From Marilutibacter spongiae (GTDB taxonomy: Bacteria; Pseudomonadota; Gammaproteobacteria; Xanthomonadales; Xanthomonadaceae), in assembly GCF_014145325.1 (NCBI RefSeq), contig NZ_JACHTF010000006.1:1-64000 (forward strand): a DNA stretch of 64,000 nucleotides, in the 5' to 3' direction. The notes beneath the pieces are model-generated. The model was not told the DNA's origin. It saw only the letters and a program-made list of their open reading frames with translations, and did no database searches. Shown piece after piece: positions 1 to 64,000 of this stretch. Both the position numbers and the translations under genes were made by a program. Position 1 is the stretch's first letter; every line of letters begins with the position of its first letter.

Positions 1-1
1 C

Positions 2-139
2 CTGCTGCATGCCAGAACCGTCATCGAAACCTGGCGCCGCGAGTACAACGAGGAGCGACCCAAGAAGGTGCTCGGCGGACTGACCCCGAGCGACTACGCC
101 AGCCAGCTGGCATCCGCTACGATTGATTCCGGACTCTAA
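2..139 (+). CDS. IS3-family transposase (OrfB), C-terminal 45 residues only
   Basis: The window opens inside this gene, so only the last 45 codons are visible. The tail carries the arrangement W-R-R-E-Y-N-E-E-R-P followed by L-G-G-L-T-P-S-D-Y-A, which is the usual end of the DDE integrase-core (rve) domain of IS3-family OrfB proteins. OrfB catalyses strand transfer of the insertion sequence. The catalytic DDE residues lie upstream of the window, so I cannot tell whether the element is intact. The stop is followed by a short inverted repeat (141-147 with 155-161) and then by the tandem repeats described separately. The family call is good; the IS group is not determined. Confidence 0.8.
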   Translation: MLHARTVIETWRREYNEERPKKVLGGLTPSDYASQLASATIDSGL

Positions 140-174
140 ACCGCCTTGCTACTGAAGGCGGGGGGACGTCGACG
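140..174. mobile_element. possible right end of the IS3-type element
   Basis: Directly after the transposase stop, ccgcctt (141-147) and aaggcgg (155-161) can pair around a 7-nt loop, followed by a G-run and acgtcga. IS3-family elements usually end within about 50 bp of the OrfB stop, so the right terminal inverted repeat should be here. The left end is outside the window and no target duplication can be checked. Low-confidence placement. Confidence 0.25.
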
Positions 175-179
175 TCGGG

Positions 180-965
180 GCGGTCGCACTGTATGCCGCA
201 GCGGGCGAGGGGCATGCGGGACGCGCGGACCGGCAAGAGACCCCGGGTGCGCTGCGCTTACCCGGGCTACGGGGCTGCGCTCGGACCAAGCCAAGGGAGG
301 GGCGGGAGAAGGGCAAAGGCTGGATCCCAGCGTTCGCTGGGATGACGGCAAGTTGCGATGGTCCTCGGGATTTTTTGTGCTCGCGCGACAAGGTAGAACG
401 GGCAAGCGAGGCACGGCCGGGGAGTGCCCGTCTGGTCGGCCATCGCGCACCATGCAGGGGCGCGAGTGGGACGACGTGTGGGGGCGGTCGCACTGTATGC
501 CGCAGCGGGCGAGGGGCATGCGGGACGCGCGGACCGGCAAGAGACCCCGGGTGCGCTGCGCTTACCCGGGCTACGAACGGGCTACGCTCGGACCAACCCA
601 AGGGAGGGGCGGGAGAAGGGCAAAGGCTGGATCCCAGCGTTCGCTGGGATGACGGCAAGTTGCGAGGGTCCTCGGGATTTTTTGTGTTCGCTCGACAAGG
701 TAGAACGGGCAAGCGAGGCACGGCCGGGGAGTGCCCGTCGGGTCGGCCATCGCGCACCATGCAGGGGCGCGAGTGGGGCGACGTGTGGCGGCGGTCGCAC
801 TGTGTGCCGCAGCGGGCGAGGGGCATGCGGTACGCGCGGGCCGGCAAGAGACCCCGGGTGCGCTGCGCTTACCCGGGCTACGCTCGGACCAACCCAAGGG
901 GGGAGGCGGGGGAAGGGCAAAGGCTGGATCCCAGCGTTCGCTGGGATGACGGCAAGTTGCGTGGG
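180..965. repeat. tandem ~305-bp repeat, 2.6 copies, each with two REP-like hairpins
   Basis: A unit beginning gcggtcgcactg repeats at 180, 484 and 791, so the periods are 304 and 307 bp and the third copy stops near 961. Each unit has the same parts. Hairpin A is cccgggt, an 11-nt spacer, then acccggg (242-266, 546-570, 853-877). A G-rich linker follows. Hairpin B is atcccagcg, tt, cgctgggat (324-343, 631-650, 928-947). Copies differ by substitutions and small indels. Both hairpin types resemble interspersed REP-type sequences common in this bacterial family. The open frames crossing the region on both strands have no motif, no ribosome site and only reflect GC content, so I call no gene from 140 to 1201. 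Confidence 0.85.
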
Positions 966-995
966 GTCCCGCATAGCCGCCTCGCCTCGAATTCC

Positions 996-1212
996 GAATC
1001 CCCAATCCCCAATCCCCAATCCCCAATCCCCAATCCCCAATCCCCAATCCCCAATCCCCAATCCCCAATCCCCAATCCCCAATCCCCAATCCCCAATCCC
1101 CAATCCCCAATCCCGAATCACGAATCACGAATCACGAATTACGAATTACGAATTACGAATTACGAATTACGAATTACGAATTACGAATTACGAATTACGA
1201 ATTACGAATTAC
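996..1212. repeat. 31-copy heptamer tandem array reaching into the 3' end of tag
   Basis: Read on the plus strand the array is 1 x gaatccc (996), 16 x caatccc (1003-1114), 3 x gaatcac (1115-1135) and 11 x gaattac (1136-1212): 31 heptads, 217 bp, no phase breaks. On the coding strand of tag (minus) these read GTAATTC, GTGATTC, then GGGATTG. The stop codon of tag (1202-1204) and its last residues lie inside the array. Seven is not a multiple of three, so an in-array TAA or TGA appears in every frame. The block order suggests stepwise point change followed by local expansion by slippage. Related arrays occur at 18421-18534 and 62123-62244. Confidence 0.95.
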
Positions 1213-1771
1213 GAGCCCCCACCACCGAAGGCAGCCCCGGATGCAGACGGGCGATGCGCTGCATCACCGGGCAGTCGGGGCGGTGGGCGCCGGGCAGGTA
1301 GCCCAGGCTCATGAGGAACTCGCCGGTGATCTCGCCGCCGGTGAAACGGAAGGTCTGCTTGAACAGCTTGACCCAGGCGGCCTTGTCGCGGGCGCGGCCG
1401 CCGTCGGCGGCATGCGCGTCGAGCCATTCGGCGAAGCCGCCATGGCTGTCGCGCAGGCGCTGGATGACGCCGGCATTGTGGATGGCGGCGTCGACCTTCA
1501 GGCGGTTGCGGATGATGCCGGCGTCGGCCAGCAGGCGGGCGCGATCGCGCTCGCCGTAGGCGGCCACGATGTCGACGTCGAAGCCGCCGTAGGCGCTGCG
1601 GAAGCCCTCGCGCTTGCGCAGGATGGTTTCCCAGCTCAGGCCGGCCTGGTTGATCTCCAGCAGCAGCCGCTCGAACAGCACGTGTTCCTCGCGCTGCGGG
1701 AAGCCGTATTCGGTGTCGTGGTAGGGGCCGTGGAGCGGGTGCCCGGGGGCGATGTCGCAATAGCCGCTCAT
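1202..1771 (-). CDS. tag: DNA-3-methyladenine glycosylase I
   Basis: Removes 3-methyladenine from alkylated DNA as the first step of base excision repair in the cytoplasm. The 189-residue protein is the normal length for Tag. It has the N-terminal Y-C zinc region and H-P-L-H-G-P-Y-H-D-T-E-Y-G-F-P segment, the helix-hairpin region L-S-W-E-T-I-L-R-K-R, and the C-terminal zinc-site run L-P-G-A-H-R-P-D-C-P. The ATG overlaps the stop of the receiver gene upstream (ATGA, 1768-1771), so the two are translationally coupled. The last codons and the TAA are supplied by the heptamer array, which has replaced or overgrown the original 3' end. Linking a repair glycosylase to a two-component operon is unusual; whether the kinase controls it is unknown. 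Confidence 0.95.
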   Translation of the reverse strand: MSGYCDIAPGHPLHGPYHDTEYGFPQREEHVLFERLLLEINQAGLSWETILRKREGFRSAYGGFDVDIVAAYGERDRARLLADAGIIRNRLKVDAAIHNAGVIQRLRDSHGGFAEWLDAHAADGGRARDKAAWVKLFKQTFRFTGGEITGEFLMSLGYLPGAHRPDCPVMQRIARLHPGLPSVVGARNS

Positions 1772-2166
1772 CGCGGCTGCAGCAGTTCGGCCAGCAGGCC
1801 GGGCAGGAGCTGGAGCTCGGACTTCGGCAGTTGCGCATCGGCCGGGGCCAGGCCGCCGGGGCGGTGGGCGGGCAGGTCGTCGAGCCAGCCGTCGGACACG
1901 TACACGAAGGGCACGCGGGGCGCGTGCGTGCGGACCAGCTCCAGCGCCTGCTCGCCGGAAAAGCCAGGCAGGTTGAGGTCCGACAGCACGCACTGGGGAT
2001 TGAAGTCGTCCAGTGCGCGCAGCAGCGCATGCTCGTCCTGCACGCGCACGTAGTGGAACTCGATGCCGGCGTCGGCGAGTTCCAGGGTGGTCAACTCGGC
2101 GTCGTCGGCCGAGTCTTCGATCAACAGCAGCCTGAGCGGGCCGCCGTCTTCGCCGGACAGGTTCAA
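1768..2166 (-). CDS. stand-alone response regulator receiver protein, TTG start
   Basis: A 132-residue single-domain receiver. Visible phospho-acceptor pocket: acidic pair E17-D18 (L-L-L-I-E-D-S), acceptor D63 (L-S-D-L-N-L-P-G), S91 in the fourth strand, and K115. There is no output domain, so it acts by phosphotransfer or protein contact. The only good start is TTG at 2166, preceded by GAGG with a 7-nt gap inside the end of the gene upstream; no ATG gives a complete domain. Its TTG begins 3 nt after the stop region of the neighbouring receiver gene and its own stop overlaps tag, so the four genes from 4429 to 1202 look like one transcript. Confidence 0.9.
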   Translation of the reverse strand: MNLSGEDGGPLRLLLIEDSADDAELTTLELADAGIEFHYVRVQDEHALLRALDDFNPQCVLSDLNLPGFSGEQALELVRTHAPRVPFVYVSDGWLDDLPAHRPGGLAPADAQLPKSELQLLPGLLAELLQPR

Positions 2167-2168
2167 GC

Positions 2169-2606
2169 TCAGACCTCGGGGATCTCGTTGAACACGGCCC
2201 AGAACTTGCCCAGCGCCTGCACCGCGTCGAAGAACTGGTCGACGTCGACCGGCTTGACCACGTAGGCGTTGACGCCCAGGTCCCAGCTGCGGGCCAGGTC
2301 GCTTTCCTCGCGGGACGAAGACAGGATCACCACCGGCATCCGCTTGAGGTGCTCATCGGCGCGCAACTGCTGCAGGACTTCCAGGCCATCCATGCGCGGC
2401 ATCTTGATGTCGAGCAGCAGGACCGCCGGGTCCTCGCCGCCGCGGTCGGCGAACTGGCCGCGGCGCAACAGGTAATCCATGGCCTCGACGCCGTCCTCGA
2501 CGTGGACGATGGGGTTGGCCAGGTGGGCCTCGCGCAGGGCGTCGATGGCCATTTCGGCATCGGCGGGGCTGTCTTCGGCCAGCAGGATGGTGCGGAGTTT
2601 GCTCAT
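2169..2606 (-). CDS. Rcp1-like single-domain response regulator
   Basis: A 145-residue receiver protein of the Rcp1 class, the partners of phytochrome-type and related hybrid-less kinases. Acidic pair E11-D12, acceptor D66 in L-L-L-D-I-K-M-P-R-M-D-G, S96 and K118 complete the phosphorylation site. The insertion Y-L-L-R-R-G-Q-F and the tail G-K-F-W-A-V-F-N-E-I-P are typical of Rcp1 proteins. The start ATG overlaps the stop of the kinase gene (ATGA, 2603-2606), which makes this the most likely cognate receiver. It has no DNA-binding domain. Confidence 0.93.
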   Translation of the reverse strand: MSKLRTILLAEDSPADAEMAIDALREAHLANPIVHVEDGVEAMDYLLRRGQFADRGGEDPAVLLLDIKMPRMDGLEVLQQLRADEHLKRMPVVILSSSREESDLARSWDLGVNAYVVKPVDVDQFFDAVQALGKFWAVFNEIPEV

Positions 2607-4429
2607 GTCGTGGGCTCGTTGTTGGCCGGTTGGTCCAGCGATGCTGGAAGGGTGAAGGTGAAGGTGGCGCCTTCGTCGGGTCGCGCGTCGGCGCTGACGG
2701 TGCCGCCGTGGCGGGTCAGGACGCGGCGGACGCTGGCCAGGCCGATGCCGGTGCCGGGGTAGTCGCTGGCCTTGTGCATGCGCTGGAACACGCCGAACAG
2801 CTTGCCGGCGTAGCGCATGTCGAAGCCAGCGCCGTTGTCGCGCACGCTGAACTGGTGGCGGCCTTCCTCGTCCTGGTGGTACTCGACCTCGATGACCGCC
2901 GGGTCGCGGTTGGCGCTGTACTTGACGGCGTTGCCCAGCAGGTTGAGCCAGACCTGGCGCATCATGTTCTCGTCGGCGACCAGGATCGGCATCGGGCCGA
3001 TGCGCCATTCGACGTGGCGGCCGGGGGCGTCGTTGTGCAGGTTGGCGTCGAGGATGGCGCGGGTCTCGTCGACCATCGACTGCATGTCCACCGCCTGCAG
3101 GCGCATGGCGTTGCGGCCCAGGCGCGAGTAGACCAGCAGGTCGTCGATCAGCGAGGACATGCGTCGCGCCGACTTCGCGATGACGTCCAGGTAGTGCAGG
3201 CTCTTCTCGTCGGCCTCGTCGCCCAACTGCCGGCCCAGCTTGTCGGCGAAGCCGGCGATGTGCCGCAGCGGCGCGCGCAGGTCGTGCGACACCGAGTAGC
3301 TGAAGGCTTCCAGCTCGCGATTGACGTCGGAGACCTGGTCGACCTTGCCGGCCAGCTGACGGTTCAGCTCGCGGATCTGCCGCTCGGAGGACTTCTGGGT
3401 GGTCACGTCGCTGACCGTCAGCAGGGCGACTTCATCCTCGCGGTCGGGCAGGGGCATGCGCCGGGCGTTCACCAGCATCACGCGCTCGCTGCCGTCCTCG
3501 GTCTGCTGGGCCAGTTCGAAGTCCCACAGCTCGCGGTCGCGGGCGAGGACGTCGCGCAGGCGCTGCAGCAGCTCGGCATGTCGCCAGGCGCCGTTGCCGA
3601 TCGCCTCCAGCGGCTGCCCCAGGGCTTCGTCGCCCTCGACGCCATACATCTCGGCGAAGGCGAGGTTGTGCATGATGATCGCCTGATGGCTGTCGGTCAG
3701 CGCGATCGGCTCGCGCACGCTCTGCAGCACCGTCAGCGCGCGGGCGCTGGCGCGACTGGCGGCGTTCTCGGCCTGCAGGCGCTGGCGCGCCTGGCGCTGG
3801 GAGAAGAAGCTCAGCAGCCCGAGCAGGACAAGCTGTCCGATCATCGCCGCCCAGAACAATGCGTTGGTCCTGCGTTGCATTGCCTCGGCGCGGGCGTCGC
3901 GCAGCGCGAGCAGGCGCGACTCCTCGTCCATCATCGACTGGGCGAGTTCGCGGATGGGGAATCGCGAGATCATCGCGGCGGTTTCGCTTCGCTGGCGTGC
4001 CACCGAAGGCTCCTGGAGGATGCTCTCGGTGATCTCCAGGCGCTGGCGGATCATCACGTTGAGCTCGCCCACGCGTACCTGCTGGTCGGGGTTGTCGCGG
4101 GTCAGGGTCTGCAGGTGCGCGCTGAGTTGGCGGATATTCTCGGTGCCCTCCTGCAGGCGCTGCTTCAGCAGATCGCCGTCGAGGCTCTCTTCGCTGTCGA
4201 GCCCGGCCACCAGCGACAGCGTGGCCGACTCCAGGCTGCGCATTTCATAGGCAAGCGACTGGACGGTGTTCTCGACTTCGCGCGTGTGGTTGGCCAGGCC
4301 CACCGCCGAGACGTTGTCCTGGTGCGCATCGCGAAGCAACAGGAACGGCGCCACCACGATCAGCAGGACCGCGAAGACGAGTACCGGCAAGCGCCAGCGC
4401 GACCAGTTGTCGACGAAGTCAAAGGGCAT
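2603..4429 (-). CDS. membrane sensor histidine kinase with CHASE3 and PAS domains
   Basis: A 608-residue inner-membrane kinase. TM1 is about residues 15-33, followed by a CHASE3-like helical sensor domain (about 34-185), TM2 about 189-209, a PAS domain about 235-345, a short coiled coil, HisKA with phospho-acceptor H382 in S-H-D-L-R-A-P-L-R-H, and HATPase_c with N-box N500, G1 D-N-G-A-G-F-D (531-537) and G2 G-T-G-I-G-L (559-564). The kinase-core sequence resembles that of phytochrome-type kinases, but there is no GAF/PHY chromophore domain. I chose ATG 4429, which has AGGA upstream; ATG 4450 would add seven residues. The signal is unknown. It is followed, with an ATGA overlap, by its probable Rcp1-like partner. 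Confidence 0.92.
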   Translation of the reverse strand: MPFDFVDNWSRWRLPVLVFAVLLIVVAPFLLLRDAHQDNVSAVGLANHTREVENTVQSLAYEMRSLESATLSLVAGLDSEESLDGDLLKQRLQEGTENIRQLSAHLQTLTRDNPDQQVRVGELNVMIRQRLEITESILQEPSVARQRSETAAMISRFPIRELAQSMMDEESRLLALRDARAEAMQRRTNALFWAAMIGQLVLLGLLSFFSQRQARQRLQAENAASRASARALTVLQSVREPIALTDSHQAIIMHNLAFAEMYGVEGDEALGQPLEAIGNGAWRHAELLQRLRDVLARDRELWDFELAQQTEDGSERVMLVNARRMPLPDREDEVALLTVSDVTTQKSSERQIRELNRQLAGKVDQVSDVNRELEAFSYSVSHDLRAPLRHIAGFADKLGRQLGDEADEKSLHYLDVIAKSARRMSSLIDDLLVYSRLGRNAMRLQAVDMQSMVDETRAILDANLHNDAPGRHVEWRIGPMPILVADENMMRQVWLNLLGNAVKYSANRDPAVIEVEYHQDEEGRHQFSVRDNGAGFDMRYAGKLFGVFQRMHKASDYPGTGIGLASVRRVLTRHGGTVSADARPDEGATFTFTLPASLDQPANNEPTT

Positions 4430-4571
4430 CGGATCCTGCCGGGCCGCCATGGAAAAGGGCACGGACAGGGCGACCCACAGTCGACTCCCCCCGGATCCGT
4501 CCCCCATCATCCCCCGCGCGAGGCGGTATTTCAATGGATGCCAGGCCGCGGCGGCGCGATAGAATGGGCCC

Positions 4572-5138
4572 ATGCCAGAGCCCACCACGCCCCTCGCCAA
4601 CCAGCTCCTGATCGCCCTGCCATCGCTGGCGGACACCAATTTCTCGCGCTGCGTGGCCCTGGTCTGCCAGCACGACACCGACGGCGCGATGGGCATCATC
4701 GTCAACCGGGCCTCCGAGTACACCCTGGGCGAGGTGTTCGGCCAGATGGGCGTGGAGGGCGGCAGCGACCGCCTGCGCGGCCAGGCCGTGCTCGCCGGCG
4801 GCCCGGTCCACCCCGAGCGCGGCTTCGTGCTCCACGACGGCGGCATGCAGTGGGACTCGACCCTGATGATCACCGACGGCCTGTACCTGACCACCTCGCG
4901 CGACATCCTCGAGGCCATGGCCCGGGGCGAGGGCCCCGCGCACGCCATGGTGGCGCTGGGCTGCGCCGGCTGGAGCGCGGGCCAGCTGGAGCAGGAACTG
5001 GGCGAGAACGACTGGTTGACCGCGCCTTCGGACGCGGAGCTGCTGTTCGCCCTGCCGCTGGATGCCCGTTGGCAGGCCGCGGCGGGTCGCATCGGCGTGG
5101 ACTTCGCGCACCTGGCCGATTACGCCGGGCACGCCTGA
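4572..5138 (+). CDS. YqgE/AlgH family protein
   Basis: A 188-residue protein of the UPF0301/YqgE/AlgH family, function not settled; the name AlgH comes from alginate regulation in Pseudomonas. Family marks are N-Q-L-L-I-A-L-P near the start, G-A-M-G-I-I-V-N-R, and [13 protein letters not shown]. It is followed by ruvX, the usual neighbour in gammaproteobacteria. A hexamer TAGAAT ends 6 nt before the ATG and there is no Shine-Dalgarno sequence, which would fit a leaderless transcript; that is an inference from spacing only. Confidence 0.93.
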
Positions 5139-5190
5139 GGACCCACGGTGACCACGGCCGCCACGAGGCACGGACGATGAGCGCGCGGCG

Positions 5191-5649
5191 ATGAGGCGCG
5201 ACGGCACGGTGCTGGGCTTCGATGTCGGCGGCCGTCGCATCGGCGTCGCCGTCGGCAGCGCCTTCGGCCATGGCGCCCGCGCGCTGGCGGTGGTCGACAT
5301 GCATGGCCATGGGCCCGACTGGACCGCGATCGACCGGTTGCGCAAGGAGTGGCTGCCCAATGGCTTCGTCGTCGGCGACCCGATGACCCTCGACGGCGGC
5401 GACCAGCCGATCCGCAAGCAGGCGCATGCCTTCGCCCGCGAGCTGCAGGCCCGCTACCGGCTGCCGGTGGCGCTGGTGGACGAGCGCTCGAGCTCGATCG
5501 AGGCGGCGCAGCGCTTCGCTGGCGACCGCGCCGAGGGCCGCCGCCGCCGTCGCGACGCCGAAGTGCTCGATGCCATGGCCGCGGCAGTCATCATCGAACG
5601 CTGGCTGGCCGCGCCCGACGACGCGGTCGAGCTGCCGCCGCTGGAATGA
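5191..5649 (+). CDS. ruvX: Holliday junction resolvase-like RNase H-fold protein
   Basis: Also known as YqgF. A 152-residue RNase H-like nuclease linked to 16S rRNA 5' end maturation and Holliday-junction cleavage. The catalytic acid D11 is in L-G-F-D-V-G-G-R-R-I-G-V-A, a second acidic block is D97-E98-R99, and the third is D127 in V-L-D-A-M-A-A-A. The insertion rich in arginine (residues 116-121) is longer than usual. It sits between algH and pyrB, 46 nt before the latter, in the order typical for this group. Confidence 0.93.
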   Translation: MRRDGTVLGFDVGGRRIGVAVGSAFGHGARALAVVDMHGHGPDWTAIDRLRKEWLPNGFVVGDPMTLDGGDQPIRKQAHAFARELQARYRLPVALVDERSSSIEAAQRFAGDRAEGRRRRRDAEVLDAMAAAVIIERWLAAPDDAVELPPLE

Positions 5650-5695
5650 GCCCGTCGCCTCCCGCTTCCTTCCCCGCCATCCCGACCCCTACCGC

Positions 5696-6643
5696 ATGAA
5701 CGCCCCACGCCCCGGCACCCCGGCCGCCGACGCCTCGCAGCACCTCATCGGCCTGCACGACATGCCCGCCGCACGCATGACCGCGCTGCTCGACCGCGCG
5801 CAGTACTTCGCCGAGGGCCACGATGCGCGCCAGGCGCTGGCCGGCATCGCGATCTGCACGCTGTTCTTCGAGCCGTCCACCCGCACCCGCCTGAGCTTTC
5901 AGCTCGCCGCGCAGCGGTTGGGCGCGGACGTGCTGAACTTCGACGCCTCCACATCGTCCACCAGCAAGGGCGAGACCGCGCTCGACACGCTGCGCACCAT
6001 CGAAGCGATGGGCGTGCGCGGCTTCGTGGTCCGACACAAAGAGGACGGTGCGGTCGCCGCGCTGGCCGCCGCCGCCGCGCCGGGTACCGCCGTGGTCAAC
6101 GCCGGCGACGGGCGCAGTGCCCACCCCACCCAGGGCCTGCTCGACATGCTCACCCTGCGTCAGGCCAAGGGCCCGGACTTCTCCCACCTGAAGGTGCTGG
6201 TGGTCGGCGACGTGAGGCATTCGCGCGTCGCCCGCTCCGACCTGCATGCGTTGCGCGCGCTGGGCGCGGGCGAGATCCGCGTCTGCGGCCCAAAGGCGCT
6301 GTTGCCCGACGATGGCACGTTGGACGGCTGCGCGGTGTCGGGCGACTTCGACGCGTCGCTGGCGGGCGTGGACGCGGTGATGATGCTGCGCCTTCAGCGC
6401 GAGCGCATGGAGGACGGGCTGGTCGACTCGCTGGAGGACTACCACCGCGACTACGGCCTGACAGTCGCCCGCCTCGCACGCGCGGCGCCGGACGCGATCG
6501 TGATGCACCCCGGGCCGATGAACCGCGGCGTCGAGATCACCGATGAGGTCGCCGACGGTCCGCAGTCGCGGGTCCTGCGCCAGGTCGGCAATGGCGTGGC
6601 GGTGCGCATGGCGGTCCTGGAAGCCCTGCTCGGCGCGCGCTGA
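5696..6643 (+). CDS. pyrB: aspartate carbamoyltransferase catalytic subunit
   Basis: Condenses carbamoyl phosphate with aspartate, the committed step of pyrimidine synthesis, in the cytoplasm. The 315-residue protein has the carbamoyl-phosphate loop F-E-P-S-T-R-T-R-L-S-F (residues 59-69), the H-P-T-Q-G-L-L-D segment and H-P-G-P-M-N-R-G near the C terminus. The ATG at 5696 is 46 nt after ruvX. No pyrI regulatory subunit and no inactive pyrC-like gene follows; the next gene is convergent. So regulation by a partner chain, if any, must use a gene elsewhere. Confidence 0.97.
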   Translation: MNAPRPGTPAADASQHLIGLHDMPAARMTALLDRAQYFAEGHDARQALAGIAICTLFFEPSTRTRLSFQLAAQRLGADVLNFDASTSSTSKGETALDTLRTIEAMGVRGFVVRHKEDGAVAALAAAAAPGTAVVNAGDGRSAHPTQGLLDMLTLRQAKGPDFSHLKVLVVGDVRHSRVARSDLHALRALGAGEIRVCGPKALLPDDGTLDGCAVSGDFDASLAGVDAVMMLRLQRERMEDGLVDSLEDYHRDYGLTVARLARAAPDAIVMHPGPMNRGVEITDEVADGPQSRVLRQVGNGVAVRMAVLEALLGAR

Positions 6644-6683
6644 CGGCCGCGGGCCGGGCCGCAAGCCCCGGCGATCGGCCGCT

Positions 6684-7532
6684 TCAGGGCCGGGTGATAC
6701 CCGCGCTCGTGGCGTCGGCTTCGTTGCGCTCGAGGCGCTGGGCGAACAGCCAGGGCCACAAGGCCGGCGTCCCGGCGTAGGTCGCGTCCCAGGCATTGTG
6801 GTCGGCGTCGGGGAACTCGGTGTAGCGCGCGTCGGCGGTGCTGACCTCGTCGAAGGCCCGCGCCAGCATGCGGTCGTCGTGGGTGGGGACCACGTCGTCC
6901 TTCGCGCCATGGAAAATCCATACCGGCACGCGGGACAGCCGCGTCGCGATCGCGGCGTATGGGTCGGCCTCGCCGGCGACGGCGGTGACCTGCAGGTCGC
7001 GTTCCGGACGGATCCGCCGGACCGCGCCGCACACGGGCACCAGCGCGGCGAAACGGCCGGGTTCGGCCAGCGCGATCTCCCACACGCCATAGCCGCCCAT
7101 CGACAGCCCGGTCAGGTAGGTCCGGTCGGGGTCGCCGTTGAATTCGCGGGTCGCCGCGTCCAGTGCGGCCAGCGCGGCGCGGACATTGGCGCCCTGCCAC
7201 TCCTGCCCGTCGGGCACCTGCGGGAAGACCACGATCGCGGGGAAGTCCGCGGCATGGGCGCGGACGTACGGTCCCAGCCCGACCAGGGTCGGCGTGCGCC
7301 CGTCATCGCCGCGTTCGCCCGAGCCGTGCAGGAACAGGATCACCGGCGCGGATTCGCGGCGCGCGACCGCCGACGGCACGAAGACCTGGTAGCTGCGGCG
7401 AGCGCCGTCGATCTCGACGGTGCGGGTCACGAAGCCGGTGTCGGCCGCGGCGCGCATGCCCGCGCATCCGGACAGCGCCAGCACGGTGGCGAATGCGGCG
7501 ACGAGTCGTTGCGCGATCCCTGGACGTTCCAT
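6684..7532 (-). CDS. alpha/beta-hydrolase lipoprotein, PHB-depolymerase/esterase type
   Basis: A 282-residue secreted esterase-like protein. The N terminus is a lipoprotein signal ending in A-L-S-G-C with C23 as the lipidation residue. The hydrolase fold shows F-L-H-G-S-G (oxyanion region), the nucleophile elbow G-L-S-M-G-G with S144, an acid around D212/D213 in F-H-G-A-K-D-D-V-V-P, and H245 in D-A-D-H-N-A-W-D. The sequence resembles the dienelactone hydrolase/feruloyl esterase/PHB depolymerase group (esterase_phb). Substrate is unknown. It is convergent with pyrB and separate from mgtE by about 97 bp, so it is probably transcribed alone. Confidence 0.88.
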   Translation of the reverse strand: MERPGIAQRLVAAFATVLALSGCAGMRAAADTGFVTRTVEIDGARRSYQVFVPSAVARRESAPVILFLHGSGERGDDGRTPTLVGLGPYVRAHAADFPAIVVFPQVPDGQEWQGANVRAALAALDAATREFNGDPDRTYLTGLSMGGYGVWEIALAEPGRFAALVPVCGAVRRIRPERDLQVTAVAGEADPYAAIATRLSRVPVWIFHGAKDDVVPTHDDRMLARAFDEVSTADARYTEFPDADHNAWDATYAGTPALWPWLFAQRLERNEADATSAGITRP

Positions 7533-7629
7533 GGCGTCTACCGGTGGGCCTGTGGGAGTACCAGCATGACATCGCCACCGCGGGCTGTCGCGCGGCGGCC
7601 GTCACGTCACGGCGCCGGGCGGCGCCTGC

Positions 7630-8991
7630 TCAGCGCACCAGGATCAGCGTTGCCAGGCCCAGGAAGGTGAAGAAGCCCAGCACGTCGGTGACCGTGGTCA
7701 GGAAGATACTGCTCGCCAGCGCGGGATCGAAGCCGAGCCGCTTCAGGGTCAGCGGCACCAGCACGCCGGCGGTGGCGGCGAACAGCAGGTTGAGGGTCAG
7801 CGCGGTTGCGATGACCGCCGACAGCTTGGGATCGCCGAACCAGAACCAGACGATCACGCCCAGCAGCAGGCCCAGCGACAGGCCGTTGAGCAGGGCCAGG
7901 CGCACTTCCTTCCACAGCAGCACGCCGGCGTTGGACGAGCCGACCTGGCCCAGCGCAAGGCCGCGGATCATCAGCGCCAGCACCTGGGTGCCGGCATTGC
8001 CGCCCATGCCGGCGACGATGGGCATCAGCACGGCCAGCGCGACGATCTTCTCGATCGTCATCTCGAACTGGCCGACCACGCTGGCCGCGAGGAAGGCCGT
8101 CCCCAGGTTGATCGTCAACCAGATCAGGCGCCGGCGCATCGCGCGCCGGATGGGACTGAAGAGGTCCTCGTCCTCGTCCAGGCCGGCGGCGCCGAGCGCC
8201 TGGTGCTCGGCGCGGTCGCGGATGATGTCGACCACGTCGTCGATGGTGATGCGGCCCAGCAGCACGTTGCCGTCGTCGACGACGGGCGCGCTGAGCCAGT
8301 CGTGGTCGGAGAACTGGCGGGCGACTTCGTCGTCGGACTCGTCCACGTCGATCGCCGGCTGTTCGTCGTCGATCAGGCGGTTGATCGGGTCGGTGGGTTC
8401 GCAGGTCAGCAGCGACGCCAGCGCGATGCGACCCAGGTACTGGTGGCGGCGGCTGACCACGTACAGGTGGTCGGTGTGCTCGGGCAGTTCGCCGCGCAGG
8501 CGCAGGTAGCGCAGGACGACGTCGACCGTGGTGTCGGCGCGCACCGTCACCACGTCCGGGTTCATCAGGCGGCCGGCGGTGTCCTCGGGATAGGACAGCA
8601 CCTGTTCCAGGCGCTCGCGGTTCTCGCGGTCCATCGACTTGAGCACTTCGTCGATGACCGTGTCGGGCAGGTCCTCGGCCAGGTCGGCGAGGTCGTCGAT
8701 GTCGAGGTCTTCGACCGCGGCGACGATCTCGTCCGGGTCCATCTCCGCCAGCAGGCTTTCGCGGACCTCGTCGCCGACATGGACCAGCACCTCGCCGTCG
8801 TCCTCGGGATCGACCAGCCCCCAGACCACCGTGCGCTTGGCCGGCGGCAGCGACTCGAGCAGGTTGCCGATCTCGGCCGGCGACAAGGTGTTGACCAGGC
8901 GCTTGACCGGCCCCAGCCGCCCGCTGTCCAGCGCGTCCGAAAGCAGGCGCAGCTGGCGTGCGGTCTTGTCGTGGCGGACGGCTTCGGCCAT
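7630..8991 (-). CDS. mgtE: magnesium transporter MgtE
   Basis: A 453-residue Mg(2+) channel of the inner membrane. Order of parts: cytoplasmic superhelical MgtE_N domain (about 10-135, with many acidic repeats such as D-L-D-I-D-D-L-A-D-L), two CBS domains (about 140-260) that sense Mg(2+), a connecting helix, and five membrane segments (about 290-453). The pore signature P-I-V-A-G-M-G-G-N-A-G-T-Q is present. Length is normal. The gene faces the same way as the PTS block but is separated from ptsI by 156 bp with no coding signal. Confidence 0.96.
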   Translation of the reverse strand: MAEAVRHDKTARQLRLLSDALDSGRLGPVKRLVNTLSPAEIGNLLESLPPAKRTVVWGLVDPEDDGEVLVHVGDEVRESLLAEMDPDEIVAAVEDLDIDDLADLAEDLPDTVIDEVLKSMDRENRERLEQVLSYPEDTAGRLMNPDVVTVRADTTVDVVLRYLRLRGELPEHTDHLYVVSRRHQYLGRIALASLLTCEPTDPINRLIDDEQPAIDVDESDDEVARQFSDHDWLSAPVVDDGNVLLGRITIDDVVDIIRDRAEHQALGAAGLDEDEDLFSPIRRAMRRRLIWLTINLGTAFLAASVVGQFEMTIEKIVALAVLMPIVAGMGGNAGTQVLALMIRGLALGQVGSSNAGVLLWKEVRLALLNGLSLGLLLGVIVWFWFGDPKLSAVIATALTLNLLFAATAGVLVPLTLKRLGFDPALASSIFLTTVTDVLGFFTFLGLATLILVR

Positions 8992-9147
8992 GCAGTGCTC
9001 CGGGTGGGGCAGACGGAACCGCAGGGGTATCCGACCGGGGGCGGGCTTCGCGGTGGGTCACATCATCGGGCGGCGCGTCCCTGGCGCCCGCGCGGCATTA
9101 TCGCTGTTGCGGATGGACCTGCACACCCCGGCAGGCCGTGGATGCGT

Positions 9148-10872
9148 TCAGTCGGCGGGCGTGCAGGCTGCCAGCCAGCGTTCGATGGCGGGTCGATCGC
9201 GTGCGCGGAGCAAGGTGGCGGCGCGTGCGCGCAGCACGCCCAGGTCATGGCGGCGAATGGTCTGCCGCAGCTCAAGCAGGGTGCCCGGGTGCAGGCTGAA
9301 CTCCATCAATCCCAGCGCCAGCAACAGGGGCGCGAAGCTTGGGTCGCCGGCCATCTCGCCGCAGACCGACACCGGCACGTCGCGCGCCTGCGCCAGCCGG
9401 ATCACGTCGCGCATGAGCCTGACCACCGCCGGGTGCAGCGGCGTGTACAGCTCGCCCAGCGCTTCGTTGATGCGGTCGGCCGCCAGCAGGTACTGGACCA
9501 GGTCGTTGGTGCCGATGGAGAGGAAGTCGACGTCGTTGATGAAGCTGCCCAGGGCGATCGCCGCCGCCGGGACCTCGATCATCGCGCCCACCTGCACGTG
9601 GTCGGCGATCATGTGGCCTTCCGCCCGCAGTTCCCCGGCGATGCGTTCCAGGTGCCGGCGCACGCCGAGGATCTCCTCGCGGCTGCTGACCATCGGCAGC
9701 AGGATGCGCAGCGGCCCGTAGCCGGACGCACGCAGCAGGGCGCGCAACTGGGTCTCCATGACCTCCGGTCGCGCCAGCGACAGGCGCACGCCGCGCAGGC
9801 CCAGGGCGGGATTGGGCTCGTCGCGCAGGGCCAGGCCGGTGCGGTCGGCCTTGTCCGCGCCCAGGTCGACGGTGCGGATGGTGACCGTGCGGCCGGTCAT
9901 GCCCAGGACGACGTCGCGATAGGCGCGGAACTGCTCTTCTTCGTCGGGCAGCTCGCTGCGCTGCAGGAACAGGAACTCGGTGCGGTACAGGCCGATGCCG
10001 GCCGATCCCAGCGAATGCGCCTCGGCGACGTCCTCGCGCGACTCGGCGTTGGCGTACAGCTTGATGTCGACGCCGTCGACGGTGCGCGTGGGCTCGCGCC
10101 GCAGGCGATGCAGCTGCTTGCGTTCGCGCTTTTGTTCGCGGACGCGCGCGCGATGCCCGCGCAGGTCGTCGGCATTGGGTTCGAGCACCACCAGGCCGGT
10201 GGCGCCGTCGATCATCAGGGTGTCGCCGTCGTTGATCTTCTGCAGCACGTTCGGCGTGCCGACCACGAGCGGCAGGTGCAGGCTGCGCGCGAGGATGGCG
10301 CTGTGCGAGAGGTGGCTGCCGGAGGCGGTCACGATCGCCATCACGCCCTGGGCCTGGAGTTGCGCGATCTCCGCCGGGGCGACCGCGTCCGTCACCAGGA
10401 TCTCCCCGGCGACGCCCTGCAGCTCGCCCTCGCGCCGGTGCAGGGCGGCGTGGATGCGGCCGATGACCTGGTCGATGTCCTCGATGCGGCTGCGGAAGTA
10501 CGCGTCGTCCATTTCCTGGAAGACGGCGGCGATGCGGTCGCGCTGCAGGCGCAATGCGTAGTCGGCCGAATAGTGGCCGGTGCGGATGAGGGCATCCAGG
10601 CCCTGCAGCAGTTCCGGGTCGTCCAGCAGCAGGGTATGCAGGTCCAGGAACTCGCCGACCTCGTGGGCCAGCGCGCCGTGCAGGCGCTCGCGCAGTTCCT
10701 GCATCTCGCTGCGGACGGCGTCGATGGCGGCGTGGATGCGGTCGAGCTCGCCTTCGACGGCCTCGGTGGGGATCAGCTCTTCATCGACTTCCAGCGCATG
10801 CGGCAGGCGGACGCGGGCCCGGCCCAGCACGCTTCCGCGCGAGGCTCCGTTGCCGTTGAACTCCTGCCGCAT
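9148..10872 (-). CDS. ptsI: PTS enzyme I (phosphoenolpyruvate-protein phosphotransferase)
   Basis: Transfers the phosphate of PEP to HPr. The 574-residue protein is standard length for enzyme I without the GAF extension of PtsP. The phosphohistidine is H190 in G-S-H-L-S-H-S-A-I-L-A-R-S-L. The C-terminal TIM-barrel domain carries L-Y-R-T-E-F-L-F, F-L-S-I-G-T-N-D-L-V-Q-Y and V-S-V-C-G-E-M-A-G-D with the reactive Cys. Its ATG lies 12 nt after the ptsH stop, so ptsH-ptsI are one transcript with the EIIA-Man gene. No sugar permease (EIIB/EIIC) is encoded in the window, which points to a regulatory rather than transport role. Confidence 0.96.
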   Translation of the reverse strand: MRQEFNGNGASRGSVLGRARVRLPHALEVDEELIPTEAVEGELDRIHAAIDAVRSEMQELRERLHGALAHEVGEFLDLHTLLLDDPELLQGLDALIRTGHYSADYALRLQRDRIAAVFQEMDDAYFRSRIEDIDQVIGRIHAALHRREGELQGVAGEILVTDAVAPAEIAQLQAQGVMAIVTASGSHLSHSAILARSLHLPLVVGTPNVLQKINDGDTLMIDGATGLVVLEPNADDLRGHRARVREQKRERKQLHRLRREPTRTVDGVDIKLYANAESREDVAEAHSLGSAGIGLYRTEFLFLQRSELPDEEEQFRAYRDVVLGMTGRTVTIRTVDLGADKADRTGLALRDEPNPALGLRGVRLSLARPEVMETQLRALLRASGYGPLRILLPMVSSREEILGVRRHLERIAGELRAEGHMIADHVQVGAMIEVPAAAIALGSFINDVDFLSIGTNDLVQYLLAADRINEALGELYTPLHPAVVRLMRDVIRLAQARDVPVSVCGEMAGDPSFAPLLLALGLMEFSLHPGTLLELRQTIRRHDLGVLRARAATLLRARDRPAIERWLAACTPAD

Positions 10873-10884
10873 CCAGCCCCGTCC

Positions 10885-11154
10885 TCAGCTGTCTTCGTCG
10901 AAGCGACGGTCGAACAGGGCGACGATCGCGTCGGTGGCCGCGGTTTCGTCGTCGCCGTTCACGCGCAGCTTCACCGGCGTGCCCTGCCCGGCGGCGAGCA
11001 GCATCACGCCCATGATGCTCTTGGCATTCACCTCGCGGCCCTTGGCGGTCAGGGTCGCGCTGCTGCGGTAGGCCGAGAGCACCTGGACCAGCTTGGCGGT
11101 GGCCCGGGCATGCAGGCCCAGGCGGTTGGAGACGGTCAGTTCGCGTTCGATCAT
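10885..11154 (-). CDS. ptsH: phosphocarrier protein HPr
   Basis: An 89-residue HPr. H15 in R-L-G-L-H-A-R-A-T-A is the site phosphorylated by enzyme I; S46 in N-A-K-S-I-M-G-V matches the regulatory serine targeted by HPr kinase, whose gene is 1.4 kb upstream. Both sites intact means this HPr can take two kinds of phosphate. The ATG at 11154 is preceded by a weak ribosome site; earlier in-frame codons overlap the end of the EIIA-Man gene and are not needed. Confidence 0.96.
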   Translation of the reverse strand: MIERELTVSNRLGLHARATAKLVQVLSAYRSSATLTAKGREVNAKSIMGVMLLAAGQGTPVKLRVNGDDETAATDAIVALFDRRFDEDS

Positions 11155-11176
11155 GGGGGATTTCCTCGGGCCGTCT

Positions 11177-11569
11177 TCAGGCATCGTCCAATATGACACC
11201 GTTGCGTGCGCCAGCGGAAGCGATCGCCGGCAGTTCGTCCAGTTCGAGCTCCGCGTAGTTCATCACCCTCAGCAGCATGGGCAGGTTCAGCGAGGACACC
11301 CGGCGCACCGGCGTGCCCAGGTGGGCGACCCGGGCGGCCAGGTTGCTCGGGGTGGCGCCGTACAGGTCGGTCAGGACCAGCACCCCGTGGCCACCGTCCA
11401 CACGCCGCAGGGCCGCGCTGGCCTGGGGCAGGATGGCGTCGGGGTCGGCGTCGAACGGCACTTCGAAGGCCTCCGCCTTCAGCGGCAGCGCGCTGAGCAG
11501 GCGGGTGGCCACCGCCAGCAATGCGCTGCCGATGCCTTCATGGGTCACGAGTAGGATGCCGACGCTCAT
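11177..11569 (-). CDS. EIIA-Man-type PTS protein
   Basis: A 130-residue stand-alone mannose-family EIIA domain. It starts M-S-V-G-I-L-L-V-T-H-E-G-I-G with H10 as the phosphohistidine and has the family segment L-T-D-L-Y-G-A-T-P-S-N. It ends 22 nt before ptsH. No EIIB, IIC or IID partner is nearby. In related bacteria such proteins end a phosphorelay whose output is regulatory. Upstream, across about 70 bp, lies rapZ on the same strand. Confidence 0.93.
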   Translation of the reverse strand: MSVGILLVTHEGIGSALLAVATRLLSALPLKAEAFEVPFDADPDAILPQASAALRRVDGGHGVLVLTDLYGATPSNLAARVAHLGTPVRRVSSLNLPMLLRVMNYAELELDELPAIASAGARNGVILDDA

Positions 11570-11640
11570 GGAGACAACTTAGCAGAGCCGGGTGACACGC
11601 CGGTAGCCGGAAAGCCGCGCCTGGCGGCCCCAACGACCGT

Positions 11641-12555
11641 TCAGTCGAGTTCGCGATGGTGCACGGCGACTTCGTCCCAACCCCCGGCGCGGGCGCGCTC
11701 GCCCATCTTCTCGGCCAGGTAGACCGACCGGTGGCGGCCGCCGCTGCAGCCGAAGGCCACGGTGACGTAGCTGCGGGTGGTGTCGCGGGTCATGCGCGGC
11801 AGCCAGGTGTCGAGGAACTCGCCCACCTGCCCGACGTACTGCATCACCTCGGGCTGCTGCTCGAGGTATTCGCGGATGGCGCCGTCGCGACCCGACAGGG
11901 GGCGCAGGCTGGCATCCCAGTGCGGGTTGGGCAGGCCGCGCGCGTCGAACACGAAATCGGCGTCGGCGGGGACACCGTGGCGGTAGGCGAAGGACTCGAA
12001 CAGCAGCGAGACGGTGTTGTCGCTGCCCAGGCCGAACTCGGTGATGATGTGCCGGCGCAACTGGTGGACGTTCATCTCGCTGGTATCGACGACGGTGTCG
12101 GCCAGGCGCCGCAGCGGGCGGGACACCTGGCGTTCGAGCGCGATCGCGTCGCCCAGCGACAGTCCCAGGCGGCTGAGCGGGTGCCGCCGCCGCGTATCGG
12201 CATAGCGCCGCAGCAGCACGTCGTCGCGGCTCTCGAAGTAGACCAGGCGGGGATCGAAGCCGAGCCGGCCGACTTCGGCCAGCCAGTTGGCCATGTGGCT
12301 GAGGTCGTTGTGGCGGTTGCGCACGTCGATCGCCACCGCCAGCTTGGGCGGCGCGCCGTCGTCGTTCTTGACGCTCTTGACGAAACTGGCGAGCAGGTCG
12401 GCCGGCAGGTTGTCGACGCAGTAGTAGCCCAGGTCCTCCAGGGTCTTGAGCGCGACCGACTTGCCGGAGCCGGACATGCCGCTGACGATCACCAGCGCCG
12501 GGTTGCCGTTGCCGCCGGCGTTCCCGGGGGGTGGACTGTCCATGCCGGCGCTCAC
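11641..12555 (-). CDS. rapZ: RNase adapter protein RapZ, GTG start
   Basis: A P-loop protein that in E. coli binds sRNA GlmZ and hands it to RNase E, tuning glucosamine-6-phosphate synthesis. Walker A is G-M-S-G-S-G-K-S and the C-terminal RNA-binding part contains [13 protein letters not shown] start at GTG 12555: it overlaps the hprK stop as GTGA (12552-12555) and has GAGAGG 8 nt upstream, giving 304 residues. ATG 12543 would give 300 residues but lacks a ribosome site. In many bacteria the ptsN-rapZ pair is adjacent; here hprK separates them. Confidence 0.93.
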
Positions 12556-13502
12556 GAGTCGCCCCTCTCGAGGAAGTTGCTGTGCCGCGCGATGAAGGCC
12601 GCGGCCGGGTCCATGCCCTTCATGCGCAGGCTGTGCAGGCGCGTGGCGGCCTCTGCCAGGACCGCGAGGTTGCGGCCGGGCATGACGGGCAGGGTTATCG
12701 TAGGGACGTCCAGGTCGAGGATGCGGCGGGTGCCGCTGTCGCCGGTCAGGCGCTCGATCCCGGCGGGCAGGGGGTCCTGCATCGGCTTGGTGAGGTGGAC
12801 CACCAGGCGCAGGTACTTGTTGCTCTTGATCGCGGTGTCGCCGAACATCTCGCGGATGTTCAGCACGCCCAGGCCGCGCACCTCCAGCAGGTCCTGGAGC
12901 ATGTCCGGGCAGGTGCCGTCGAGCACGTCCGGGGCGATCTGGGTGAACTCCGGCGCGTCGTCGGCGACCAGGCGGTGGCCGCGCGTGACCAGCTCCAGCG
13001 CGAGTTCGCTCTTGCCCGAGCCCGACTCGCCGGTGATCAGTACCCCGATCGAATAGATTTCCATGAACACGCCATGCAGCGTCACGCGTGGCGCCAGCGT
13101 GCGGGCCAGGTGGTACTGCATGAGGTTGAGCAGTTCGTGGCCGCGCCGTGGCGAGACCCACAGGGGCGTGCCGGACTCCTCGGCCGCGTCGCGCAGGTCC
13201 TCCGGGCAGTGCTGCTGCTTGCTGATCACCATCGCCAGCGGGCGGTACTGCATGATCTTCTCGATCGTCTCCCAGCGCTGGCGCGAGTCGAGGCCATCGA
13301 GCCAGGTCAGCTCCTCGGTCCCCAGGATCTGCACCTTGTTGGGGTAGATCGTGTTGAGGTAGCCCGCCAGCGAGGGGCGGCGCGCGACGGTCTGGACGGC
13401 CTCGAGCATGCGCTCGCCGCCGGTTTCCCCGGCGATCCAGCGCAGGTCCAGCCTTTCGCGCTGCTGCTCGAAGAGTTCGGCCGCACTGATGCTGGCATTC
13501 AC
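12552..13502 (-). CDS. hprK: HPr kinase/phosphorylase
   Basis: Bifunctional enzyme that phosphorylates and dephosphorylates S46 of HPr. The 316-residue protein has an N-terminal MurF/HprK_N-like domain and a C-terminal kinase domain with Walker A G-E-S-G-S-G-K-S (158-165), the preceding H143 (T-L-H-G-V-F), and the HprK signature around [11 protein letters not shown]. In Firmicutes HprK drives catabolite repression; in proteobacteria with an incomplete PTS it is thought to control PTS-linked regulation. Its stop overlaps the rapZ start, and ptsN is 42 nt upstream. Confidence 0.95.
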
Positions 13503-13544
13503 CCGCGATTCCCCCGTTGCCCGTTCAATGCCCAGCGTCCCACG

Positions 13545-14021
13545 TCACGCCGCCGACTGGTAGTGGTCCGCATCCAGCAACAAGGTCGCCAGGGCGGTCT
13601 CGTCCCCGGCGGCGCGCAGCGAGGCGCAGAACGCCGGGTTGCCCAGCCGGTCCGCGATCGCCGCCAGCCGGCGCAGGTGGGACTGCACGTTGGCCTCCGA
13701 CACCGCCATGGCGAACACCAGGTCGACCTCGAGGCCGTCGGCGGCGCCGAAGTCCACGCCCCGGGGCAGGCGCAGGAACACGCCGGTGTCCTCCGCCAGG
13801 TCGGGGATGCGCGCGTGCGGGATCGCGATCCCGAAGCCGATCCCGGTGCTGGCCAGCGTCTCGCGCTGGACCAGCAGCTCGTGGACCTGGCGAGCCTGGA
13901 GGCCGCCGTGGCCGGCGAGCAGCCGGGCGGCGAGGTCGAGCACCTCCGCGCGGTTGGACGCCGGCGTCGCGGCGTCGACCAGGACGACGCGGCCGGGGGC
14001 GAGCAGCGGTCGGAAAGGCAT
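13545..14021 (-). CDS. ptsN: PTS nitrogen regulatory EIIA protein
   Basis: A 158-residue EIIA-Fru/Ntr domain. The phosphohistidine H69 is in G-I-G-F-G-I-A-I-P-H-A-R, the typical EIIA-Ntr motif. In enterics unphosphorylated PtsN affects K(+) transport and stress responses. It starts 5 nt after the hpf stop, and the gene order rpoN-hpf-ptsN matches that of most gammaproteobacteria. The downstream neighbour is hprK rather than rapZ. Confidence 0.94.
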   Translation of the reverse strand: MPFRPLLAPGRVVLVDAATPASNRAEVLDLAARLLAGHGGLQARQVHELLVQRETLASTGIGFGIAIPHARIPDLAEDTGVFLRLPRGVDFGAADGLEVDLVFAMAVSEANVQSHLRRLAAIADRLGNPAFCASLRAAGDETALATLLLDADHYQSAA

Positions 14022-14026
14022 GCGGT

Positions 14027-14356
14027 CTAGAGGTTGAACTCACCGGTGCGGGCGAGGCTCTCGCCGCGGTGGTGGTCGACCATCTTCTCCTTGTGCTTCA
14101 TCAGCAGGCGGTCGAGCTTGTCGGCCAGCAGGTCGATGGCCGCGTACATGTCGACGGCATTGGCATCGGCATGCAGGGTGCGCCCGGCGATGCTGAGGGT
14201 CGCCTCCGCGCGGTGGTCGGGCTTGTCCAGGCTGAGCTGCGCCTTGATGTCCAGGGGCTGCTCGTAGTGGCGCTCCAGTCGGGCCAGTTTGGTCTCCACG
14301 TAGTCGCGCAGGGCCGGTGTCACGTCGATCTGTTGGCCGTGGGTTTCGATACGCAT
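14027..14356 (-). CDS. hpf: ribosome hibernation promoting factor
   Basis: A 109-residue short HPF (YhbH/RaiA family) that binds the 30S subunit and supports ribosome dimers in stationary phase. It opens with M-R-I-E-T-H-G-Q-Q-I-D-V-T and has the basic helix K-H-K-E-K-M-V-D-H-H at the C terminus. The ATG at 14356 follows a near-perfect ribosome site AGGAGGT with a 5-nt gap, the strongest in this part of the window, which suggests high translation. I looked for a sigma-54 promoter in the 137-bp leader toward rpoN and did not see one. Confidence 0.95.
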   Translation of the reverse strand: MRIETHGQQIDVTPALRDYVETKLARLERHYEQPLDIKAQLSLDKPDHRAEATLSIAGRTLHADANAVDMYAAIDLLADKLDRLLMKHKEKMVDHHRGESLARTGEFNL

Positions 14357-14493
14357 CGCTGACCTCCTGTTCATCACTGGGGAGTAGTGGCTACAGCATC
14401 GCACGATCGGGGGGAATTGCGAGTGTCGATGCACGCAGGCCGCCTGCCCGTGCCCGTTCATGCGGCCCCGGTGCTGCCGCCGGGCCCGCGTGT

Positions 14494-15909
14494 TCAGCCG
14501 ATCCTGACGCGATCCTGCGAGGAGGGGATGTTCATCGCCTCGCGGTACTTGGCGACGGTGCGGCGCGCCACCGGGACCCCGGTGGACTTGAGCGAGGCGG
14601 CCAGGCGGGCATCGGACAAGGGCTTGCGCGGGTCCTCGGCGTCGATCAGCTGGCGGATCATGGCCTGGATGGCGGTGCTGGATGACTCGCCCCCGCTGTC
14701 GTTGCTCACCCCCGAGGCGAAGAACGCCCGCAGGGGAACGGTTCCACGCGGCGTGCGGGCGTACTTGCGCGAGATCGCGCGCGAGACGGTCGATTCGTGC
14801 ATGCCGATCTCCGCGGCGACCTCGCGCAGGGTCAGCGGACGCAGGGCGCTGTCGCCGAATTCCAGGAAACCGGCCTGCTGTTTGATCAGGCACTGGGCGA
14901 CCTTGAGCAGGGTCTCGCCCCGGGCCTCCAGGCTCTTGAGCAGCCAGCGCGCCTCCTGCAGGTGGCCGCGCAGGTAGCTGGCGTCGGCGGCGTTGGCGCC
15001 GCGGATCATGCCTTCGTAGCCGCGGTGGATGGTGATCCGCGGACGCATGCTGTCGGCCAGGCTGACCCGCCACAGGCCATGCTGGCGCCAGATGACGACG
15101 TCGGGCGCGACGTAGGTGTCGTGGTCGGTCGCGCCGATCTGCGAGCCCGGGCGGGGGTCGAGCGTGCGCAGCAGCTGTACGGCCAGCTCGACCTCGTCCG
15201 GGTCCAGCCTCATCTCGCTGGCCAGGCCCTTCACGCCGACCTTGGCGAGCTTCTGCAGCGGCCCGTTGGCGAGGGTGTGGGCCAGGGCCTTTCCCGGCGT
15301 GTCGTCCGACAGCGGTTGCAGCTGCAGGCGCAGGCATTCGCCGAGATCGCGCGCGCCGACGCCGACCGGGTCGAAGCGCTGGATGGTGTGCAGGACCGCG
15401 ACGATCTCGTCCTCGCTGGCCTGGATGGCCGGCCCCAGCGAGTCGATGATGGCCGACAGCGGCTCGCGCAGGTAGCCGTCTTCCTCGATTGCCTCGATCA
15501 GCGTCGCGCCGATGCTGCGGTCGCGCGGGGAGAGCGGGCTGAGGTGAAGCTGCCAGAGCAGGTGGTCATGCAGGGTGTCGTCGTCGACGACCTGCTCGGC
15601 CATGGTGTCGGCGAGGCTGTTGTCGGCCGGCCCGATGCGTTCGTACCAGGGCTCGCCATCGGTGGGGCCCCAGTCCTCGGGGCCTTCGGACAGGGCCTCG
15701 CCGGGGGAGCTGCCATTGCCTTCGACGGGCGCCTCCTGGCTGGCACTGATGCTGCTTTCGGTCCAGTCCAGCAGCGGATTGCTCTCCACCGCCTCAACCA
15801 GTTCAAGCTCGAGTTCGGTCGCCGAGAGCTGCAACAGGCGGATGGCCTGACGCAGTTGCGGCGTCATGACCAGGTTCTGTCCCAGGGAAGCTTGGAGGCG
15901 CGGTTTCAT
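14494..15909 (-). CDS. rpoN: RNA polymerase sigma-54 factor
   Basis: A 471-residue RpoN. Region I starts M-K-P-R-L-Q-A-S-L-G-Q-N-L-V-M-T-P-Q-L-R-Q-A-I with its glutamine/leucine-rich helix; the acidic region II follows (about 60-110); the core-binding and HTH parts come next; and the C-terminal RpoN box is A-R-R-T-V-A-K-Y-R-E, which contacts the -24 element. Length is normal. It lies between lptB and hpf as in E. coli. Confidence 0.97.
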   Translation of the reverse strand: MKPRLQASLGQNLVMTPQLRQAIRLLQLSATELELELVEAVESNPLLDWTESSISASQEAPVEGNGSSPGEALSEGPEDWGPTDGEPWYERIGPADNSLADTMAEQVVDDDTLHDHLLWQLHLSPLSPRDRSIGATLIEAIEEDGYLREPLSAIIDSLGPAIQASEDEIVAVLHTIQRFDPVGVGARDLGECLRLQLQPLSDDTPGKALAHTLANGPLQKLAKVGVKGLASEMRLDPDEVELAVQLLRTLDPRPGSQIGATDHDTYVAPDVVIWRQHGLWRVSLADSMRPRITIHRGYEGMIRGANAADASYLRGHLQEARWLLKSLEARGETLLKVAQCLIKQQAGFLEFGDSALRPLTLREVAAEIGMHESTVSRAISRKYARTPRGTVPLRAFFASGVSNDSGGESSSTAIQAMIRQLIDAEDPRKPLSDARLAASLKSTGVPVARRTVAKYREAMNIPSSQDRVRIG

Positions 15910-16029
15910 GTCCTATCGCGATGCATGGCCAGTCGGAAGCGGCGGAACGGCCCTTCCGGCACGGCAGCCGGGCGACCCGGCGGCCCGGGCGCGATGCTCG
16001 GGGTCCGGGGCGGTTCCGGCCATCCAGCG

Positions 16030-16749
16030 TCAAAGACGGAATGTATCCCCGAGGTACACGCGGCGCACATCCGGATTGGCCAGCAGCGCGTCCGGAGCCC
16101 CCTGCGCGAGCACGCCACCTTCGTTGAGGATATACGCGCGGTCGCAGATTCCCAAGGTCTCGCGCACGTTGTGGTCGGTGATGAGTACGCCGATGCCCCG
16201 ATTCTTGAGGTGGCTCACGATCCGCTGGATCTCCCCGACCGAGATCGGATCGACGCCCGCGAAGGGTTCGTCGAGCAGCATCAGGCGGGGGCGGGCGGCC
16301 AACGCGCGGGCGATCTCGACCCGGCGGCGCTCACCGCCCGAAAGGCTGGCGCCAAGCTGGTCGGCGACGTGGGTCACCTGCAACTCGTCCATCAGGCTGG
16401 CCAGTTCGCGCTCGCGGCCGGCCTTGTCCAGGTCCGGACGCAGTTCCAGGACCAGGCGGATGTTGTCGGCCACGTTGAGCTTGCGGAACACCGAGGGTTC
16501 CTGCGGCAGGTAGCCGACGCCGAACTTCGCGCGGGCGTACATGGGCTCGGCGGTGATGTCCTTGCCGTCGAGCACGATCTGCCCGGCGTCGGCGGGGACC
16601 AGGCCCACGATCATGTAGAAGCAGGTGGTCTTGCCGGCACCATTGGGACCGAGCAGGCCGACGACTTCCCCGGCGTCGAGGGTCAGGCCGAAGTCCTTGA
16701 CGACCTCGCGCGAACGGTAGGCCTTGCGCAGGCCCTTGGCGACCAGCAT
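16030..16749 (-). CDS. lptB: LPS export ABC transporter ATP-binding protein
   Basis: The 239-residue ATPase that, with LptFG and LptC, extracts lipopolysaccharide from the inner membrane. Walker A G-P-N-G-A-G-K-T, signature [15 protein letters not shown], Walker [13 protein letters not shown] and the H-loop T-D-H-N-V-R-E-T are all present. Its ATG overlaps the lptA stop by one base at 16749, so lptC-lptA-lptB are translated together. Confidence 0.97.
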
Positions 16750-17297
16750 CAGCCGCCCTCCGCCCCGTCCCGGGCCGGCGAGGCGGGCGCGGTCCTGGGC
16801 ACCAGGCGCATGCGCACGCGGCCGCCGTCGGACTCGGAACCCGAGGCCTGCACGCGCCCGGTCTTCATGTTGTAGACCACGCGCGGGCCGTTCATGGTGT
16901 TGCCGCGCTGCTTGACCACGACGTCGCCGGTCAGGGTCACGATGTCGCTGGTGAGGTCGTAGTCGATGCGGCTGGCGTCGGCGCTGAAGGGGCTGCCGTC
17001 GTCCATCTCCTGCTTGAGCCGGGCGGGGCTGCCGGTCAGGACCACGCGGGTGGGTTCGCTGTCGCGCGAGGTCACCTCGGCCTTGCTGGATCGGATGTCC
17101 AGCGTGCCCTGGGTGATGACCACGTTGCCGCTGAGCACGGACGGCTCGCTCTCGTCGGTGACGTAGTTGGTGGTGTTGGCCGCGATGTCCATTGGCTTGT
17201 TGCGGTCGGACGAGCGCGCCAGCGCGCTGGCCGGCGCGGCGACCAGCAGCAGGGCCACCAGGAGTGGCGCGGCGGGGCTAGCGGGCGGTGTTTTCAT
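16749..17297 (-). CDS. lptA: LPS transport periplasmic protein LptA
   Basis: A 182-residue periplasmic bridge protein. An N-terminal signal peptide of about 27 residues ends near A-S-A-L-A-R. The OstA/LptA_N beta-jellyroll follows, with the repeating pattern [10 protein letters not shown] and [16 protein letters not shown]. It overlaps the lptC stop (17278-17297). The C-terminal tail is rich in Pro, Ala and Gly and likely disordered. Confidence 0.95.
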
Positions 17298-17844
17298 ATC
17301 GGGATCGGGTGTCCTTGAGGGTGATCCGGTTGCCTTCGAGGTCGGCCACCAGGTGATGCCCGTTCATTGTGAGGCCTGGACGCGTAACCTTAACTTTAAC
17401 CGGGGATTGCGCCCGCTTGTCTTCCGGGAAGACATCCAGCCGTTCAGTGGCGATACGGGTGGGCCTGCCGCTGGCGTCCTGGCTGTCGGCCCGGACTTCG
17501 CCGCGCAGGCGGATCTCGTCGCCTTCGGCGCTGACCCAGCCGGTCCGCGACCTGACCTCCCACGCGCCCGCCTGGCTGCCCTCCCGGGCCGGGATGATGA
17601 AAAGGGGCGTGGTGATGTCCATCGTCCGGCTGTCGGGGTCGCGTTCCAGCCGCGGCGCGCGCAGGGTGAAGGACTCGCGTCCGTCGGCGTCGAGGGCGAT
17701 CAGTTCGAAATCGTTGAGGATGTAGTCCGGCGGGCTGTCGCTGGTGCCGGGCGCGGCGGCCGGGTGGCGCTGGCTCCACAGCATCCAGCCGGTCAGCAGT
17801 GCACCGCCGAGCAGGGCCAGGGTGGCGAGGGTGCGCCAGCTCAT
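17278..17844 (-). CDS. lptC: LPS export protein LptC
   Basis: A 188-residue bitopic membrane protein: one N-terminal membrane anchor (about residues 5-23) followed by a periplasmic beta-jellyroll that passes LPS from LptFG to LptA. The pattern Y-I-L-N-D-F-E-L-I-A-L-D and the C-terminal M-N-G-H-H-L-V-A-D-L-E-G-N-R fit the family. The start ATG 17844 overlaps the kdsC stop (17841-17844, ATGA), and the stop is within lptA. Confidence 0.95.
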   Translation of the reverse strand: MSWRTLATLALLGGALLTGWMLWSQRHPAAAPGTSDSPPDYILNDFELIALDADGRESFTLRAPRLERDPDSRTMDITTPLFIIPAREGSQAGAWEVRSRTGWVSAEGDEIRLRGEVRADSQDASGRPTRIATERLDVFPEDKRAQSPVKVKVTRPGLTMNGHHLVADLEGNRITLKDTRSRYENTAR

Positions 17845-18419
17845 GCGCGGGTCCCGTCGGCGGCCGCGCCGCCGCCTGCGATGTCGGCCAGCAGGGCCTC
17901 GGCGTGCCCCTGCGCTGCCAGCAGCAGGTCGCAGAACTCGCGCACCGCGCCGTCGCCGCCGCAGGCACGCGTGCGCCAGTGCACGCGCTCCCGGGTCCAG
18001 GGATGGGCATTGGCCGGAGCGGCGGAAAAGCCGACGTGCGGCATCACCTTGAGGTCGGGCAGGTCGTCGCCCATGAAGGCGACCTCGTCCAGGCCGATGC
18101 CCAGGCGCCCGGCGATGCCCTCCACGCAGGCCAGCTTGTCGGCTACCCGGGTGTGGGCCTCCAGGCCGAGCTCGGCCGCGCGGCGCTCGGCGATGCTGCT
18201 GGCGCGCGCGGTGACGAAGGCGACGGCCAGGCCGGCCTTGCGCAGCATCACCAGGCCCATGCCGTCGTGGACATGGAAGGCCTTGATCTCGCGGCCCTCG
18301 CTGTCGAACATCAGGCGGCCGTCGGTCAGCGTGCCGTCCACGTCGAAACAGGCCAGGCGGACGCGTGCGGCGCGCTGGCGGATGTCGGCGGGATAGTCGT
18401 TGAGGTGCGAATAGGGCAT
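17841..18419 (-). CDS. kdsC: 3-deoxy-D-manno-octulosonate 8-phosphate phosphatase
   Basis: HAD-family phosphatase giving free KDO for the LPS inner core. The 192-residue protein has the catalytic aspartates D26 and D28 in C-F-D-V-D-G-T-L-T-D-G, and the later HAD block V-A-F-M-G-D-D-L-P-D. I start at ATG 18419 (M-P-Y-S-H-L). No Shine-Dalgarno precedes it: the region just upstream is the inverted heptamer array. The frame stays open through that array for 32 more codons, but the extra sequence is repeat-derived. How the gene is initiated is therefore unclear; coupling to kdsD is the simplest idea. Confidence 0.94.
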   Translation of the reverse strand: MPYSHLNDYPADIRQRAARVRLACFDVDGTLTDGRLMFDSEGREIKAFHVHDGMGLVMLRKAGLAVAFVTARASSIAERRAAELGLEAHTRVADKLACVEGIAGRLGIGLDEVAFMGDDLPDLKVMPHVGFSAAPANAHPWTRERVHWRTRACGGDGAVREFCDLLLAAQGHAEALLADIAGGGAAADGTRA

Positions 18420-18420
18420 C

Positions 18421-18534
18421 GGGTTGTGGGTGACTCGTGATGGGTGATGGGTGATTCGTGGAGGGCGATTCAGCGTCAGGCGGGCGGAAGCGTGTTTCTT
18501 CCAATCCCCCATCACGAATCACCCATCACCGCAC
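18421..18534. repeat. heptamer arrays in inverted pair between kdsD and kdsC
   Basis: Two short arrays of GTGATNN heptads face each other. ggtgatgggtgattcgtg (18443-18460) is the exact reverse complement of 18513-18530, giving an 18-bp stem with a 52-nt loop. On the kdsD/kdsC coding strand the first array begins 5 nt after the kdsD TAA and the second ends next to the kdsC ATG. The same heptad family appears at 996-1212 and 62123-62244. Confidence 0.9.
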
Positions 18535-19548
18535 TTAAACCACCCGCGCGCGCAACAGGTCATGAATGTTCAGCGCGCCGACGACGATGCCGTCCGCGTC
18601 GACGACGAGCAGGCCGCTGATCTTGTGGGTCTCCATCAACTGCGCGGCCTCCACCGCCAGGGCGTCCGCGCCGATGGTCCTGGGCGAGCGGGTCATCACC
18701 TGGCCGATCGTGGTGACGCGCAGGTCGACCGCGGCATCGTCGAGGCTGCGGCGCAGGTCGCCGTCGGTGTACAGGCCCAACAGGCGTCCGTCACCGTCGA
18801 CGATCGCCGTCATGCCCAGGCGCTTGCTGCTCATCTCCACCAGCGCCTCGCTGATGGTCGCGTCCGGTCCTATCCGCGGCACCTGGTCGCCCGCATGCAT
18901 CACGTCGGTGATGTGCAGCAGCAGGCGACGACCCAGGGAGCCGGCCGGGTGCGAGCGGGCGAAGTCATCCGCGGTGAAACCGCGCGCCTCGAGCAGGGCC
19001 ACCGCCAGGGCGTCGCCCATCGCCAGCGCGGCGGTGGTGCTGGACGTCGGCGCCAGGTCGAGCGGGCAGGCTTCGGCGGGCACGGTCACGTCCAGGTGGA
19101 CGTCGGACTCGCGTGCCAGCGTGGAATCGGGCCGGCCGGTCATCGCGACTACGCGGTTGCCCTGGCGCTTGAGGACGGGCAGGAGCATCAGCACTTCATC
19201 GCTTTCGCCCGAGTTCGACAGCGCCAGCACCACGTCGGCGTCGGTCACCATGCCCAGGTCGCCATGGCCGGCTTCGCCGGGGTGCATGAAGAACGCCGGG
19301 GTCCCGGTCGACGCCAGCGTCGCGGCGATCTTGCGGGCCACGTGCCCGGACTTCCCCATGCCGGTGCAGACCACGCGGCCGGGGGCTTCGAGCATCAGCT
19401 GGCAGGCCCGCGCGAACGCGTCGCCGACCCGTTCACCGACCGCGGCCAGGGCCTGGCCCTCGATCTCGAAGACCCGGCGCCCCGAGGCGGCGAGCGCGGA
19501 AGCGGAGGCGGTGCGGGCACCGGGCGGGGAAGCGGGATGGGCTGCCAT
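18535..19548 (-). CDS. kdsD: arabinose-5-phosphate isomerase
   Basis: Interconverts ribulose-5-phosphate and arabinose-5-phosphate, the first step toward KDO. The 337-residue protein has an N-terminal SIS domain (about 40-175) with G-M-G-K-S-G-H and S-N-S-G-E-S, the T-S-S-T-T-A-A-L-A-M-G-D-A segment, and two CBS domains (about 205-325). It is upstream of kdsC-lptC-lptA-lptB in the conserved LPS order and divergent from ibaG-murA. Confidence 0.96.
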   Translation of the reverse strand: MAAHPASPPGARTASASALAASGRRVFEIEGQALAAVGERVGDAFARACQLMLEAPGRVVCTGMGKSGHVARKIAATLASTGTPAFFMHPGEAGHGDLGMVTDADVVLALSNSGESDEVLMLLPVLKRQGNRVVAMTGRPDSTLARESDVHLDVTVPAEACPLDLAPTSSTTAALAMGDALAVALLEARGFTADDFARSHPAGSLGRRLLLHITDVMHAGDQVPRIGPDATISEALVEMSSKRLGMTAIVDGDGRLLGLYTDGDLRRSLDDAAVDLRVTTIGQVMTRSPRTIGADALAVEAAQLMETHKISGLLVVDADGIVVGALNIHDLLRARVV

Positions 19549-19716
19549 TCAGGAGATTGCCATTTATGGCCGAGGGGGTTTGGGCTACGCTAATCCGACG
19601 ATTCTAGGCGCTTCGCCATCGAATTGCCTGCCTTACACCCCAATGCCCACCCCGGCGATCGCTTCGCCATGCGCGCGCTGCCGGCGCCCGCGGGGGGGCC
19701 CAGCCAAGGAATTCCA

Positions 19717-21232
<1,516 letters not shown>

Positions 21233-21244
21233 GCCGAAGGCGTC

Positions 21245-21267
21245 GTGGCCGCCGCCCGGGCGGCCAC
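21245..21267. terminator. hairpin between convergent murA and DUF3108 genes
   Basis: gtggccgcc (21245-21253) pairs with ggcggccac (21259-21267) around a 5-nt loop, a perfect 9-bp GC-rich stem in the 40-bp space between two convergent genes. There is no U-run on either side, so it is at best a bidirectional terminator aid. Confidence 0.45.
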
Positions 21268-21272
21268 TTGCG

Positions 21273-21977
21273 TCAGCGGATCGCCTGCATCGTGAGTTCG
21301 AGCGCGTCGCCGTCCTTGTCCTTCTGGACGATGCGTGCCGGTACCTGCATGCCCTCGACGATCCAGGCCGTGGTTTCGCGGCGACCGTCGTTGCCCACGA
21401 CCTTGGTGGCCTGGTGGCGCCGGCCGTCGACGGTGATCGTCTCGGTGCCGGCGTTGCGGTAGTCGAGCTGCTTGATCCGGCCGTCGTCGACCATGCGGTA
21501 CTTCAACGGCTTGCCCGCGGCCACGTCGCGGACCAGGGCGAGGTTGATGAGCAGTGCGTCGAGGTCGCCCGCCTTGAGCGCGATGGGGCCGGCGCGGTCG
21601 GGCTTGACGTCGCCGCTCCAGCGCGCCTCGCCAGCGGCCCAGTCGTAGGTCGCGGTCTTCTGGCTGCGTTTGACCAGCACCTTGTTGGTGTCGTTGCTGC
21701 TCAGCGGGCGCCACTGGTCGCCGCTGACCTCGAACACGGTGATCTGGCTGAGGTCGGCCAGCGCATTGCGCACGTTCAGGCTATAGCGCCAGCGCCCTTC
21801 GCCCTCGCGCGCGAGGGTCATCTGGCCATTGGCCTCCATGCCCATGTAGCTGGCCTTGTAGTCGGCGGTGAAGGGTTCGATGGCCCGTGCCGGCAGCACG
21901 GCCAGCGCCAGTGCGGTACCGAGCACCAGCACCGGTGCCTTCGACAGGGTGTTCCGGATCTTCGATGCAACGTTCAT
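21273..21977 (-). CDS. DUF3108 exported protein, paralogue 1
   Basis: A 234-residue protein with a signal peptide (cleavage near L-P-A-R-A, about residue 32). DUF3108 proteins are exported beta-rich proteins of unknown function. It shares a clear pattern with its neighbour: a T-Y-D-W strand, then L-L-I-N-L-A-(L/V)-(V/I)-R-D, then Y-R-x-V-D-(D/N)-G-R. The genes directly abut (stop at 21978, start at 21977) and form a tandem duplication after purN. No cysteine or membrane segment in the mature part. Confidence 0.88.
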   Translation of the reverse strand: MNVASKIRNTLSKAPVLVLGTALALAVLPARAIEPFTADYKASYMGMEANGQMTLAREGEGRWRYSLNVRNALADLSQITVFEVSGDQWRPLSSNDTNKVLVKRSQKTATYDWAAGEARWSGDVKPDRAGPIALKAGDLDALLINLALVRDVAAGKPLKYRMVDDGRIKQLDYRNAGTETITVDGRRHQATKVVGNDGRRETTAWIVEGMQVPARIVQKDKDGDALELTMQAIR

Positions 21978-22772
21978 CTACTGCACTCCTGTGTAGTCCA
22001 CCAGTCGCAAGTCGTACTTGTCTTCGCCGTCCTCGCGCTGGAGCATGCGGACCGGGGTCGGTACGCCGTGGGCGACCCAGATCACGGTTTCTTCGTCGTC
22101 CTGCGCGTCGCCGGTCTCGGGCGAGCGGGTCACGCGCATGGCGTTGTAGCTGAGGTCGCCCACCTCGACGCCCTCCATGTCGTCCGCGACGCGGTAGACG
22201 TGGGGCTTGGCGCGGCCGTTGTCGACGTAGCGGTAATGCAGGGTCGCGCCGGGCCGGGCGTCGCGGATCACCGCCAGGTTGATCAGCAGGCCGCTCATGT
22301 CCCCCGGTTCCAGCGGGACCGGGCGCTCGCGGCTCTCCTTGATGTCGCCGGTCCATGTCGCGCTGCGTCGGGACCAATCGTAGGTGCCGGTGGTCTGCTT
22401 GCGGCTGAACAGGGTCTTGCGGACCGTCCCCTGGCTGAGGGGCAGGAAGCCCGAGGCCGTGTCCTCGAAGACGGTGCTCTGCTCGGCGTTGATGCCGGCC
22501 AGGCGGAACAGGCCGCGACCGCCCATGTCCAGGTCGACGCGCCAGCGGTGGCTGGCCAACGGCGTCAGTTGCAAGGTGGCTTCGCCGAGCGCCTTGCCCC
22601 CGGCGAGGACTTCGTAACGCGCCTGGAAGGGCGCCAGCGGGGGCGCGGCTTCGGCTTCCAGCGCCGAGGACGCCTCCGGGAGGCCTTCGCCGACGCTGGG
22701 ATCCTGCGCGGCCGCGTCGGAGGTACCGAGCATGCCCAGCAGCAGGAGGAGGGGCAGGGTGGAGCGGATCAT
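21978..22772 (-). CDS. DUF3108 exported protein, paralogue 2
   Basis: A 264-residue protein with a signal peptide (hydrophobic L-P-L-L-L-L-L-G-M-L, cleavage near D-A-A-A-Q). The mature N terminus has a low-complexity acidic/alanine stretch before the DUF3108 domain. I start at ATG 22772; GTG 22778 is two codons earlier. It follows purN by 9 nt. Function unknown; the steady location behind purN in related genomes suggests co-transcription rather than a purine role. Confidence 0.87.
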   Translation of the reverse strand: MIRSTLPLLLLLGMLGTSDAAAQDPSVGEGLPEASSALEAEAAPPLAPFQARYEVLAGGKALGEATLQLTPLASHRWRVDLDMGGRGLFRLAGINAEQSTVFEDTASGFLPLSQGTVRKTLFSRKQTTGTYDWSRRSATWTGDIKESRERPVPLEPGDMSGLLINLAVIRDARPGATLHYRYVDNGRAKPHVYRVADDMEGVEVGDLSYNAMRVTRSPETGDAQDDEETVIWVAHGVPTPVRMLQREDGEDKYDLRLVDYTGVQ

Positions 22773-22781
22773 GGGCACCTG

Positions 22782-23447
22782 TCAGGCCGTCGGGACATGC
22801 AGCGTATTGTCGGCACCCAACTGCAAGGGCGCGTGCATGGGGCCCCCGTCGACGCAGGGTCGCGGTCCCGAAAGGGTGATGCGGCCCCGCAACAGCGCGT
22901 CCACCGTGGCCAGCAGCAACGGATGCTCGCGTTCCAGCACGCGGGCCGCGAGGCGATCGGCATCGTCGCCCGCCTGGACGGGCACGCGGGCCTGGGCGAT
23001 GACCGGGCCGCCGTCCAGTTCCGCGGTGACCACGTGCACGCTGGCGCCGTGCACCGGCACCCCGGCATCCAGCGCCTGCTGGTGGGTGTGCAGGCCCTTG
23101 AAGGCCGGCAGCAGCGATGGATGGATGTTGATCATGCGACCGGGACGCGCCTCGACGACGTTGGAATCCAACAGTCGCATATATCCGGCACAGACGATGA
23201 GGTCGGGCTGAACGCCGTCGACCAGGCTGAACAGCGCTTCGTCGAAGGCCCGTCGCGACTCGAAGTCGCGCGGTCGCAGCGAGCACGCCGGGATCCCGGC
23301 GTCGCGTGCGCGCTGAAGTGCGCCGGCCCTGGCGCGATCGGAGAACACGCCGACCAGCTCGCCGTCCAGGCGGCCGTCGGCGATGGCGTCGACGAGCACC
23401 TGCAGGTTGCTGCCGCGGCCGGAGGCCAGTACGGCGATGCGGCGCAT
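22782..23447 (-). CDS. purN: phosphoribosylglycinamide formyltransferase
   Basis: Transfers formyl from 10-formyl-THF to GAR in purine synthesis. The 221-residue protein has the phosphate loop A-S-G-R-G-S-N-L at residues 8-15 and the catalytic N-x-H in I-N-I-H-P-S-L-L-P-A-F-K-G, plus the downstream D-x-G block T-A-E-L-D-G-G-P-V. It lies 4 nt after purM. Confidence 0.97.
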   Translation of the reverse strand: MRRIAVLASGRGSNLQVLVDAIADGRLDGELVGVFSDRARAGALQRARDAGIPACSLRPRDFESRRAFDEALFSLVDGVQPDLIVCAGYMRLLDSNVVEARPGRMINIHPSLLPAFKGLHTHQQALDAGVPVHGASVHVVTAELDGGPVIAQARVPVQAGDDADRLAARVLEREHPLLLATVDALLRGRITLSGPRPCVDGGPMHAPLQLGADNTLHVPTA

Positions 23448-23451
23448 CCGT

Positions 23452-24492
23452 TCAGCCGATCTTGACGCGGGCGTCGTCCGCGGCGGCCACGACGCGGCCG
23501 ATGCGCCAGTTCGGCAGCGCCATCCGCTCCAGGTCGGCCTCGATCGCGGGCGCGTCGGCGGGGTCGACGACGAGGACGAAGCCGATGCCGCAGTTGAAGG
23601 TGCGCCACATTTCCTCGTCGGCGACGGCGCCTTCGCGCTGCAGCCACTCGAAGACCGGGGGTTGCGGCCAGCTGGCGGCGTCGATCTCCAGGCCCAGGCC
23701 CCCGGGGATCACGCGGATGATGTTCTCGGTCAGGCCGCCGCCGGTGATGTGCGACATGGCGTGGATGTCGTGGGCGGCCAGCAGCGCCAGCACCGGCTTC
23801 ACGTACAGCCGGGTCGGGGCCATCAGCGCGTCGGCGAGGCGGGTGCCGTCGGCCAGGACGTGATCGCCCGGCTGGCCGGCACGGTCGTAGATGCGGCGGA
23901 CCAGCGAATAGCCGTTGGAGTGCGGGCCACTGGAGGCGATGCCGATCAGCAGGTCGCCCTCGCGGCTGCGGCCGCCGTCGAGCAGCCGGGACTTCTCCAC
24001 GCCCGCGACGCAGAAGCCCGCCAGGTCGTATTCGCCCGGCGCATACATGTCCGGCATCTCCGCGGTCTCGCCGCCGATCAGCGCGCAGCCCGATGCCTCG
24101 CAGCCCTGGGCGATGCCGCCCACGACCGCGGCGGCGGTGTCGATGTCGAGCTTGCCGGTGGCGAAGTAGTCGAGGAAGAACAAGGGCTCGGCGCCCTGCA
24201 CGAGCACGTCGTTCACGCACATCGCGACCAGGTCGATTCCGATGCTGTCGTGGCGGCCGAGCTGCTGGGCCAGCTTGAGCTTGGTGCCGACGCCGTCGGT
24301 GCCCGAGACCAGGACCGGTTCCTTGTACTTGGCCGACAGGTCGAACAGGGCGCCGAAGCCGCCCAGTCCACCCATCACCTCGGGGCGGAAGCTGCGCTTG
24401 ACCAGGGGCTTGATGCGTTCGACGAGTTCATTGCCCGCGTCGATGTCGACGCCGGCGTCACGGTAGGTCAGCGGGGTTTGGGGGCTGGTCAC
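23452..24492 (-). CDS. purM: phosphoribosylformylglycinamidine cyclo-ligase, GTG start
   Basis: AIR synthetase, forming the imidazole ring. The 346-residue protein shows [21 protein letters not shown] and G-G-E-T-A-E-M-P, all typical of PurM. The start codon is GTG (24492). On its strand TAAAAT (24523-24528) lies about 30 nt upstream and may be the -10 element; no good -35 is seen. Purine genes face away from the DUF2066-hda unit across 246 bp with no gene. Confidence 0.97.
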
Positions 24493-24738
24493 GGGCAGTG
24501 CTTCGACGGCGGGGAATGGGACATTTTAGCAGCCATGGCGGCCCGATCCGTCGTTCCTCCCGTCGAGCCCGTACCCGATCATCCCGCCTGCGATCGCGCG
24601 CCGGGGCGGGCGATCCGCGCCGCGTGAAGCGGACACGGCGGCGCCCGGCTGGCGGACGATTCCATTTTAGATGGACGTACCGGGCCCGCTGCGGCACCAT
24701 TTCGGTGTTTCCGGAGCAAACCAGGCGGCGAATCCTGC

Positions 24739-25905
24739 ATGAGTGGCGCAATCCGTACGGCCTTCCTGTCCATCACCGCGGCGATGCTGCTGGCCTGCCT
24801 CGCGCCCGTGGCCCAGGCCCAGCGCGTCGAAGGCGACCGCGCGCGGGCCGAGGACATCTACACGGCGGAAGTCGCGGTGCGCGGGCAGGCAGAGGGCGAG
24901 CGCAAGGCCGCCTTCGCCCGTGGCCTGGCCCAGGTGCTGGGCAAGCTCTCCGGCGATCGCCAGGCGGCGTCCGCGCCAGGCGTGGGACGCGAGCTGCGCC
25001 GCGCCGAGGACTACGTGGTCCATTACGACTACCGCCAGGACGAGACGGTGACCTCAAGCGGCGCCCCCACCTACCGCACCATGCTGGTGGTGCAGTACCA
25101 GGACACCGCTGTCGACGCGCTCGCCGCGACGCTGGGCATCCCGGTCTGGCCGCAGCCGCGACCCAAGCCGGTGCTGTGGCTGGCCATCGACGACGGTAGC
25201 GGCCCGCGCCTGGTCGGCCTGTCCAAGTCGGCCGTCGCCCGCACGGTGCTGGACCGCGCCATCCAGCGCGGTTACCGCCTGGGCCTGCCCACCGGCAACG
25301 CCGCCGAGCAGGCCGTCGTCGGCGCGATCTGGCGTGGCGACACCGCGGCCGTGGCCCGGGCCTCGCAGCGCTACAACCCGCCCATGCAGCTGGTGGGCAA
25401 GCTGTACCGCGATGGCGGCGGCTGGACCGCGGACTGGATCTTCGTCGATCGCGGCCGCGTGCTCGCCCGCTGGTCCGAAAGCGGCGCCGACGCGCGCCAG
25501 GTCATGGCCACCGGCGCCGACGGCGCCGCCGACGCCCTCACCAAGCGCTATGCCAAGCGCAGCGCGGTCGGTCCGGCCGGCAGCTACGCGGTGACCTTCG
25601 AGGGCCTGGACAGCGCCGACGACTACATCCGCCTGTCCGGGTACCTGCAGGGCCTGGCGGTGGTGCGCGGGATCAAGCCGCTCAAGGCCACCGCCGACAG
25701 CGTGGTGCTGAAGCTGGAGCTGCTCACCGGCCTGGCCGGCCTCAAGCGCATGGCCGATGGCGACGACGTGCTGGTGCCGGTGGAAAGCCTGGCGATGCCG
25801 GACGGCCTGCCCGAACCCCTGCCGGAGCCGGGCCCGGTACTGCCCGAGGACGACACGCTCGACGAACCGCCGGTCTCGGCCCCCAGCGTCTACCGGGTGC
25901 GCTGA
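24739..25905 (+). CDS. DUF2066 exported protein
   Basis: A 388-residue protein with a signal peptide ending near A-Q-A-Q (residue 27). DUF2066 proteins occur across gammaproteobacteria next to purM and upstream of perM-hda; function is not known. The mature part has the R-x-A-F-A-R-G-L-A-Q-V-L-G-K-L-S-G segment seen at the start of the domain. The C-terminal 40 residues are rich in Pro and Glu and likely disordered. The stop overlaps the next ATG (TGATG). Confidence 0.9.
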   Translation: MSGAIRTAFLSITAAMLLACLAPVAQAQRVEGDRARAEDIYTAEVAVRGQAEGERKAAFARGLAQVLGKLSGDRQAASAPGVGRELRRAEDYVVHYDYRQDETVTSSGAPTYRTMLVVQYQDTAVDALAATLGIPVWPQPRPKPVLWLAIDDGSGPRLVGLSKSAVARTVLDRAIQRGYRLGLPTGNAAEQAVVGAIWRGDTAAVARASQRYNPPMQLVGKLYRDGGGWTADWIFVDRGRVLARWSESGADARQVMATGADGAADALTKRYAKRSAVGPAGSYAVTFEGLDSADDYIRLSGYLQGLAVVRGIKPLKATADSVVLKLELLTGLAGLKRMADGDDVLVPVESLAMPDGLPEPLPEPGPVLPEDDTLDEPPVSAPSVYRVR

Positions 25906-27065
25906 TGCACGAGACCGACGCCATGGACGACATCGCTCGATTCCTCAAGCGGTTGCAGTGGGGCGCGGTCGCGCTGGCCGCACTGTGGCTGGTCTGGGCG
26001 CTGGCGCCCATCCTCACGCCCTTCGTGCTCGCGGCCCTGCTGGGCTGGCTGGGCGACCCGCTCGTCGATCGCCTGGAGCGCTCGGGGCGCTCGCGCAACA
26101 TGGCCGTGGGCCTGGTGTTCACGTTGATGGCACTGCTGATCATCCTCGCCCTGGTGATCCTGGTGCCGATGATCGAGCGGCAGGTGGTCACCGTCGTGGA
26201 GATGATGCCCAAACTTCGCGACTGGCTGCTGGGCACCGGCCTGCCGTGGGTTGAACAACGCACGGGGCTGGAACTGAGGGGGTGGCTCGACCCGCAGCGC
26301 CTGATCGAGCTGATGCGCGAGCATTGGCAGCAGGCTGGCGGCGTGGCCGCGACCTTCTTCGGCTACGTCTCGCGCTCGGGCTTCGCGCTGGTGACGATGG
26401 TCGCCAACGCCGTGTTGCTGCCCATCCTCACGTTCTACTTCCTGCGCGACTGGGACAAGCTGGTCGAGCGCGTCGGCCTGCTCGTGCCGCGCGACCACGT
26501 GCCGACCGTGCGACGCCTGGCGATCGAGTCCAACGACGTGCTGTCGGCGTTCCTGCGCGGACAGATCCTGGTGATGCTCGCGCTGGGCGCGATCTACGCG
26601 ATCGGCCTGTCGGTGGTGGGCCTGAAGGTGGGCCTGCTGATCGGCATCGTCGCCGGCCTCATCAGCTTCGTGCCCTACCTGGGTACGGCGACGGGCGTGG
26701 TGCTGGGGTTGATCGCGGCCTTCATCCAGCCCGGTGGCGACCTGACCCTGGTCCTGATGGTCGGCGGCGTGTTCGTCGTCGGGCAGATGCTGGAGGGCTA
26801 CGTGCTGACCCCGCGCATCGTCGGCGACCGGATCGGCCTGCATCCGGCCGCGGTGATCTTCGCCATCATGGCCGGCGGCCAGCTGTTCGGCTTCCTCGGC
26901 ATGCTGATCGCCCTGCCGGTGGCGGCGGTCGCCAACGTGCTGCTGCGCTTCGCGCAGGAGCGCTACACGCACAGCCGCCTGTACGCCGGCGAGCACGCCG
27001 AGGTCCTCGACACCGGCAGCACGCCGGCCGAGGCGCTGGCGGACCCGGGCCCGGATCCGAAGTGA
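25905..27065 (+). CDS. AI-2E-family permease (PerM-like)
   Basis: A 386-residue inner-membrane protein with about eight membrane segments (clusters at residues 15-60, 65-95, 150-175, 210-280, 295-330). The family block R-G-Q-I-L-V-M-L-A-L-G and V-P-Y-L-G-T-A-T-G is present. The family includes TqsA and YdiK and has been linked to autoinducer-2 or Na(+)/H(+) export, but PerM itself has no proven substrate. The first ATG overlaps the DUF2066 stop; an ATG 18 nt later is an alternative. The stop overlaps the hda start. Confidence 0.9.
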   Translation: MHETDAMDDIARFLKRLQWGAVALAALWLVWALAPILTPFVLAALLGWLGDPLVDRLERSGRSRNMAVGLVFTLMALLIILALVILVPMIERQVVTVVEMMPKLRDWLLGTGLPWVEQRTGLELRGWLDPQRLIELMREHWQQAGGVAATFFGYVSRSGFALVTMVANAVLLPILTFYFLRDWDKLVERVGLLVPRDHVPTVRRLAIESNDVLSAFLRGQILVMLALGAIYAIGLSVVGLKVGLLIGIVAGLISFVPYLGTATGVVLGLIAAFIQPGGDLTLVLMVGGVFVVGQMLEGYVLTPRIVGDRIGLHPAAVIFAIMAGGQLFGFLGMLIALPVAAVANVLLRFAQERYTHSRLYAGEHAEVLDTGSTPAEALADPGPDPK

Positions 27066-27784
27066 GTGTCCCGCAGTTGCCGTTGGCGCTGCGCTACCCG
27101 CCGGACCAGCGATTCGAGACCTGCGTCGGCGCCCCGGCGGGTGCGCTTGCGCAGTTGCAGGCGCTTGCCGATGGTGGCGCGGGCGAATGGCTTTACCTCG
27201 CCGGGCCGGCCGGGGTCGGAAAGACGCATCTGCTGCTGGCGACCTGCGCGGCGGCTGAGACCGCCGGCCGCCGCGTGGCCTACCTGCCCCTGGCCGCGGC
27301 CGCCGGCCGCCTGGGCGACGCCCTGCAGGCGCTGGAAGGCAACGACCTGGTCGCGCTGGACGGCCTGGAGGCCATCGCCGGGCATCGCGAGGACGAAGTC
27401 GCCCTGTTCGACGCCCACAACCGCGCCCGCGCCGCTGGCGCCTGCCTGCTCTACGCGGCGCGCGGCAACCCGGTCGAACTGGCCCTGGGCCTGCCCGACC
27501 TGCGTTCGCGGCTCTCGCAGTGCATCCGCGTCAACCTCTCGCCCCTCGACGATGCCGGCCGACGGCAAGTGCTGGCCCAGCGCGCCCAGCGCCGCGGCCT
27601 GGTGGTGGACGATGCCGCGCTGGACTGGCTGTTGCGGCGCAGCGGCCGCGACCTGGCCGGCCTGACGGCGCTGCTCGACACCCTGGATCGCGAATCCCTG
27701 GCCGCGCAGCGGCGGGTGACGGTACCGTTCCTGCGGCAGGCGTTGGGCCTTGGGGCGACGCGCCCCGGGGCAGACGGCACCTGA
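27062..27784 (+). CDS. hda: DnaA regulatory inactivator Hda, GTG start
   Basis: AAA+ protein that, bound to the DNA clamp, stimulates ATP hydrolysis by DnaA. The 240-residue protein has a clamp-binding motif near the N terminus (Q-L-P-L-A-L), Walker A G-P-A-G-V-G-K-T, Walker B L-V-A-L-D-G-L-E-A-I and a sensor 2 segment. The GTG at 27062 overlaps the stop of the permease gene (GTGA). Confidence 0.94.
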   Translation: MSVPQLPLALRYPPDQRFETCVGAPAGALAQLQALADGGAGEWLYLAGPAGVGKTHLLLATCAAAETAGRRVAYLPLAAAAGRLGDALQALEGNDLVALDGLEAIAGHREDEVALFDAHNRARAAGACLLYAARGNPVELALGLPDLRSRLSQCIRVNLSPLDDAGRRQVLAQRAQRRGLVVDDAALDWLLRRSGRDLAGLTALLDTLDRESLAAQRRVTVPFLRQALGLGATRPGADGT

Positions 27785-27817
27785 ACGCCATGGGCGCGCG
27801 AGGCGCGTCCGGGGCGC

Positions 27818-28618
27818 TCAACGGCAATCGTCGGCGATGTCCTTCCACACCACCGGCTCCCAGTAGGCGTTCCGGCGGATGCGGTCGCCATCGAGCCCGT
27901 CGTCCAGGAAGCGTGCACCCAGCAGGTGCCGGGTACCGGGCTTCACCTCGACCACCACGGTCTTGGCCGCGCGCGCACCTTCGCGGCGCAGCAGTTGTTC
28001 GCGCATGCGGAGTTCCACCGGGTTGAAGCGGATCGACTCGATCCGTTCGGCCACCGTGATCGCGTGCATGCCGGCAGGGAGGCGGTGGCGGTTGGCGTCG
28101 ATCGGAAGGCCGCCGCCGTCGATGCTGATGATCTCGACCGGGTACAGGCGGTCGCTCACATGCGGCAAGGTCCCGCGGTTGCTGACGTAACCACAGCCGC
28201 TGGGCGGCGGCGTGCTGCGTTCGACCGGGGCCGTGTCGGACAGTTCCAGCACCTGTCCATCGCGCGAGACGGTGGCGCGGATCGCGCCACCCTGCGCGAG
28301 CGCGGCCTGCATGACCGCGTTCGGCTCCAGCGTGTCGGTCAGCGAGCGGCCGTTGACCGCCAGCAGGCGATCGCCGACCCGCATGCCCATGCGGTCGGCA
28401 TTGCCGCCAGGGGTGATGGCCAGGACCGCGACGCCCCGCGTCTCGGGCCGGCGCACGTCGATGACCGCGTCCAGCGCGCTCGACTGCGCGCCAGCGAGCA
28501 TCGCCGGCAGGGCCGCGGCGGACGGCAGGTCCGCCGCGATCGCGGGCAGCGCCCATGAACCCAGGACCAGGACGAGGGGTGCGACGCGGAGAAGGCCGGG
28601 CTGGCGTCGGGTGTTCAT
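27818..28618 (-). CDS. exported single-PDZ-domain protein
   Basis: A 266-residue protein with a signal peptide (cleavage near A-I-A-A-D, residue 29). One PDZ domain covers about residues 60-130 (G-V-A-V-L-A-I-T-P-G-G-N-A-D-R-M-G-M with G-D-R-L-L-A-V-N-G). No protease domain is visible. The C-terminal half has no family I recognise. Its ATG overlaps the stop of the small membrane protein gene (28615-28618). It is third in the ECF sigma operon, so an envelope-stress or signalling role is a guess. Confidence 0.82.
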   Translation of the reverse strand: MNTRRQPGLLRVAPLVLVLGSWALPAIAADLPSAAALPAMLAGAQSSALDAVIDVRRPETRGVAVLAITPGGNADRMGMRVGDRLLAVNGRSLTDTLEPNAVMQAALAQGGAIRATVSRDGQVLELSDTAPVERSTPPPSGCGYVSNRGTLPHVSDRLYPVEIISIDGGGLPIDANRHRLPAGMHAITVAERIESIRFNPVELRMREQLLRREGARAAKTVVVEVKPGTRHLLGARFLDDGLDGDRIRRNAYWEPVVWKDIADDCR

Positions 28619-29046
28619 GACGAGGTACCCCCGTTCGCGCCGCCGGACGGGGCGAGGTCATGCACGAGCCGCGAGCGCGCCTCCCACAGGGGGGCGACTT
28701 CGGCATCGCTGGCGCCGCGCGCGTAGGCGGTCTGCAAGGCGCGGTCGATCGCCTGCAGCTTCAGGTGCGTCGCGTCTCCCGCCGCGCGTCCGGCACCGTG
28801 CCCGGCGGCGGCGATGCGTGTCGTGCTGGCGTCCGTTGCGCCGTCCAGGCGTGATCCGTCGTACCCCGGCAGCGCGATGACCGCGACCAGGCCCAGGGCC
28901 AGGACCGAGGCCCCGATCCGCAGGACGCGGCTGCGGCGCGCCTGCGACGCGCGCAGGCGGCTCTCCAGCGAGGCCGGCGGCAGCGGTTCGGGCAAAGCCT
29001 GCAGGTGTCGGCGCAGGCGTTCGTGGTCAGGCTCGGGTGCGTGCAT
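28615..29046 (-). CDS. small single-pass membrane protein, possible anti-sigma factor
   Basis: A 143-residue protein with one predicted membrane segment (residues 42-60), a cytoplasmic N-terminal 40 residues and a periplasmic C-terminal part. It overlaps the end of the ECF sigma gene by 20 nt, the usual place for an anti-sigma factor, and the topology fits. I see no ZAS zinc motif (H-x3-C-x2-C), so it is not a classic zinc-binding type. The assignment is by context. Confidence 0.7.
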   Translation of the reverse strand: MHAPEPDHERLRRHLQALPEPLPPASLESRLRASQARRSRVLRIGASVLALGLVAVIALPGYDGSRLDGATDASTTRIAAAGHGAGRAAGDATHLKLQAIDRALQTAYARGASDAEVAPLWEARSRLVHDLAPSGGANGGTSS

Positions 29047-29614
29047 GGGGTTCGGTCGCGTTCAGGACGTCGTTGTCGGGATCGAGGTTCTCGCGCAGTC
29101 GGGACAGGGCGCGGGAAATCTGGGATTTGGACCAGCTGGGACTGCGGTCGAAGCGTTCGGCCAGTTCGGTGTGTGACCAGCCCTCGACCTCGTGCAGCCA
29201 TACCAGGGTACGGGCCACCGGGTCGAGGCGTTGCAGCAGGGCGCCGGCATCGACCTGCCGCGCGGCGCTGCCTTCGGCGCCGTCGGCGACGGCCGCCACG
29301 TCCTCGTCCGCGTACAGGTGTGCGTGCTCGCGACGCATGCGGTCGATCGCGGCATTGGCCACGACCTTCTTCAGCCACGGGCGCACCGGCCGGTCGCTGC
29401 GCAGGCCGCCGATGAAGCGCAGCATCTTCATGAAGGCGTCATGGGTGAGGTCCTCGGCCGCGGCGGGGTCGCCGGTCAGTCGCAGGGCGAGCGCGTGCGC
29501 CGCCGCCGCGTGCCGCGCGTACAGCTCGGCGAAGGCCTGGCGGTCGCCCCAGCGGGCTTTTCGCAGCAGTTCGGGTTCATCCACGAGTCGGGTGACGGCC
29601 TGGTCCATTGGCAT
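29027..29614 (-). CDS. ECF-type RNA polymerase sigma factor
   Basis: A 195-residue sigma-70 family factor. Region 2 contains D-L-T-H-D-A-F-M-K-M-L-R-F and W-L-K-K-V-V-A-N-A-A-I-D-R-M-R-R; region 4 has L-H-E-V-E-G-W-S-H-T-E-L-A-E-R-F and S-W-S-K-S-Q-I-S-R-A-L-S-R-L-R. I start at ATG 29614 (ATG 29608 is equally possible); longer starts add arginine-rich sequence without homology. It heads a three-gene unit with the small membrane protein and the PDZ protein. Target promoters are unknown. Confidence 0.9.
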   Translation of the reverse strand: MPMDQAVTRLVDEPELLRKARWGDRQAFAELYARHAAAAHALALRLTGDPAAAEDLTHDAFMKMLRFIGGLRSDRPVRPWLKKVVANAAIDRMRREHAHLYADEDVAAVADGAEGSAARQVDAGALLQRLDPVARTLVWLHEVEGWSHTELAERFDRSPSWSKSQISRALSRLRENLDPDNDVLNATEPHARTRA

Positions 29615-29676
29615 GGATACGCGCCGGGGCCGGAAAGCGTCGCATGGCCGGCGCGAAGACCGGGTGGCGAGGGCGT

Positions 29677-31406
<1,730 letters not shown>

Positions 31407-31515
31407 GCGCGACGGGGCGGTTTCGACAGCCCACAGGATAACGCCCGGGACGCGGCGCTTCGCGCGCCGCGGCTCCGGGCGCGAGGTCAGCCCGCGCGGC
31501 GTGGGGCCGTCTGGC

Positions 31516-32472
31516 CTAGAGCGTGGCCAGCCACTCGTCGTCCGAGCCTTCGGCAACTTCTTCGAACAGGAAGGTCGACAGGTACCGTTCGCCGGTGTCG
31601 GGCAGCATCGCCAGCAGCACCGCGCCTTCCGGGGCCTGTTCGGCGACCTGCAGCGCGGCGGCCACCGTGGCGCCGGCGGAGATGCCGACGAAGATGCCTT
31701 CCTCGGCGGCCAGGCGGCGCGAGGTGTCGCGGGCCAGCACGTCGTCGATCGGCAGGATCTCGTCGGCGATGTCGCGGCTGAGGACCTCGGGCAGGAAGTC
31801 GGGCGTCCAGCCCTGGATCTTGTGCGGCTGCCATTCCTTGCCCGACAGCAGCGCGGCGCCGGCGGGTTCGCTGGCGATGACCTTGAGGTCCGGGCGCGCG
31901 GTCTTGAGCACCTCGCCGGCACCGGTGATGGTGCCGCCGGTGCCCCAGCCGCTGACGAAGAAGTCCAGGCGCTTGCCGGCGAAGTCGCGCAGGATCTCCG
32001 GTCCGGTGGTGTTGCGGTGGTAGGCGGGGTTGGCCGGGTTCTCGAACTGGCTGGCGAGGAACCAGCCGTGCTCGCGCGCCAGTTCCGCGGCCTTGCGGAC
32101 CATGCCGGTGCCGCGCTCGGCGGCGGGCGTGAGGATCACCCGGGCGCCATACGCGCGCATCAGCTTGCGGCGCTCGATCGAGAAGGTTTCGGTCATCACC
32201 GCGACGAAGGGGTAGCCGCGGGCGGCGCAGACCATCGCCAGGGCGATGCCGGTGTTGCCGCTGGTGGCCTCGACCACGGTCTGGCCGGGCTTGAGCACGC
32301 CCCGCTGCTCGGCGTCCAGGATGATCGCCAGGGCCAGGCGGTCCTTGACCGAGCCGCCGGGGTTGAAGGATTCCACCTTCGCGTACAGCGTCACGTGGCT
32401 GGGCGCGATGCGGTGGAGCTTGACGATCGGCGTGCCGCCGATGGTGTCCAGGATGCTGTCGTACAGGGCCAT
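31516..32472 (-). CDS. cysK: O-acetylserine sulfhydrylase (cysteine synthase)
   Basis: PLP enzyme joining sulfide to O-acetylserine. The 318-residue protein has the PLP lysine K43 in N-P-G-G-S-V-K-D-R-L, the substrate loop T-S-G-N-T-G-I-A, the G-W-G-T-G-G-T phosphate loop and G-I-S-A-G-A. It could be the CysK or CysM type; the T-S-G-N-T-G-I motif and the length favour CysK. It is the last step of the sulfate pathway assembled in the next 11 kb. Confidence 0.94.
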   Translation of the reverse strand: MALYDSILDTIGGTPIVKLHRIAPSHVTLYAKVESFNPGGSVKDRLALAIILDAEQRGVLKPGQTVVEATSGNTGIALAMVCAARGYPFVAVMTETFSIERRKLMRAYGARVILTPAAERGTGMVRKAAELAREHGWFLASQFENPANPAYHRNTTGPEILRDFAGKRLDFFVSGWGTGGTITGAGEVLKTARPDLKVIASEPAGAALLSGKEWQPHKIQGWTPDFLPEVLSRDIADEILPIDDVLARDTSRRLAAEEGIFVGISAGATVAAALQVAEQAPEGAVLLAMLPDTGERYLSTFLFEEVAEGSDDEWLATL

Positions 32473-32542
32473 GGGGTGCTCCGGTTTCAGATCGTGTCGG
32501 GCAGGCGGCCGGTGCGGCCGCGTGGTCGGTAAGACGTAGGGA

Positions 32543-33988
32543 TCACGCGGCTTCGGCCATCGTGGAATCCCGCGGGGCGGGACTGTCGAGCCGCAGCGGC
32601 TCCGGACCGAACCAGTGTAGGGCCTCCGCCGATGCGGCCACTTCACCCAGGATCAACAGTGCGGGGGCCTTCACGGCGTGCCGCGCGGCGGCTTCGGGCA
32701 AGGTGTCCAGCGTGCCGGTCACCACGCGCTGGTCGGCACGGGTGCCGTTCTCGACCAGGGCGAACGGCGTGCCGGGCGCGCGTCCGTGGGCGATGAGTTG
32801 TTCGCGCAGGCGGGTCAGGCCGGAGACGCCCATGTAGAAGGCGAGCGTCTGCCGCTCGCGGGCCAGCGCCGGCCAATCCACCGGATCGGTGCCGTCGCGG
32901 CCGAGCGCGGTGACGAAACGCACCGACTGGGCGTGCTCGCGATGGGTCAGGGGCACGCCGGCATAGGCCGCGCAGGCCACGGCCGCGGTGATCCCCGGCA
33001 CCACCTCGAAATCGATGCCGTGCGCATGGAGCACTTCCAGCTCCTCGCCGCCGCGACCGAAGACGAAGGGGTCGCCTCCCTTCAGGCGCACCACGCGCTT
33101 GCCGGCGCGGGCGTGCTCGACGAGCAGGGCGTGGATGCGGGCCTGGGTGGCCTCGTGGTCGCCGCCGACCTGCTTGCCGAGCTCGATCCTGTCGGCGTCG
33201 CGGCGCGCCAGCGCGAGGACCTCGTCGCTGACCAGACGGTCGTGGAGGATGACGTCGGCCTCGTTCAGCACGCGCAGGCCGCGCAGGGTCAGCAGGCCCG
33301 GGTCGCCCGGTCCCGCGCCGACCAGGGCGACGCTGCCCCGCGAGGGGGATGCTTCCGTGGCCAGCGCGGCGTCGAAGGCCGCCTGCGCGGCGCGGGTATC
33401 GCCGCGCCGCAGGTGCGAGGGTACCGGTCCGGCGAGCAGGGCGTCGAAGAAGCGGCGACGCGCGCCGATCTCCGGGAAGCGTTGGCGGATGCGCGTACGT
33501 TCGCGGTCGAGCAGGCCGGCCAGGTCGCCCAGCGATTCGTCCAGTTCGGTCTCCAGGCGTTCGCGCAGGTGGCGCGCGAGCATCGGCGCGCCGCCGCCGC
33601 TGGAGATCGCGACCTGCAGCGGGCCGCGTTCGACGCGCGAGGGCACCTGCACGCTCGACAGCGTCGCGTCGTCGACCACGTTGGCCCAGACCCGGCGGGC
33701 CTCGGCCGCGGTGGAGACCGCGCGGTTGATGATCGGGTTGTCGGTGGCCGCCACGACCAGCCACGCGTCATTGAGCCAGTTCGGATCGAAGCGTCCGGCG
33801 ATGTGTTCGACCCGGCCCTCGGCCACCAGCGCGGCCACGCCGGGCTCGAGCGTCGGCGCACCCACCACCACGCGCGCACCCGACGCCAGCAGCGCATCGA
33901 TCTTGCGCCGGGCCACGGCGCCGCCGCCGACCACCAGCACGCGGCGGTCGCGAAGGTCGATGAACAGGGGAAACAGGGAGGCGGGCAT
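32543..33988 (-). CDS. cysG: sirohaem synthase
   Basis: A 481-residue fusion. The N-terminal part (to about 215) is the dehydrogenase/ferrochelatase with [11 protein letters not shown]. The C-terminal part (about 225-465) is uroporphyrinogen-III methyltransferase with [12 protein letters not shown] and [15 protein letters not shown]. It makes the sirohaem needed by the sulfite reductase encoded 2 kb away. It is divergent from the LysR regulator across a 225-bp intergenic region, the natural place for shared control. Confidence 0.95.
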
Positions 33989-34213
33989 GGCATCGGGCCG
34001 GGGCAGGGATTGCAACGCTAGGCCCTGCTCCCCGGATGCGGAAATGAGCAATCGCCCGGCCGCCATGCCGAGCCGTCATAAGCGCGGGCCATCGCGCGCT
34101 GGACGGGTCGGGGGGCTTGGGCTAGTTTCGTGGCTGTCCTGCATGCACTCCACCGGCATGCCTCCATCCGCCCTGTCGCGCGCCTGCGCGGACCGGAGAC
34201 CGGAACCGCGTCC

Positions 34214-35200
34214 ATGACCCTGACCCAACTCCGCTACCTCGTGGCCATCGCCGACTCGGGCCTCAACATCACCCTGGCCGCCGAACGCGTGCACGCGACC
34301 CAGCCGGGCCTGTCCAAGCAGCTCAAACAACTGGAGGAGGAACTGGGCTTCCAGCTGTTCGTCCGCCGTGGCCGCAGCCTGGAGTCGATCGCGCCCGGCG
34401 GCGAGAAGGTCCTCACCCACGCACGGCGGATCCTGGAGGAGGCGGCCAACATCCGTGCCTATGCCGCCAACGAGCGGGGCGAGCATGTCGGGCGGCTGGT
34501 GCTGGCGACCACGCACACCCAGGCCCGGCACGTGCTGCCCAGCGCGATCGCCGCGGTCAAGCGCGAGTTTCCCCGCATCAGCGTGCACCTGGAGCCGGTG
34601 GCCGACGGCGAAGTGCTGGAGCAGCTGGCCCACGGTGCCGCGGACCTCGCCGTCCTCAGCACCGCCGGGCAGGTGCCCGATGCGGGGCTGGCGGTGCCCC
34701 TGTTCCGCTGGCGGCGCATGGTGCTGGTGCCCGCCTCGCACCCGCTGGCGCGCCTGCGCCGCACGCCGACGCTGACCGAACTGTCGCGCCACCCGCTGGT
34801 CAGCTACGAGTCCTCGATACGCCCGGAGTCGTCGTTGCGGCGCGCCTTCGCGAGCGAAGGTGTCGAGCCGCAACTGGCGATGACCGCGCGCGACGCCGAC
34901 CTCATCAAGACCTACGTGCGGGCGGGCATGGGCGTGGGACTGCTCGCGGAGATGGCCCTCGACGCGCAGGGCGACAAGGACCTGGTGGCCATGCCGGCGC
35001 CGGATGCGATCCCCGAGTGCACGGCCTGGGCGGTGTTGCCGCGCTCGCGCGTGTCGCGCGACTATGCCCTCGAACTCATCCACGCGATCGCCCCGCAGCT
35101 CGATCGGCACGACCTTCGCCGCGTCCTGGAAGGCAATGCCGAGGCCGATTGGCCGTTGCCGCCGACCTGGATCGAGCTGAGCCAGCCGATCACCCTCTGA
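34214..35200 (+). CDS. cysB: CysB-like LysR-family regulator of sulfur assimilation
   Basis: A 328-residue regulator. The N-terminal winged HTH reads L-T-Q-L-R-Y-L-V-A-I-A-D-S and T-Q-P-G-L-S-K-Q-L-K-Q-L-E; the C-terminal half is a substrate-binding fold as in CysB, which senses acetylserine and thiosulfate. The position among cys genes supports CysB; the close relative Cbl cannot be excluded. ATG 34214 gives a complete HTH; more upstream sequence adds nothing. It is convergent with cysH. Confidence 0.9.
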   Translation: MTLTQLRYLVAIADSGLNITLAAERVHATQPGLSKQLKQLEEELGFQLFVRRGRSLESIAPGGEKVLTHARRILEEAANIRAYAANERGEHVGRLVLATTHTQARHVLPSAIAAVKREFPRISVHLEPVADGEVLEQLAHGAADLAVLSTAGQVPDAGLAVPLFRWRRMVLVPASHPLARLRRTPTLTELSRHPLVSYESSIRPESSLRRAFASEGVEPQLAMTARDADLIKTYVRAGMGVGLLAEMALDAQGDKDLVAMPAPDAIPECTAWAVLPRSRVSRDYALELIHAIAPQLDRHDLRRVLEGNAEADWPLPPTWIELSQPITL

Positions 35201-35275
35201 GCGCCAGGCCCTTGCCAGCGCGCGGGGCGCGTGCGAAGCCCGCCGTCCCCGCGACGCGTGCGCGGGCGTCGGCGC

Positions 35276-36028
35276 TCAGGCGGCTTCTTCGGCGGCGACG
35301 GGCTCGTCGTCGAAATGCAGGCCGCATTCGCGCTTGAGTCCGAAGAAGCGCGTCTCTTCGGGGTTCATGCCGTCCTCTAGCCGACGCGTGGTGTGGACGT
35401 CGCCGATCGAGACGTAGCCTTCGTGCCAGAGCGGGTGGTAGGGCAGGTCGTGCCGGTCCAGGTACTGCCAGATGTCGCGGTCGGTCCAGTCCGCCAGGGG
35501 GTGCAGCTTCCAGCGGCCGTCGCGCAGCTCGAGGAAGTCGATGCCCGCGCGGCTGCGCGACTGGTCGCGGCGCAGGCCGGCGATCCACGTGCGCACGCCA
35601 AGCACCGACAACGCCCGCTGCATGGGTTCGACCTTGTGCACGCGGTTGTACTGGCCGATCGCCTCCGCACCCAGCCGCTCGAGCTGCCGCGTGCGGCTTT
35701 CGGGCCAGGCTTCGCTAGGATCGGGCTGGAAGACCTTGAGGTTCAGGCGCAGGCGTTCGCGCAGCTCGCCGATGAAGACATGGGTTTCCGGGAACAGGTA
35801 GCCGGTGTCGACCAGGACGACCGGCAGGTCCGGCGCCTGGCGGGTGGCCATGTGCAGCGAAACCGCGGCCTGCGCGCCGAAGCTGGAGGACAGCGCATGG
35901 TTGCCGGCCGTGTTCTCCAGCGCCCAGGCGATGCGGTCGGCGGCATCCAGCCGGCCCAGCCAGCGGTTGAGGTCGGCCAGCGCCTTGGGGGATTCGGCGG
36001 CGGTGATGGGGTCGGGGGGGGGAGTCAT
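35276..36028 (-). CDS. cysH: phosphoadenosine phosphosulfate reductase
   Basis: Reduces PAPS (or APS) to sulfite using thioredoxin. The 250-residue protein has the nucleotide loop [19 protein letters not shown], and the reactive cysteine in the near-terminal E-C-G-L-H-F. There is no Cys-Cys pair for an Fe-S cluster, so it is the PAPS type, which fits the APS kinase domain of CysNC. Its ATG overlaps the cysI stop (36025-36028). Confidence 0.95.
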
Positions 36029-37725
36029 GTCGTCACCTCGTAGTGCGAGGGGTGCGAATACGCCACCACGTCGCTGCGCACCAGGAAGTCGCCGAAGCCT
36101 TCGTCGGGATCGCGTTCCTTGGCGTAGCGCGCGAGCAGCGCGTCGAGCTCGGAGAGGATCTGCGCCTCGTCGATGTTCTCGCGGTGCAGGGTGTTGAGCC
36201 GCTGGCCACGGTGGTCGGCGCCGAGCATGAGGTTGTAGCGGCCGGGGGCCTTGCCGACCAGGGCGATCTCGCCCAGGTAGGGGCGCGAACACCCGTTCGG
36301 GCAGCCACTGACGCGCAGGTTGATCGCCGCGTCGACCAGGCCGTGACCGGCCATGAGCGAGTCGATGCGCGACACCAGCGCCGGCAGGTAGCGCTCGGCC
36401 TCGGCCATCGCCAGGCCGCAGGTGGGCAGGGCCACGCAGGCGATCGCGTCGCGCTGCAAGGGGGTGGCGCTGCGGTGGGCGTCGAGCGCATAGACCGCGA
36501 CCAGGGCGTCGATCGCCTGGCGCCGGGCGGCTGGGATCCCGGCAATCACCAGGTTCTGGTTGGCCGTCATCCGGAACTCGGCGCCCTCGCCGTGGCCCTC
36601 CAGCAGGCGTGCGATCTCGCGCAGCCCACTGAGGTGGCGCACGGTCTCGTCGTCGACGATGCGACCGGCCGGCAGCGCCAGGGTCAGGTGCCAGCGACCA
36701 TCCTCGCCTTCGATCCAGCCGAAACGGTCGTTGTTGTGTTCGAAAACGAACGGACGGGCCGGGGCGAGAGCGAACCCGGCACGCCGTTCAACCTCATCCC
36801 TGAAAGCCTCCAGTCCATGGTCGTCGATCGTGTACTTGAGCCGCGCACGCTTGCGCACCTCGCGGTTGCCCCAGTCACGCTGGGTGGTGACCACCGCCAC
36901 CGACACCGCCTTCAGGCCTTCGGCCGGCACGAAGCCGATCACGTTGGCCAGGCGTGGGTAGGTCTCGGCATCCCCATGGGTGGCGCCCATGCCGCCGCCG
37001 ACGGCGACGTTGTAGCCGACCACGCGGCCGCGCTCGATCACGGCGATGAAGCCCAGGTCCTGGGCGAACACGTCGACGTCGTTGAAGGGCGGGATCGCGA
37101 ACCCGATCTTGAACTTGCGCGGCAGGTAGGCCTCGCCGTAGATGGGTTCCTCCACCTGCGGCGTGCCGGCGACCTGCTCCTCGTCCAGCCAGATCTCGTA
37201 GTACGCGCGGGTGTTGGGCAGCAAGTGCTCGGAGACCGCCGCGGCATGCGCGTAGACCTCGGAATGGGCAGCGGACTGCAGCGGATTGGCGGCCACGGCG
37301 ACATTGCGGTTAACGTCGCCGCAGGCCGCCAGCGTGTCGATGAGCGCGGCGTTGATCGCCTGCATCGTCGATTTCAGCTCGGTCTTGATGACGCCATGGA
37401 ACTGGAAGGCCTGGCGCGTGGTGATGCGCAGGCCGCGTTCGGCGAAGGTGGTCGCCACGTGGTCGAGCTTCAGCCACTGCGTTGGCGTGACCACGCCGCC
37501 GGGGGTGCGGGTGCGGATCATGAAGCTGTAGGCCGGCTCCAGCTTGGCTGCGCGGCGTTCCTCGCGGATGTCGCGGTCGTCCTGCTGGTAACTGCCGTGG
37601 TACTTGATCAGGGTCTGGTCGTCTTCCCGCAGCGCGCCCGTCAACGGGTCGGCGAGGCTTTCGAGCAGGCTGCCGCGCAGGCCGATGCTGGCGCGCTTGA
37701 TGTCTTCGACCGAATGCGTGCTCAT
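36025..37725 (-). CDS. cysI: sulfite reductase haemoprotein beta component
   Basis: Six-electron reduction of sulfite to sulfide with sirohaem and a 4Fe-4S cluster. The 566-residue protein has the cluster cysteines in [10 protein letters not shown] and [10 protein letters not shown]. It starts with ATG at 37725, one base after the cysJ stop region, and overlaps cysH by ATGA, so cysJ-cysI-cysH form one unit. Confidence 0.97.
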
Positions 37726-37726
37726 G

Positions 37727-39550
37727 TCAGTAGACGTCCCGTGCGTAGCGACCCTGCTGCTGCAGGCGGGCCAGGTAGTCCTCGGCGTCCTCGGCCGAGC
37801 GGGCGCCATGCTCGACGATCACGTCCAGCAGCGCCGCATGCACGTCCTTCCCCATGCCGATCGCGCCGCACACGTAGAAATGGGCGCCTTCCTCGAGTCG
37901 CGCGTACACCTCGCGCCCCTGATCGCGCAGCTTGTGCTGCACGTAGACCTTGTGGGCCTGGTCGCGCGAGAAGGCCAGGTCGATCCGGTCCAGGTGGCCG
38001 TCCCTGAGCGCGCGCTGCCACTCCAGCTGGTACAGGAAGTCGGTGCGGAAGTGCGGATTGCCGAAGAAGAGCCAGTTGCGTCCGCTGGCGCCGGTGATGG
38101 CGCGTTCCTGCACGAAGGCGCGGAACGGCGCGACGCCGGTGCCTGGACCCACCATGATGATGTCCCGCGTGGGGTCGGCCGGCAGGCGGAAGCGTTCGTT
38201 GGCCTCGACGTAGACGGGCAGGCGGTCGCCCTCGGTGGCGCGGGCGAGGAAGTTGGATGCGCAGCCCCAGCGCGACTGCCCGTCGACCGCGTACTCGACG
38301 TGGGCGACGGTCAGGTGGATCTCGTCGCCGGCGTGCTTCTGGCTGGACGCGATCGAATACAGGCGCGGAGTCATCGGCCGCAGTGCCGCGACCAGCGAGG
38401 CCGCGTCCCATTGGGCGGGATGGCGCTGCAGAAGGTCGATCACCTGCTGCTCGTCGAACAGACGGGCCAGGGCGTCACGGCCGTCGGGCTCGAGCAGCGC
38501 CCCCAGCGCCGCATCACCGGCGCGTTCGGCGTGCGCGGCAAGGAACGGGCGCGAGAGGCGCGTGAGCTCGCGCTTGTCGCCCAGCCATTCGCGCAGCGGA
38601 CGAGTCTCGTCGGCCAGGTCGACGGCCTGGTCGCCATCAAGGCCCAGCGCGTCGAGCACGCCCTGGACCAGGGCTGGCGGGTTCCGCGGCCAGATCCCCA
38701 GCGCATCGCCGGGCTCGTAATGCAGTCCCGAGTCCTCCAGGGACAGTTCGAAATGGCGGACGTCGCGTCCGCGCGGCGTACGCAGGCCGCCGGGGGCGGA
38801 CAGGGCGTGGCCGGCGAGCAGTTCCGCATCGAAGGGACGGTCGCGGTCGAAGGCCGGCGCCGCGGGCAGCGGCCGCAGGGGCGTGACGGTCGCACTGCGC
38901 GCCGGGCTGGCCTTGGCCAGCGCCTTGGCGGCCTCCACGGCGCGTGCCATCCAGGGCGTTGCGACGCTGTCGATGTCGAGGTCGGCATCGCCGCGTTCGA
39001 ACAGCCGGCTGGCGCCCAGCTCGGCCAGGCGCGCGTCCAGCACGCGTCCGATCTCGCAGAACTGCGGGTAACTCGAATCGCCCAGGCCGAGCACGGCGAA
39101 CTTCAGCTCGGGCAGCTTCGGCGCGCGGCGTCCGCGGATGAAGTCGACCAGGCCGATGGCGTCGTCCGGGGGATCGCCTTCGCCCTGGGTGCTGATGACG
39201 ATGTAAAGCTGGCGTTCGTCCTTGAGTTCGCGGGTCGGGTAGGCGTCCGCCCGCAGCAGGCGCACGCTGGCGCCGGCGGCCTCGCTCTGCGCGGCGAGTT
39301 TCTCGGCCAGGCGCTTGGCATTGCCGGTCTGGCTGCCGTACACGATGGTCAGGGTCGGCGACGCCGTCGCGCCAGTCACCGGGGCCGCGATGGCCGGCGC
39401 CGGGCGAGTGACCAGGGCCTGGCCGCGGGCCAGGCCGGCGGCATAGCCCGACAGCCACCACAGGCCGGAGCCGTCGAGGCCGTCGGTCAGCTGGTTCAAC
39501 AGGCCGGCCTGCTGGTCGGTCAGGGGCGCGGGGGCGGGGGAGGCGGGCAT
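37727..39550 (-). CDS. cysJ: sulfite reductase flavoprotein alpha component
   Basis: Passes electrons from NADPH through FAD and FMN to CysI. The 607-residue protein has flavodoxin loops [10 protein letters not shown] and [12 protein letters not shown] motif [13 protein letters not shown] motif G-P-G-T-G-V-A-P and the terminal aromatic A-R-D-V-Y. It is soluble. Compare the membrane-anchored relative at 46393-48036, which has the same domains but a different job. Confidence 0.97.
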
Positions 39551-39713
39551 TGCGGTGGTTCTCGGGCGATTTCCTGGGCTCGAGACTAAGGACCGGCCCG
39601 GACCACCGGAAAGGATGCGTGGTTATGCGGTTATGCCTTTCGCGAACTTCCGGCTGCCGGGAGCGCCCTCGATACTGCGGCGACGCAACATCGCGCCCCC
39701 CATGCCGAATGCC

Positions 39714-40466
39714 ATGGAACTCCCCCCCGATCTCCTCTACTACATCGCCATTGGTGTCGCCGCACAGCTCGTCGATGGCGCGCTCGGGATGGCGTATGGC
39801 GTCACGGCCTCCAGCCTGCTGCTGGGCCTGGGGGTGCCGCCGGCGGTGACCAGTGCCACCGTGCACGCGGCGGAGTGTTTCACCACGGGCGCGTCGGCGG
39901 CTTCCCACCACGCCTTCGGCAACATCGACAAGCGCCTGTTCCGTCGCTTGCTGCTGCCGGGCGTCGTCGGCGCCGGCGTCGGCGCCTACCTGCTGGCCAG
40001 CCTGCCGGGCGAGGCGATGCGCCCCTGGATTGCCGGATACCTGATGCTCATGGGCGCGGTGATCATCATCAAGGCCTTCAGGGCCTTTCCTTCCCGGGAA
40101 GTCACCACCCACATGGCTCCGCTGGGCTTCTTCGGTGCGCTGGTGGATGCGATGGGAGGCGGTGGCTGGGGGCCGATCGTCGCCAGCAACCTGCTGGCCC
40201 GGGGCAACGAGTTCCGCCTCACGGTCGGCACGGTCAATGCCGTCGAATTCTTCGTGACCCTGACCGCCTCGCTCGTGTTCCTGCTCACGCTTGGCCTCGA
40301 GCACTGGGACGTCATCCTCGGCCTGGCCCTGGGTGGCGTGATCGCGGCACCGTTCGGCGCGTGGCTGGTCAAGCGGGTCCGCCCCCGGCCGATGCTCGTC
40401 TGCGTGGGACTGGTGGTCATCGGCCTGAGCCTGCGCACCCTGCTGAAGCATCTGGGCGTGATTTGA
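39714..40466 (+). CDS. TauE/SafE-family sulfite exporter/permease
   Basis: A 250-residue inner-membrane protein with about seven or eight membrane segments. The family patterns D-G-A-L-G-M-A-Y-G and G-N-I-D-K-R-L and the second half repeat are visible. TauE/SafE proteins move sulfite or other organosulfur anions; between cysJ and cysD this one likely exports or imports a sulfur oxyanion. I start at ATG 39714; ATG 39702 is an alternative. It is divergent from cysJ across about 160 bp. Confidence 0.9.
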   Translation: MELPPDLLYYIAIGVAAQLVDGALGMAYGVTASSLLLGLGVPPAVTSATVHAAECFTTGASAASHHAFGNIDKRLFRRLLLPGVVGAGVGAYLLASLPGEAMRPWIAGYLMLMGAVIIIKAFRAFPSREVTTHMAPLGFFGALVDAMGGGGWGPIVASNLLARGNEFRLTVGTVNAVEFFVTLTASLVFLLTLGLEHWDVILGLALGGVIAAPFGAWLVKRVRPRPMLVCVGLVVIGLSLRTLLKHLGVI

Positions 40467-40531
40467 GCGACGATGCAAGCACCATGCGCGGGCTCTCCAC
40501 CCCTTTACCCATTACATAAGCGTTGCCTGAA

Positions 40532-41440
40532 ATGTCATTAGAAGAGCTGTCCCATCTCGATCGACTCGAAGCCGAGAGCATCCACATCCTTCGCGAGGTC
40601 GCCGCCGAGTTCCAGAACCCGGTGATGCTGTATTCGGTCGGAAAGGACAGCTCGGTCCTGCTGCACCTGCTGGTGAAGGCCTTCGCCCCGGCGCGCCCGC
40701 CCATCCCGCTGCTGCACGTCGACACCGGCTGGAAGTTCCGCGAGATGATCGCCTTCCGCGATCGCCGCGCCGCCGAGACCGGGGTCGAGCTGCGTACCCA
40801 CACCAACCCCGAGGGCCTGGCCCAGGGGATCGGGCCGTTCACGCACGGCGCGACGGTCCATACCGACGTGATGAAGACACAGGCGCTCAAGCAGGCCCTG
40901 GGCATGTGGAACTTCGACGCCGCTATCGGAGGCGCCCGACGCGACGAGGAGAAGTCGCGCGCGAAGGAGCGCATCTTCAGCTTCCGCAACGCCCAGCATC
41001 GCTGGGACCCCAAGGCCCAGCGCCCGGAGCTGTGGGACGTCTACAACACCCGGGTGAACAAGGGCGAGAGCGTGCGCGTGTTCCCGCTGTCCAACTGGAC
41101 CGAACTCGACGTCTGGCTGTACATCTATCGCGAGAAGATCCCGGTACCGGACCTTTATTTCGCCGCCGAGCGCCCGGTGGTCGAGCGCGATGGCGCCCTG
41201 ATCATGGTCGACGACGAGCGCATGCCGCTGGCCGAGGGCGAGGTGCCGCAGTTGCGCAAGGTCCGCTTCCGCACGCTGGGTTGCTATCCGCTGACCGGGG
41301 CAATCGAGTCCGGGGCCGAAACGCTGGAGAAGATCATCGCCGAGATGCTGGTCTCGACCACGTCGGAACGCCAGGGCCGGGTGATCGACCACGATCCCAC
41401 CGCGTCGATGGAGAAGAAGAAGCAAGAGGGGTATTTCTGA
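40532..41440 (+). CDS. cysD: sulfate adenylyltransferase subunit 2
   Basis: Forms APS from sulfate and ATP with CysN. The 302-residue protein has the PP-loop [11 protein letters not shown] and the C-terminal K-K-Q-E-G-Y-F. ATG 40532 is the first good start; a TTG nine bases earlier is less likely. The 65-bp leader is more AT-rich than its surroundings and probably holds the promoter, but I cannot fix the -35/-10. The stop overlaps cysNC (TGATG). Confidence 0.96.
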
Positions 41441-43335
41441 TGGGCGTCCACGACAACGGCACCCAGGACGCCGCGGCCGCGGTCGCCGCCTACCTGGAGC
41501 AGCACGAGAAGAAGGGCCTGCTGCGCTTCATCACCTGCGGCAGCGTCGACGACGGGAAGAGCACCCTCATCGGTCGCCTGCTGCACGACACCAAGCGCCT
41601 GTTCGACGACCAGTTGGCGGCGCTGGAATCCGACAGCCGTCGCCATGGCACGCAGAATGGCGAGATCGATTTCGCCCTGCTGGTCGACGGCCTGTCCGCC
41701 GAGCGCGAGCAGGGCATCACCATCGACGTCGCCTACCGGTTCTTCAGCACCGAGCAGCGCAAGTTCATCGTCGCCGACTGCCCCGGCCACGAGCAGTACA
41801 CCCGCAACATGGCCACCGGCGCATCGACCGCCGACGTGGCGGTCGTGCTGGTGGACGCACGCAAGGGCCTGCTCACCCAGACCCACCGCCACAGCTACAT
41901 CGTTTCGCTGCTCGGCATCCGGCACGTACTGCTGGCGGTCAACAAGATGGACCTGGTCGACTACGATCCCGGCGTGTTCGACGCGATCGTGGAGGGCTAT
42001 CGCGCGCTCGCCGCGGATCTGGGGATCGAGCACGTCCAGGCCGTGCCGCTTTCGGCACTGAAGGGCGACAACCTGATCGAGCGGTCGGCCGCCATGCCCT
42101 GGTACGAAGGACCGAGCGCGCTGGAATACCTGGAGAGCGTCGACGTCTCGCGAACGGACAGGGACATCGGCTTCCGGTTGCCGGTGCAGTGGGTCAATCG
42201 GCCTCACCAGGATTTCCGCGGCTTCGCCGGCACGGTGTGCGCCGGTGAAGTGCGTCCTGGCGATGCCGTGGTCACCCTGCCTTCCGGCCGGCGCTCCCAG
42301 GTGGCGCGCATCGTCACCGCAGATGGCGACCTGGACCGCGCCGTGGCCGGCCAGGCGGTCACGCTGACCCTGGACGACGAACTCGACATCAGTCGAGGGG
42401 ACGTCATCGCCAGCGCGAGCCAGCCGGCCGAAGTATCGGACCAGTTCTCCGCCCACGTGTTGTGGATGGGCGAACAGGCGCTGCTGCCGGGTCGGCCCTA
42501 CTGGCTCAAGATCGGCGCCCGGCAGGTCAGCGCCACCGTCACCGAGATCAAGCACAAGGTCGACGTCAACACGCGCGACGAGCTGGCGGCCAAGCATCTT
42601 GCGCTCAACGAGGTGGGGGTGTGCAACCTGCACCTGGACCAGCCCGTCGCGTTCGAGGCCTACGCCGACAACCGCAGCCTGGGCGGTTTCATCCTGATCG
42701 ACCGCATCAGCAATGCCACGGTCGCCGCGGGCACGCTCGACTTCGCCCTGCGTCGCGCCGCCAACATCCACTGGCAGCACGTCGATGTCGACAAGACCGC
42801 CCGTGCGGCGAGCAAGGGGCAGGTCGCGCGCTGCGTCTGGTTCACCGGTCTGTCGGGCTCCGGCAAGTCGACGATCGCCAACCTGGTCGACAAGCGCCTG
42901 CATGCCCTCGGCCACCATGCCTTCGTGCTCGACGGCGACAACGTGCGCCATGGCCTCAACAAGGACCTGGGCTTCACCGACGAGGATCGCGTCGAGAACA
43001 TCCGGCGCGTGGCGGAAGTGTCGCGCCTGATGACGGACGCGGGCCTGATCGTGCTGGTGAGCTTCATCTCGCCGTTCCGCGCCGAGCGCCGCCTGGCCCG
43101 CGAACTGTTCGCCGAGGGCGAGTTCATCGAGGTCCATGTCGACACGCCGCTGGAGGTCGCCGAGCAGCGCGACGTCAAGGGTCTCTACGCCAAGGCGCGC
43201 GCGGGCAAGATCCCGAACTTCACCGGGATCGACTCGCCCTACGAGGCGCCTGAAGCCGCGGAGCTCACCCTGGACACGGTCGCCGAGGACGCCGAGGCGC
43301 TTGCCCAGCGCGTGATCGACCGCCTGCTGGGCTGA
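41440..43335 (+). CDS. cysNC: bifunctional sulfate adenylyltransferase subunit 1 / APS kinase
   Basis: A 631-residue fusion. The N-terminal CysN GTPase (about 1-430) has [15 protein letters not shown] and N-K-M-D-L, and drives APS formation. The C-terminal CysC kinase (about 450-631) has G-L-S-G-S-G-K-S-T and makes PAPS. The fusion agrees with a PAPS-type CysH. The gene is coupled to cysD by TGATG. Confidence 0.97.
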
Positions 43336-43360
43336 GGGCCGTTCGAGCGCTGGATGGAAA

Positions 43361-43390
43361 AAGGGCCGGATCCCCTGGGATCCGGCCCTT
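43361..43390 (-). terminator. rho-independent terminator of the M20 peptidase gene
   Basis: aagggccggatcc (43361-43373) pairs perfectly with 43378-43390 around a 4-nt loop, a 13-bp stem. Read on the minus strand the stem is followed by TTTTT (43356-43362 region), so it terminates the peptidase gene that ends at 43412. On the plus strand only two U residues follow, so it is a weaker stop for cysNC. Confidence 0.85.
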
Positions 43391-43411
43391 CTGCATCGGA
43401 GGCAGCGCCGC

Positions 43412-44905
43412 TCAGCAGCAGCCGTGGTCGCCGTGGCGGGTGCCGCTGTCGGGGGCCACCGCGGCGCCGCGGGTCTCGCCGCGCTCGCTCGCGAGGTGGT
43501 GCTCGGCGATGACGCGGGCCACGCAGGCGGTGACCCGCTTGCCCATCGGGATGTGCAGGAACTCATTGGGGCCGTGGGCGTTGGAATGCGGACCCAGGAC
43601 GCCGGTGATCATGAACTGCGCGCCCGGGAACTTCTCGCCAAGCATGCCCATGAAGGGGATCGACCCGCCTTCGCCCATGTACATGGCCGGGGCGTCGTAG
43701 AACGCCTGGCTGGCGTCGTCGATCGCCTTGAACAGCCATGGCGACATCGCCGGCGCGTTCCAGCCCGTCGAGGCCTTCTCCAGGTTCAGGGTGACCTCGG
43801 CGCCATTGGGCGCGTCCGACAGCAGGGCGGTCTGCAGCAGTTCGCCCGCGCGGGCGCCGTCCAGCGTGGGCGGCAGTCGCAGCGACAGCTTCACCGCGGT
43901 ATGCGGGCGCAGCACATTGCCGGCGGAGTCGAGCGACGGCATGCCGCCGATGCCGGTCAGCGACAGCGCGGGTCGCCAGGTGCGGTTGAGCACCAGTTCG
44001 GCCAGGTCGTCGTCCATCGGCGACAGGCCGTCGACCAGCGGGAACTTGTCGTAGACGGCGGTGCCCAGCACCTCGGCGGCCTGCCGCGCCTGCTCCAGGC
44101 GCTCGGCGGGGATATCCACGTGCAGGCCGTCGAGGGTGATGCGCCCGGTCTTCTCGTCCTCGATGCGCGACAGCAGCTGGCGCAGCAGGCGGAAGCTGGA
44201 CGGCACGATGCCCGAGGCGTCGCCGGAGTGGACGCCCTCGTCGAGGACCTTCACGCTCAGGTTGCCTCCGGCCAGTCCGCGCAGCGAGGTCGTGCACCAC
44301 AACTGGTCGTAGTTGCCGCAGCCCGAATCCAGGCACACGACCAGCGATGGCTTGCCGATGCGGTCGGCGAGGTGGTCCACGTAGGCCGGCAGGTCGTAGC
44401 TGCCCGATTCCTCGCAGGCTTCGATGATGACCACGCAACGCGAGTGCGGGAGGCCCTGGGCCTGGAGCGCCATGATCGCGGTGAGCGAGCCGAAGATCGC
44501 GTACCCGTCGTCCGCGCCGCCACGGCCATAGAGCTTGTCGTCGCGAAGCACCGGCTTCCACGGGCCGAGGTCGTCGTCCCAGCCGGTCATCTCCGGTTGC
44601 TTGTCCAGATGGCCGTACAGCAGGATCGAGTCCTCGTTGCTGCCGCCGTTGCTGGCGGGGATGTCGATGTAGATCAGGGGGGTTCTGCCCTCCAGCCGGA
44701 CCACCTCGAGCTGCATGCCGGGGATGTCCTGCGCGCGCGCCCAGGTTTCCATCAGGCGGACCGCGTCGTCCATGTACCCGTGCTTGACCCAGTCGGCGTC
44801 GAACATCGGCGACTTGTTCGGGATGCGGATGTACTCGATGAGCTGGGGCACGATTTCGTCATCCCATTTTCCGGCGACGAAACGTTCGACCTGGCGGGTA
44901 TCCAT
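43412..44905 (-). CDS. M20-family metallopeptidase (dipeptidase-like)
   Basis: A 497-residue co-catalytic zinc peptidase, probably cytoplasmic. Metal ligands and catalytic residues are in place: H99 and D101 (Y-G-H-L-D), bridging D132 (G-R-G-G-A-D-D-G), E165-E166 (E-A-C-E-E-S-G), D193 (C-L-D-S-G), and a late histidine in A-H-G-P-N-E-F. The sequence resembles carnosinase/CNDP-like dipeptidases. The C terminus is odd, ending H-G-D-H-G-C-C, which could bind metal or be a disordered tail. No signal peptide. Confidence 0.9.
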   Translation of the reverse strand: MDTRQVERFVAGKWDDEIVPQLIEYIRIPNKSPMFDADWVKHGYMDDAVRLMETWARAQDIPGMQLEVVRLEGRTPLIYIDIPASNGGSNEDSILLYGHLDKQPEMTGWDDDLGPWKPVLRDDKLYGRGGADDGYAIFGSLTAIMALQAQGLPHSRCVVIIEACEESGSYDLPAYVDHLADRIGKPSLVVCLDSGCGNYDQLWCTTSLRGLAGGNLSVKVLDEGVHSGDASGIVPSSFRLLRQLLSRIEDEKTGRITLDGLHVDIPAERLEQARQAAEVLGTAVYDKFPLVDGLSPMDDDLAELVLNRTWRPALSLTGIGGMPSLDSAGNVLRPHTAVKLSLRLPPTLDGARAGELLQTALLSDAPNGAEVTLNLEKASTGWNAPAMSPWLFKAIDDASQAFYDAPAMYMGEGGSIPFMGMLGEKFPGAQFMITGVLGPHSNAHGPNEFLHIPMGKRVTACVARVIAEHHLASERGETRGAAVAPDSGTRHGDHGCC

Positions 44906-44956
44906 GGTGGCGGACCTCGGTACTGAAAAGATCGCCCATCTTAACGCCTGGCATGT

Positions 44957-44972
44957 GTAGGACTTTTCCTAC
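44957..44972. promoter_or_regulatory. perfect palindrome GTAGGA-N4-TCCTAC in divergent promoter region
   Basis: gtagga, cttt, tcctac (44957-44972) is a perfect dyad lying between the M20 peptidase start (44905) and the ComEA-type gene (45103). It sits in the only AT-richer part of a 197-bp divergent spacer, where operators are expected. It has no U-tail. It could be an operator for a dimeric regulator; I cannot name which. Confidence 0.45.
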
Positions 44973-45102
44973 CCCACGCTGCGTTCATTTCCGATCCATG
45001 CCGGCTGGTTTGCCGATACCGCCCCATTCGCGTGGGCGCAACACTGGGGACGTCGCCGATGAGAGGCCCGGGCCCATCATCATGAACCGTACGGAGTGGG
45101 AC

Positions 45103-45453
45103 ATGAGTCCGTTCAAGCCGATCCTGAAGTCCGTCGCGCTCGCGCTGCTGGTGGTGTGGGCGGTGCTGACGGGCGTCGTGCTGGCGGCGGAGCGGGTCGA
45201 CATCAACACCGCCGACGCCGACCGCCTGGATCGCGTGCTGACCAACGTCGGCCCCGCGCGCGCCGCGGCGATCGTCGAGTACCGGCGCCTGAACGGCCCG
45301 TTCCGCAGCGCGGAGGAGTTGGCCCTGGTCCGGGGAATCGGCCTGAAGACCGTCGAGAAGAATCGCGACCGGATCGAGGTTGGCACGCCGCGGGCACACC
45401 GTCCCGCCAGCGCGTCCGGTGCCTTGCCGAGGATCGTGCCCGTCACGCCCTGA
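45103..45453 (+). CDS. ComEA-type helix-hairpin-helix DNA-binding protein
   Basis: A 116-residue exported or membrane-anchored protein: an N-terminal hydrophobic segment (about 10-34, V-A-L-A-L-L-V-V-W-A-V-L-T-G) and one HhH domain (V-D-I-N-T-A-D-A-D-R-L, then N-V-G-P-A-R-A and F-R-S-A-E-E-L-A-L-V-R-G-I-G). ComEA binds incoming DNA in competence. ATG 45103 has GGAG upstream; ATG 45082 would add seven residues. No other competence genes are in the window. Confidence 0.88.
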   Translation: MSPFKPILKSVALALLVVWAVLTGVVLAAERVDINTADADRLDRVLTNVGPARAAAIVEYRRLNGPFRSAEELALVRGIGLKTVEKNRDRIEVGTPRAHRPASASGALPRIVPVTP

Positions 45454-45655
45454 TTGGGCGCGAGGGGAGCCACAGGAGCTGCCTCCGCAGGGACGCGTGG
45501 GCGGCGGATGTCAGGGCAGGGAGCCCGGAGGAGTCAGGCGGAGTGCCTGGACATGGATGTACACCGCCCGGCGTGGAAGGACCCACGATCGGGCGGCCCG
45601 GCGGGCGCTGCGCAGGACGTGCAGCGCCGCCGGTCGCGCCGATACACTGTCGCGC

Positions 45656-46399
45656 ATGGGGCATGACACCGAGATCCACGGCGACGGCGTGCTGCGCGTC
45701 GTGCCGGCCAACGAGTACCGCCGCGTGCGTTGGAAAAACGGGCGCGGCTGGACGCGCGAGGCGGTCCAGGGCCGTCTCGTGCAAGGACCGGGAGGCCCGG
45801 CATTCCCGGAAGGCAGCGACCAGGACGCCGGCCCGCAGCTTGGCGACGGGAATGCCGATCGCAGCGCCTCCGATGACGCCTGGGACTGGCGCCTGTCCAT
45901 CGCCGAAATCGACGAGGACACGGCGTATTCGTGTTTTCCGGGCATCGATCGCGAGCAGATGCTGCTCTCGGGCAACGGTCTGCGCCTGCGCATCGGCGGG
46001 CATGCCGTGAGCCTCCTGCCGCCGCACGACCGCCACGTCTTCCCCGGTGAGGCGGCTGTGTTCGCGGAGCTGGTCGATGGACGCGTCCAGGCCATCAACC
46101 TGATGTGGCGGCGCGGCCGCGTGGCGTTGCAAAGCTGGTTCAGGCCGCTGGTCGGTCCGATGCTGGTTTTCGCCGACCCCGCCGAGACCTGGGTCGTCCA
46201 TCTCGTCTCCGGTCACGCCGACCTGGACCGGGCGAACGCAACCCCCCGGCTGGAGGCCGGCGACACCATGGTGCTGCAGGGGCTGGGACACCGCCGGCGC
46301 TGCTTGATCGAAGGCGCGGGCAGCGTGTTGCTCGCGCGCATCGCGCCGGTCTCCGTCGATGGCGAAGCGGCCGCGGGGCCGTCGGCGACGCCTCAGTAG
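45656..46399 (+). CDS. HutD/Ves-family cupin protein
   Basis: A 247-residue protein of the HutD/Ves family (bicupin), linked to histidine use or cold response elsewhere; function uncertain. Family blocks are R-W-K-N-G-R-G-W-T-R-E, W-D-W-R-L-S-I-A-E-I, and the middle F-P-G-I-D-R. A stretch of about 40 Gly/Asp/Gln-rich residues between the first two blocks is longer than usual and likely a loop. TACACT ends 7 nt before the ATG with no ribosome site, suggesting a leaderless mRNA. Its end overlaps the convergent reductase gene by 7 bp. Confidence 0.85.
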   Translation: MGHDTEIHGDGVLRVVPANEYRRVRWKNGRGWTREAVQGRLVQGPGGPAFPEGSDQDAGPQLGDGNADRSASDDAWDWRLSIAEIDEDTAYSCFPGIDREQMLLSGNGLRLRIGGHAVSLLPPHDRHVFPGEAAVFAELVDGRVQAINLMWRRGRVALQSWFRPLVGPMLVFADPAETWVVHLVSGHADLDRANATPRLEAGDTMVLQGLGHRRRCLIEGAGSVLLARIAPVSVDGEAAAGPSATPQ

Positions 46400-48036
46400 A
46401 TGTCGCGGCGGTAGCGTCCGGCCTCGACCAGCGCGTCGACCCCGGCGTCGCCCAGGGCCTCGCGCAGCGCCGCGTCCACCCCGGGCGCCATGCCTTCCAG
46501 GCTGCCGCACACATGGATGGACGCGCCCTCGGCGACCCAGCGCACCAGCCGCGGCGCCTGCTGTCGCAGCGCGTCCTGCACGTATTTCAACGCCCCCGGA
46601 TCGCGCGAGAACACCAGGTCGAGGTGCTCGATCTCGCCGGCGGCCGACCAGGCCGCCAGCTCCTCGCCGAAATGCAGGTCGTGCGCGCGGGTACGCTCGC
46701 CGAACAGCAGCCAGTTGCGATGGTGGCCGCGTTCGCTCCGGGTCTTCAGCAACGCGCGCAGCCCGGCCAGTCCGGTGCCGTTGCCGACCAGCACCAGGGG
46801 ACGGTCGTCGCTGGGCGCATGGAAGGCGCTGTTGCGGCGGATGCGCAGGTCGATGCGGGCGCCCGGGGGCGCATGGTGGGTCAGCCAGCCGCTGCCGCTG
46901 CCCAGGCGGCCGTCGTCGTGCCGTACCTGGCGGATGAGCAGGACGAGCGCGCCTTCGCCGGTCGTGGACGCGATGGAGTACTCGCGGTGCGGCAGTGCCT
47001 GCAGGGCGTCGACGATCGCCTGCGCATCGCCCGGCGCACCTGGCGGCCGCGTCGCGGGCAGGCGCGAGGCCGCCAGGGCGTCGCGCAGGCGCATGCCGGT
47101 CTCGCCGGAGCGAACGGGTTGGTCCCCGTCCAGGCCGCTCGCCAGCAACCAGGCGTCGACGTCGGCCGCCGCATGGCGTGGGCCCACTTCGGCGATGTCG
47201 CCGGCCTCCCAGTCCAGGTCCGTCGCATCGTCGGGGCGAAGCGACACCGCGTAGACGGGGCCGCCCGGGCTGCCGGGATTGAGGTGGCGGCGTTCGAGCA
47301 GGCGCCAGGGACGGTAGGCCGGAGGGCTCCAGTCCGGAATCCCGGTATTGCCGCCCAGTTGCCCGAGGTGCTGTTGCCATGCACGCAGGGCCCCCGGGTC
47401 GCCGTTGTCGACCTCGATCAGGTCGAACAGCGGATGCGCGTGGCTGTGGCGGAGCCATGCGTCCAGCGCATGCCCGAACGCGCAGTACGCCTGGTACTCG
47501 CGATCGCCAAGGGCCAGCACGCCGTACTGCAGGGCGCCGAGCGCGGCGGGCGACTGCATCGCGCGGCGGACGAAGGCCAGCGCGGTGTCGGGTGCGTCGC
47601 CTTCGCCCGTGGTGCTGGCGATGAACAGGACCCGGCGGGCCTGCGCGAGCTGCTCGATGTCCAGCCTGCCCAGGTCGGTCACGCGCACGGACTGGCCCGA
47701 GTCCCGGAGCGCCTGTGCGCTCAGCTCGGCGAGGGCCTCGGCATGGCCGGTCTGGCTGGCGTGGACGACCCACCAGTCCGCCGCCGTTTCCGTCGCGGGC
47801 GCCACCCGGGCCACCCCAGACAGGCGGCGTTGCAGCACCACCAGGCCGGTGAAGCCCGCCCACAGCAGGGCGACAGCCGCGGCGGCCCAGGCGCGCACGC
47901 TGCCGGGTGCGCGCCACTGCAGGGGCTCCACCTGCCAGCCGGCCAGGGCGATGCACAAGACCAGCAGGCCGAGCACGACGACGGCCTGGCCCAGGGTCGA
48001 GGCCTCGAGGCGCGGCTGCATCCGCCCGGTGTTCAT
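46393..48036 (-). CDS. membrane-anchored NADPH flavoreductase (CysJ-like FMN/FAD protein)
   Basis: A 547-residue inner-membrane diflavin reductase. Two membrane segments come first (about 16-36 and 47-68), then a cytoplasmic flavodoxin domain (V-V-H-A-S-Q-T-G-H-A and I-A-S-T-T-G-E-G-D-A), an FAD domain (H-R-E-Y-S-I-A-S), and an NADPH domain (L-V-G-N-G-T-G-L-A, V-C-G-S-L-E-G-M) ending in the aromatic R-R-D-I-Y. It is the electron entry of the proposed chain: NADPH to FAD to FMN to a membrane acceptor. It is the last gene of the PepSY-DUF2271-DUF4198-apbE operon and overlaps apbE by an ATGA (48033-48036). The membrane anchor sets it apart from CysJ. Confidence 0.88.
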   Translation of the reverse strand: MNTGRMQPRLEASTLGQAVVVLGLLVLCIALAGWQVEPLQWRAPGSVRAWAAAAVALLWAGFTGLVVLQRRLSGVARVAPATETAADWWVVHASQTGHAEALAELSAQALRDSGQSVRVTDLGRLDIEQLAQARRVLFIASTTGEGDAPDTALAFVRRAMQSPAALGALQYGVLALGDREYQAYCAFGHALDAWLRHSHAHPLFDLIEVDNGDPGALRAWQQHLGQLGGNTGIPDWSPPAYRPWRLLERRHLNPGSPGGPVYAVSLRPDDATDLDWEAGDIAEVGPRHAAADVDAWLLASGLDGDQPVRSGETGMRLRDALAASRLPATRPPGAPGDAQAIVDALQALPHREYSIASTTGEGALVLLIRQVRHDDGRLGSGSGWLTHHAPPGARIDLRIRRNSAFHAPSDDRPLVLVGNGTGLAGLRALLKTRSERGHHRNWLLFGERTRAHDLHFGEELAAWSAAGEIEHLDLVFSRDPGALKYVQDALRQQAPRLVRWVAEGASIHVCGSLEGMAPGVDAALREALGDAGVDALVEAGRYRRDIY

Positions 48037-49043
48037 GGCGTGGGCAGGTGGCGGGCGAACGCCGGCGTCATGCGCTGGCGGAAACCCTCGCCATCGTGGA
48101 CGAAGAACAGCACCGCGAGATCGTGGTCCAGCGCGTAGCGCCAGCCCTCGTGCGGGCCCAGCACGCTCATCGCGGTCGCCAGGGCGTCGGCCTGCATGCA
48201 GTCGCGGTGCAGGACGGTGACCGAGGCGAGCGCATGCGCGACCGGGCGTGCGGTGCGCGGGTCGATGGTGTGCGAGTAGCGCTGCCCGGCGTCATCGAAG
48301 AAATGCCGGTAGTCGCCGGAGGTCGCCATGGCCAGGTCCTCGAGTGCGACCACGATGCCGTCGTCGCGGGCCGTGCCGTCCTGCGGGTCGGGGCGCTCGA
48401 CGGCGACATGCCACGCGCGCCCCTCCGGGTGGCGTCCGCGTGCACGCAGCTCGCCGCCCACCTCGACAAGCCAGGCGGTGCTGCCGCTGGCGTCGAGGTA
48501 GTCGGCCACGCGATCGACGGCGTATCCCTTCGCGATCGACGACAGGTCCACGTACAGGCCACCCGGCTGGATCGCCACCCGGCGCGCCGGATCGATCGCC
48601 AGGCGCTGCCAGCCCGTGCGCGGCCTGGCCGCGGCGATCGCCGCCCCGGTGGGCGCGGCGAGGCGTTCTCCATCCGGGCCGAAGCCCCAGAGATTGACCA
48701 GCGGGCCGACCGTCGGGTCGTAGGCCCCGCCGGTGTCGGCCGCCAGCGCAAGCGCCGCCTGCAGCACCCGGAAGAAGCCCTCCGGCAGCACCTGCGCGGT
48801 GCCGGCCGGCGCGGCGTTGAAGCGGCTGATGTCGGAGCCGGCCTCCCAGGTGCTCATCTCGGCCACGACCTCGTCCAGCTGCCCCTGGATGCCGGCGCGC
48901 AACGCCGCCTCGTCGCGGTCGGAGGCGACGGTCACCTGCCAGGTGGTGCCCATGCTCTGGCCGGCCAGGTGCCGGACCTGCCCCGCCTGGGCCGCCAGCG
49001 GCCAGAGCAGGAGCGCAAGCACCAGGGCGAGGGCGGGGCGCAC
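48033..49043 (-). CDS. apbE: FAD:protein FMN transferase
   Basis: A 336-residue periplasmic enzyme that moves FMN from FAD to a threonine/serine of target proteins. A signal peptide (residues 1-20) precedes the ApbE fold, with M-G-T-T-W-Q-V-T near the start, Y-D-P-T-V-G-P-L-V-N-L-W-G-F, L-S-S-I-A-K-G-Y-A-V-D, and the metal region T-I-D-P-R-T. No lipobox. The likely target is the DUF2271 protein encoded two genes upstream, which has an ApbE motif. It is inside the iron operon, not next to nqr or rnf genes. Confidence 0.95.
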   Translation of the reverse strand: MRPALALVLALLLWPLAAQAGQVRHLAGQSMGTTWQVTVASDRDEAALRAGIQGQLDEVVAEMSTWEAGSDISRFNAAPAGTAQVLPEGFFRVLQAALALAADTGGAYDPTVGPLVNLWGFGPDGERLAAPTGAAIAAARPRTGWQRLAIDPARRVAIQPGGLYVDLSSIAKGYAVDRVADYLDASGSTAWLVEVGGELRARGRHPEGRAWHVAVERPDPQDGTARDDGIVVALEDLAMATSGDYRHFFDDAGQRYSHTIDPRTARPVAHALASVTVLHRDCMQADALATAMSVLGPHEGWRYALDHDLAVLFFVHDGEGFRQRMTPAFARHLPTP

Positions 49044-49055
49044 GACGGACGCGCC

Positions 49056-49865
49056 CTAGAGCGGCAGGACTTCGAGGGTGGCGACGTAGCTGGCGCGACG
49101 CTCGCCGGCGCCGGGCAGCGAGGTCTTGTCGTCGCTGTGGCTGGTTTCCATCCAGTACATGCCGGCGGTCGGCCAGGTCACGCTGAACTTGCCTTCCGCG
49201 TCGGTGGTCAGGGTGATGGTGTCCTGCTGGTCGCGATAGCGGGTCGCGCCCGGCACGATCTCGATCTCCAGCCCCGCCGCCGGCTCGCCGTCGAGCAGCA
49301 ACTGGAACTGCGCCGCCTCGCCGGCGTAGAGATCGTTGGGGTGCGTGACGGGCGCGAGCTCGAGGCCCTGGCCGGTCGGCTTGAACACCGCGGTCGTCGG
49401 GGCACCGACGGTCACGAAGGTCTCCACCCGGCCGGCGCTCTCGGAGGCGCGCACCTGGGTCGCGCGGGCGGGGAGGGCGGTCTTGAAGTCCGCGGCGCTG
49501 CCACGCCAGCGCTTGTTCTCGCCGTCGAGGACATAACTGGCGAACATGCCCTGGTTGACCATGGCCAGCCGGTAGGTGCCTTCCTGCGCCAGCTCCAGGT
49601 CGAACACGCTGCGCAGCTTGCCGGTCGACGCGTTCTGCGGCGACACGCGGCTGCCGTCGGGCGCGGTCACCTGCAGGCGCTCGAGCGCGAGCGGCACATG
49701 GTTGAAGTAGAACAGGTCGTTGGACACGGCGGCATCGACCGTCATCCAGGCGCCCTTCTCGGAGAACACCGTCTGCGAGGGCTGCAGCCAGGCCTTGTGG
49801 GCGAACGCGGTGGGGGCGATGCCGAGGGTGAGTGCGACGGCGAGGGCGATGTGGTGGAGTTTCAT
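49056..49865 (-). CDS. DUF4198 periplasmic protein with N-terminal histidine
   Basis: A 269-residue protein. The signal peptide ends A-F-A, so the mature protein should begin H-K-A-W-L-Q-P-S. DUF4198 relatives commonly start with His and a Trp soon after, and several are placed with metal (nickel or cobalt) uptake genes. The rest is beta-sandwich-like with internal L-A-P-V-T-H-P-N-D-L-Y-A-G-E (a typical carrier-domain pattern). ATG 49865 has AGGAG 6 nt upstream. Function unknown; metal binding by the N-terminal His is a guess. It is in the iron operon. Confidence 0.85.
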   Translation of the reverse strand: MKLHHIALAVALTLGIAPTAFAHKAWLQPSQTVFSEKGAWMTVDAAVSNDLFYFNHVPLALERLQVTAPDGSRVSPQNASTGKLRSVFDLELAQEGTYRLAMVNQGMFASYVLDGENKRWRGSAADFKTALPARATQVRASESAGRVETFVTVGAPTTAVFKPTGQGLELAPVTHPNDLYAGEAAQFQLLLDGEPAAGLEIEIVPGATRYRDQQDTITLTTDAEGKFSVTWPTAGMYWMETSHSDDKTSLPGAGERRASYVATLEVLPL

Positions 49866-49918
49866 CGGTATCTCCTGCGGGAAGGGGGCGTCGTGGAAAG
49901 CGGCCGGTAAAGGACCGC

Positions 49919-50434
49919 TCAGGGCGTGAGGGAAAGCGTCACCGCGCCGAGTTCGCTGGAACCCGACGCCTGCTTCCGGGCGGGCGCCCGGACCGGCCAG
50001 CTGAAGGGGATGCTCACGACCTCGCGGCCGCCGACTTCGCGGGCGGCTTCCACCACCAGGGTGTAGTCGCCCGGGGCGAGGTCGGCGAGCGGTGCCTGGC
50101 CGCTCCTGAAGCTGAGCTGGTGCTGGCCGGCGGGCCGGGTCGCGCCGCTGACGCCGTCGACCGGCATCTTCAGCGTGCGTCCGCTGCGCCGCCACCACTG
50201 GCGCATGTCCTTGAGCCACTTGGTGCCCTCGCCGTCGCGCATGTCGACGTCGTACCAGACGGCGAGGTTGGCGGCGACGCTGTTGTCGGGGCGCTCGACC
50301 CACACCGCGACGTAGGGCCGGTGGTACTCGGCCACGTTCAGGCGCGGGATCTCCAGGCGGATGTCCATGTCGGCGGCCGCGGCCGCGAACGGGGCGAGCA
50401 GCATCAACATCAGGGCAGTGCGGGACGGCTTCAT
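49919..50434 (-). CDS. DUF2271 periplasmic protein, candidate flavinylation target
   Basis: A 171-residue protein with a signal peptide (cleavage near A-A-A-A-D, residue 22). The key feature is D93-G94-V95-S96-G97-A98-T99, which matches the ApbE target pattern D-x-x-(S/T)-G-A-(T/S); T99 would carry the FMN. DUF2271 proteins are typically coded with PepSY and DUF4198 genes. Close to the motif is K-W-L-K-D-M-R-Q-W-W. The neighbouring apbE fits. If flavinylated, it would be the periplasmic electron carrier of the operon. Confidence 0.85.
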   Translation of the reverse strand: MKPSRTALMLMLLAPFAAAAADMDIRLEIPRLNVAEYHRPYVAVWVERPDNSVAANLAVWYDVDMRDGEGTKWLKDMRQWWRRSGRTLKMPVDGVSGATRPAGQHQLSFRSGQAPLADLAPGDYTLVVEAAREVGGREVVSIPFSWPVRAPARKQASGSSELGAVTLSLTP

Positions 50435-50462
50435 CGGGGGCTCCGTTGGATGGGCGGGTGCG

Positions 50463-51104
50463 TCAATGCATGAACAGGATGACCACGAGCGCCGGCACCG
50501 CCAGGCCCGCGGCCACCAGCGGCCAGGTCGAGCCGCGCTGGCGCGCGTGGAGTTGCAGCAGCCACAGCCCGGTCAGCGCGAACAGCAGGCAGGCGATGGC
50601 GAAAATGTCGATGAACCAGCGCCAGACCGCCCCGGTGTTGCGGCCCTTGTGCAGGTCGTTGAGCCAGGCGATGGTGCCGCGCGTGGTCAACTCGTATTCG
50701 ACGGTGCCGGCGTCGCGGTCGATCGCCAGCCAGGCGTCGCCCCCGGGGCGGGGCAGCGAGACATAGACCTCGCCTTCGGACCATTCCGCCGCGCGTTCGT
50801 CGACGCGCACGCCCAGTTCCGCGTCCAGCCAGCGGCGCAGGCTGGCGGGCAGCGGTGCGTCGCCGGCAATACCGCCCTGCAGGGTCTTGAGGACGCTGGT
50901 GGGCAGTTCGCCGGTGACGCTGGTCACCGTCGGCTCGGCCTCGATCTGCGCGGCATGGTTGAGCGTGATGCCGGTAACCGTGAACAGCAGCAGGACCACC
51001 AGGCTGACCGCGGCGCTGATCCAGTGCCACTGGTGCAGGGTGCGCAGCCAATAGCCGCGGCGCTGCTGTGCGGTGGCCGGTGCGGCCGGGCGGGATGCGG
51101 TCAA
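50463..51104 (-). CDS. PepSY-associated membrane protein, probable b-type cytochrome
   Basis: A 213-residue protein with three predicted membrane segments (about 28-49, 162-184, 192-212) and a periplasmic loop of about 110 residues that is PepSY-like (E-V-Y-V-S-L-P-R-P, then A-I-D-R-D-A-G-T-V). Histidines H24 and H27 lie before TM1, H50 at its end, H152 just before TM2 (N-D-L-H-K-G-R-N-T-G), and H186 just after it: placements used for haem in related membrane flavocytochromes. It is first in the operon, with the Fur-like promoter 40 nt upstream. Confidence 0.85.
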   Translation of the reverse strand: MTASRPAAPATAQQRRGYWLRTLHQWHWISAAVSLVVLLLFTVTGITLNHAAQIEAEPTVTSVTGELPTSVLKTLQGGIAGDAPLPASLRRWLDAELGVRVDERAAEWSEGEVYVSLPRPGGDAWLAIDRDAGTVEYELTTRGTIAWLNDLHKGRNTGAVWRWFIDIFAIACLLFALTGLWLLQLHARQRGSTWPLVAAGLAVPALVVILFMH

Positions 51105-51142
51105 GCGTGGGGTTCCGTCGAGCGCGGTCGGGCGGGCCGCGT

Positions 51143-51171
51143 ATTACAACAAAAATGAGAATTAGTCGCAA
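51143..51171 (-). promoter_or_regulatory. sigma-70 promoter overlapped by Fur-like box (PepSY operon)
   Basis: On the minus strand, TTGCGA (51166-51171) and TGTAAT (51143-51148) are separated by exactly 17 bp. The 19-bp stretch 51153-51171 reads TTGCGACTAATTCTCATTT, a Fur-box-like dyad covering the -35 and spacer. The ATG is at 51104, about 36 nt after the predicted start site. The layout equals that at 54390-54418. Confidence 0.7.
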
Positions 51172-51201
51172 TTGCGAACCGCCCGCAACTGCGCGCGGCG
51201 C

Positions 51202-51894
51202 TCAGGTTTCGCTCCAGCGCCTGAGCAGGTTGTGGTACACGCTGGTCAGCCGCAGCACGTCCTCGCGGGCGGCGCCGGCCGCCGTCAGCGACTGGATCGA
51301 AGCGTCCATCTCGAACAGCAGGCGGCGCTGGGCGTCGTCGCGCACGAGGCTCTGCACCCAGAAGAACGACGCCAGGCGCTCGCCGCGTGTCACCGGTTCC
51401 ACGCGGTGCAGGCTGCTGGACGGATACACCACCAGGTCGCCAGCGGGAAGTTTCACCTCGTGCTCGCCGTAGGTGTCGTGGATCACCAGCGCGCCGCCGT
51501 CGTAGCTGTCCGGATCGCTCAGGAACAGGGTGCAGGACACGTCGCTGCGCAGGTGCATGGCGGGCATGCCCGGCGGGGTCGCCAGGCCCATGACCGCGCC
51601 GTCCACGTGGAAGCCGTACTGGCCACCGCCGCGATAGCAGTTGAAGCGGGGTGGCAGGGTCCGCGCCGGCAGGGCCGCGGCGAAGTACAGCGGGTTGCGC
51701 GCCAGCGCCGCCAGCACCTGTCCGCCAAGGGCCTGGCGCAGCGGCGCATCATCGGGCAGCTGCAGGTTGTGCTTGACCTGGGCGCCCTGCGCACCGACCG
51801 TCGCACGGCCATCGGTCCAGTCGGCGGCGCCGAGCGCGTCGCGCATCGCCGCGACTTCTTCCGGTCGCAGGACGTCGGGGATGTGCATCAGCAT
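51202..51894 (-). CDS. piuC: PKHD-type Fe(II)/2-oxoglutarate dioxygenase
   Basis: A 230-residue hydroxylase of the PiuC/YbiX family, often co-expressed with catechol-siderophore receptors. Iron ligands H96, D98 (G-F-H-V-D-G) and H163 (S-S-S-L-H-R-V), with R173 for 2-oxoglutarate. The start ATG 51894 has GGAGAG upstream. It follows the receptor gene by 70 bp on the same strand. The substrate of PiuC proteins is not known. Confidence 0.92.
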
Positions 51895-51964
51895 GGCAGG
51901 CTCTCCGGAAATGGCGACGCCTCCCGCGGGGGAGGCGCCGGCCGTCCGTTCCTCGGCTTTCGCC

Positions 51965-54277
51965 TCAGAAGCGGTAGTTGACCGTCAGCAGCGCCGATCG
52001 CGGCTGCCCCGGGGTGTAACGGTAGCCGCTCTTGTTGATCGCGGCGACATACTCTTCGTCGAACAGGTTGTAGACGTTGAGCCGCAGGTTCCACTGCTCG
52101 CTGAAGGCGTAGCTGGCGACCGCGTCGAACACCCAGTAGTCCTCGGCATGGGCGGGCGTACCCACGGCGCCGTCGTTGCCGCGCTTGAGCTCGCCGGAAT
52201 AGCGCGCGCCGCCGCCAATGGTCAGGCCCGAGTCGAACGCATAGGTCGACCAGGCGGTGAAGGCGCGGTCCGGGGTGTAGGTCAGCTCGTTCGAACCGTC
52301 GACGGCGACGCCGGGGCCCTCGATGACTTCGGTGTCCATGGTGGTGAAGCCGGCCGACACGGCCCAGGCGTCGGTGATCTGGCCGACCGCGCTCAGCTCG
52401 ATGCCGCGTACGCGCTTCTCGCCGTTCTGGTAGTACTGCTGGTCGGTCGGATCCTGCACGATCTCGTTCTCGATCGTCGTGTCGTACAGCGCCGCGGTCA
52501 GCAGCAGCGAGTCGCCGGCCAGGGTCCACTTGGCGCCGACTTCCGCGGTCTTCGCCTTCTGCGGGTCGAACGCCGGGTTGTTGGCGCTGTTGGCGGAATT
52601 GCTCAGCTCGAGGCTGCCGCCGCCCGGGGGCTGCTGCGAGATGGCGTAGTTGGCGTAGAAGCTGGACGCGGCGGTCGGCTTGTACAACGCGCCGAGCTTC
52701 CAGTTGAACAGGGTGTCGGAGCTCTCGGCGTCGACGTTGGGCAGCACGGTCCCCACCGGGAGGCCGTTGCAGTCGGGGCCGCGACGGCCGCCGCAGGCGG
52801 CGAAGTTGCTGAACTCGCTGTCGTAGCGGTCCACGCGCAGGCCGCCGTTGAGCTGCCAGCGCTCGCCGAACTTGACGGTGTCGAACAGGTAGGCCGAGAC
52901 CGTGTCGGTACGGCCTTCGCCGTCGGCGCCGGTGCGGCCCCAGCGCAGGCCGCCCACGTGCGGGTCGGGCGCGTAGAGGTTGGCGTCGGGCCAGGCGCTG
53001 CCGTCGAGGGCGCCCATGCCGGTGATGTCGAGTTCCTCGCGGGTGACCTCGACGCCGGCGGTGAAGTCGTGCGTCACCTCGCCGCTGCCGAACGAGCCGG
53101 TCAGGCTGGTCTGGTTGGTCGCGATGGTGTTGCGGTTGTCCTTGAAGGTCGGCAGGTTGCGCGTGATCGTCCAGCCCGAGGGGTCGGCCAGGTCCGGGGT
53201 GGTGAGGTTGCCGGCGCCGCCCATGAACGCCGTCAGCATGTACTCCTGGTGCGAGCGGCCCCAGCGCGTGGTGTTGCGCAGGATCATCGCGTTGTCGAAC
53301 TGGTGTTCGACGTGCAGGCTGAGCATGTCCGCGGTGACGTCGTCGTAGTCCGACAGCGTGCCGTAGTAGTTATCGCGGTCGACCTTGGGCGCGTCGCCGA
53401 TCTCGGGACGCGTGGGGTCGGGCGAGGTGTAGCCGGGCAGGCCGATCGTGGAGACGCCGCCGTCGGGGATGTTGTCCTGCTGGACGTGCAGCAGGTCGAA
53501 GAACACGCGGGTGGCGCCGTCCAGGCCGAAGCCGAACGAGGTCGCCACGCCCCAACGGTTGTTCTCGACCACGTCGCGGCCGGGCACGTCGCTGTCCTGC
53601 GCCATCAGGTTGACGCGGAAGGCATTGCCGTCGCCGAAGGTCTGGTTCCAGTCGGCGGTGGCGCGTTTCTGGTCGTCGGTGCCCAGCGACAGCGACGCGG
53701 CGCCGGCGTTGCGCAGGTAGGCGTGCTTGGTCACCAGGTTGACCGAGCCGGTGGGGGAACTGCGGCCGGTATCGGTGCCGGCGGGGCCCTTGGTCACCTC
53801 GATCTGCTCGACGTTGAAGATGTCGCGGGTGATCGAGCCGACGTCGCGCACGCCGTCCACGAAAATGCTGCTGGAGCTGTCGAAGCCGCGCATGTAGATC
53901 GCGTCGCCGGTGGTCGTGTTGCCGTTCTCGCCGACGTAGAAGGTGCCCACGCCCGGGCTGTTGCGCAGGGCTTCGGTCAGCGAGGTCGCGCCCTGTTCGG
54001 TGAACAGGTCGTTGCTGATCACGTTGATCGTCTGGGTGGTGTCGACCAGTGGCTGGGTGAACTTGGGCGAGGAGAGCTCCTCGTTGAGGTAGCGCTTGAC
54101 CCGCTGCCCGTGCACTTCCAGGTTCTCCAGGGTCTTGGTGTCGGCATCGGCGGCGACCTCGCCGGCGGCGTGCGCTGCGATCGGCGCGCCCAGCGCCAGG
54201 CCGGTCAGCAGCGAGGCGGCGCCCAGCGAGCGGGCCGTGGAGGGGCGGGGGTGCTTGCGACTCTTGATGTAGGACAT
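51965..54277 (-). CDS. TonB-dependent siderophore receptor (Fiu-like)
   Basis: A 770-residue outer-membrane receptor. Signal peptide of about 45 residues (cleavage near I-A-A-H-A-A), a plug domain ([33 protein letters not shown]), and a beta-barrel ending in the canonical aromatic N-Y-R-F. Plug features match catecholate receptors Fiu/PiuA. A short internal loop has two cysteines ([10 protein letters not shown]). I start at ATG 54277 (M-S-Y-I-K-S). Upstream lies the Fur-like promoter. Confidence 0.93.
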
Positions 54278-54389
54278 TTCAAATCCATTGACGTGCGAGC
54301 GCCCGGCGCGGGGCCGGGCAGGGGAGGCGTTCGGGATCGGGGCTGGCCGGCTGCGCGGGGCAGGCGCTGGCATCCCTGTTCAGGGCGAC

Positions 54390-54418
54390 ATTAGAACGCA
54401 ATCAAGAATGATTCGCAA
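54390..54418 (-). promoter_or_regulatory. sigma-70 promoter overlapped by Fur-like box (TonB receptor)
   Basis: On the minus strand TTGCGA (54413-54418) and TCTAAT (54390-54395) are 17 bp apart. The stretch 54400-54418 reads TTGCGAATCATTCTTGATT, close to a Fur box and alike in sequence and place to the one at 51153-51171. Predicted start site is about 105 nt before the ATG at 54277. Confidence 0.72.
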
Positions 54419-54475
54419 TAGCTTTATCGACAAAAAGGTGTCGAAAAGCGCCCGGACGAATGGGCGCGCGGCCCG

Positions 54476-54796
54476 TCAGCGATCGTCGCGGGTCCAGACC
54501 GCGCCGTCTGCGACGCGGGTGGGGAACTTGCGCACGGGCGTGTAGGCCGGCGGATTGAGGCAGCGGCCGTCGCGTACGTCGAAGCGGGAGCCGTGCAGCA
54601 CGCACTCGATGGTCGCCGCCTCGCCGTCGAAGGGGCCGGCCGACAATTCGAAGTCCTCGTGCGAACACATGTCTTCGAGCGCGTAATAGTCGCCGTCGTA
54701 GTTGCACACGAAGATCGGCGTGTCGCCATCCCAGGCGACGGTGGACTCGCCGGGCAGCAGTTCCGAGGTGGCGCAGACGCGGATCCAGTCGCTCAT
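54476..54796 (-). CDS. Rieske-type [2Fe-2S] ferredoxin
   Basis: A 106-residue non-haem Rieske ferredoxin. Cluster ligands are C44-x-H46 and C65-x2-H68 (C-S-H and C-V-L-H-G). No membrane segment. Such ferredoxins follow suf genes in this family of bacteria. It lies 68 nt after the GNAT gene, so it may be the last gene of the suf operon, and it borders the iron block on the other side. The electron partner is unknown. Confidence 0.9.
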   Translation of the reverse strand: MSDWIRVCATSELLPGESTVAWDGDTPIFVCNYDGDYYALEDMCSHEDFELSAGPFDGEAATIECVLHGSRFDVRDGRCLNPPAYTPVRKFPTRVADGAVWTRDDR

Positions 54797-54864
54797 GTGG
54801 ACGTCCAGGGGGGCGTGGGTCGGGTCAGGATGGCGGCGCGCCGGGCGCTTGTCACCCCCGCCGA

Positions 54865-55398
54865 TCACAAGGCCTTTTCGAGGACCTCGAAGCGCAGGTC
54901 GGGGCGAAGCGGGATGCCGAAGCGCTCGTCGCCGTACGGGAAGGGCTTCTTGACCCCGGTGCGGCGGTAGCCGCGGCGCTCGTACCACGCGATGAGCTCC
55001 TCGCGCACGTCGATGACCGTCATGCGCATCGCCGGCAGCCCCAGGGTCTCGCGCGCAACGCGTTCGGCTTCGGCCAGGACCACGCTGCCCAGGCCGCCGC
55101 CCTGGCGGATGGGGGCGACCGAGAACATGCCGAAGTAGCCGGCGCCATCGACGTCGGCGACGTGCGCGCAGGCTTCCATGGCACCGTCCACCTCGGCCAC
55201 CAGGACGTGGCTGCGCTCGCGCTGGATGTCGGCATGCAGGACCAGCGGGTCGATGCGCTGGCCTTCGAGCAGGTCGGCCTCGGTCGTCCAGCCGGCGCGG
55301 CTGGCGGTGCCGCGGTAGCAGGAGGTGACCAGGGCGACGAGTGCGGGGATGTCCGCCTCGGTGGCGAAGCGGAAGCGGGGCGCGGTCGATGCGTTCAT
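54865..55398 (-). CDS. GNAT-family N-acetyltransferase
   Basis: A 177-residue GNAT fold. The acetyl-CoA loop is R-Q-G-G-G-L-G-S, preceded by M-F-S-V-A-P and followed by a W-Y-E-R-R-G-Y-R-R-T-G segment. Its ATG overlaps the sufS stop (55395-55398), so it is co-translated with the suf genes. Substrate unknown; why an acetyltransferase is in a Fe-S operon is not clear. Confidence 0.88.
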   Translation of the reverse strand: MNASTAPRFRFATEADIPALVALVTSCYRGTASRAGWTTEADLLEGQRIDPLVLHADIQRERSHVLVAEVDGAMEACAHVADVDGAGYFGMFSVAPIRQGGGLGSVVLAEAERVARETLGLPAMRMTVIDVREELIAWYERRGYRRTGVKKPFPYGDERFGIPLRPDLRFEVLEKAL

Positions 55399-56639
55399 GC
55401 GAGCAGCTTGCGGACTTTTTCGATGGCGGCGACGAAGGCATCCACCTCGTCGTGGGTGTTGTAGAAGGCCAGGGACGCGCGGCAGGTGGCCGCGACGCCG
55501 AAATGCTGCATCAGCGGATGGGCGCAGTGGTGGCCCGAGCGGATCGCCATGCCCTCCAGGTCGAGCAGGGTCGCCAGGTCGTGCGCGTGCGCGCCCTCGA
55601 CCAGGAAGCTGATCACGGCGGCCTTCTCGTTGGGCGCGCCGAAGATGCGCAGGCCTTCGATGCCCGAGAGCGCCTCGGTGGCATGGGCGAGGAGGGCCTG
55701 TTCGCGCGCTTCGATGTTCGCCATGCCCAGCGCCGAGAGGTAGTCGACGGCGGCGCCGAGGCCGACGAAACCGGCGATGTTGGGCGTGCCGGCCTCGAAC
55801 TTGTGCGGCGCGTCGTTGAAGACGGTGCCTTCGAAGCGGACTTCCTTGATCATCTCGCCGCCGCCGAGGAAGGGCGGCATCGCCTCGAGGTGCTCACGAC
55901 GCGCCCACAGCGCCCCCGTGCCCGTCGGGCCGCTCATCTTGTGGCCGGTGACGGCATAGAAGTCGCAACCGATCGCGGCGATGTCCAGCGGCCGGTGCGG
56001 CGCGGCCTGCGAACCGTCGACCAGGGTCGCGATGCCGCGCCTGCGCGCTTCGCGGCAGATCTCGCGGACCGGGTTCACGGTACCCAGCACGTTGGACACG
56101 TGGGTCAGCGCGAGCAGCTTCACCTCGGGCGTCAGCAGGCGGTACAGGGCGTCCAGGTCGAGGTCGCCGCGGGCGTCGAGCTCGGCGACCCTGATCGTCG
56201 CGCCGGTGCGTTCGGCCACCAGTTGCCAGGGCACGATGTTGGCGTGGTGCTCCATGCGGGTCAGCACGATCGCGTCGCCGGGCTTCAGGCGCGGAAGCGC
56301 CCAGGAATAGGCGACCAGGTTGATCGCGAACGTGGTGCCGCTGCACAGCACCAGTTCGTCGGCGCGCACGTTCAGGAACTTCGCCAGCTTGCCGCGCGCA
56401 CCCTCGTAGGCCTCGGTCGCCTCGGTGCCGAGCGCGTGCACGGCGCGGCTGACGTTGGCGTTGTGGCGGCGGTAGAAGTCGTCGGTGGCCTCGATCACCG
56501 CCGAGGGCTTCTGCCCGGTGTTGGCGGAGTCGAAGTAGACCAGCGGCTTGCCGTGGACCCGGCGTTCGAGCACGGGGAAGTCGCGGCGGACCGCCGCCCA
56601 GTCGATGCCGGTGTGCGTGCTGGCCGTCGTGGCGTTCAT
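55395..56639 (-). CDS. sufS: cysteine desulfurase SufS
   Basis: PLP enzyme giving persulfide sulfur for Fe-S clusters. The 414-residue protein has PLP lysine K234 (T-G-H-K-M-S-G-P), the catalytic C386 (A-T-C-R-A-S-L-A-F-Y-N-T) and R-S-G-H-H-C-A-H-P. SufE, its usual acceptor partner, is not coded in this window. The ATG overlaps the sufD stop (56636-56639). Confidence 0.96.
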   Translation of the reverse strand: MNATTASTHTGIDWAAVRRDFPVLERRVHGKPLVYFDSANTGQKPSAVIEATDDFYRRHNANVSRAVHALGTEATEAYEGARGKLAKFLNVRADELVLCSGTTFAINLVAYSWALPRLKPGDAIVLTRMEHHANIVPWQLVAERTGATIRVAELDARGDLDLDALYRLLTPEVKLLALTHVSNVLGTVNPVREICREARRRGIATLVDGSQAAPHRPLDIAAIGCDFYAVTGHKMSGPTGTGALWARREHLEAMPPFLGGGEMIKEVRFEGTVFNDAPHKFEAGTPNIAGFVGLGAAVDYLSALGMANIEAREQALLAHATEALSGIEGLRIFGAPNEKAAVISFLVEGAHAHDLATLLDLEGMAIRSGHHCAHPLMQHFGVAATCRASLAFYNTHDEVDAFVAAIEKVRKLLA

Positions 56640-57937
56640 GCGGCGTCCCCGTCGAGGCGCGCAAGCGCCGCATCGAGCCGTTCGGCAAGCGCGTCGCGCA
56701 GGCCGGCCTCCTCGATCACCGACAGGGTCTCGCGGCAGAACGCCGCCGTCAGCAGGGCGCGGGCCCGGTCGGCCGGCAGGCCGCGGCTGCGCAGGTAGAA
56801 CAGTGCGGTGGGGTCGAGCTGGCCGACCGTCGCGCCATGCGCGGCCTGCACTTCGTCGGCATGGATCTCGAGTACCGGCTGGCTGTCGATCTCGGCGCCT
56901 TCGGACAGCAGCAGGTTCTTGTTCGACAGCATGGCCTCGGTGCCGTCCGCGCCCTCGCGGATCAGGATGCCGCCATGGAAGGCCGCCCTGGAGCGTCCCG
57001 TGCCCAGGCCGCGCCAGGTCAGTTCGCAACGGCTGTCGCGACCGCCGTGGTCGATCCCCAGCCGGGTATCCAGGTGGCGCCGGCCGGTCGCGAGCAGGAC
57101 GCCGTTGGCGTGCGCGGTCGCGCCCTCGCCCTGCAGCGCGATGTTGAGTTCGTGGCGGGACAGCGAGGCGCCCAGCTCCAGGTCGATGCGCTCGTAGCGT
57201 GCCCCGCGCGCGAGCACGGCATCGGTACGGGCGAGCAGGGTCGCGCCGTCGTCCTCGTCCTGCACGCGGGCATGCGCGAGCGTGGCGTCGATGCCCAGGT
57301 GGACGTGGGCCAGGTGGTTGCACAGGTGGCGGTGGGCGCCTTCGCCGAGGTGGTGCTCGACCACGGCCAGGCGCGCGCCCTCGCGCAGCTCGACCAGGTG
57401 GCGCAGGTGGCTGGCGCGCTCGGCGCCGTCGGCGGTACCGACGAAGACCAGGTGGACCGGCGCGTCGACCGCGACGCCGGCATCGACGCGCAGCACAGCG
57501 CCCTCGACCGCCAGCGCGGCGTTGAGCCGGGCGAAGATCTCGTCGTCGCGCTCGAAGCGGCGGGCGAGGAAATTGGCGTCGCGCGGGTCGTCGGAGGCCA
57601 GCACCGCGGAAAGCGGCTGCAGGGTCGCGCCGGCGGGCAGGCCGCTGGCGTCGCTGTGCGCGGCGTCCAGCACGCCGTTGACGAATACCAGGCGCGGCGC
57701 GGGCAGCGCGGCGATCGCGGCGGGGTCGAAGGCGGCCGGCGATGCGGCGGGCGCGGCGAAGGCGCGACGCTCGAGCGCGCGCAGGGGCGTGTATTTCCAG
57801 GCTTCGACGCGGGCATGCGGAAGGCCCGCGCCGAGCGCGGCGTCGAGCGCGGCGCGGCGGCTCGCGCCCAGGCCCGCCCGGTCGCGGTCGGCCAGGGCGT
57901 CGAAGCTGTCGCGGAAGGAGTCGAGGAGCGCGCCCAT
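56636..57937 (-). CDS. sufD: Fe-S cluster assembly protein SufD
   Basis: A 433-residue scaffold subunit of SufBC2D. The central beta-helix contains the family blocks V-V-E-H-H-L-G-E-G, Y-E-R-I-D-L-E-L-G-A and A-H-G-A-T-V-G-Q-L-D. The N-terminal helical domain has E-A-W-K-Y-T-P-L. It starts at ATG 57937, one base after the sufC stop. Confidence 0.95.
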   Translation of the reverse strand: MGALLDSFRDSFDALADRDRAGLGASRRAALDAALGAGLPHARVEAWKYTPLRALERRAFAAPAASPAAFDPAAIAALPAPRLVFVNGVLDAAHSDASGLPAGATLQPLSAVLASDDPRDANFLARRFERDDEIFARLNAALAVEGAVLRVDAGVAVDAPVHLVFVGTADGAERASHLRHLVELREGARLAVVEHHLGEGAHRHLCNHLAHVHLGIDATLAHARVQDEDDGATLLARTDAVLARGARYERIDLELGASLSRHELNIALQGEGATAHANGVLLATGRRHLDTRLGIDHGGRDSRCELTWRGLGTGRSRAAFHGGILIREGADGTEAMLSNKNLLLSEGAEIDSQPVLEIHADEVQAAHGATVGQLDPTALFYLRSRGLPADRARALLTAAFCRETLSVIEEAGLRDALAERLDAALARLDGDAA

Positions 57938-57938
57938 G

Positions 57939-58703
57939 TCAGGCCGAGGCCTCCGGTGCGATCCGGTCCTTGATCCATGCGTAGCCGTGCTCTTCGAGTT
58001 CAAGCGCCAGCTCCGGGCCGCCGGTCTCGACGATGCGGCCGTCGGCCAGCACGTGGACCACGTCGGGCTTGATGTAATCGAGCAGGCGCTGGTAGTGGGT
58101 GATGACCAGGAAGGCGCGGTCCGGCGAGCGCAGCGCATTGACGCCTTCGGCGACGGTCTTGAGCGCATCGATGTCCAGGCCCGAATCGGTCTCGTCGAGG
58201 ATCGCCAGCTTCGGTTCGAGCAGCGCCAGCTGGAAGATCTCGTTGCGCTTCTTTTCGCCGCCGGAGAAGCCTTCGTTGACGCCGCGATGGAGCAGCTCGT
58301 CCTTCAGGTGCAGCACCGCCAGCTTCTCGCGCACGCGCTTGAGGAACTGCATGGAGTCGAGTTCCTCCTCGCCGCGCGCCTTGCGCTGCGCGTTGAGGGC
58401 CGCGCGCAGGAAGTAGGTGTTGTTCACGCCGGGGATCTCGACCGGGTACTGGAACGCCAGGAACATGCCGGCGGCAGCACGCTCCTCGGGTTCGAGCGCG
58501 AGCAGGTCGCGGCCCTCGAACTCGACGCGGCCGGCGGTGACCTCGTAGCCCTCGCGGCCGGCGAGGATGTTGCCCAGGGTCGACTTGCCGGCGCCGTTGG
58601 GGCCCATGATCGCGTGCACCTGGCCCGGCTGCAGGTCGAGCGTGAGGCCCTTGAGGATTTCGCGGCCGCCGATGGAGGCGTGGAGGTTTTCGATCTTCAA
58701 CAT
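57939..58703 (-). CDS. sufC: Fe-S cluster assembly ATPase SufC
   Basis: A 254-residue ABC ATPase. Walker A G-P-N-G-A-G-K-S, signature F-S-G-G-E-K-K-R-N-E, Walker B L-A-I-L-D-E-T-D-S-G-L-D, and T-H-Y-Q-R-L-L. Unlike the other suf junctions, it is separated from sufB by 152 bp holding a repeat. Confidence 0.97.
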   Translation of the reverse strand: MLKIENLHASIGGREILKGLTLDLQPGQVHAIMGPNGAGKSTLGNILAGREGYEVTAGRVEFEGRDLLALEPEERAAAGMFLAFQYPVEIPGVNNTYFLRAALNAQRKARGEEELDSMQFLKRVREKLAVLHLKDELLHRGVNEGFSGGEKKRNEIFQLALLEPKLAILDETDSGLDIDALKTVAEGVNALRSPDRAFLVITHYQRLLDYIKPDVVHVLADGRIVETGGPELALELEEHGYAWIKDRIAPEASA

Positions 58704-58734
58704 GGTCGTTTCCGTGTGGTTCTTGAGCCCCGCC

Positions 58735-58849
58735 GCCATCTCGGGAGAGGGATTGGGGAGAGGCTGCGGCGGCGCGGCGGTCGGGTGTGCCGTCGCTCCG
58801 GGGTTCCTCGTCCGGTCTTTCGGGTCCCCTTCTCCCGCCGGGAGAAGGG
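58735..58849. repeat. REP-like insertion inside the suf operon
   Basis: The 152-bp sufB-sufC space has the tract ctcgggagagggattggg (58740-58757) and a perfect inverted repeat cccttctccc, gcc, gggagaaggg (58827-58849). These tracts look like interspersed purine-rich repeats common in this bacterial family. The 10-bp stem with a 3-nt loop would fold in the sufB-sufC transcript and could lower or separate expression of the downstream genes. No T-run. Confidence 0.6.
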
Positions 58850-58855
58850 ATAAAA

Positions 58856-60328
<1,473 letters not shown>

Positions 60329-60344
60329 GGGGCTGCCTACTGTC

Positions 60345-60815
60345 TCAAGCGTTGGCGAGGCGCAGGTCGATGCGCCTCGGGTCGGGTGGGGGCGAGGCCG
60401 GTCCGGCCGCCGTCGGCGGGGCCAGCATCTGCGCCAGGGTCACGCTGCGCAGCGCGGCGACGACCACGTCGTTGATGTGGCGCCAGTTGGCGCGCACGCC
60501 GCACTGGGCCTCGATGCTGCAGTGGCTGCCGTGCACGCTGCACTCGGTCATGCCCAACGGTCCTTCCATGGCCTCGACCACTTCGATCAGGCCGATGCCG
60601 TCGGCCGGGCGCGCCAGCCGGTAGCCGCCGTTGGCGCCGCGGAAGCCTTCGACCAGGCCGGCCTGCGCCAGCGGCTTGAGGACCTTGGACACCGTGGGCG
60701 CTTCCAGGCCCGCGCGATCGGCGAGCCCGGAGGCGCTGAGCACCTCGTCCGGGCAGGCCGCGAGCACGGTCAGCACGACCGTCGCGTAGTCGGTGAGTTT
60801 GGTGACGCGGAGCAT
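60345..60815 (-). CDS. SUF-type Rrf2 regulator
   Basis: A 156-residue Rrf2-family winged-helix regulator like IscR/SufR. The HTH covers about residues 5-65 (L-T-D-Y-A-T-V-V-L and [10 protein letters not shown]). Three cysteines C92, C99 and C105 match the Fe-S cluster ligands of IscR-type sensors. It is first in the suf operon and likely autoregulates it. The extended Pro/Ala-rich C terminus is not conserved. Confidence 0.93.
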
Positions 60816-60844
60816 CGTGGGGGCGCTCGTGAATCAGTACCGGA

Positions 60845-60873
60845 ATTGTACGGATTCGAGCCGCCCGCGCCAA
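60845..60873 (-). promoter_or_regulatory. suf operon promoter
   Basis: On the minus strand TTGGCG (60868-60873), exactly 17 bp, then TACAAT (60845-60850), giving a start site near 60838 and a leader of about 23 nt to the ATG at 60815. The -10 and start region contain overlapping short dyads (ttccgg, ggtac) where the Rrf2 regulator may bind. Confidence 0.65.
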
Positions 60874-60931
60874 GTCCGCGCGCGCATCGGTTCAGGCTGG
60901 GAGGCGGCGCGGTTGGCCGCCGCCGCGAGGT

Positions 60932-61516
60932 TCAGCGACCGCCGGGGCTGGCGGCGACGGCCGGGCCCTCCTGGGGCGCGGCGGGCAGGACCAGCTGCAT
61001 GTAGGGCGGGTCTGGCCGTTGCCCCGGGGGCAGGTACGCCGGGGCCGGTGCGCCGGCCGGGCCCAGCGACTTCACGAAGCGGTAGATGGCGCGGCGATCG
61101 TCCTCGGCCATCGCGCGCAGGAGGAAGTCCGGCATGATCGGGCGGGTGCGCAGGTTGGCCGTGTAGGCGAGCCAGCCAGCCTCGTCCATGCCGTCCACGC
61201 GCATGCGCAGGTTGCTCGCGTAGGTGGTGCCCCAGGGACCGGCGTAGCCCAGCGGCGAGCCCGTCAACCACTCGGCCTTGTCGACCTCGCCCTGGCGCTC
61301 GGCGTAGCCGGCGGTGTGGCAGTCGTTGCAACCGGACATGCGGACCAGGTATTCGCCGCGCTCGAGCAGGGGATCCTCGCCGTGCGGCGCGGCGGGCGCC
61401 GGCGGATCGACGGGAGTGGCGCCCGCGGTGGCCTCGGGGGGCGTCGGCTGGCAGGCGGCGAGGGCGGCGAACAGGCAGGACAGGGACACGATGGGCAGGA
61501 GGGAGCGGTGGCGCAT
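60932..61516 (-). CDS. c-type cytochrome lipoprotein
   Basis: A 194-residue protein with a lipoprotein signal (A-L-A-A-C, C22), a Pro/Ala linker, and one c-type haem site C63-x2-C66-H67 (C-N-D-C-H). The axial methionine is probably in R-P-I-M-P-D-F. It belongs to the cytochrome c family of periplasmic monohaem proteins anchored to a membrane. Electron partner unknown; the gene is alone between suf and the SET gene. Confidence 0.9.
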   Translation of the reverse strand: MRHRSLLPIVSLSCLFAALAACQPTPPEATAGATPVDPPAPAAPHGEDPLLERGEYLVRMSGCNDCHTAGYAERQGEVDKAEWLTGSPLGYAGPWGTTYASNLRMRVDGMDEAGWLAYTANLRTRPIMPDFLLRAMAEDDRRAIYRFVKSLGPAGAPAPAYLPPGQRPDPPYMQLVLPAAPQEGPAVAASPGGR

Positions 61517-61637
61517 GGCGGCGATCCGGTGTGTGGGCCTGGATTCCACAACGCCGGCCGGGGTCCGTGGCGGCCAGGGGTTGGCCGTCGACGGGTGTTC
61601 CGGGTCAGAATGCAGGCAAGCCAACCTGGACACCCCC

Positions 61638-62126
61638 ATGCCGAGCAAGATCGTCGCCCGCCGTTCCCAAATCCATGGCAATGGCGTTTTCGCCAAGGCC
61701 GCCATCAAGAAGGGCGAGCGCGTCGTCGAGTACAAGGGCAAGCGTCGCACCCACGCGGAAGTCGACGCCGGCGATACCGGCGATGTCGATTCCGGGCACA
61801 CCTTCCTCTTCACGCTCAACGACGAGTACGTCATCGACGCCAACGAGTCGGGCAACGTCGCGCGCTGGATCAACCACAGCTGCAAGCCCAACTGCGAGGC
61901 GATCCTGACCGAGCACGAGGGCGACGACCGCCGCCGCGACCAGGTCTTCATCGAGGCGATCCGCGACATCGAGCCGGGCGAGGAGCTGTCCTACAACTAC
62001 GGCATCACCCTGGCCGAGAAGCACACCCGCGAGCTCAAGGAGATCTGGGCCTGCCGCTGCGGTGCGAAGAAGTGCACGGGCACGATGCTGCAGCCGAAAA
62101 AGAAGAAAAAGAAGAAGAAGCGGTGA
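61638..62126 (+). CDS. SET-domain protein-lysine methyltransferase with poly-lysine tail
   Basis: A 162-residue protein that is essentially a bare SET plus post-SET unit. SET marks: G-x-G-V-F-A (residues 14-19), N-H-S-C-K-P-N (79-85) and E-L-S-Y-N-Y-G (116-122); post-SET cysteines C139, C141 and C146 with C83-type zinc site. It transfers methyl from SAM to lysine. The end is eight lysines in a row (154-161) and Arg, which could be a nucleic-acid-binding or self-substrate tail. The stop TGA is part of the first heptad of the downstream array. Bacterial SET targets are mostly unknown. Confidence 0.9.
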   Translation: MPSKIVARRSQIHGNGVFAKAAIKKGERVVEYKGKRRTHAEVDAGDTGDVDSGHTFLFTLNDEYVIDANESGNVARWINHSCKPNCEAILTEHEGDDRRRDQVFIEAIRDIEPGEELSYNYGITLAEKHTRELKEIWACRCGAKKCTGTMLQPKKKKKKKKR

Positions 62127-62244
62127 TTCGTGATTGGCAATTGGCAATTGGTGATTGGTGATTGGTGATTGGTGATTGTCGCAGGGGGGGTAGTCGCTCC
62201 TGTCCGTGTCGCTGGTTCTCGCGCCAATCACGAATCACGAATCC
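62123..62244. repeat. heptamer array with inverted partner after the SET gene
   Basis: Eight heptads run from 62123 to 62178 (GTGATTC, GTGATTG, 2 x GCAATTG, 4 x GTGATTG). The SET stop codon (62124-62126) is inside the first one. After 46 unrelated bases, 62223-62238 is the exact reverse complement of 62123-62138, a 16-bp stem that closes the 84-nt space between the arms. No gene lies between 62127 and 62319. Confidence 0.92.
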
Positions 62245-62319
62245 TCCAATGGCCAAAAGTGCGATGGCATCGTCACGGCGCATCGGCATACTGGGCGCTC
62301 CCCTCGACAGGAGCCCGAC

Positions 62320-63120
62320 ATGAGTTCGATTGAAGGCAAGGTGGCGGTCGTGACCGGCGCCGCCAGTGGCATCGGCAAGGAGATCGCACACGAATTGTCG
62401 CGCGCTGGCGCGGCGGTGGTGATCGCGGACCTCAACCTCGAGGGTGCCGGGGCCGTGGCCGATTCGATCACCGGGGAAGGTCGGCGCGCGATGGCGGTCG
62501 CGATGGACGTCACCGACGAGACCGCGGTCGAGGAGGGCATCGCGCGCGCGGTGGAAACCCTGGGCCCGATCGACATCCTGGTCTCCAACGCGGGCATCCA
62601 GATCGTCAACCCGATCGAGGAGTACCGCTTCGACGACTGGCGCAAGATGCTCGCGATCCACCTCGACGGCGCCTTCCTGACCACGCGCGCGGTTCTGCCG
62701 CACATGTATGCCGAGGGGGCGGACGGCAAGGCCCGCGGCGGCACGGTGGTCTACATGGGCTCGGTCCATTCGCACCAGGCCTCCAAGTTGAAGTCGGCCT
62801 ACGTGACCGCCAAGCATGGCCTGCTCGGCCTGTCGCGCACCTTGGCCAAGGAAGGCGGCGACCGTGGCGTCCGCAGCCACGTCGTCTGCCCGGGCTTCGT
62901 GCGAACGCCGCTGGTCGACAAGCAGATCCCCGAGCAGTCGCGCGAGCTGGGCATCAGCGAGGAGGAGGTCATTCGCAACGTCATGCTCGGCCAGACGGTG
63001 GACGGCATCTTCACCACCGTCGAGGACGTCGCGCAGACCGTGCGCTTCCTGTGCGAGTTCCCCAGTGCCGCGCTGACGGGACAGAGCATCATCGTCAGCC
63101 ACGGCTGGCACATGCAGTAG
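62320..63120 (+). CDS. 3-hydroxybutyrate dehydrogenase (SDR)
   Basis: A 266-residue short-chain dehydrogenase. NAD motif T-G-A-A-S-G-I-G (12-19), N-A-G (90-92), catalytic S148, Y161 and K165 (Y-V-T-A-K-H). The sequence around [11 protein letters not shown] and the tail [13 protein letters not shown] match D-3-hydroxybutyrate dehydrogenases. The ribosome site CAGGAG is 6 nt from the ATG. The patatin gene follows after 14 nt. Confidence 0.9.
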
Positions 63121-63134
63121 CCACGGCCAGCGCC

Positions 63135-64000
63135 ATGCCCGCCGCCACGGCCGCGCCGCTCCCCGACAACATCGCCCTGGTCCTGCAGGGCGGCGGTGCC
63201 CTGGGGGCCTACCAGGCGGGGGTGTACCAGGGCCTGCACGAGGCCGGCGTGGCCCCGGGCTGGCTGGCGGGCATCTCGATCGGCGCGTTCAACACCGCGA
63301 TCATCGCCGGCAATCCGCCGGGGCAACGCGTGGAGGCCCTGCGCACGTTCTGGGAGACCATCTCCCAGCCCTACCTGTTGCCGGCGACGACGCTCGGCCA
63401 GGAGGCGCGCCTGGAAGGCCTGGGCGAGCATGCGCGCGCCTGGCTCGATACCTGGGAGGCCTGGCGCGCGCTGGCGGAGGGCCAGCGTGGCTTCTTCCAC
63501 CCGCGCGGCTGGGACGCAGGACTGAGCGGGCAGTCCCCGTTCGATGCCGCCGGCCCGCAGTCGGCGAGCTGGTACGACACCCGTCCGATGGTCGAGACGC
63601 TGGAGCGGATGGTCGACTTCGACCGCCTCAACGATGGCGGCGTCCGCGTCTCGGTGGGCGCGGTGAACGTCGCCACCGGCAACCTGGAGTACTTCGACAA
63701 CACCCGCATGCGCCTGGACGCGCGGCACATCCTGGCGTCCGGGGCACTGCCGCCAGCCTTCCCCGCCGTCGAGATCGACGGCGCCTTCTACTGGGACGGG
63801 GGGCTGGTCTCGAACACGCCGCTCTCCTACGTGCTGTCCGACCCGCGCCGGGCGGACACCCTGGTCTTCCAGGTCGACCTGTGGAGCGCCCGTGGCGACC
63901 TGCCGCAGAACCTGCTGGACGTCGCCGAGCGGCAGAAGGAGATCCAGTACTCCAGCCGTACCCGGATGGTGACCTCGGTGCAGCGCGTCGACCAGCACTA
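63135..64000 (+). CDS. patatin-like phospholipase, 3' end beyond window
   Basis: The first 288 residues are visible. The patatin fold shows G-G-G-A-L-G-A-Y-Q-A-G (oxyanion, residues 19-29), nucleophile S48 in G-I-S-I-G-A-F, and the catalytic D221 in W-D-G-G-L. The region after about residue 225 matches the DUF3734 extension often found with this type. It cleaves acyl chains of lipids. With 3-hydroxybutyrate dehydrogenase upstream it may act in polyhydroxybutyrate or lipid turnover; that is context only. The C terminus is cut by the window edge. Confidence 0.9.
   Translation, partial: MPAATAAPLPDNIALVLQGGGALGAYQAGVYQGLHEAGVAPGWLAGISIGAFNTAIIAGNPPGQRVEALRTFWETISQPYLLPATTLGQEARLEGLGEHARAWLDTWEAWRALAEGQRGFFHPRGWDAGLSGQSPFDAAGPQSASWYDTRPMVETLERMVDFDRLNDGGVRVSVGAVNVATGNLEYFDNTRMRLDARHILASGALPPAFPAVEIDGAFYWDGGLVSNTPLSYVLSDPRRADTLVFQVDLWSARGDLPQNLLDVAERQKEIQYSSRTRMVTSVQRVDQH

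Follow-up and report, generated by a model that had tools for sequence, protein, structure and literature searches.

Five contiguous genes on the minus strand of the 64 kb stretch of DNA analyzed here (the window) probably encode a Fur-repressed, trans-envelope ferric reductase for iron assimilation, in which electrons would pass from NADPH via haem and FMN to Fe(III). This combination of genes is already known from Caulobacter; the operon described here is another member, for which we infer the chemistry.

Gene Content and Conservation of the Operon

All five open reading frames were found in the window, and the Pfam matches of their products exceed the family cut-offs in every case. Together with the adjacent PiuC and Fiu-type receptor genes, downstream of which the operon lies, these coordinates and matches bear out the five contiguous genes named in the sequence-only reading. 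That reading listed the genes in the supposed order of electron flow, whereas they are transcribed in the order PepSY, DUF2271, DUF4198, ApbE, reductase, with intergenic gaps of 28, 53, and 12 bp and an overlap of 4 bp between the last pair (ApbE and the reductase). The features are as follows:

50463..51104, minus strand: PepSY_TM-like membrane protein (PF16357; Pfam 266 bits; 213 aa; TTG start)
49919..50434, minus strand: DUF2271 periplasmic protein (PF10029; Pfam 175 bits), predicted covalent FMN carrier with target Thr99 in DGVSGAT
49056..49865, minus strand: DUF4198 periplasmic protein (PF10670; Pfam 207 bits), predicted to bind metal, mature N-terminus His23
48033..49043, minus strand: ApbE, FAD:protein FMN transferase (PF02424; Pfam 293 bits)
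46393..48036, minus strand: membrane-anchored CysJ/CPR-like diflavin reductase (Pfam PF00258, 81.5 bits, and PF00175, 30.7 bits)
51202..51894, minus strand: PiuC/YbiX-type Fe(II)/2OG dioxygenase of the adjacent unit (NF003975, 343 bits)
51965..54373, minus strand: Fiu-type catecholate TonB-dependent receptor of the adjacent unit (NF007349, 1098 bits, cut-off 686)
51145..51175, minus strand: Fur-box-like element in the promoter of the five-gene operon (19-mers at 51151 and 51157, which overlap; 20.3 and 19.5 bits)
54398..54422, minus strand: Fur-box-like promoter of the receptor-piuC unit (24.3 bits at 54404)

Of the 50 family loci sampled, 48 have all five genes in this order, which rules out that unrelated genes came together by chance, and at 35 of the sampled loci a receptor and PiuC are also encoded upstream on the same strand.

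The Predicted Route of Electrons

We propose that iron shortage would derepress the operon jointly with the neighboring Fiu-PiuC receptor unit. The membrane-anchored reductase would then draw electrons from cytosolic NADPH via FAD and FMN and deliver them to haems in the PepSY_TM-like protein, and this protein would carry them to the periplasmic face; from there they would pass to FMN attached covalently by ApbE to Thr99 of DUF2271, and this flavin would reduce ferric iron brought in by the receptor. The N-terminal histidine of DUF4198 would bind a metal ion, most likely capturing or positioning iron at the reduction step or passing on Fe(II), for which the recipient is probably FeoB, a protein present in the genome. 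We infer four things: that haem is present, which way and in what sequence the electrons move, what accepts them, and what DUF4198 does.

In the reductase, two hydrophobic segments near the N-terminus (15-33 and 50-68) precede flavodoxin, FAD, and NADPH parts. The protein can be aligned in both domains to the E. coli CysJ-type structure 6efv and keeps the motifs REYS, GTGLAG, and C-terminal RYRRDIY found in its family. It scores 207 bits against the CysJ model TIGR01931, below the cut-off of 668. The canonical CysJ is encoded at 37730-39529 (762 bits) with CysI adjoining, within a CysJ-CysI-CysG set at 32.5-39.5 kb. Given this separate set, with the canonical CysJ-CysI pair 7 kb away, a role for the operon reductase as the genome's sulfite reductase flavoprotein was ruled out.

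Hydropathy indicates three hydrophobic segments in the PepSY protein (29-47, about 165-183, and 194-212). Among 50 family homologues, the histidines at 27, 50, 152, and 213 never vary, and those at 24 and 186 are kept in 48; His 24, 27, and 186 are predicted to lie on the cytosolic side and His 50, 152, and 213 on the periplasmic side. We therefore propose, from sequence, that this protein is a bis-histidine haem electron conduit. A fold search with its model, the membrane part of which has low confidence, returned no solved structure at E below 0.001, FoxB included, and a profile search found no solved relative and no match to FoxB, so that the haem geometry rests on the conserved histidines and the predicted topology. 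Natural fusions of reductase and PepSY support the electron step between them that was put forward in the sequence-only reading. Pfam places PepSY_TM and the flavodoxin-FAD-NAD reductase in one polypeptide at two loci (L087 and L089) from a set selected for DUF2271, usually with ApbE, and profiles detect the fusion in 10 of 60 phylum-wide loci selected for DUF2271.

The operon ApbE matches solved FMN transferases at E 3e-72, and its [S/T]GA[S/T] target is present in DUF2271 as SGAT at residues 96-99, within the site D93-G-V-S-G-A-T99, in which both Thr99 and Asp93 are kept in 50/50 family homologues. Searching the genome by families revealed no second ApbE, no second DUF2271, and no FMN_bind protein, so that DUF2271 is the one ApbE substrate that these family searches turned up. 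In Amantichitinum ursilacus, DUF2271 is flavinylated by its ApbE and loses the flavin when the threonine is changed to alanine (PMC8238504). Covalent FMN on Thr99 is predicted here.

Iron as the Likely Target and Alternative Readings

The PepSY site and the receptor site agree with the plain 19-mer Fur consensus at 12 and 13 positions, respectively, and a few other places equal that; this consensus is too weak in the G+C-rich DNA of the window, and we therefore scanned the full 64 kb with a matrix trained on receptor promoters of other genomes. The two top-scoring places were 54404 (24.3 bits) and 51151/51157 (20.3/19.5 bits), with the next unrelated place at 7.6 bits; these two are the receptor-piuC promoter and the Fur-like operon promoter named in the sequence-only reading. 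The operon's site is identical in a congener. Across family loci, the operon has its own Fur box at 17 of the 21 loci where a gap separates it from piuC versus 0/15 of those in which it runs on gapless from piuC (Fisher p 7e-7, shared ancestry ignored). This conserved switch, between an own Fur box and a single unit with receptor and piuC, couples the reductase chain to the receptor-dioxygenase pair. Mutations in receptors of the Fiu-type class have been tied to cefiderocol resistance in other bacteria (PMC12004947). Overall, sequence comparisons support Fur control of the operon.

DUF4198 had been read as a member of the electron chain that begins with histidine. The histidine is confirmed: an A-x-A cleavage site is followed by His23 in 49/49 family homologues, among which His175 (precursor numbering) is conserved in 49/49 and His56 in 47/49. 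Its AlphaFold model matches Zcp (Cu, Zn, Co) and the Ni-bound IsDUF4198 at E 1e-15 to 7e-11 (the latter Foldseek value against 9gcb). These proteins (PDB 9gcb for IsDUF4198, 9mhi-9mho for Zcp) have the fold in common with the operon protein at 15-20% identity. The mature IsDUF4198 starts with a metal-binding histidine, through which it binds Ni(II), the metal preferred in vitro (Kd 18 nM), just as the operon protein is predicted to start with His23; its second ligand is His18, whereas the operon protein has no histidine at that spacing and conserves His56 and His175 instead. In view of this metal-binding N-terminal histidine in the mature homologue, a periplasmic metal-binding protein is the better reading of DUF4198, rather than a member of the electron chain. 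One tentative possibility is that it is a dedicated periplasmic iron carrier, the N-terminal histidine of which holds iron while the DUF2271 flavin reduces it, after which Fe(II) would be passed to an inner-membrane importer. If so, carrier and reductase would form a reductase-chaperone pair of a new type; to our knowledge, such a pair has not yet been described in bacterial iron uptake.

The nickel preference of the homologue makes a metal other than iron conceivable. The same electron chain might serve mainly nickel, copper, or cobalt, or redox protection of the periplasm, in which case Fur would control it indirectly; IsDUF4198 is also linked to Ni genes elsewhere, Zcp was solved with Cu, Zn, and Co, and the PepSY_TM protein CrpH supports copper enzymes in Bordetella. 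We consider this unlikely, given that Fur was the one regulator whose sites were sought and that Fur-like sites were found, that the operon adjoins genes for a Fiu-type siderophore receptor and PiuC, a pair linked to it in most family loci, and that both iron and fur affect the Caulobacter ortholog. Iron is supported as the likely target by the sequence, by conservation, and by published work on this ortholog. The ferric siderophore named earlier as the acceptor is a guess, as the Caulobacter phenotype was seen on EDTA.

Two further alternatives concern the membrane steps rather than the metal. In one, a PepSY-DUF2271-DUF4198 core would be fed otherwise, for example by quinol, and the CysJ-like reductase would have a different partner to reduce, such as a siderophore or haem enzyme of the cytosol. 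Outside the family, 19 of 46 PepSY-DUF2271 loci have no nearby reductase and 18 no nearby ApbE at the score thresholds used, and neither gene is therefore universal; gene presence in this phylum-wide sample varies with those thresholds and with the profiles, which were derived from a single family. Against a separate electron source stand the retention of the reductase with the other four genes in nearly all family loci, its two membrane segments, and the direct fusion of the same reductase type to PepSY_TM elsewhere, and we give this alternative little weight. Far less probable still is that the PepSY protein is a siderophore permease and that the other proteins process the imported siderophore, as could be argued from Alteromonas PepSY proteins near TonB receptors, which were proposed as inner-membrane permeases. 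Three transmembrane segments are few for that task, conserved histidines lie close to both membrane faces, FoxB, HiuB, and VciB are described as reductases, and ApbE, DUF2271, and the reductase would be left without a role. Electron transfer to iron through the PepSY protein remains the reading that we prefer.

Comparison With Known Systems

The sequence-only reading had held that the full route, with a cytosolic CysJ-like donor and iron as acceptor, was, to its knowledge, not shown experimentally. The combination of genes is not new: Caulobacter crescentus CC3059-CC3063 (CCNA_03155-03159) is the same operon, with the same five families in the same order and under Fur control. Identities to the C. 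vibrioides proteins (L163) are 61% for PepSY, 53% for DUF2271, 45% for DUF4198, 46% for ApbE, and 51% for the reductase. The Caulobacter operon is bound by Fur, its expression rises 12- to 51-fold when iron is limiting or fur is deleted (PMC3751524), and insertions in it lower fitness in EDTA (PMC12004947). A Fiu/PiuC-type pair, CciT/CciO, is co-conserved in Caulobacter as well; by locus numbers (CCNA_00027-00028) it lies far off, whereas the receptor-piuC unit is directly upstream here.

The operon likewise resembles the PepSY-like flavinylation clusters, in which PepSY (PF03929/PF16357), ApbE, DUF2271, and DUF4198 are grouped as here (PF16357 at 266 bits and ApbE PF02424 at 293 bits in one operon), and which the survey authors tie to iron reduction, TonB receptors, and Fur (Meheust et al., 2021, PMC8238504). 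In that survey, NAD-binding domains are found on the PepSY gene itself, whereas the CysJ-like diflavin reductase is separate and membrane-anchored here. Vibrio cholerae VciB is reported as a related PepSY-like, extracytosolic Fe(III) reductase; unlike the operon here, it is reported to have no association with flavinylation genes (PMC8238504).

Pseudomonas FoxB and Caulobacter HiuB are described as ferri-siderophore reductases that transfer electrons across the membrane by haem held by paired histidines and are encoded beside TonB receptors; FoxB is the solved ferric siderophore reductase of the superfamily. No DUF2271 or ApbE partner is described for them in the literature examined. FoxB is described as the larger protein, having four helices and two PepSY domains. 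The operon protein, with 213 aa, three hydrophobic segments, and no match to FoxB by profile or by structure (although the membrane part of the model has low confidence), does not group with the FoxB type. The operon brings every component of a candidate route together in a single transcription unit, so that donor, conduit, carrier, and metal-binder can be tested gene by gene.

Operon layout and Fur-like sites

The sequence-only reading described five contiguous genes as a candidate Fur-controlled route from NADPH through membrane haem and periplasmic FMN to ferric siderophores, beside a co-oriented receptor-piuC unit. The genes lie on the minus strand where that reading placed them, with the receptor (above the NCBIfam cut-off for Fiu) and a PiuC/YbiX dioxygenase upstream on the same strand:

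51965-54373, minus strand, Fiu-type receptor
51202-51894, minus strand, PiuC/YbiX dioxygenase
50463-51104, minus strand, PepSY_TM-like protein (PF16357)
49919-50434, minus strand, DUF2271 protein
49056-49865, minus strand, DUF4198 protein
48033-49043, minus strand, ApbE
46393-48036, minus strand, flavodoxin/NAD-binding reductase
32543-39550, minus strand, CysJ/CysI/CysG sulfite-assimilation genes

All five operon proteins exceed their Pfam cut-offs; in transcription order, the intergenic gaps are 28, 53, and 12 bp and the last gene pair overlaps by 4 bp. The operon anatomy and the broad interpretation are correct.

A Fur matrix trained on receptor promoters from 25 other loci recovered both expected promoters in the 64 kb window, scoring 24.3 bits at the receptor and 20.3/19.5 bits at the operon, versus 7.6 at the best unrelated place. 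An operon-specific Fur box was found in 0/15 family loci with 51 bp or less between piuC and the operon and in 17/21 with a larger gap (p 7e-7, shared ancestry not being corrected for), so that in most loci the reductase genes sit behind a Fur-like site, either their own or the receptor's. The host genome also encodes FeoB, for Fe(II) uptake. Elsewhere in the window, a 307-bp unit (2.6 copies, 177-965) lies beside adjoining heptamer arrays (AATCCCC x17.6 and CGAATTA x14.4, 990-1214).

Components of the putative electron chain

The flavodoxin and FAD/NADPH domains of solved CysJ both align with the reductase. Its reading as a sulfur-assimilation enzyme was rejected, as the same window encodes a canonical CysJ (762 bits), a CysI-type NIR_SIR protein, and the CysG siroheme synthase. 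Given its two N-terminal hydrophobic segments, the reductase is most likely membrane-anchored, with flavin domains that, judging from the charge distribution, probably lie in the cytosol. In the PepSY protein, three hydrophobic segments are accompanied by six nearly invariant histidines, three by each membrane face. PepSY_TM-flavodoxin-reductase fusions, encoded in 10/60 further phylum-wide loci (eight with ApbE) and also shown by Pfam for loci L087 and L089, argue for direct electron exchange between the two proteins. Two larger PepSY_TM proteins are encoded away from the operon in the host genome. On G000 contig C39 (L092:6779-11258), a PepSY_TM protein lies directly downstream of a TonB-dependent receptor, a FoxB/HiuB-like arrangement.

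The DUF2271 protein carries the anticipated ApbE target motif (DGVSGAT), in which Thr99 and Asp93 are invariant across 50 homologues. The residue preceding the target Thr is Pro in 32 of the 50, which relaxes the published [S/T]GA[S/T] motif. Because family searches of the host genome detected one ApbE, one DUF2271 protein, and no FMN_bind protein, DUF2271 is the only target that these searches show for this ApbE. Other loci differ in architecture. Five (L084, L085, L088, L090, L141) encode a single ApbE-DUF2271 fusion polypeptide with DUF4198 close by; the four of these that belong to the family show an altered target motif in the alignment (ARPTR). L111, L112, L115, L117, and L120 encode PepSY-DUF2271-DUF4198 without a local ApbE or reductase and carry the motif D-A-V-T-S-A-[T/S]. 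In the planctomycete Thalassoglobus neptunius (L189), DUF2271 and DUF4198 adjoin and an ApbE-DUF2271 fusion is encoded farther away.

The DUF4198 protein was expected to begin with histidine and to act within the chain. The first part is well founded, as His23 immediately follows the A-x-A site in 49/49 DUF4198 proteins, a family trait already described for 79% of sequences (PMC12537917). The AlphaFold model (mean pLDDT 84) matches Zcp structures at 1e-15 and Ni-bound IsDUF4198 at 7e-11. Since IsDUF4198 binds Ni through its N-terminal His and His18 (PMC12537917), the N-terminal His points to metal binding rather than electron relay.

Conservation and co-occurrence

DUF2271 was found in 61/119 sampled genomes of the family. 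In 48/50 loci of the window's type the five genes are complete and in order, and in 35 loci they are also preceded by a co-oriented receptor and PiuC. Sixteen receptors score 850-1840 against the window's Fiu, while the other 21 piuC-linked receptors score about 260-400, so the receptor is swapped between loci and the operon retained. The second class, which sits with piuC in L038, L039, L045, L048, L049, L052, L056, L059-L061, and others, often runs straight into the PepSY operon. Across the phylum, PepSY-DUF2271 occurs in 46/60 further loci, with DUF4198 nearby in 45, ApbE in 28, the reductase in 27, and PiuC, in several differing orientations, in 14.

Comparison with known systems

Caulobacter crescentus CC3059-CC3063 contains the same genes in identical order, and direct comparison with C. 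vibrioides gave 45-61% identity for all five proteins. CC3059-CC3063 are reported to be 12- to 51-fold up in a fur mutant or under iron limitation, with Fur binding (PMC3751524), and insertions lower fitness under EDTA (PMC12004947). A 2021 survey (PMC8238504) reported 3220 PepSY-like flavinylation clusters, with flavinylation demonstrated for one DUF2271 protein and iron reduction put forward. Our literature search, which covered few subscription journals, found no demonstration of the full NADPH-to-iron route. The gene combination is already known, and the operon described here is a well-conserved, well-testable example of it.
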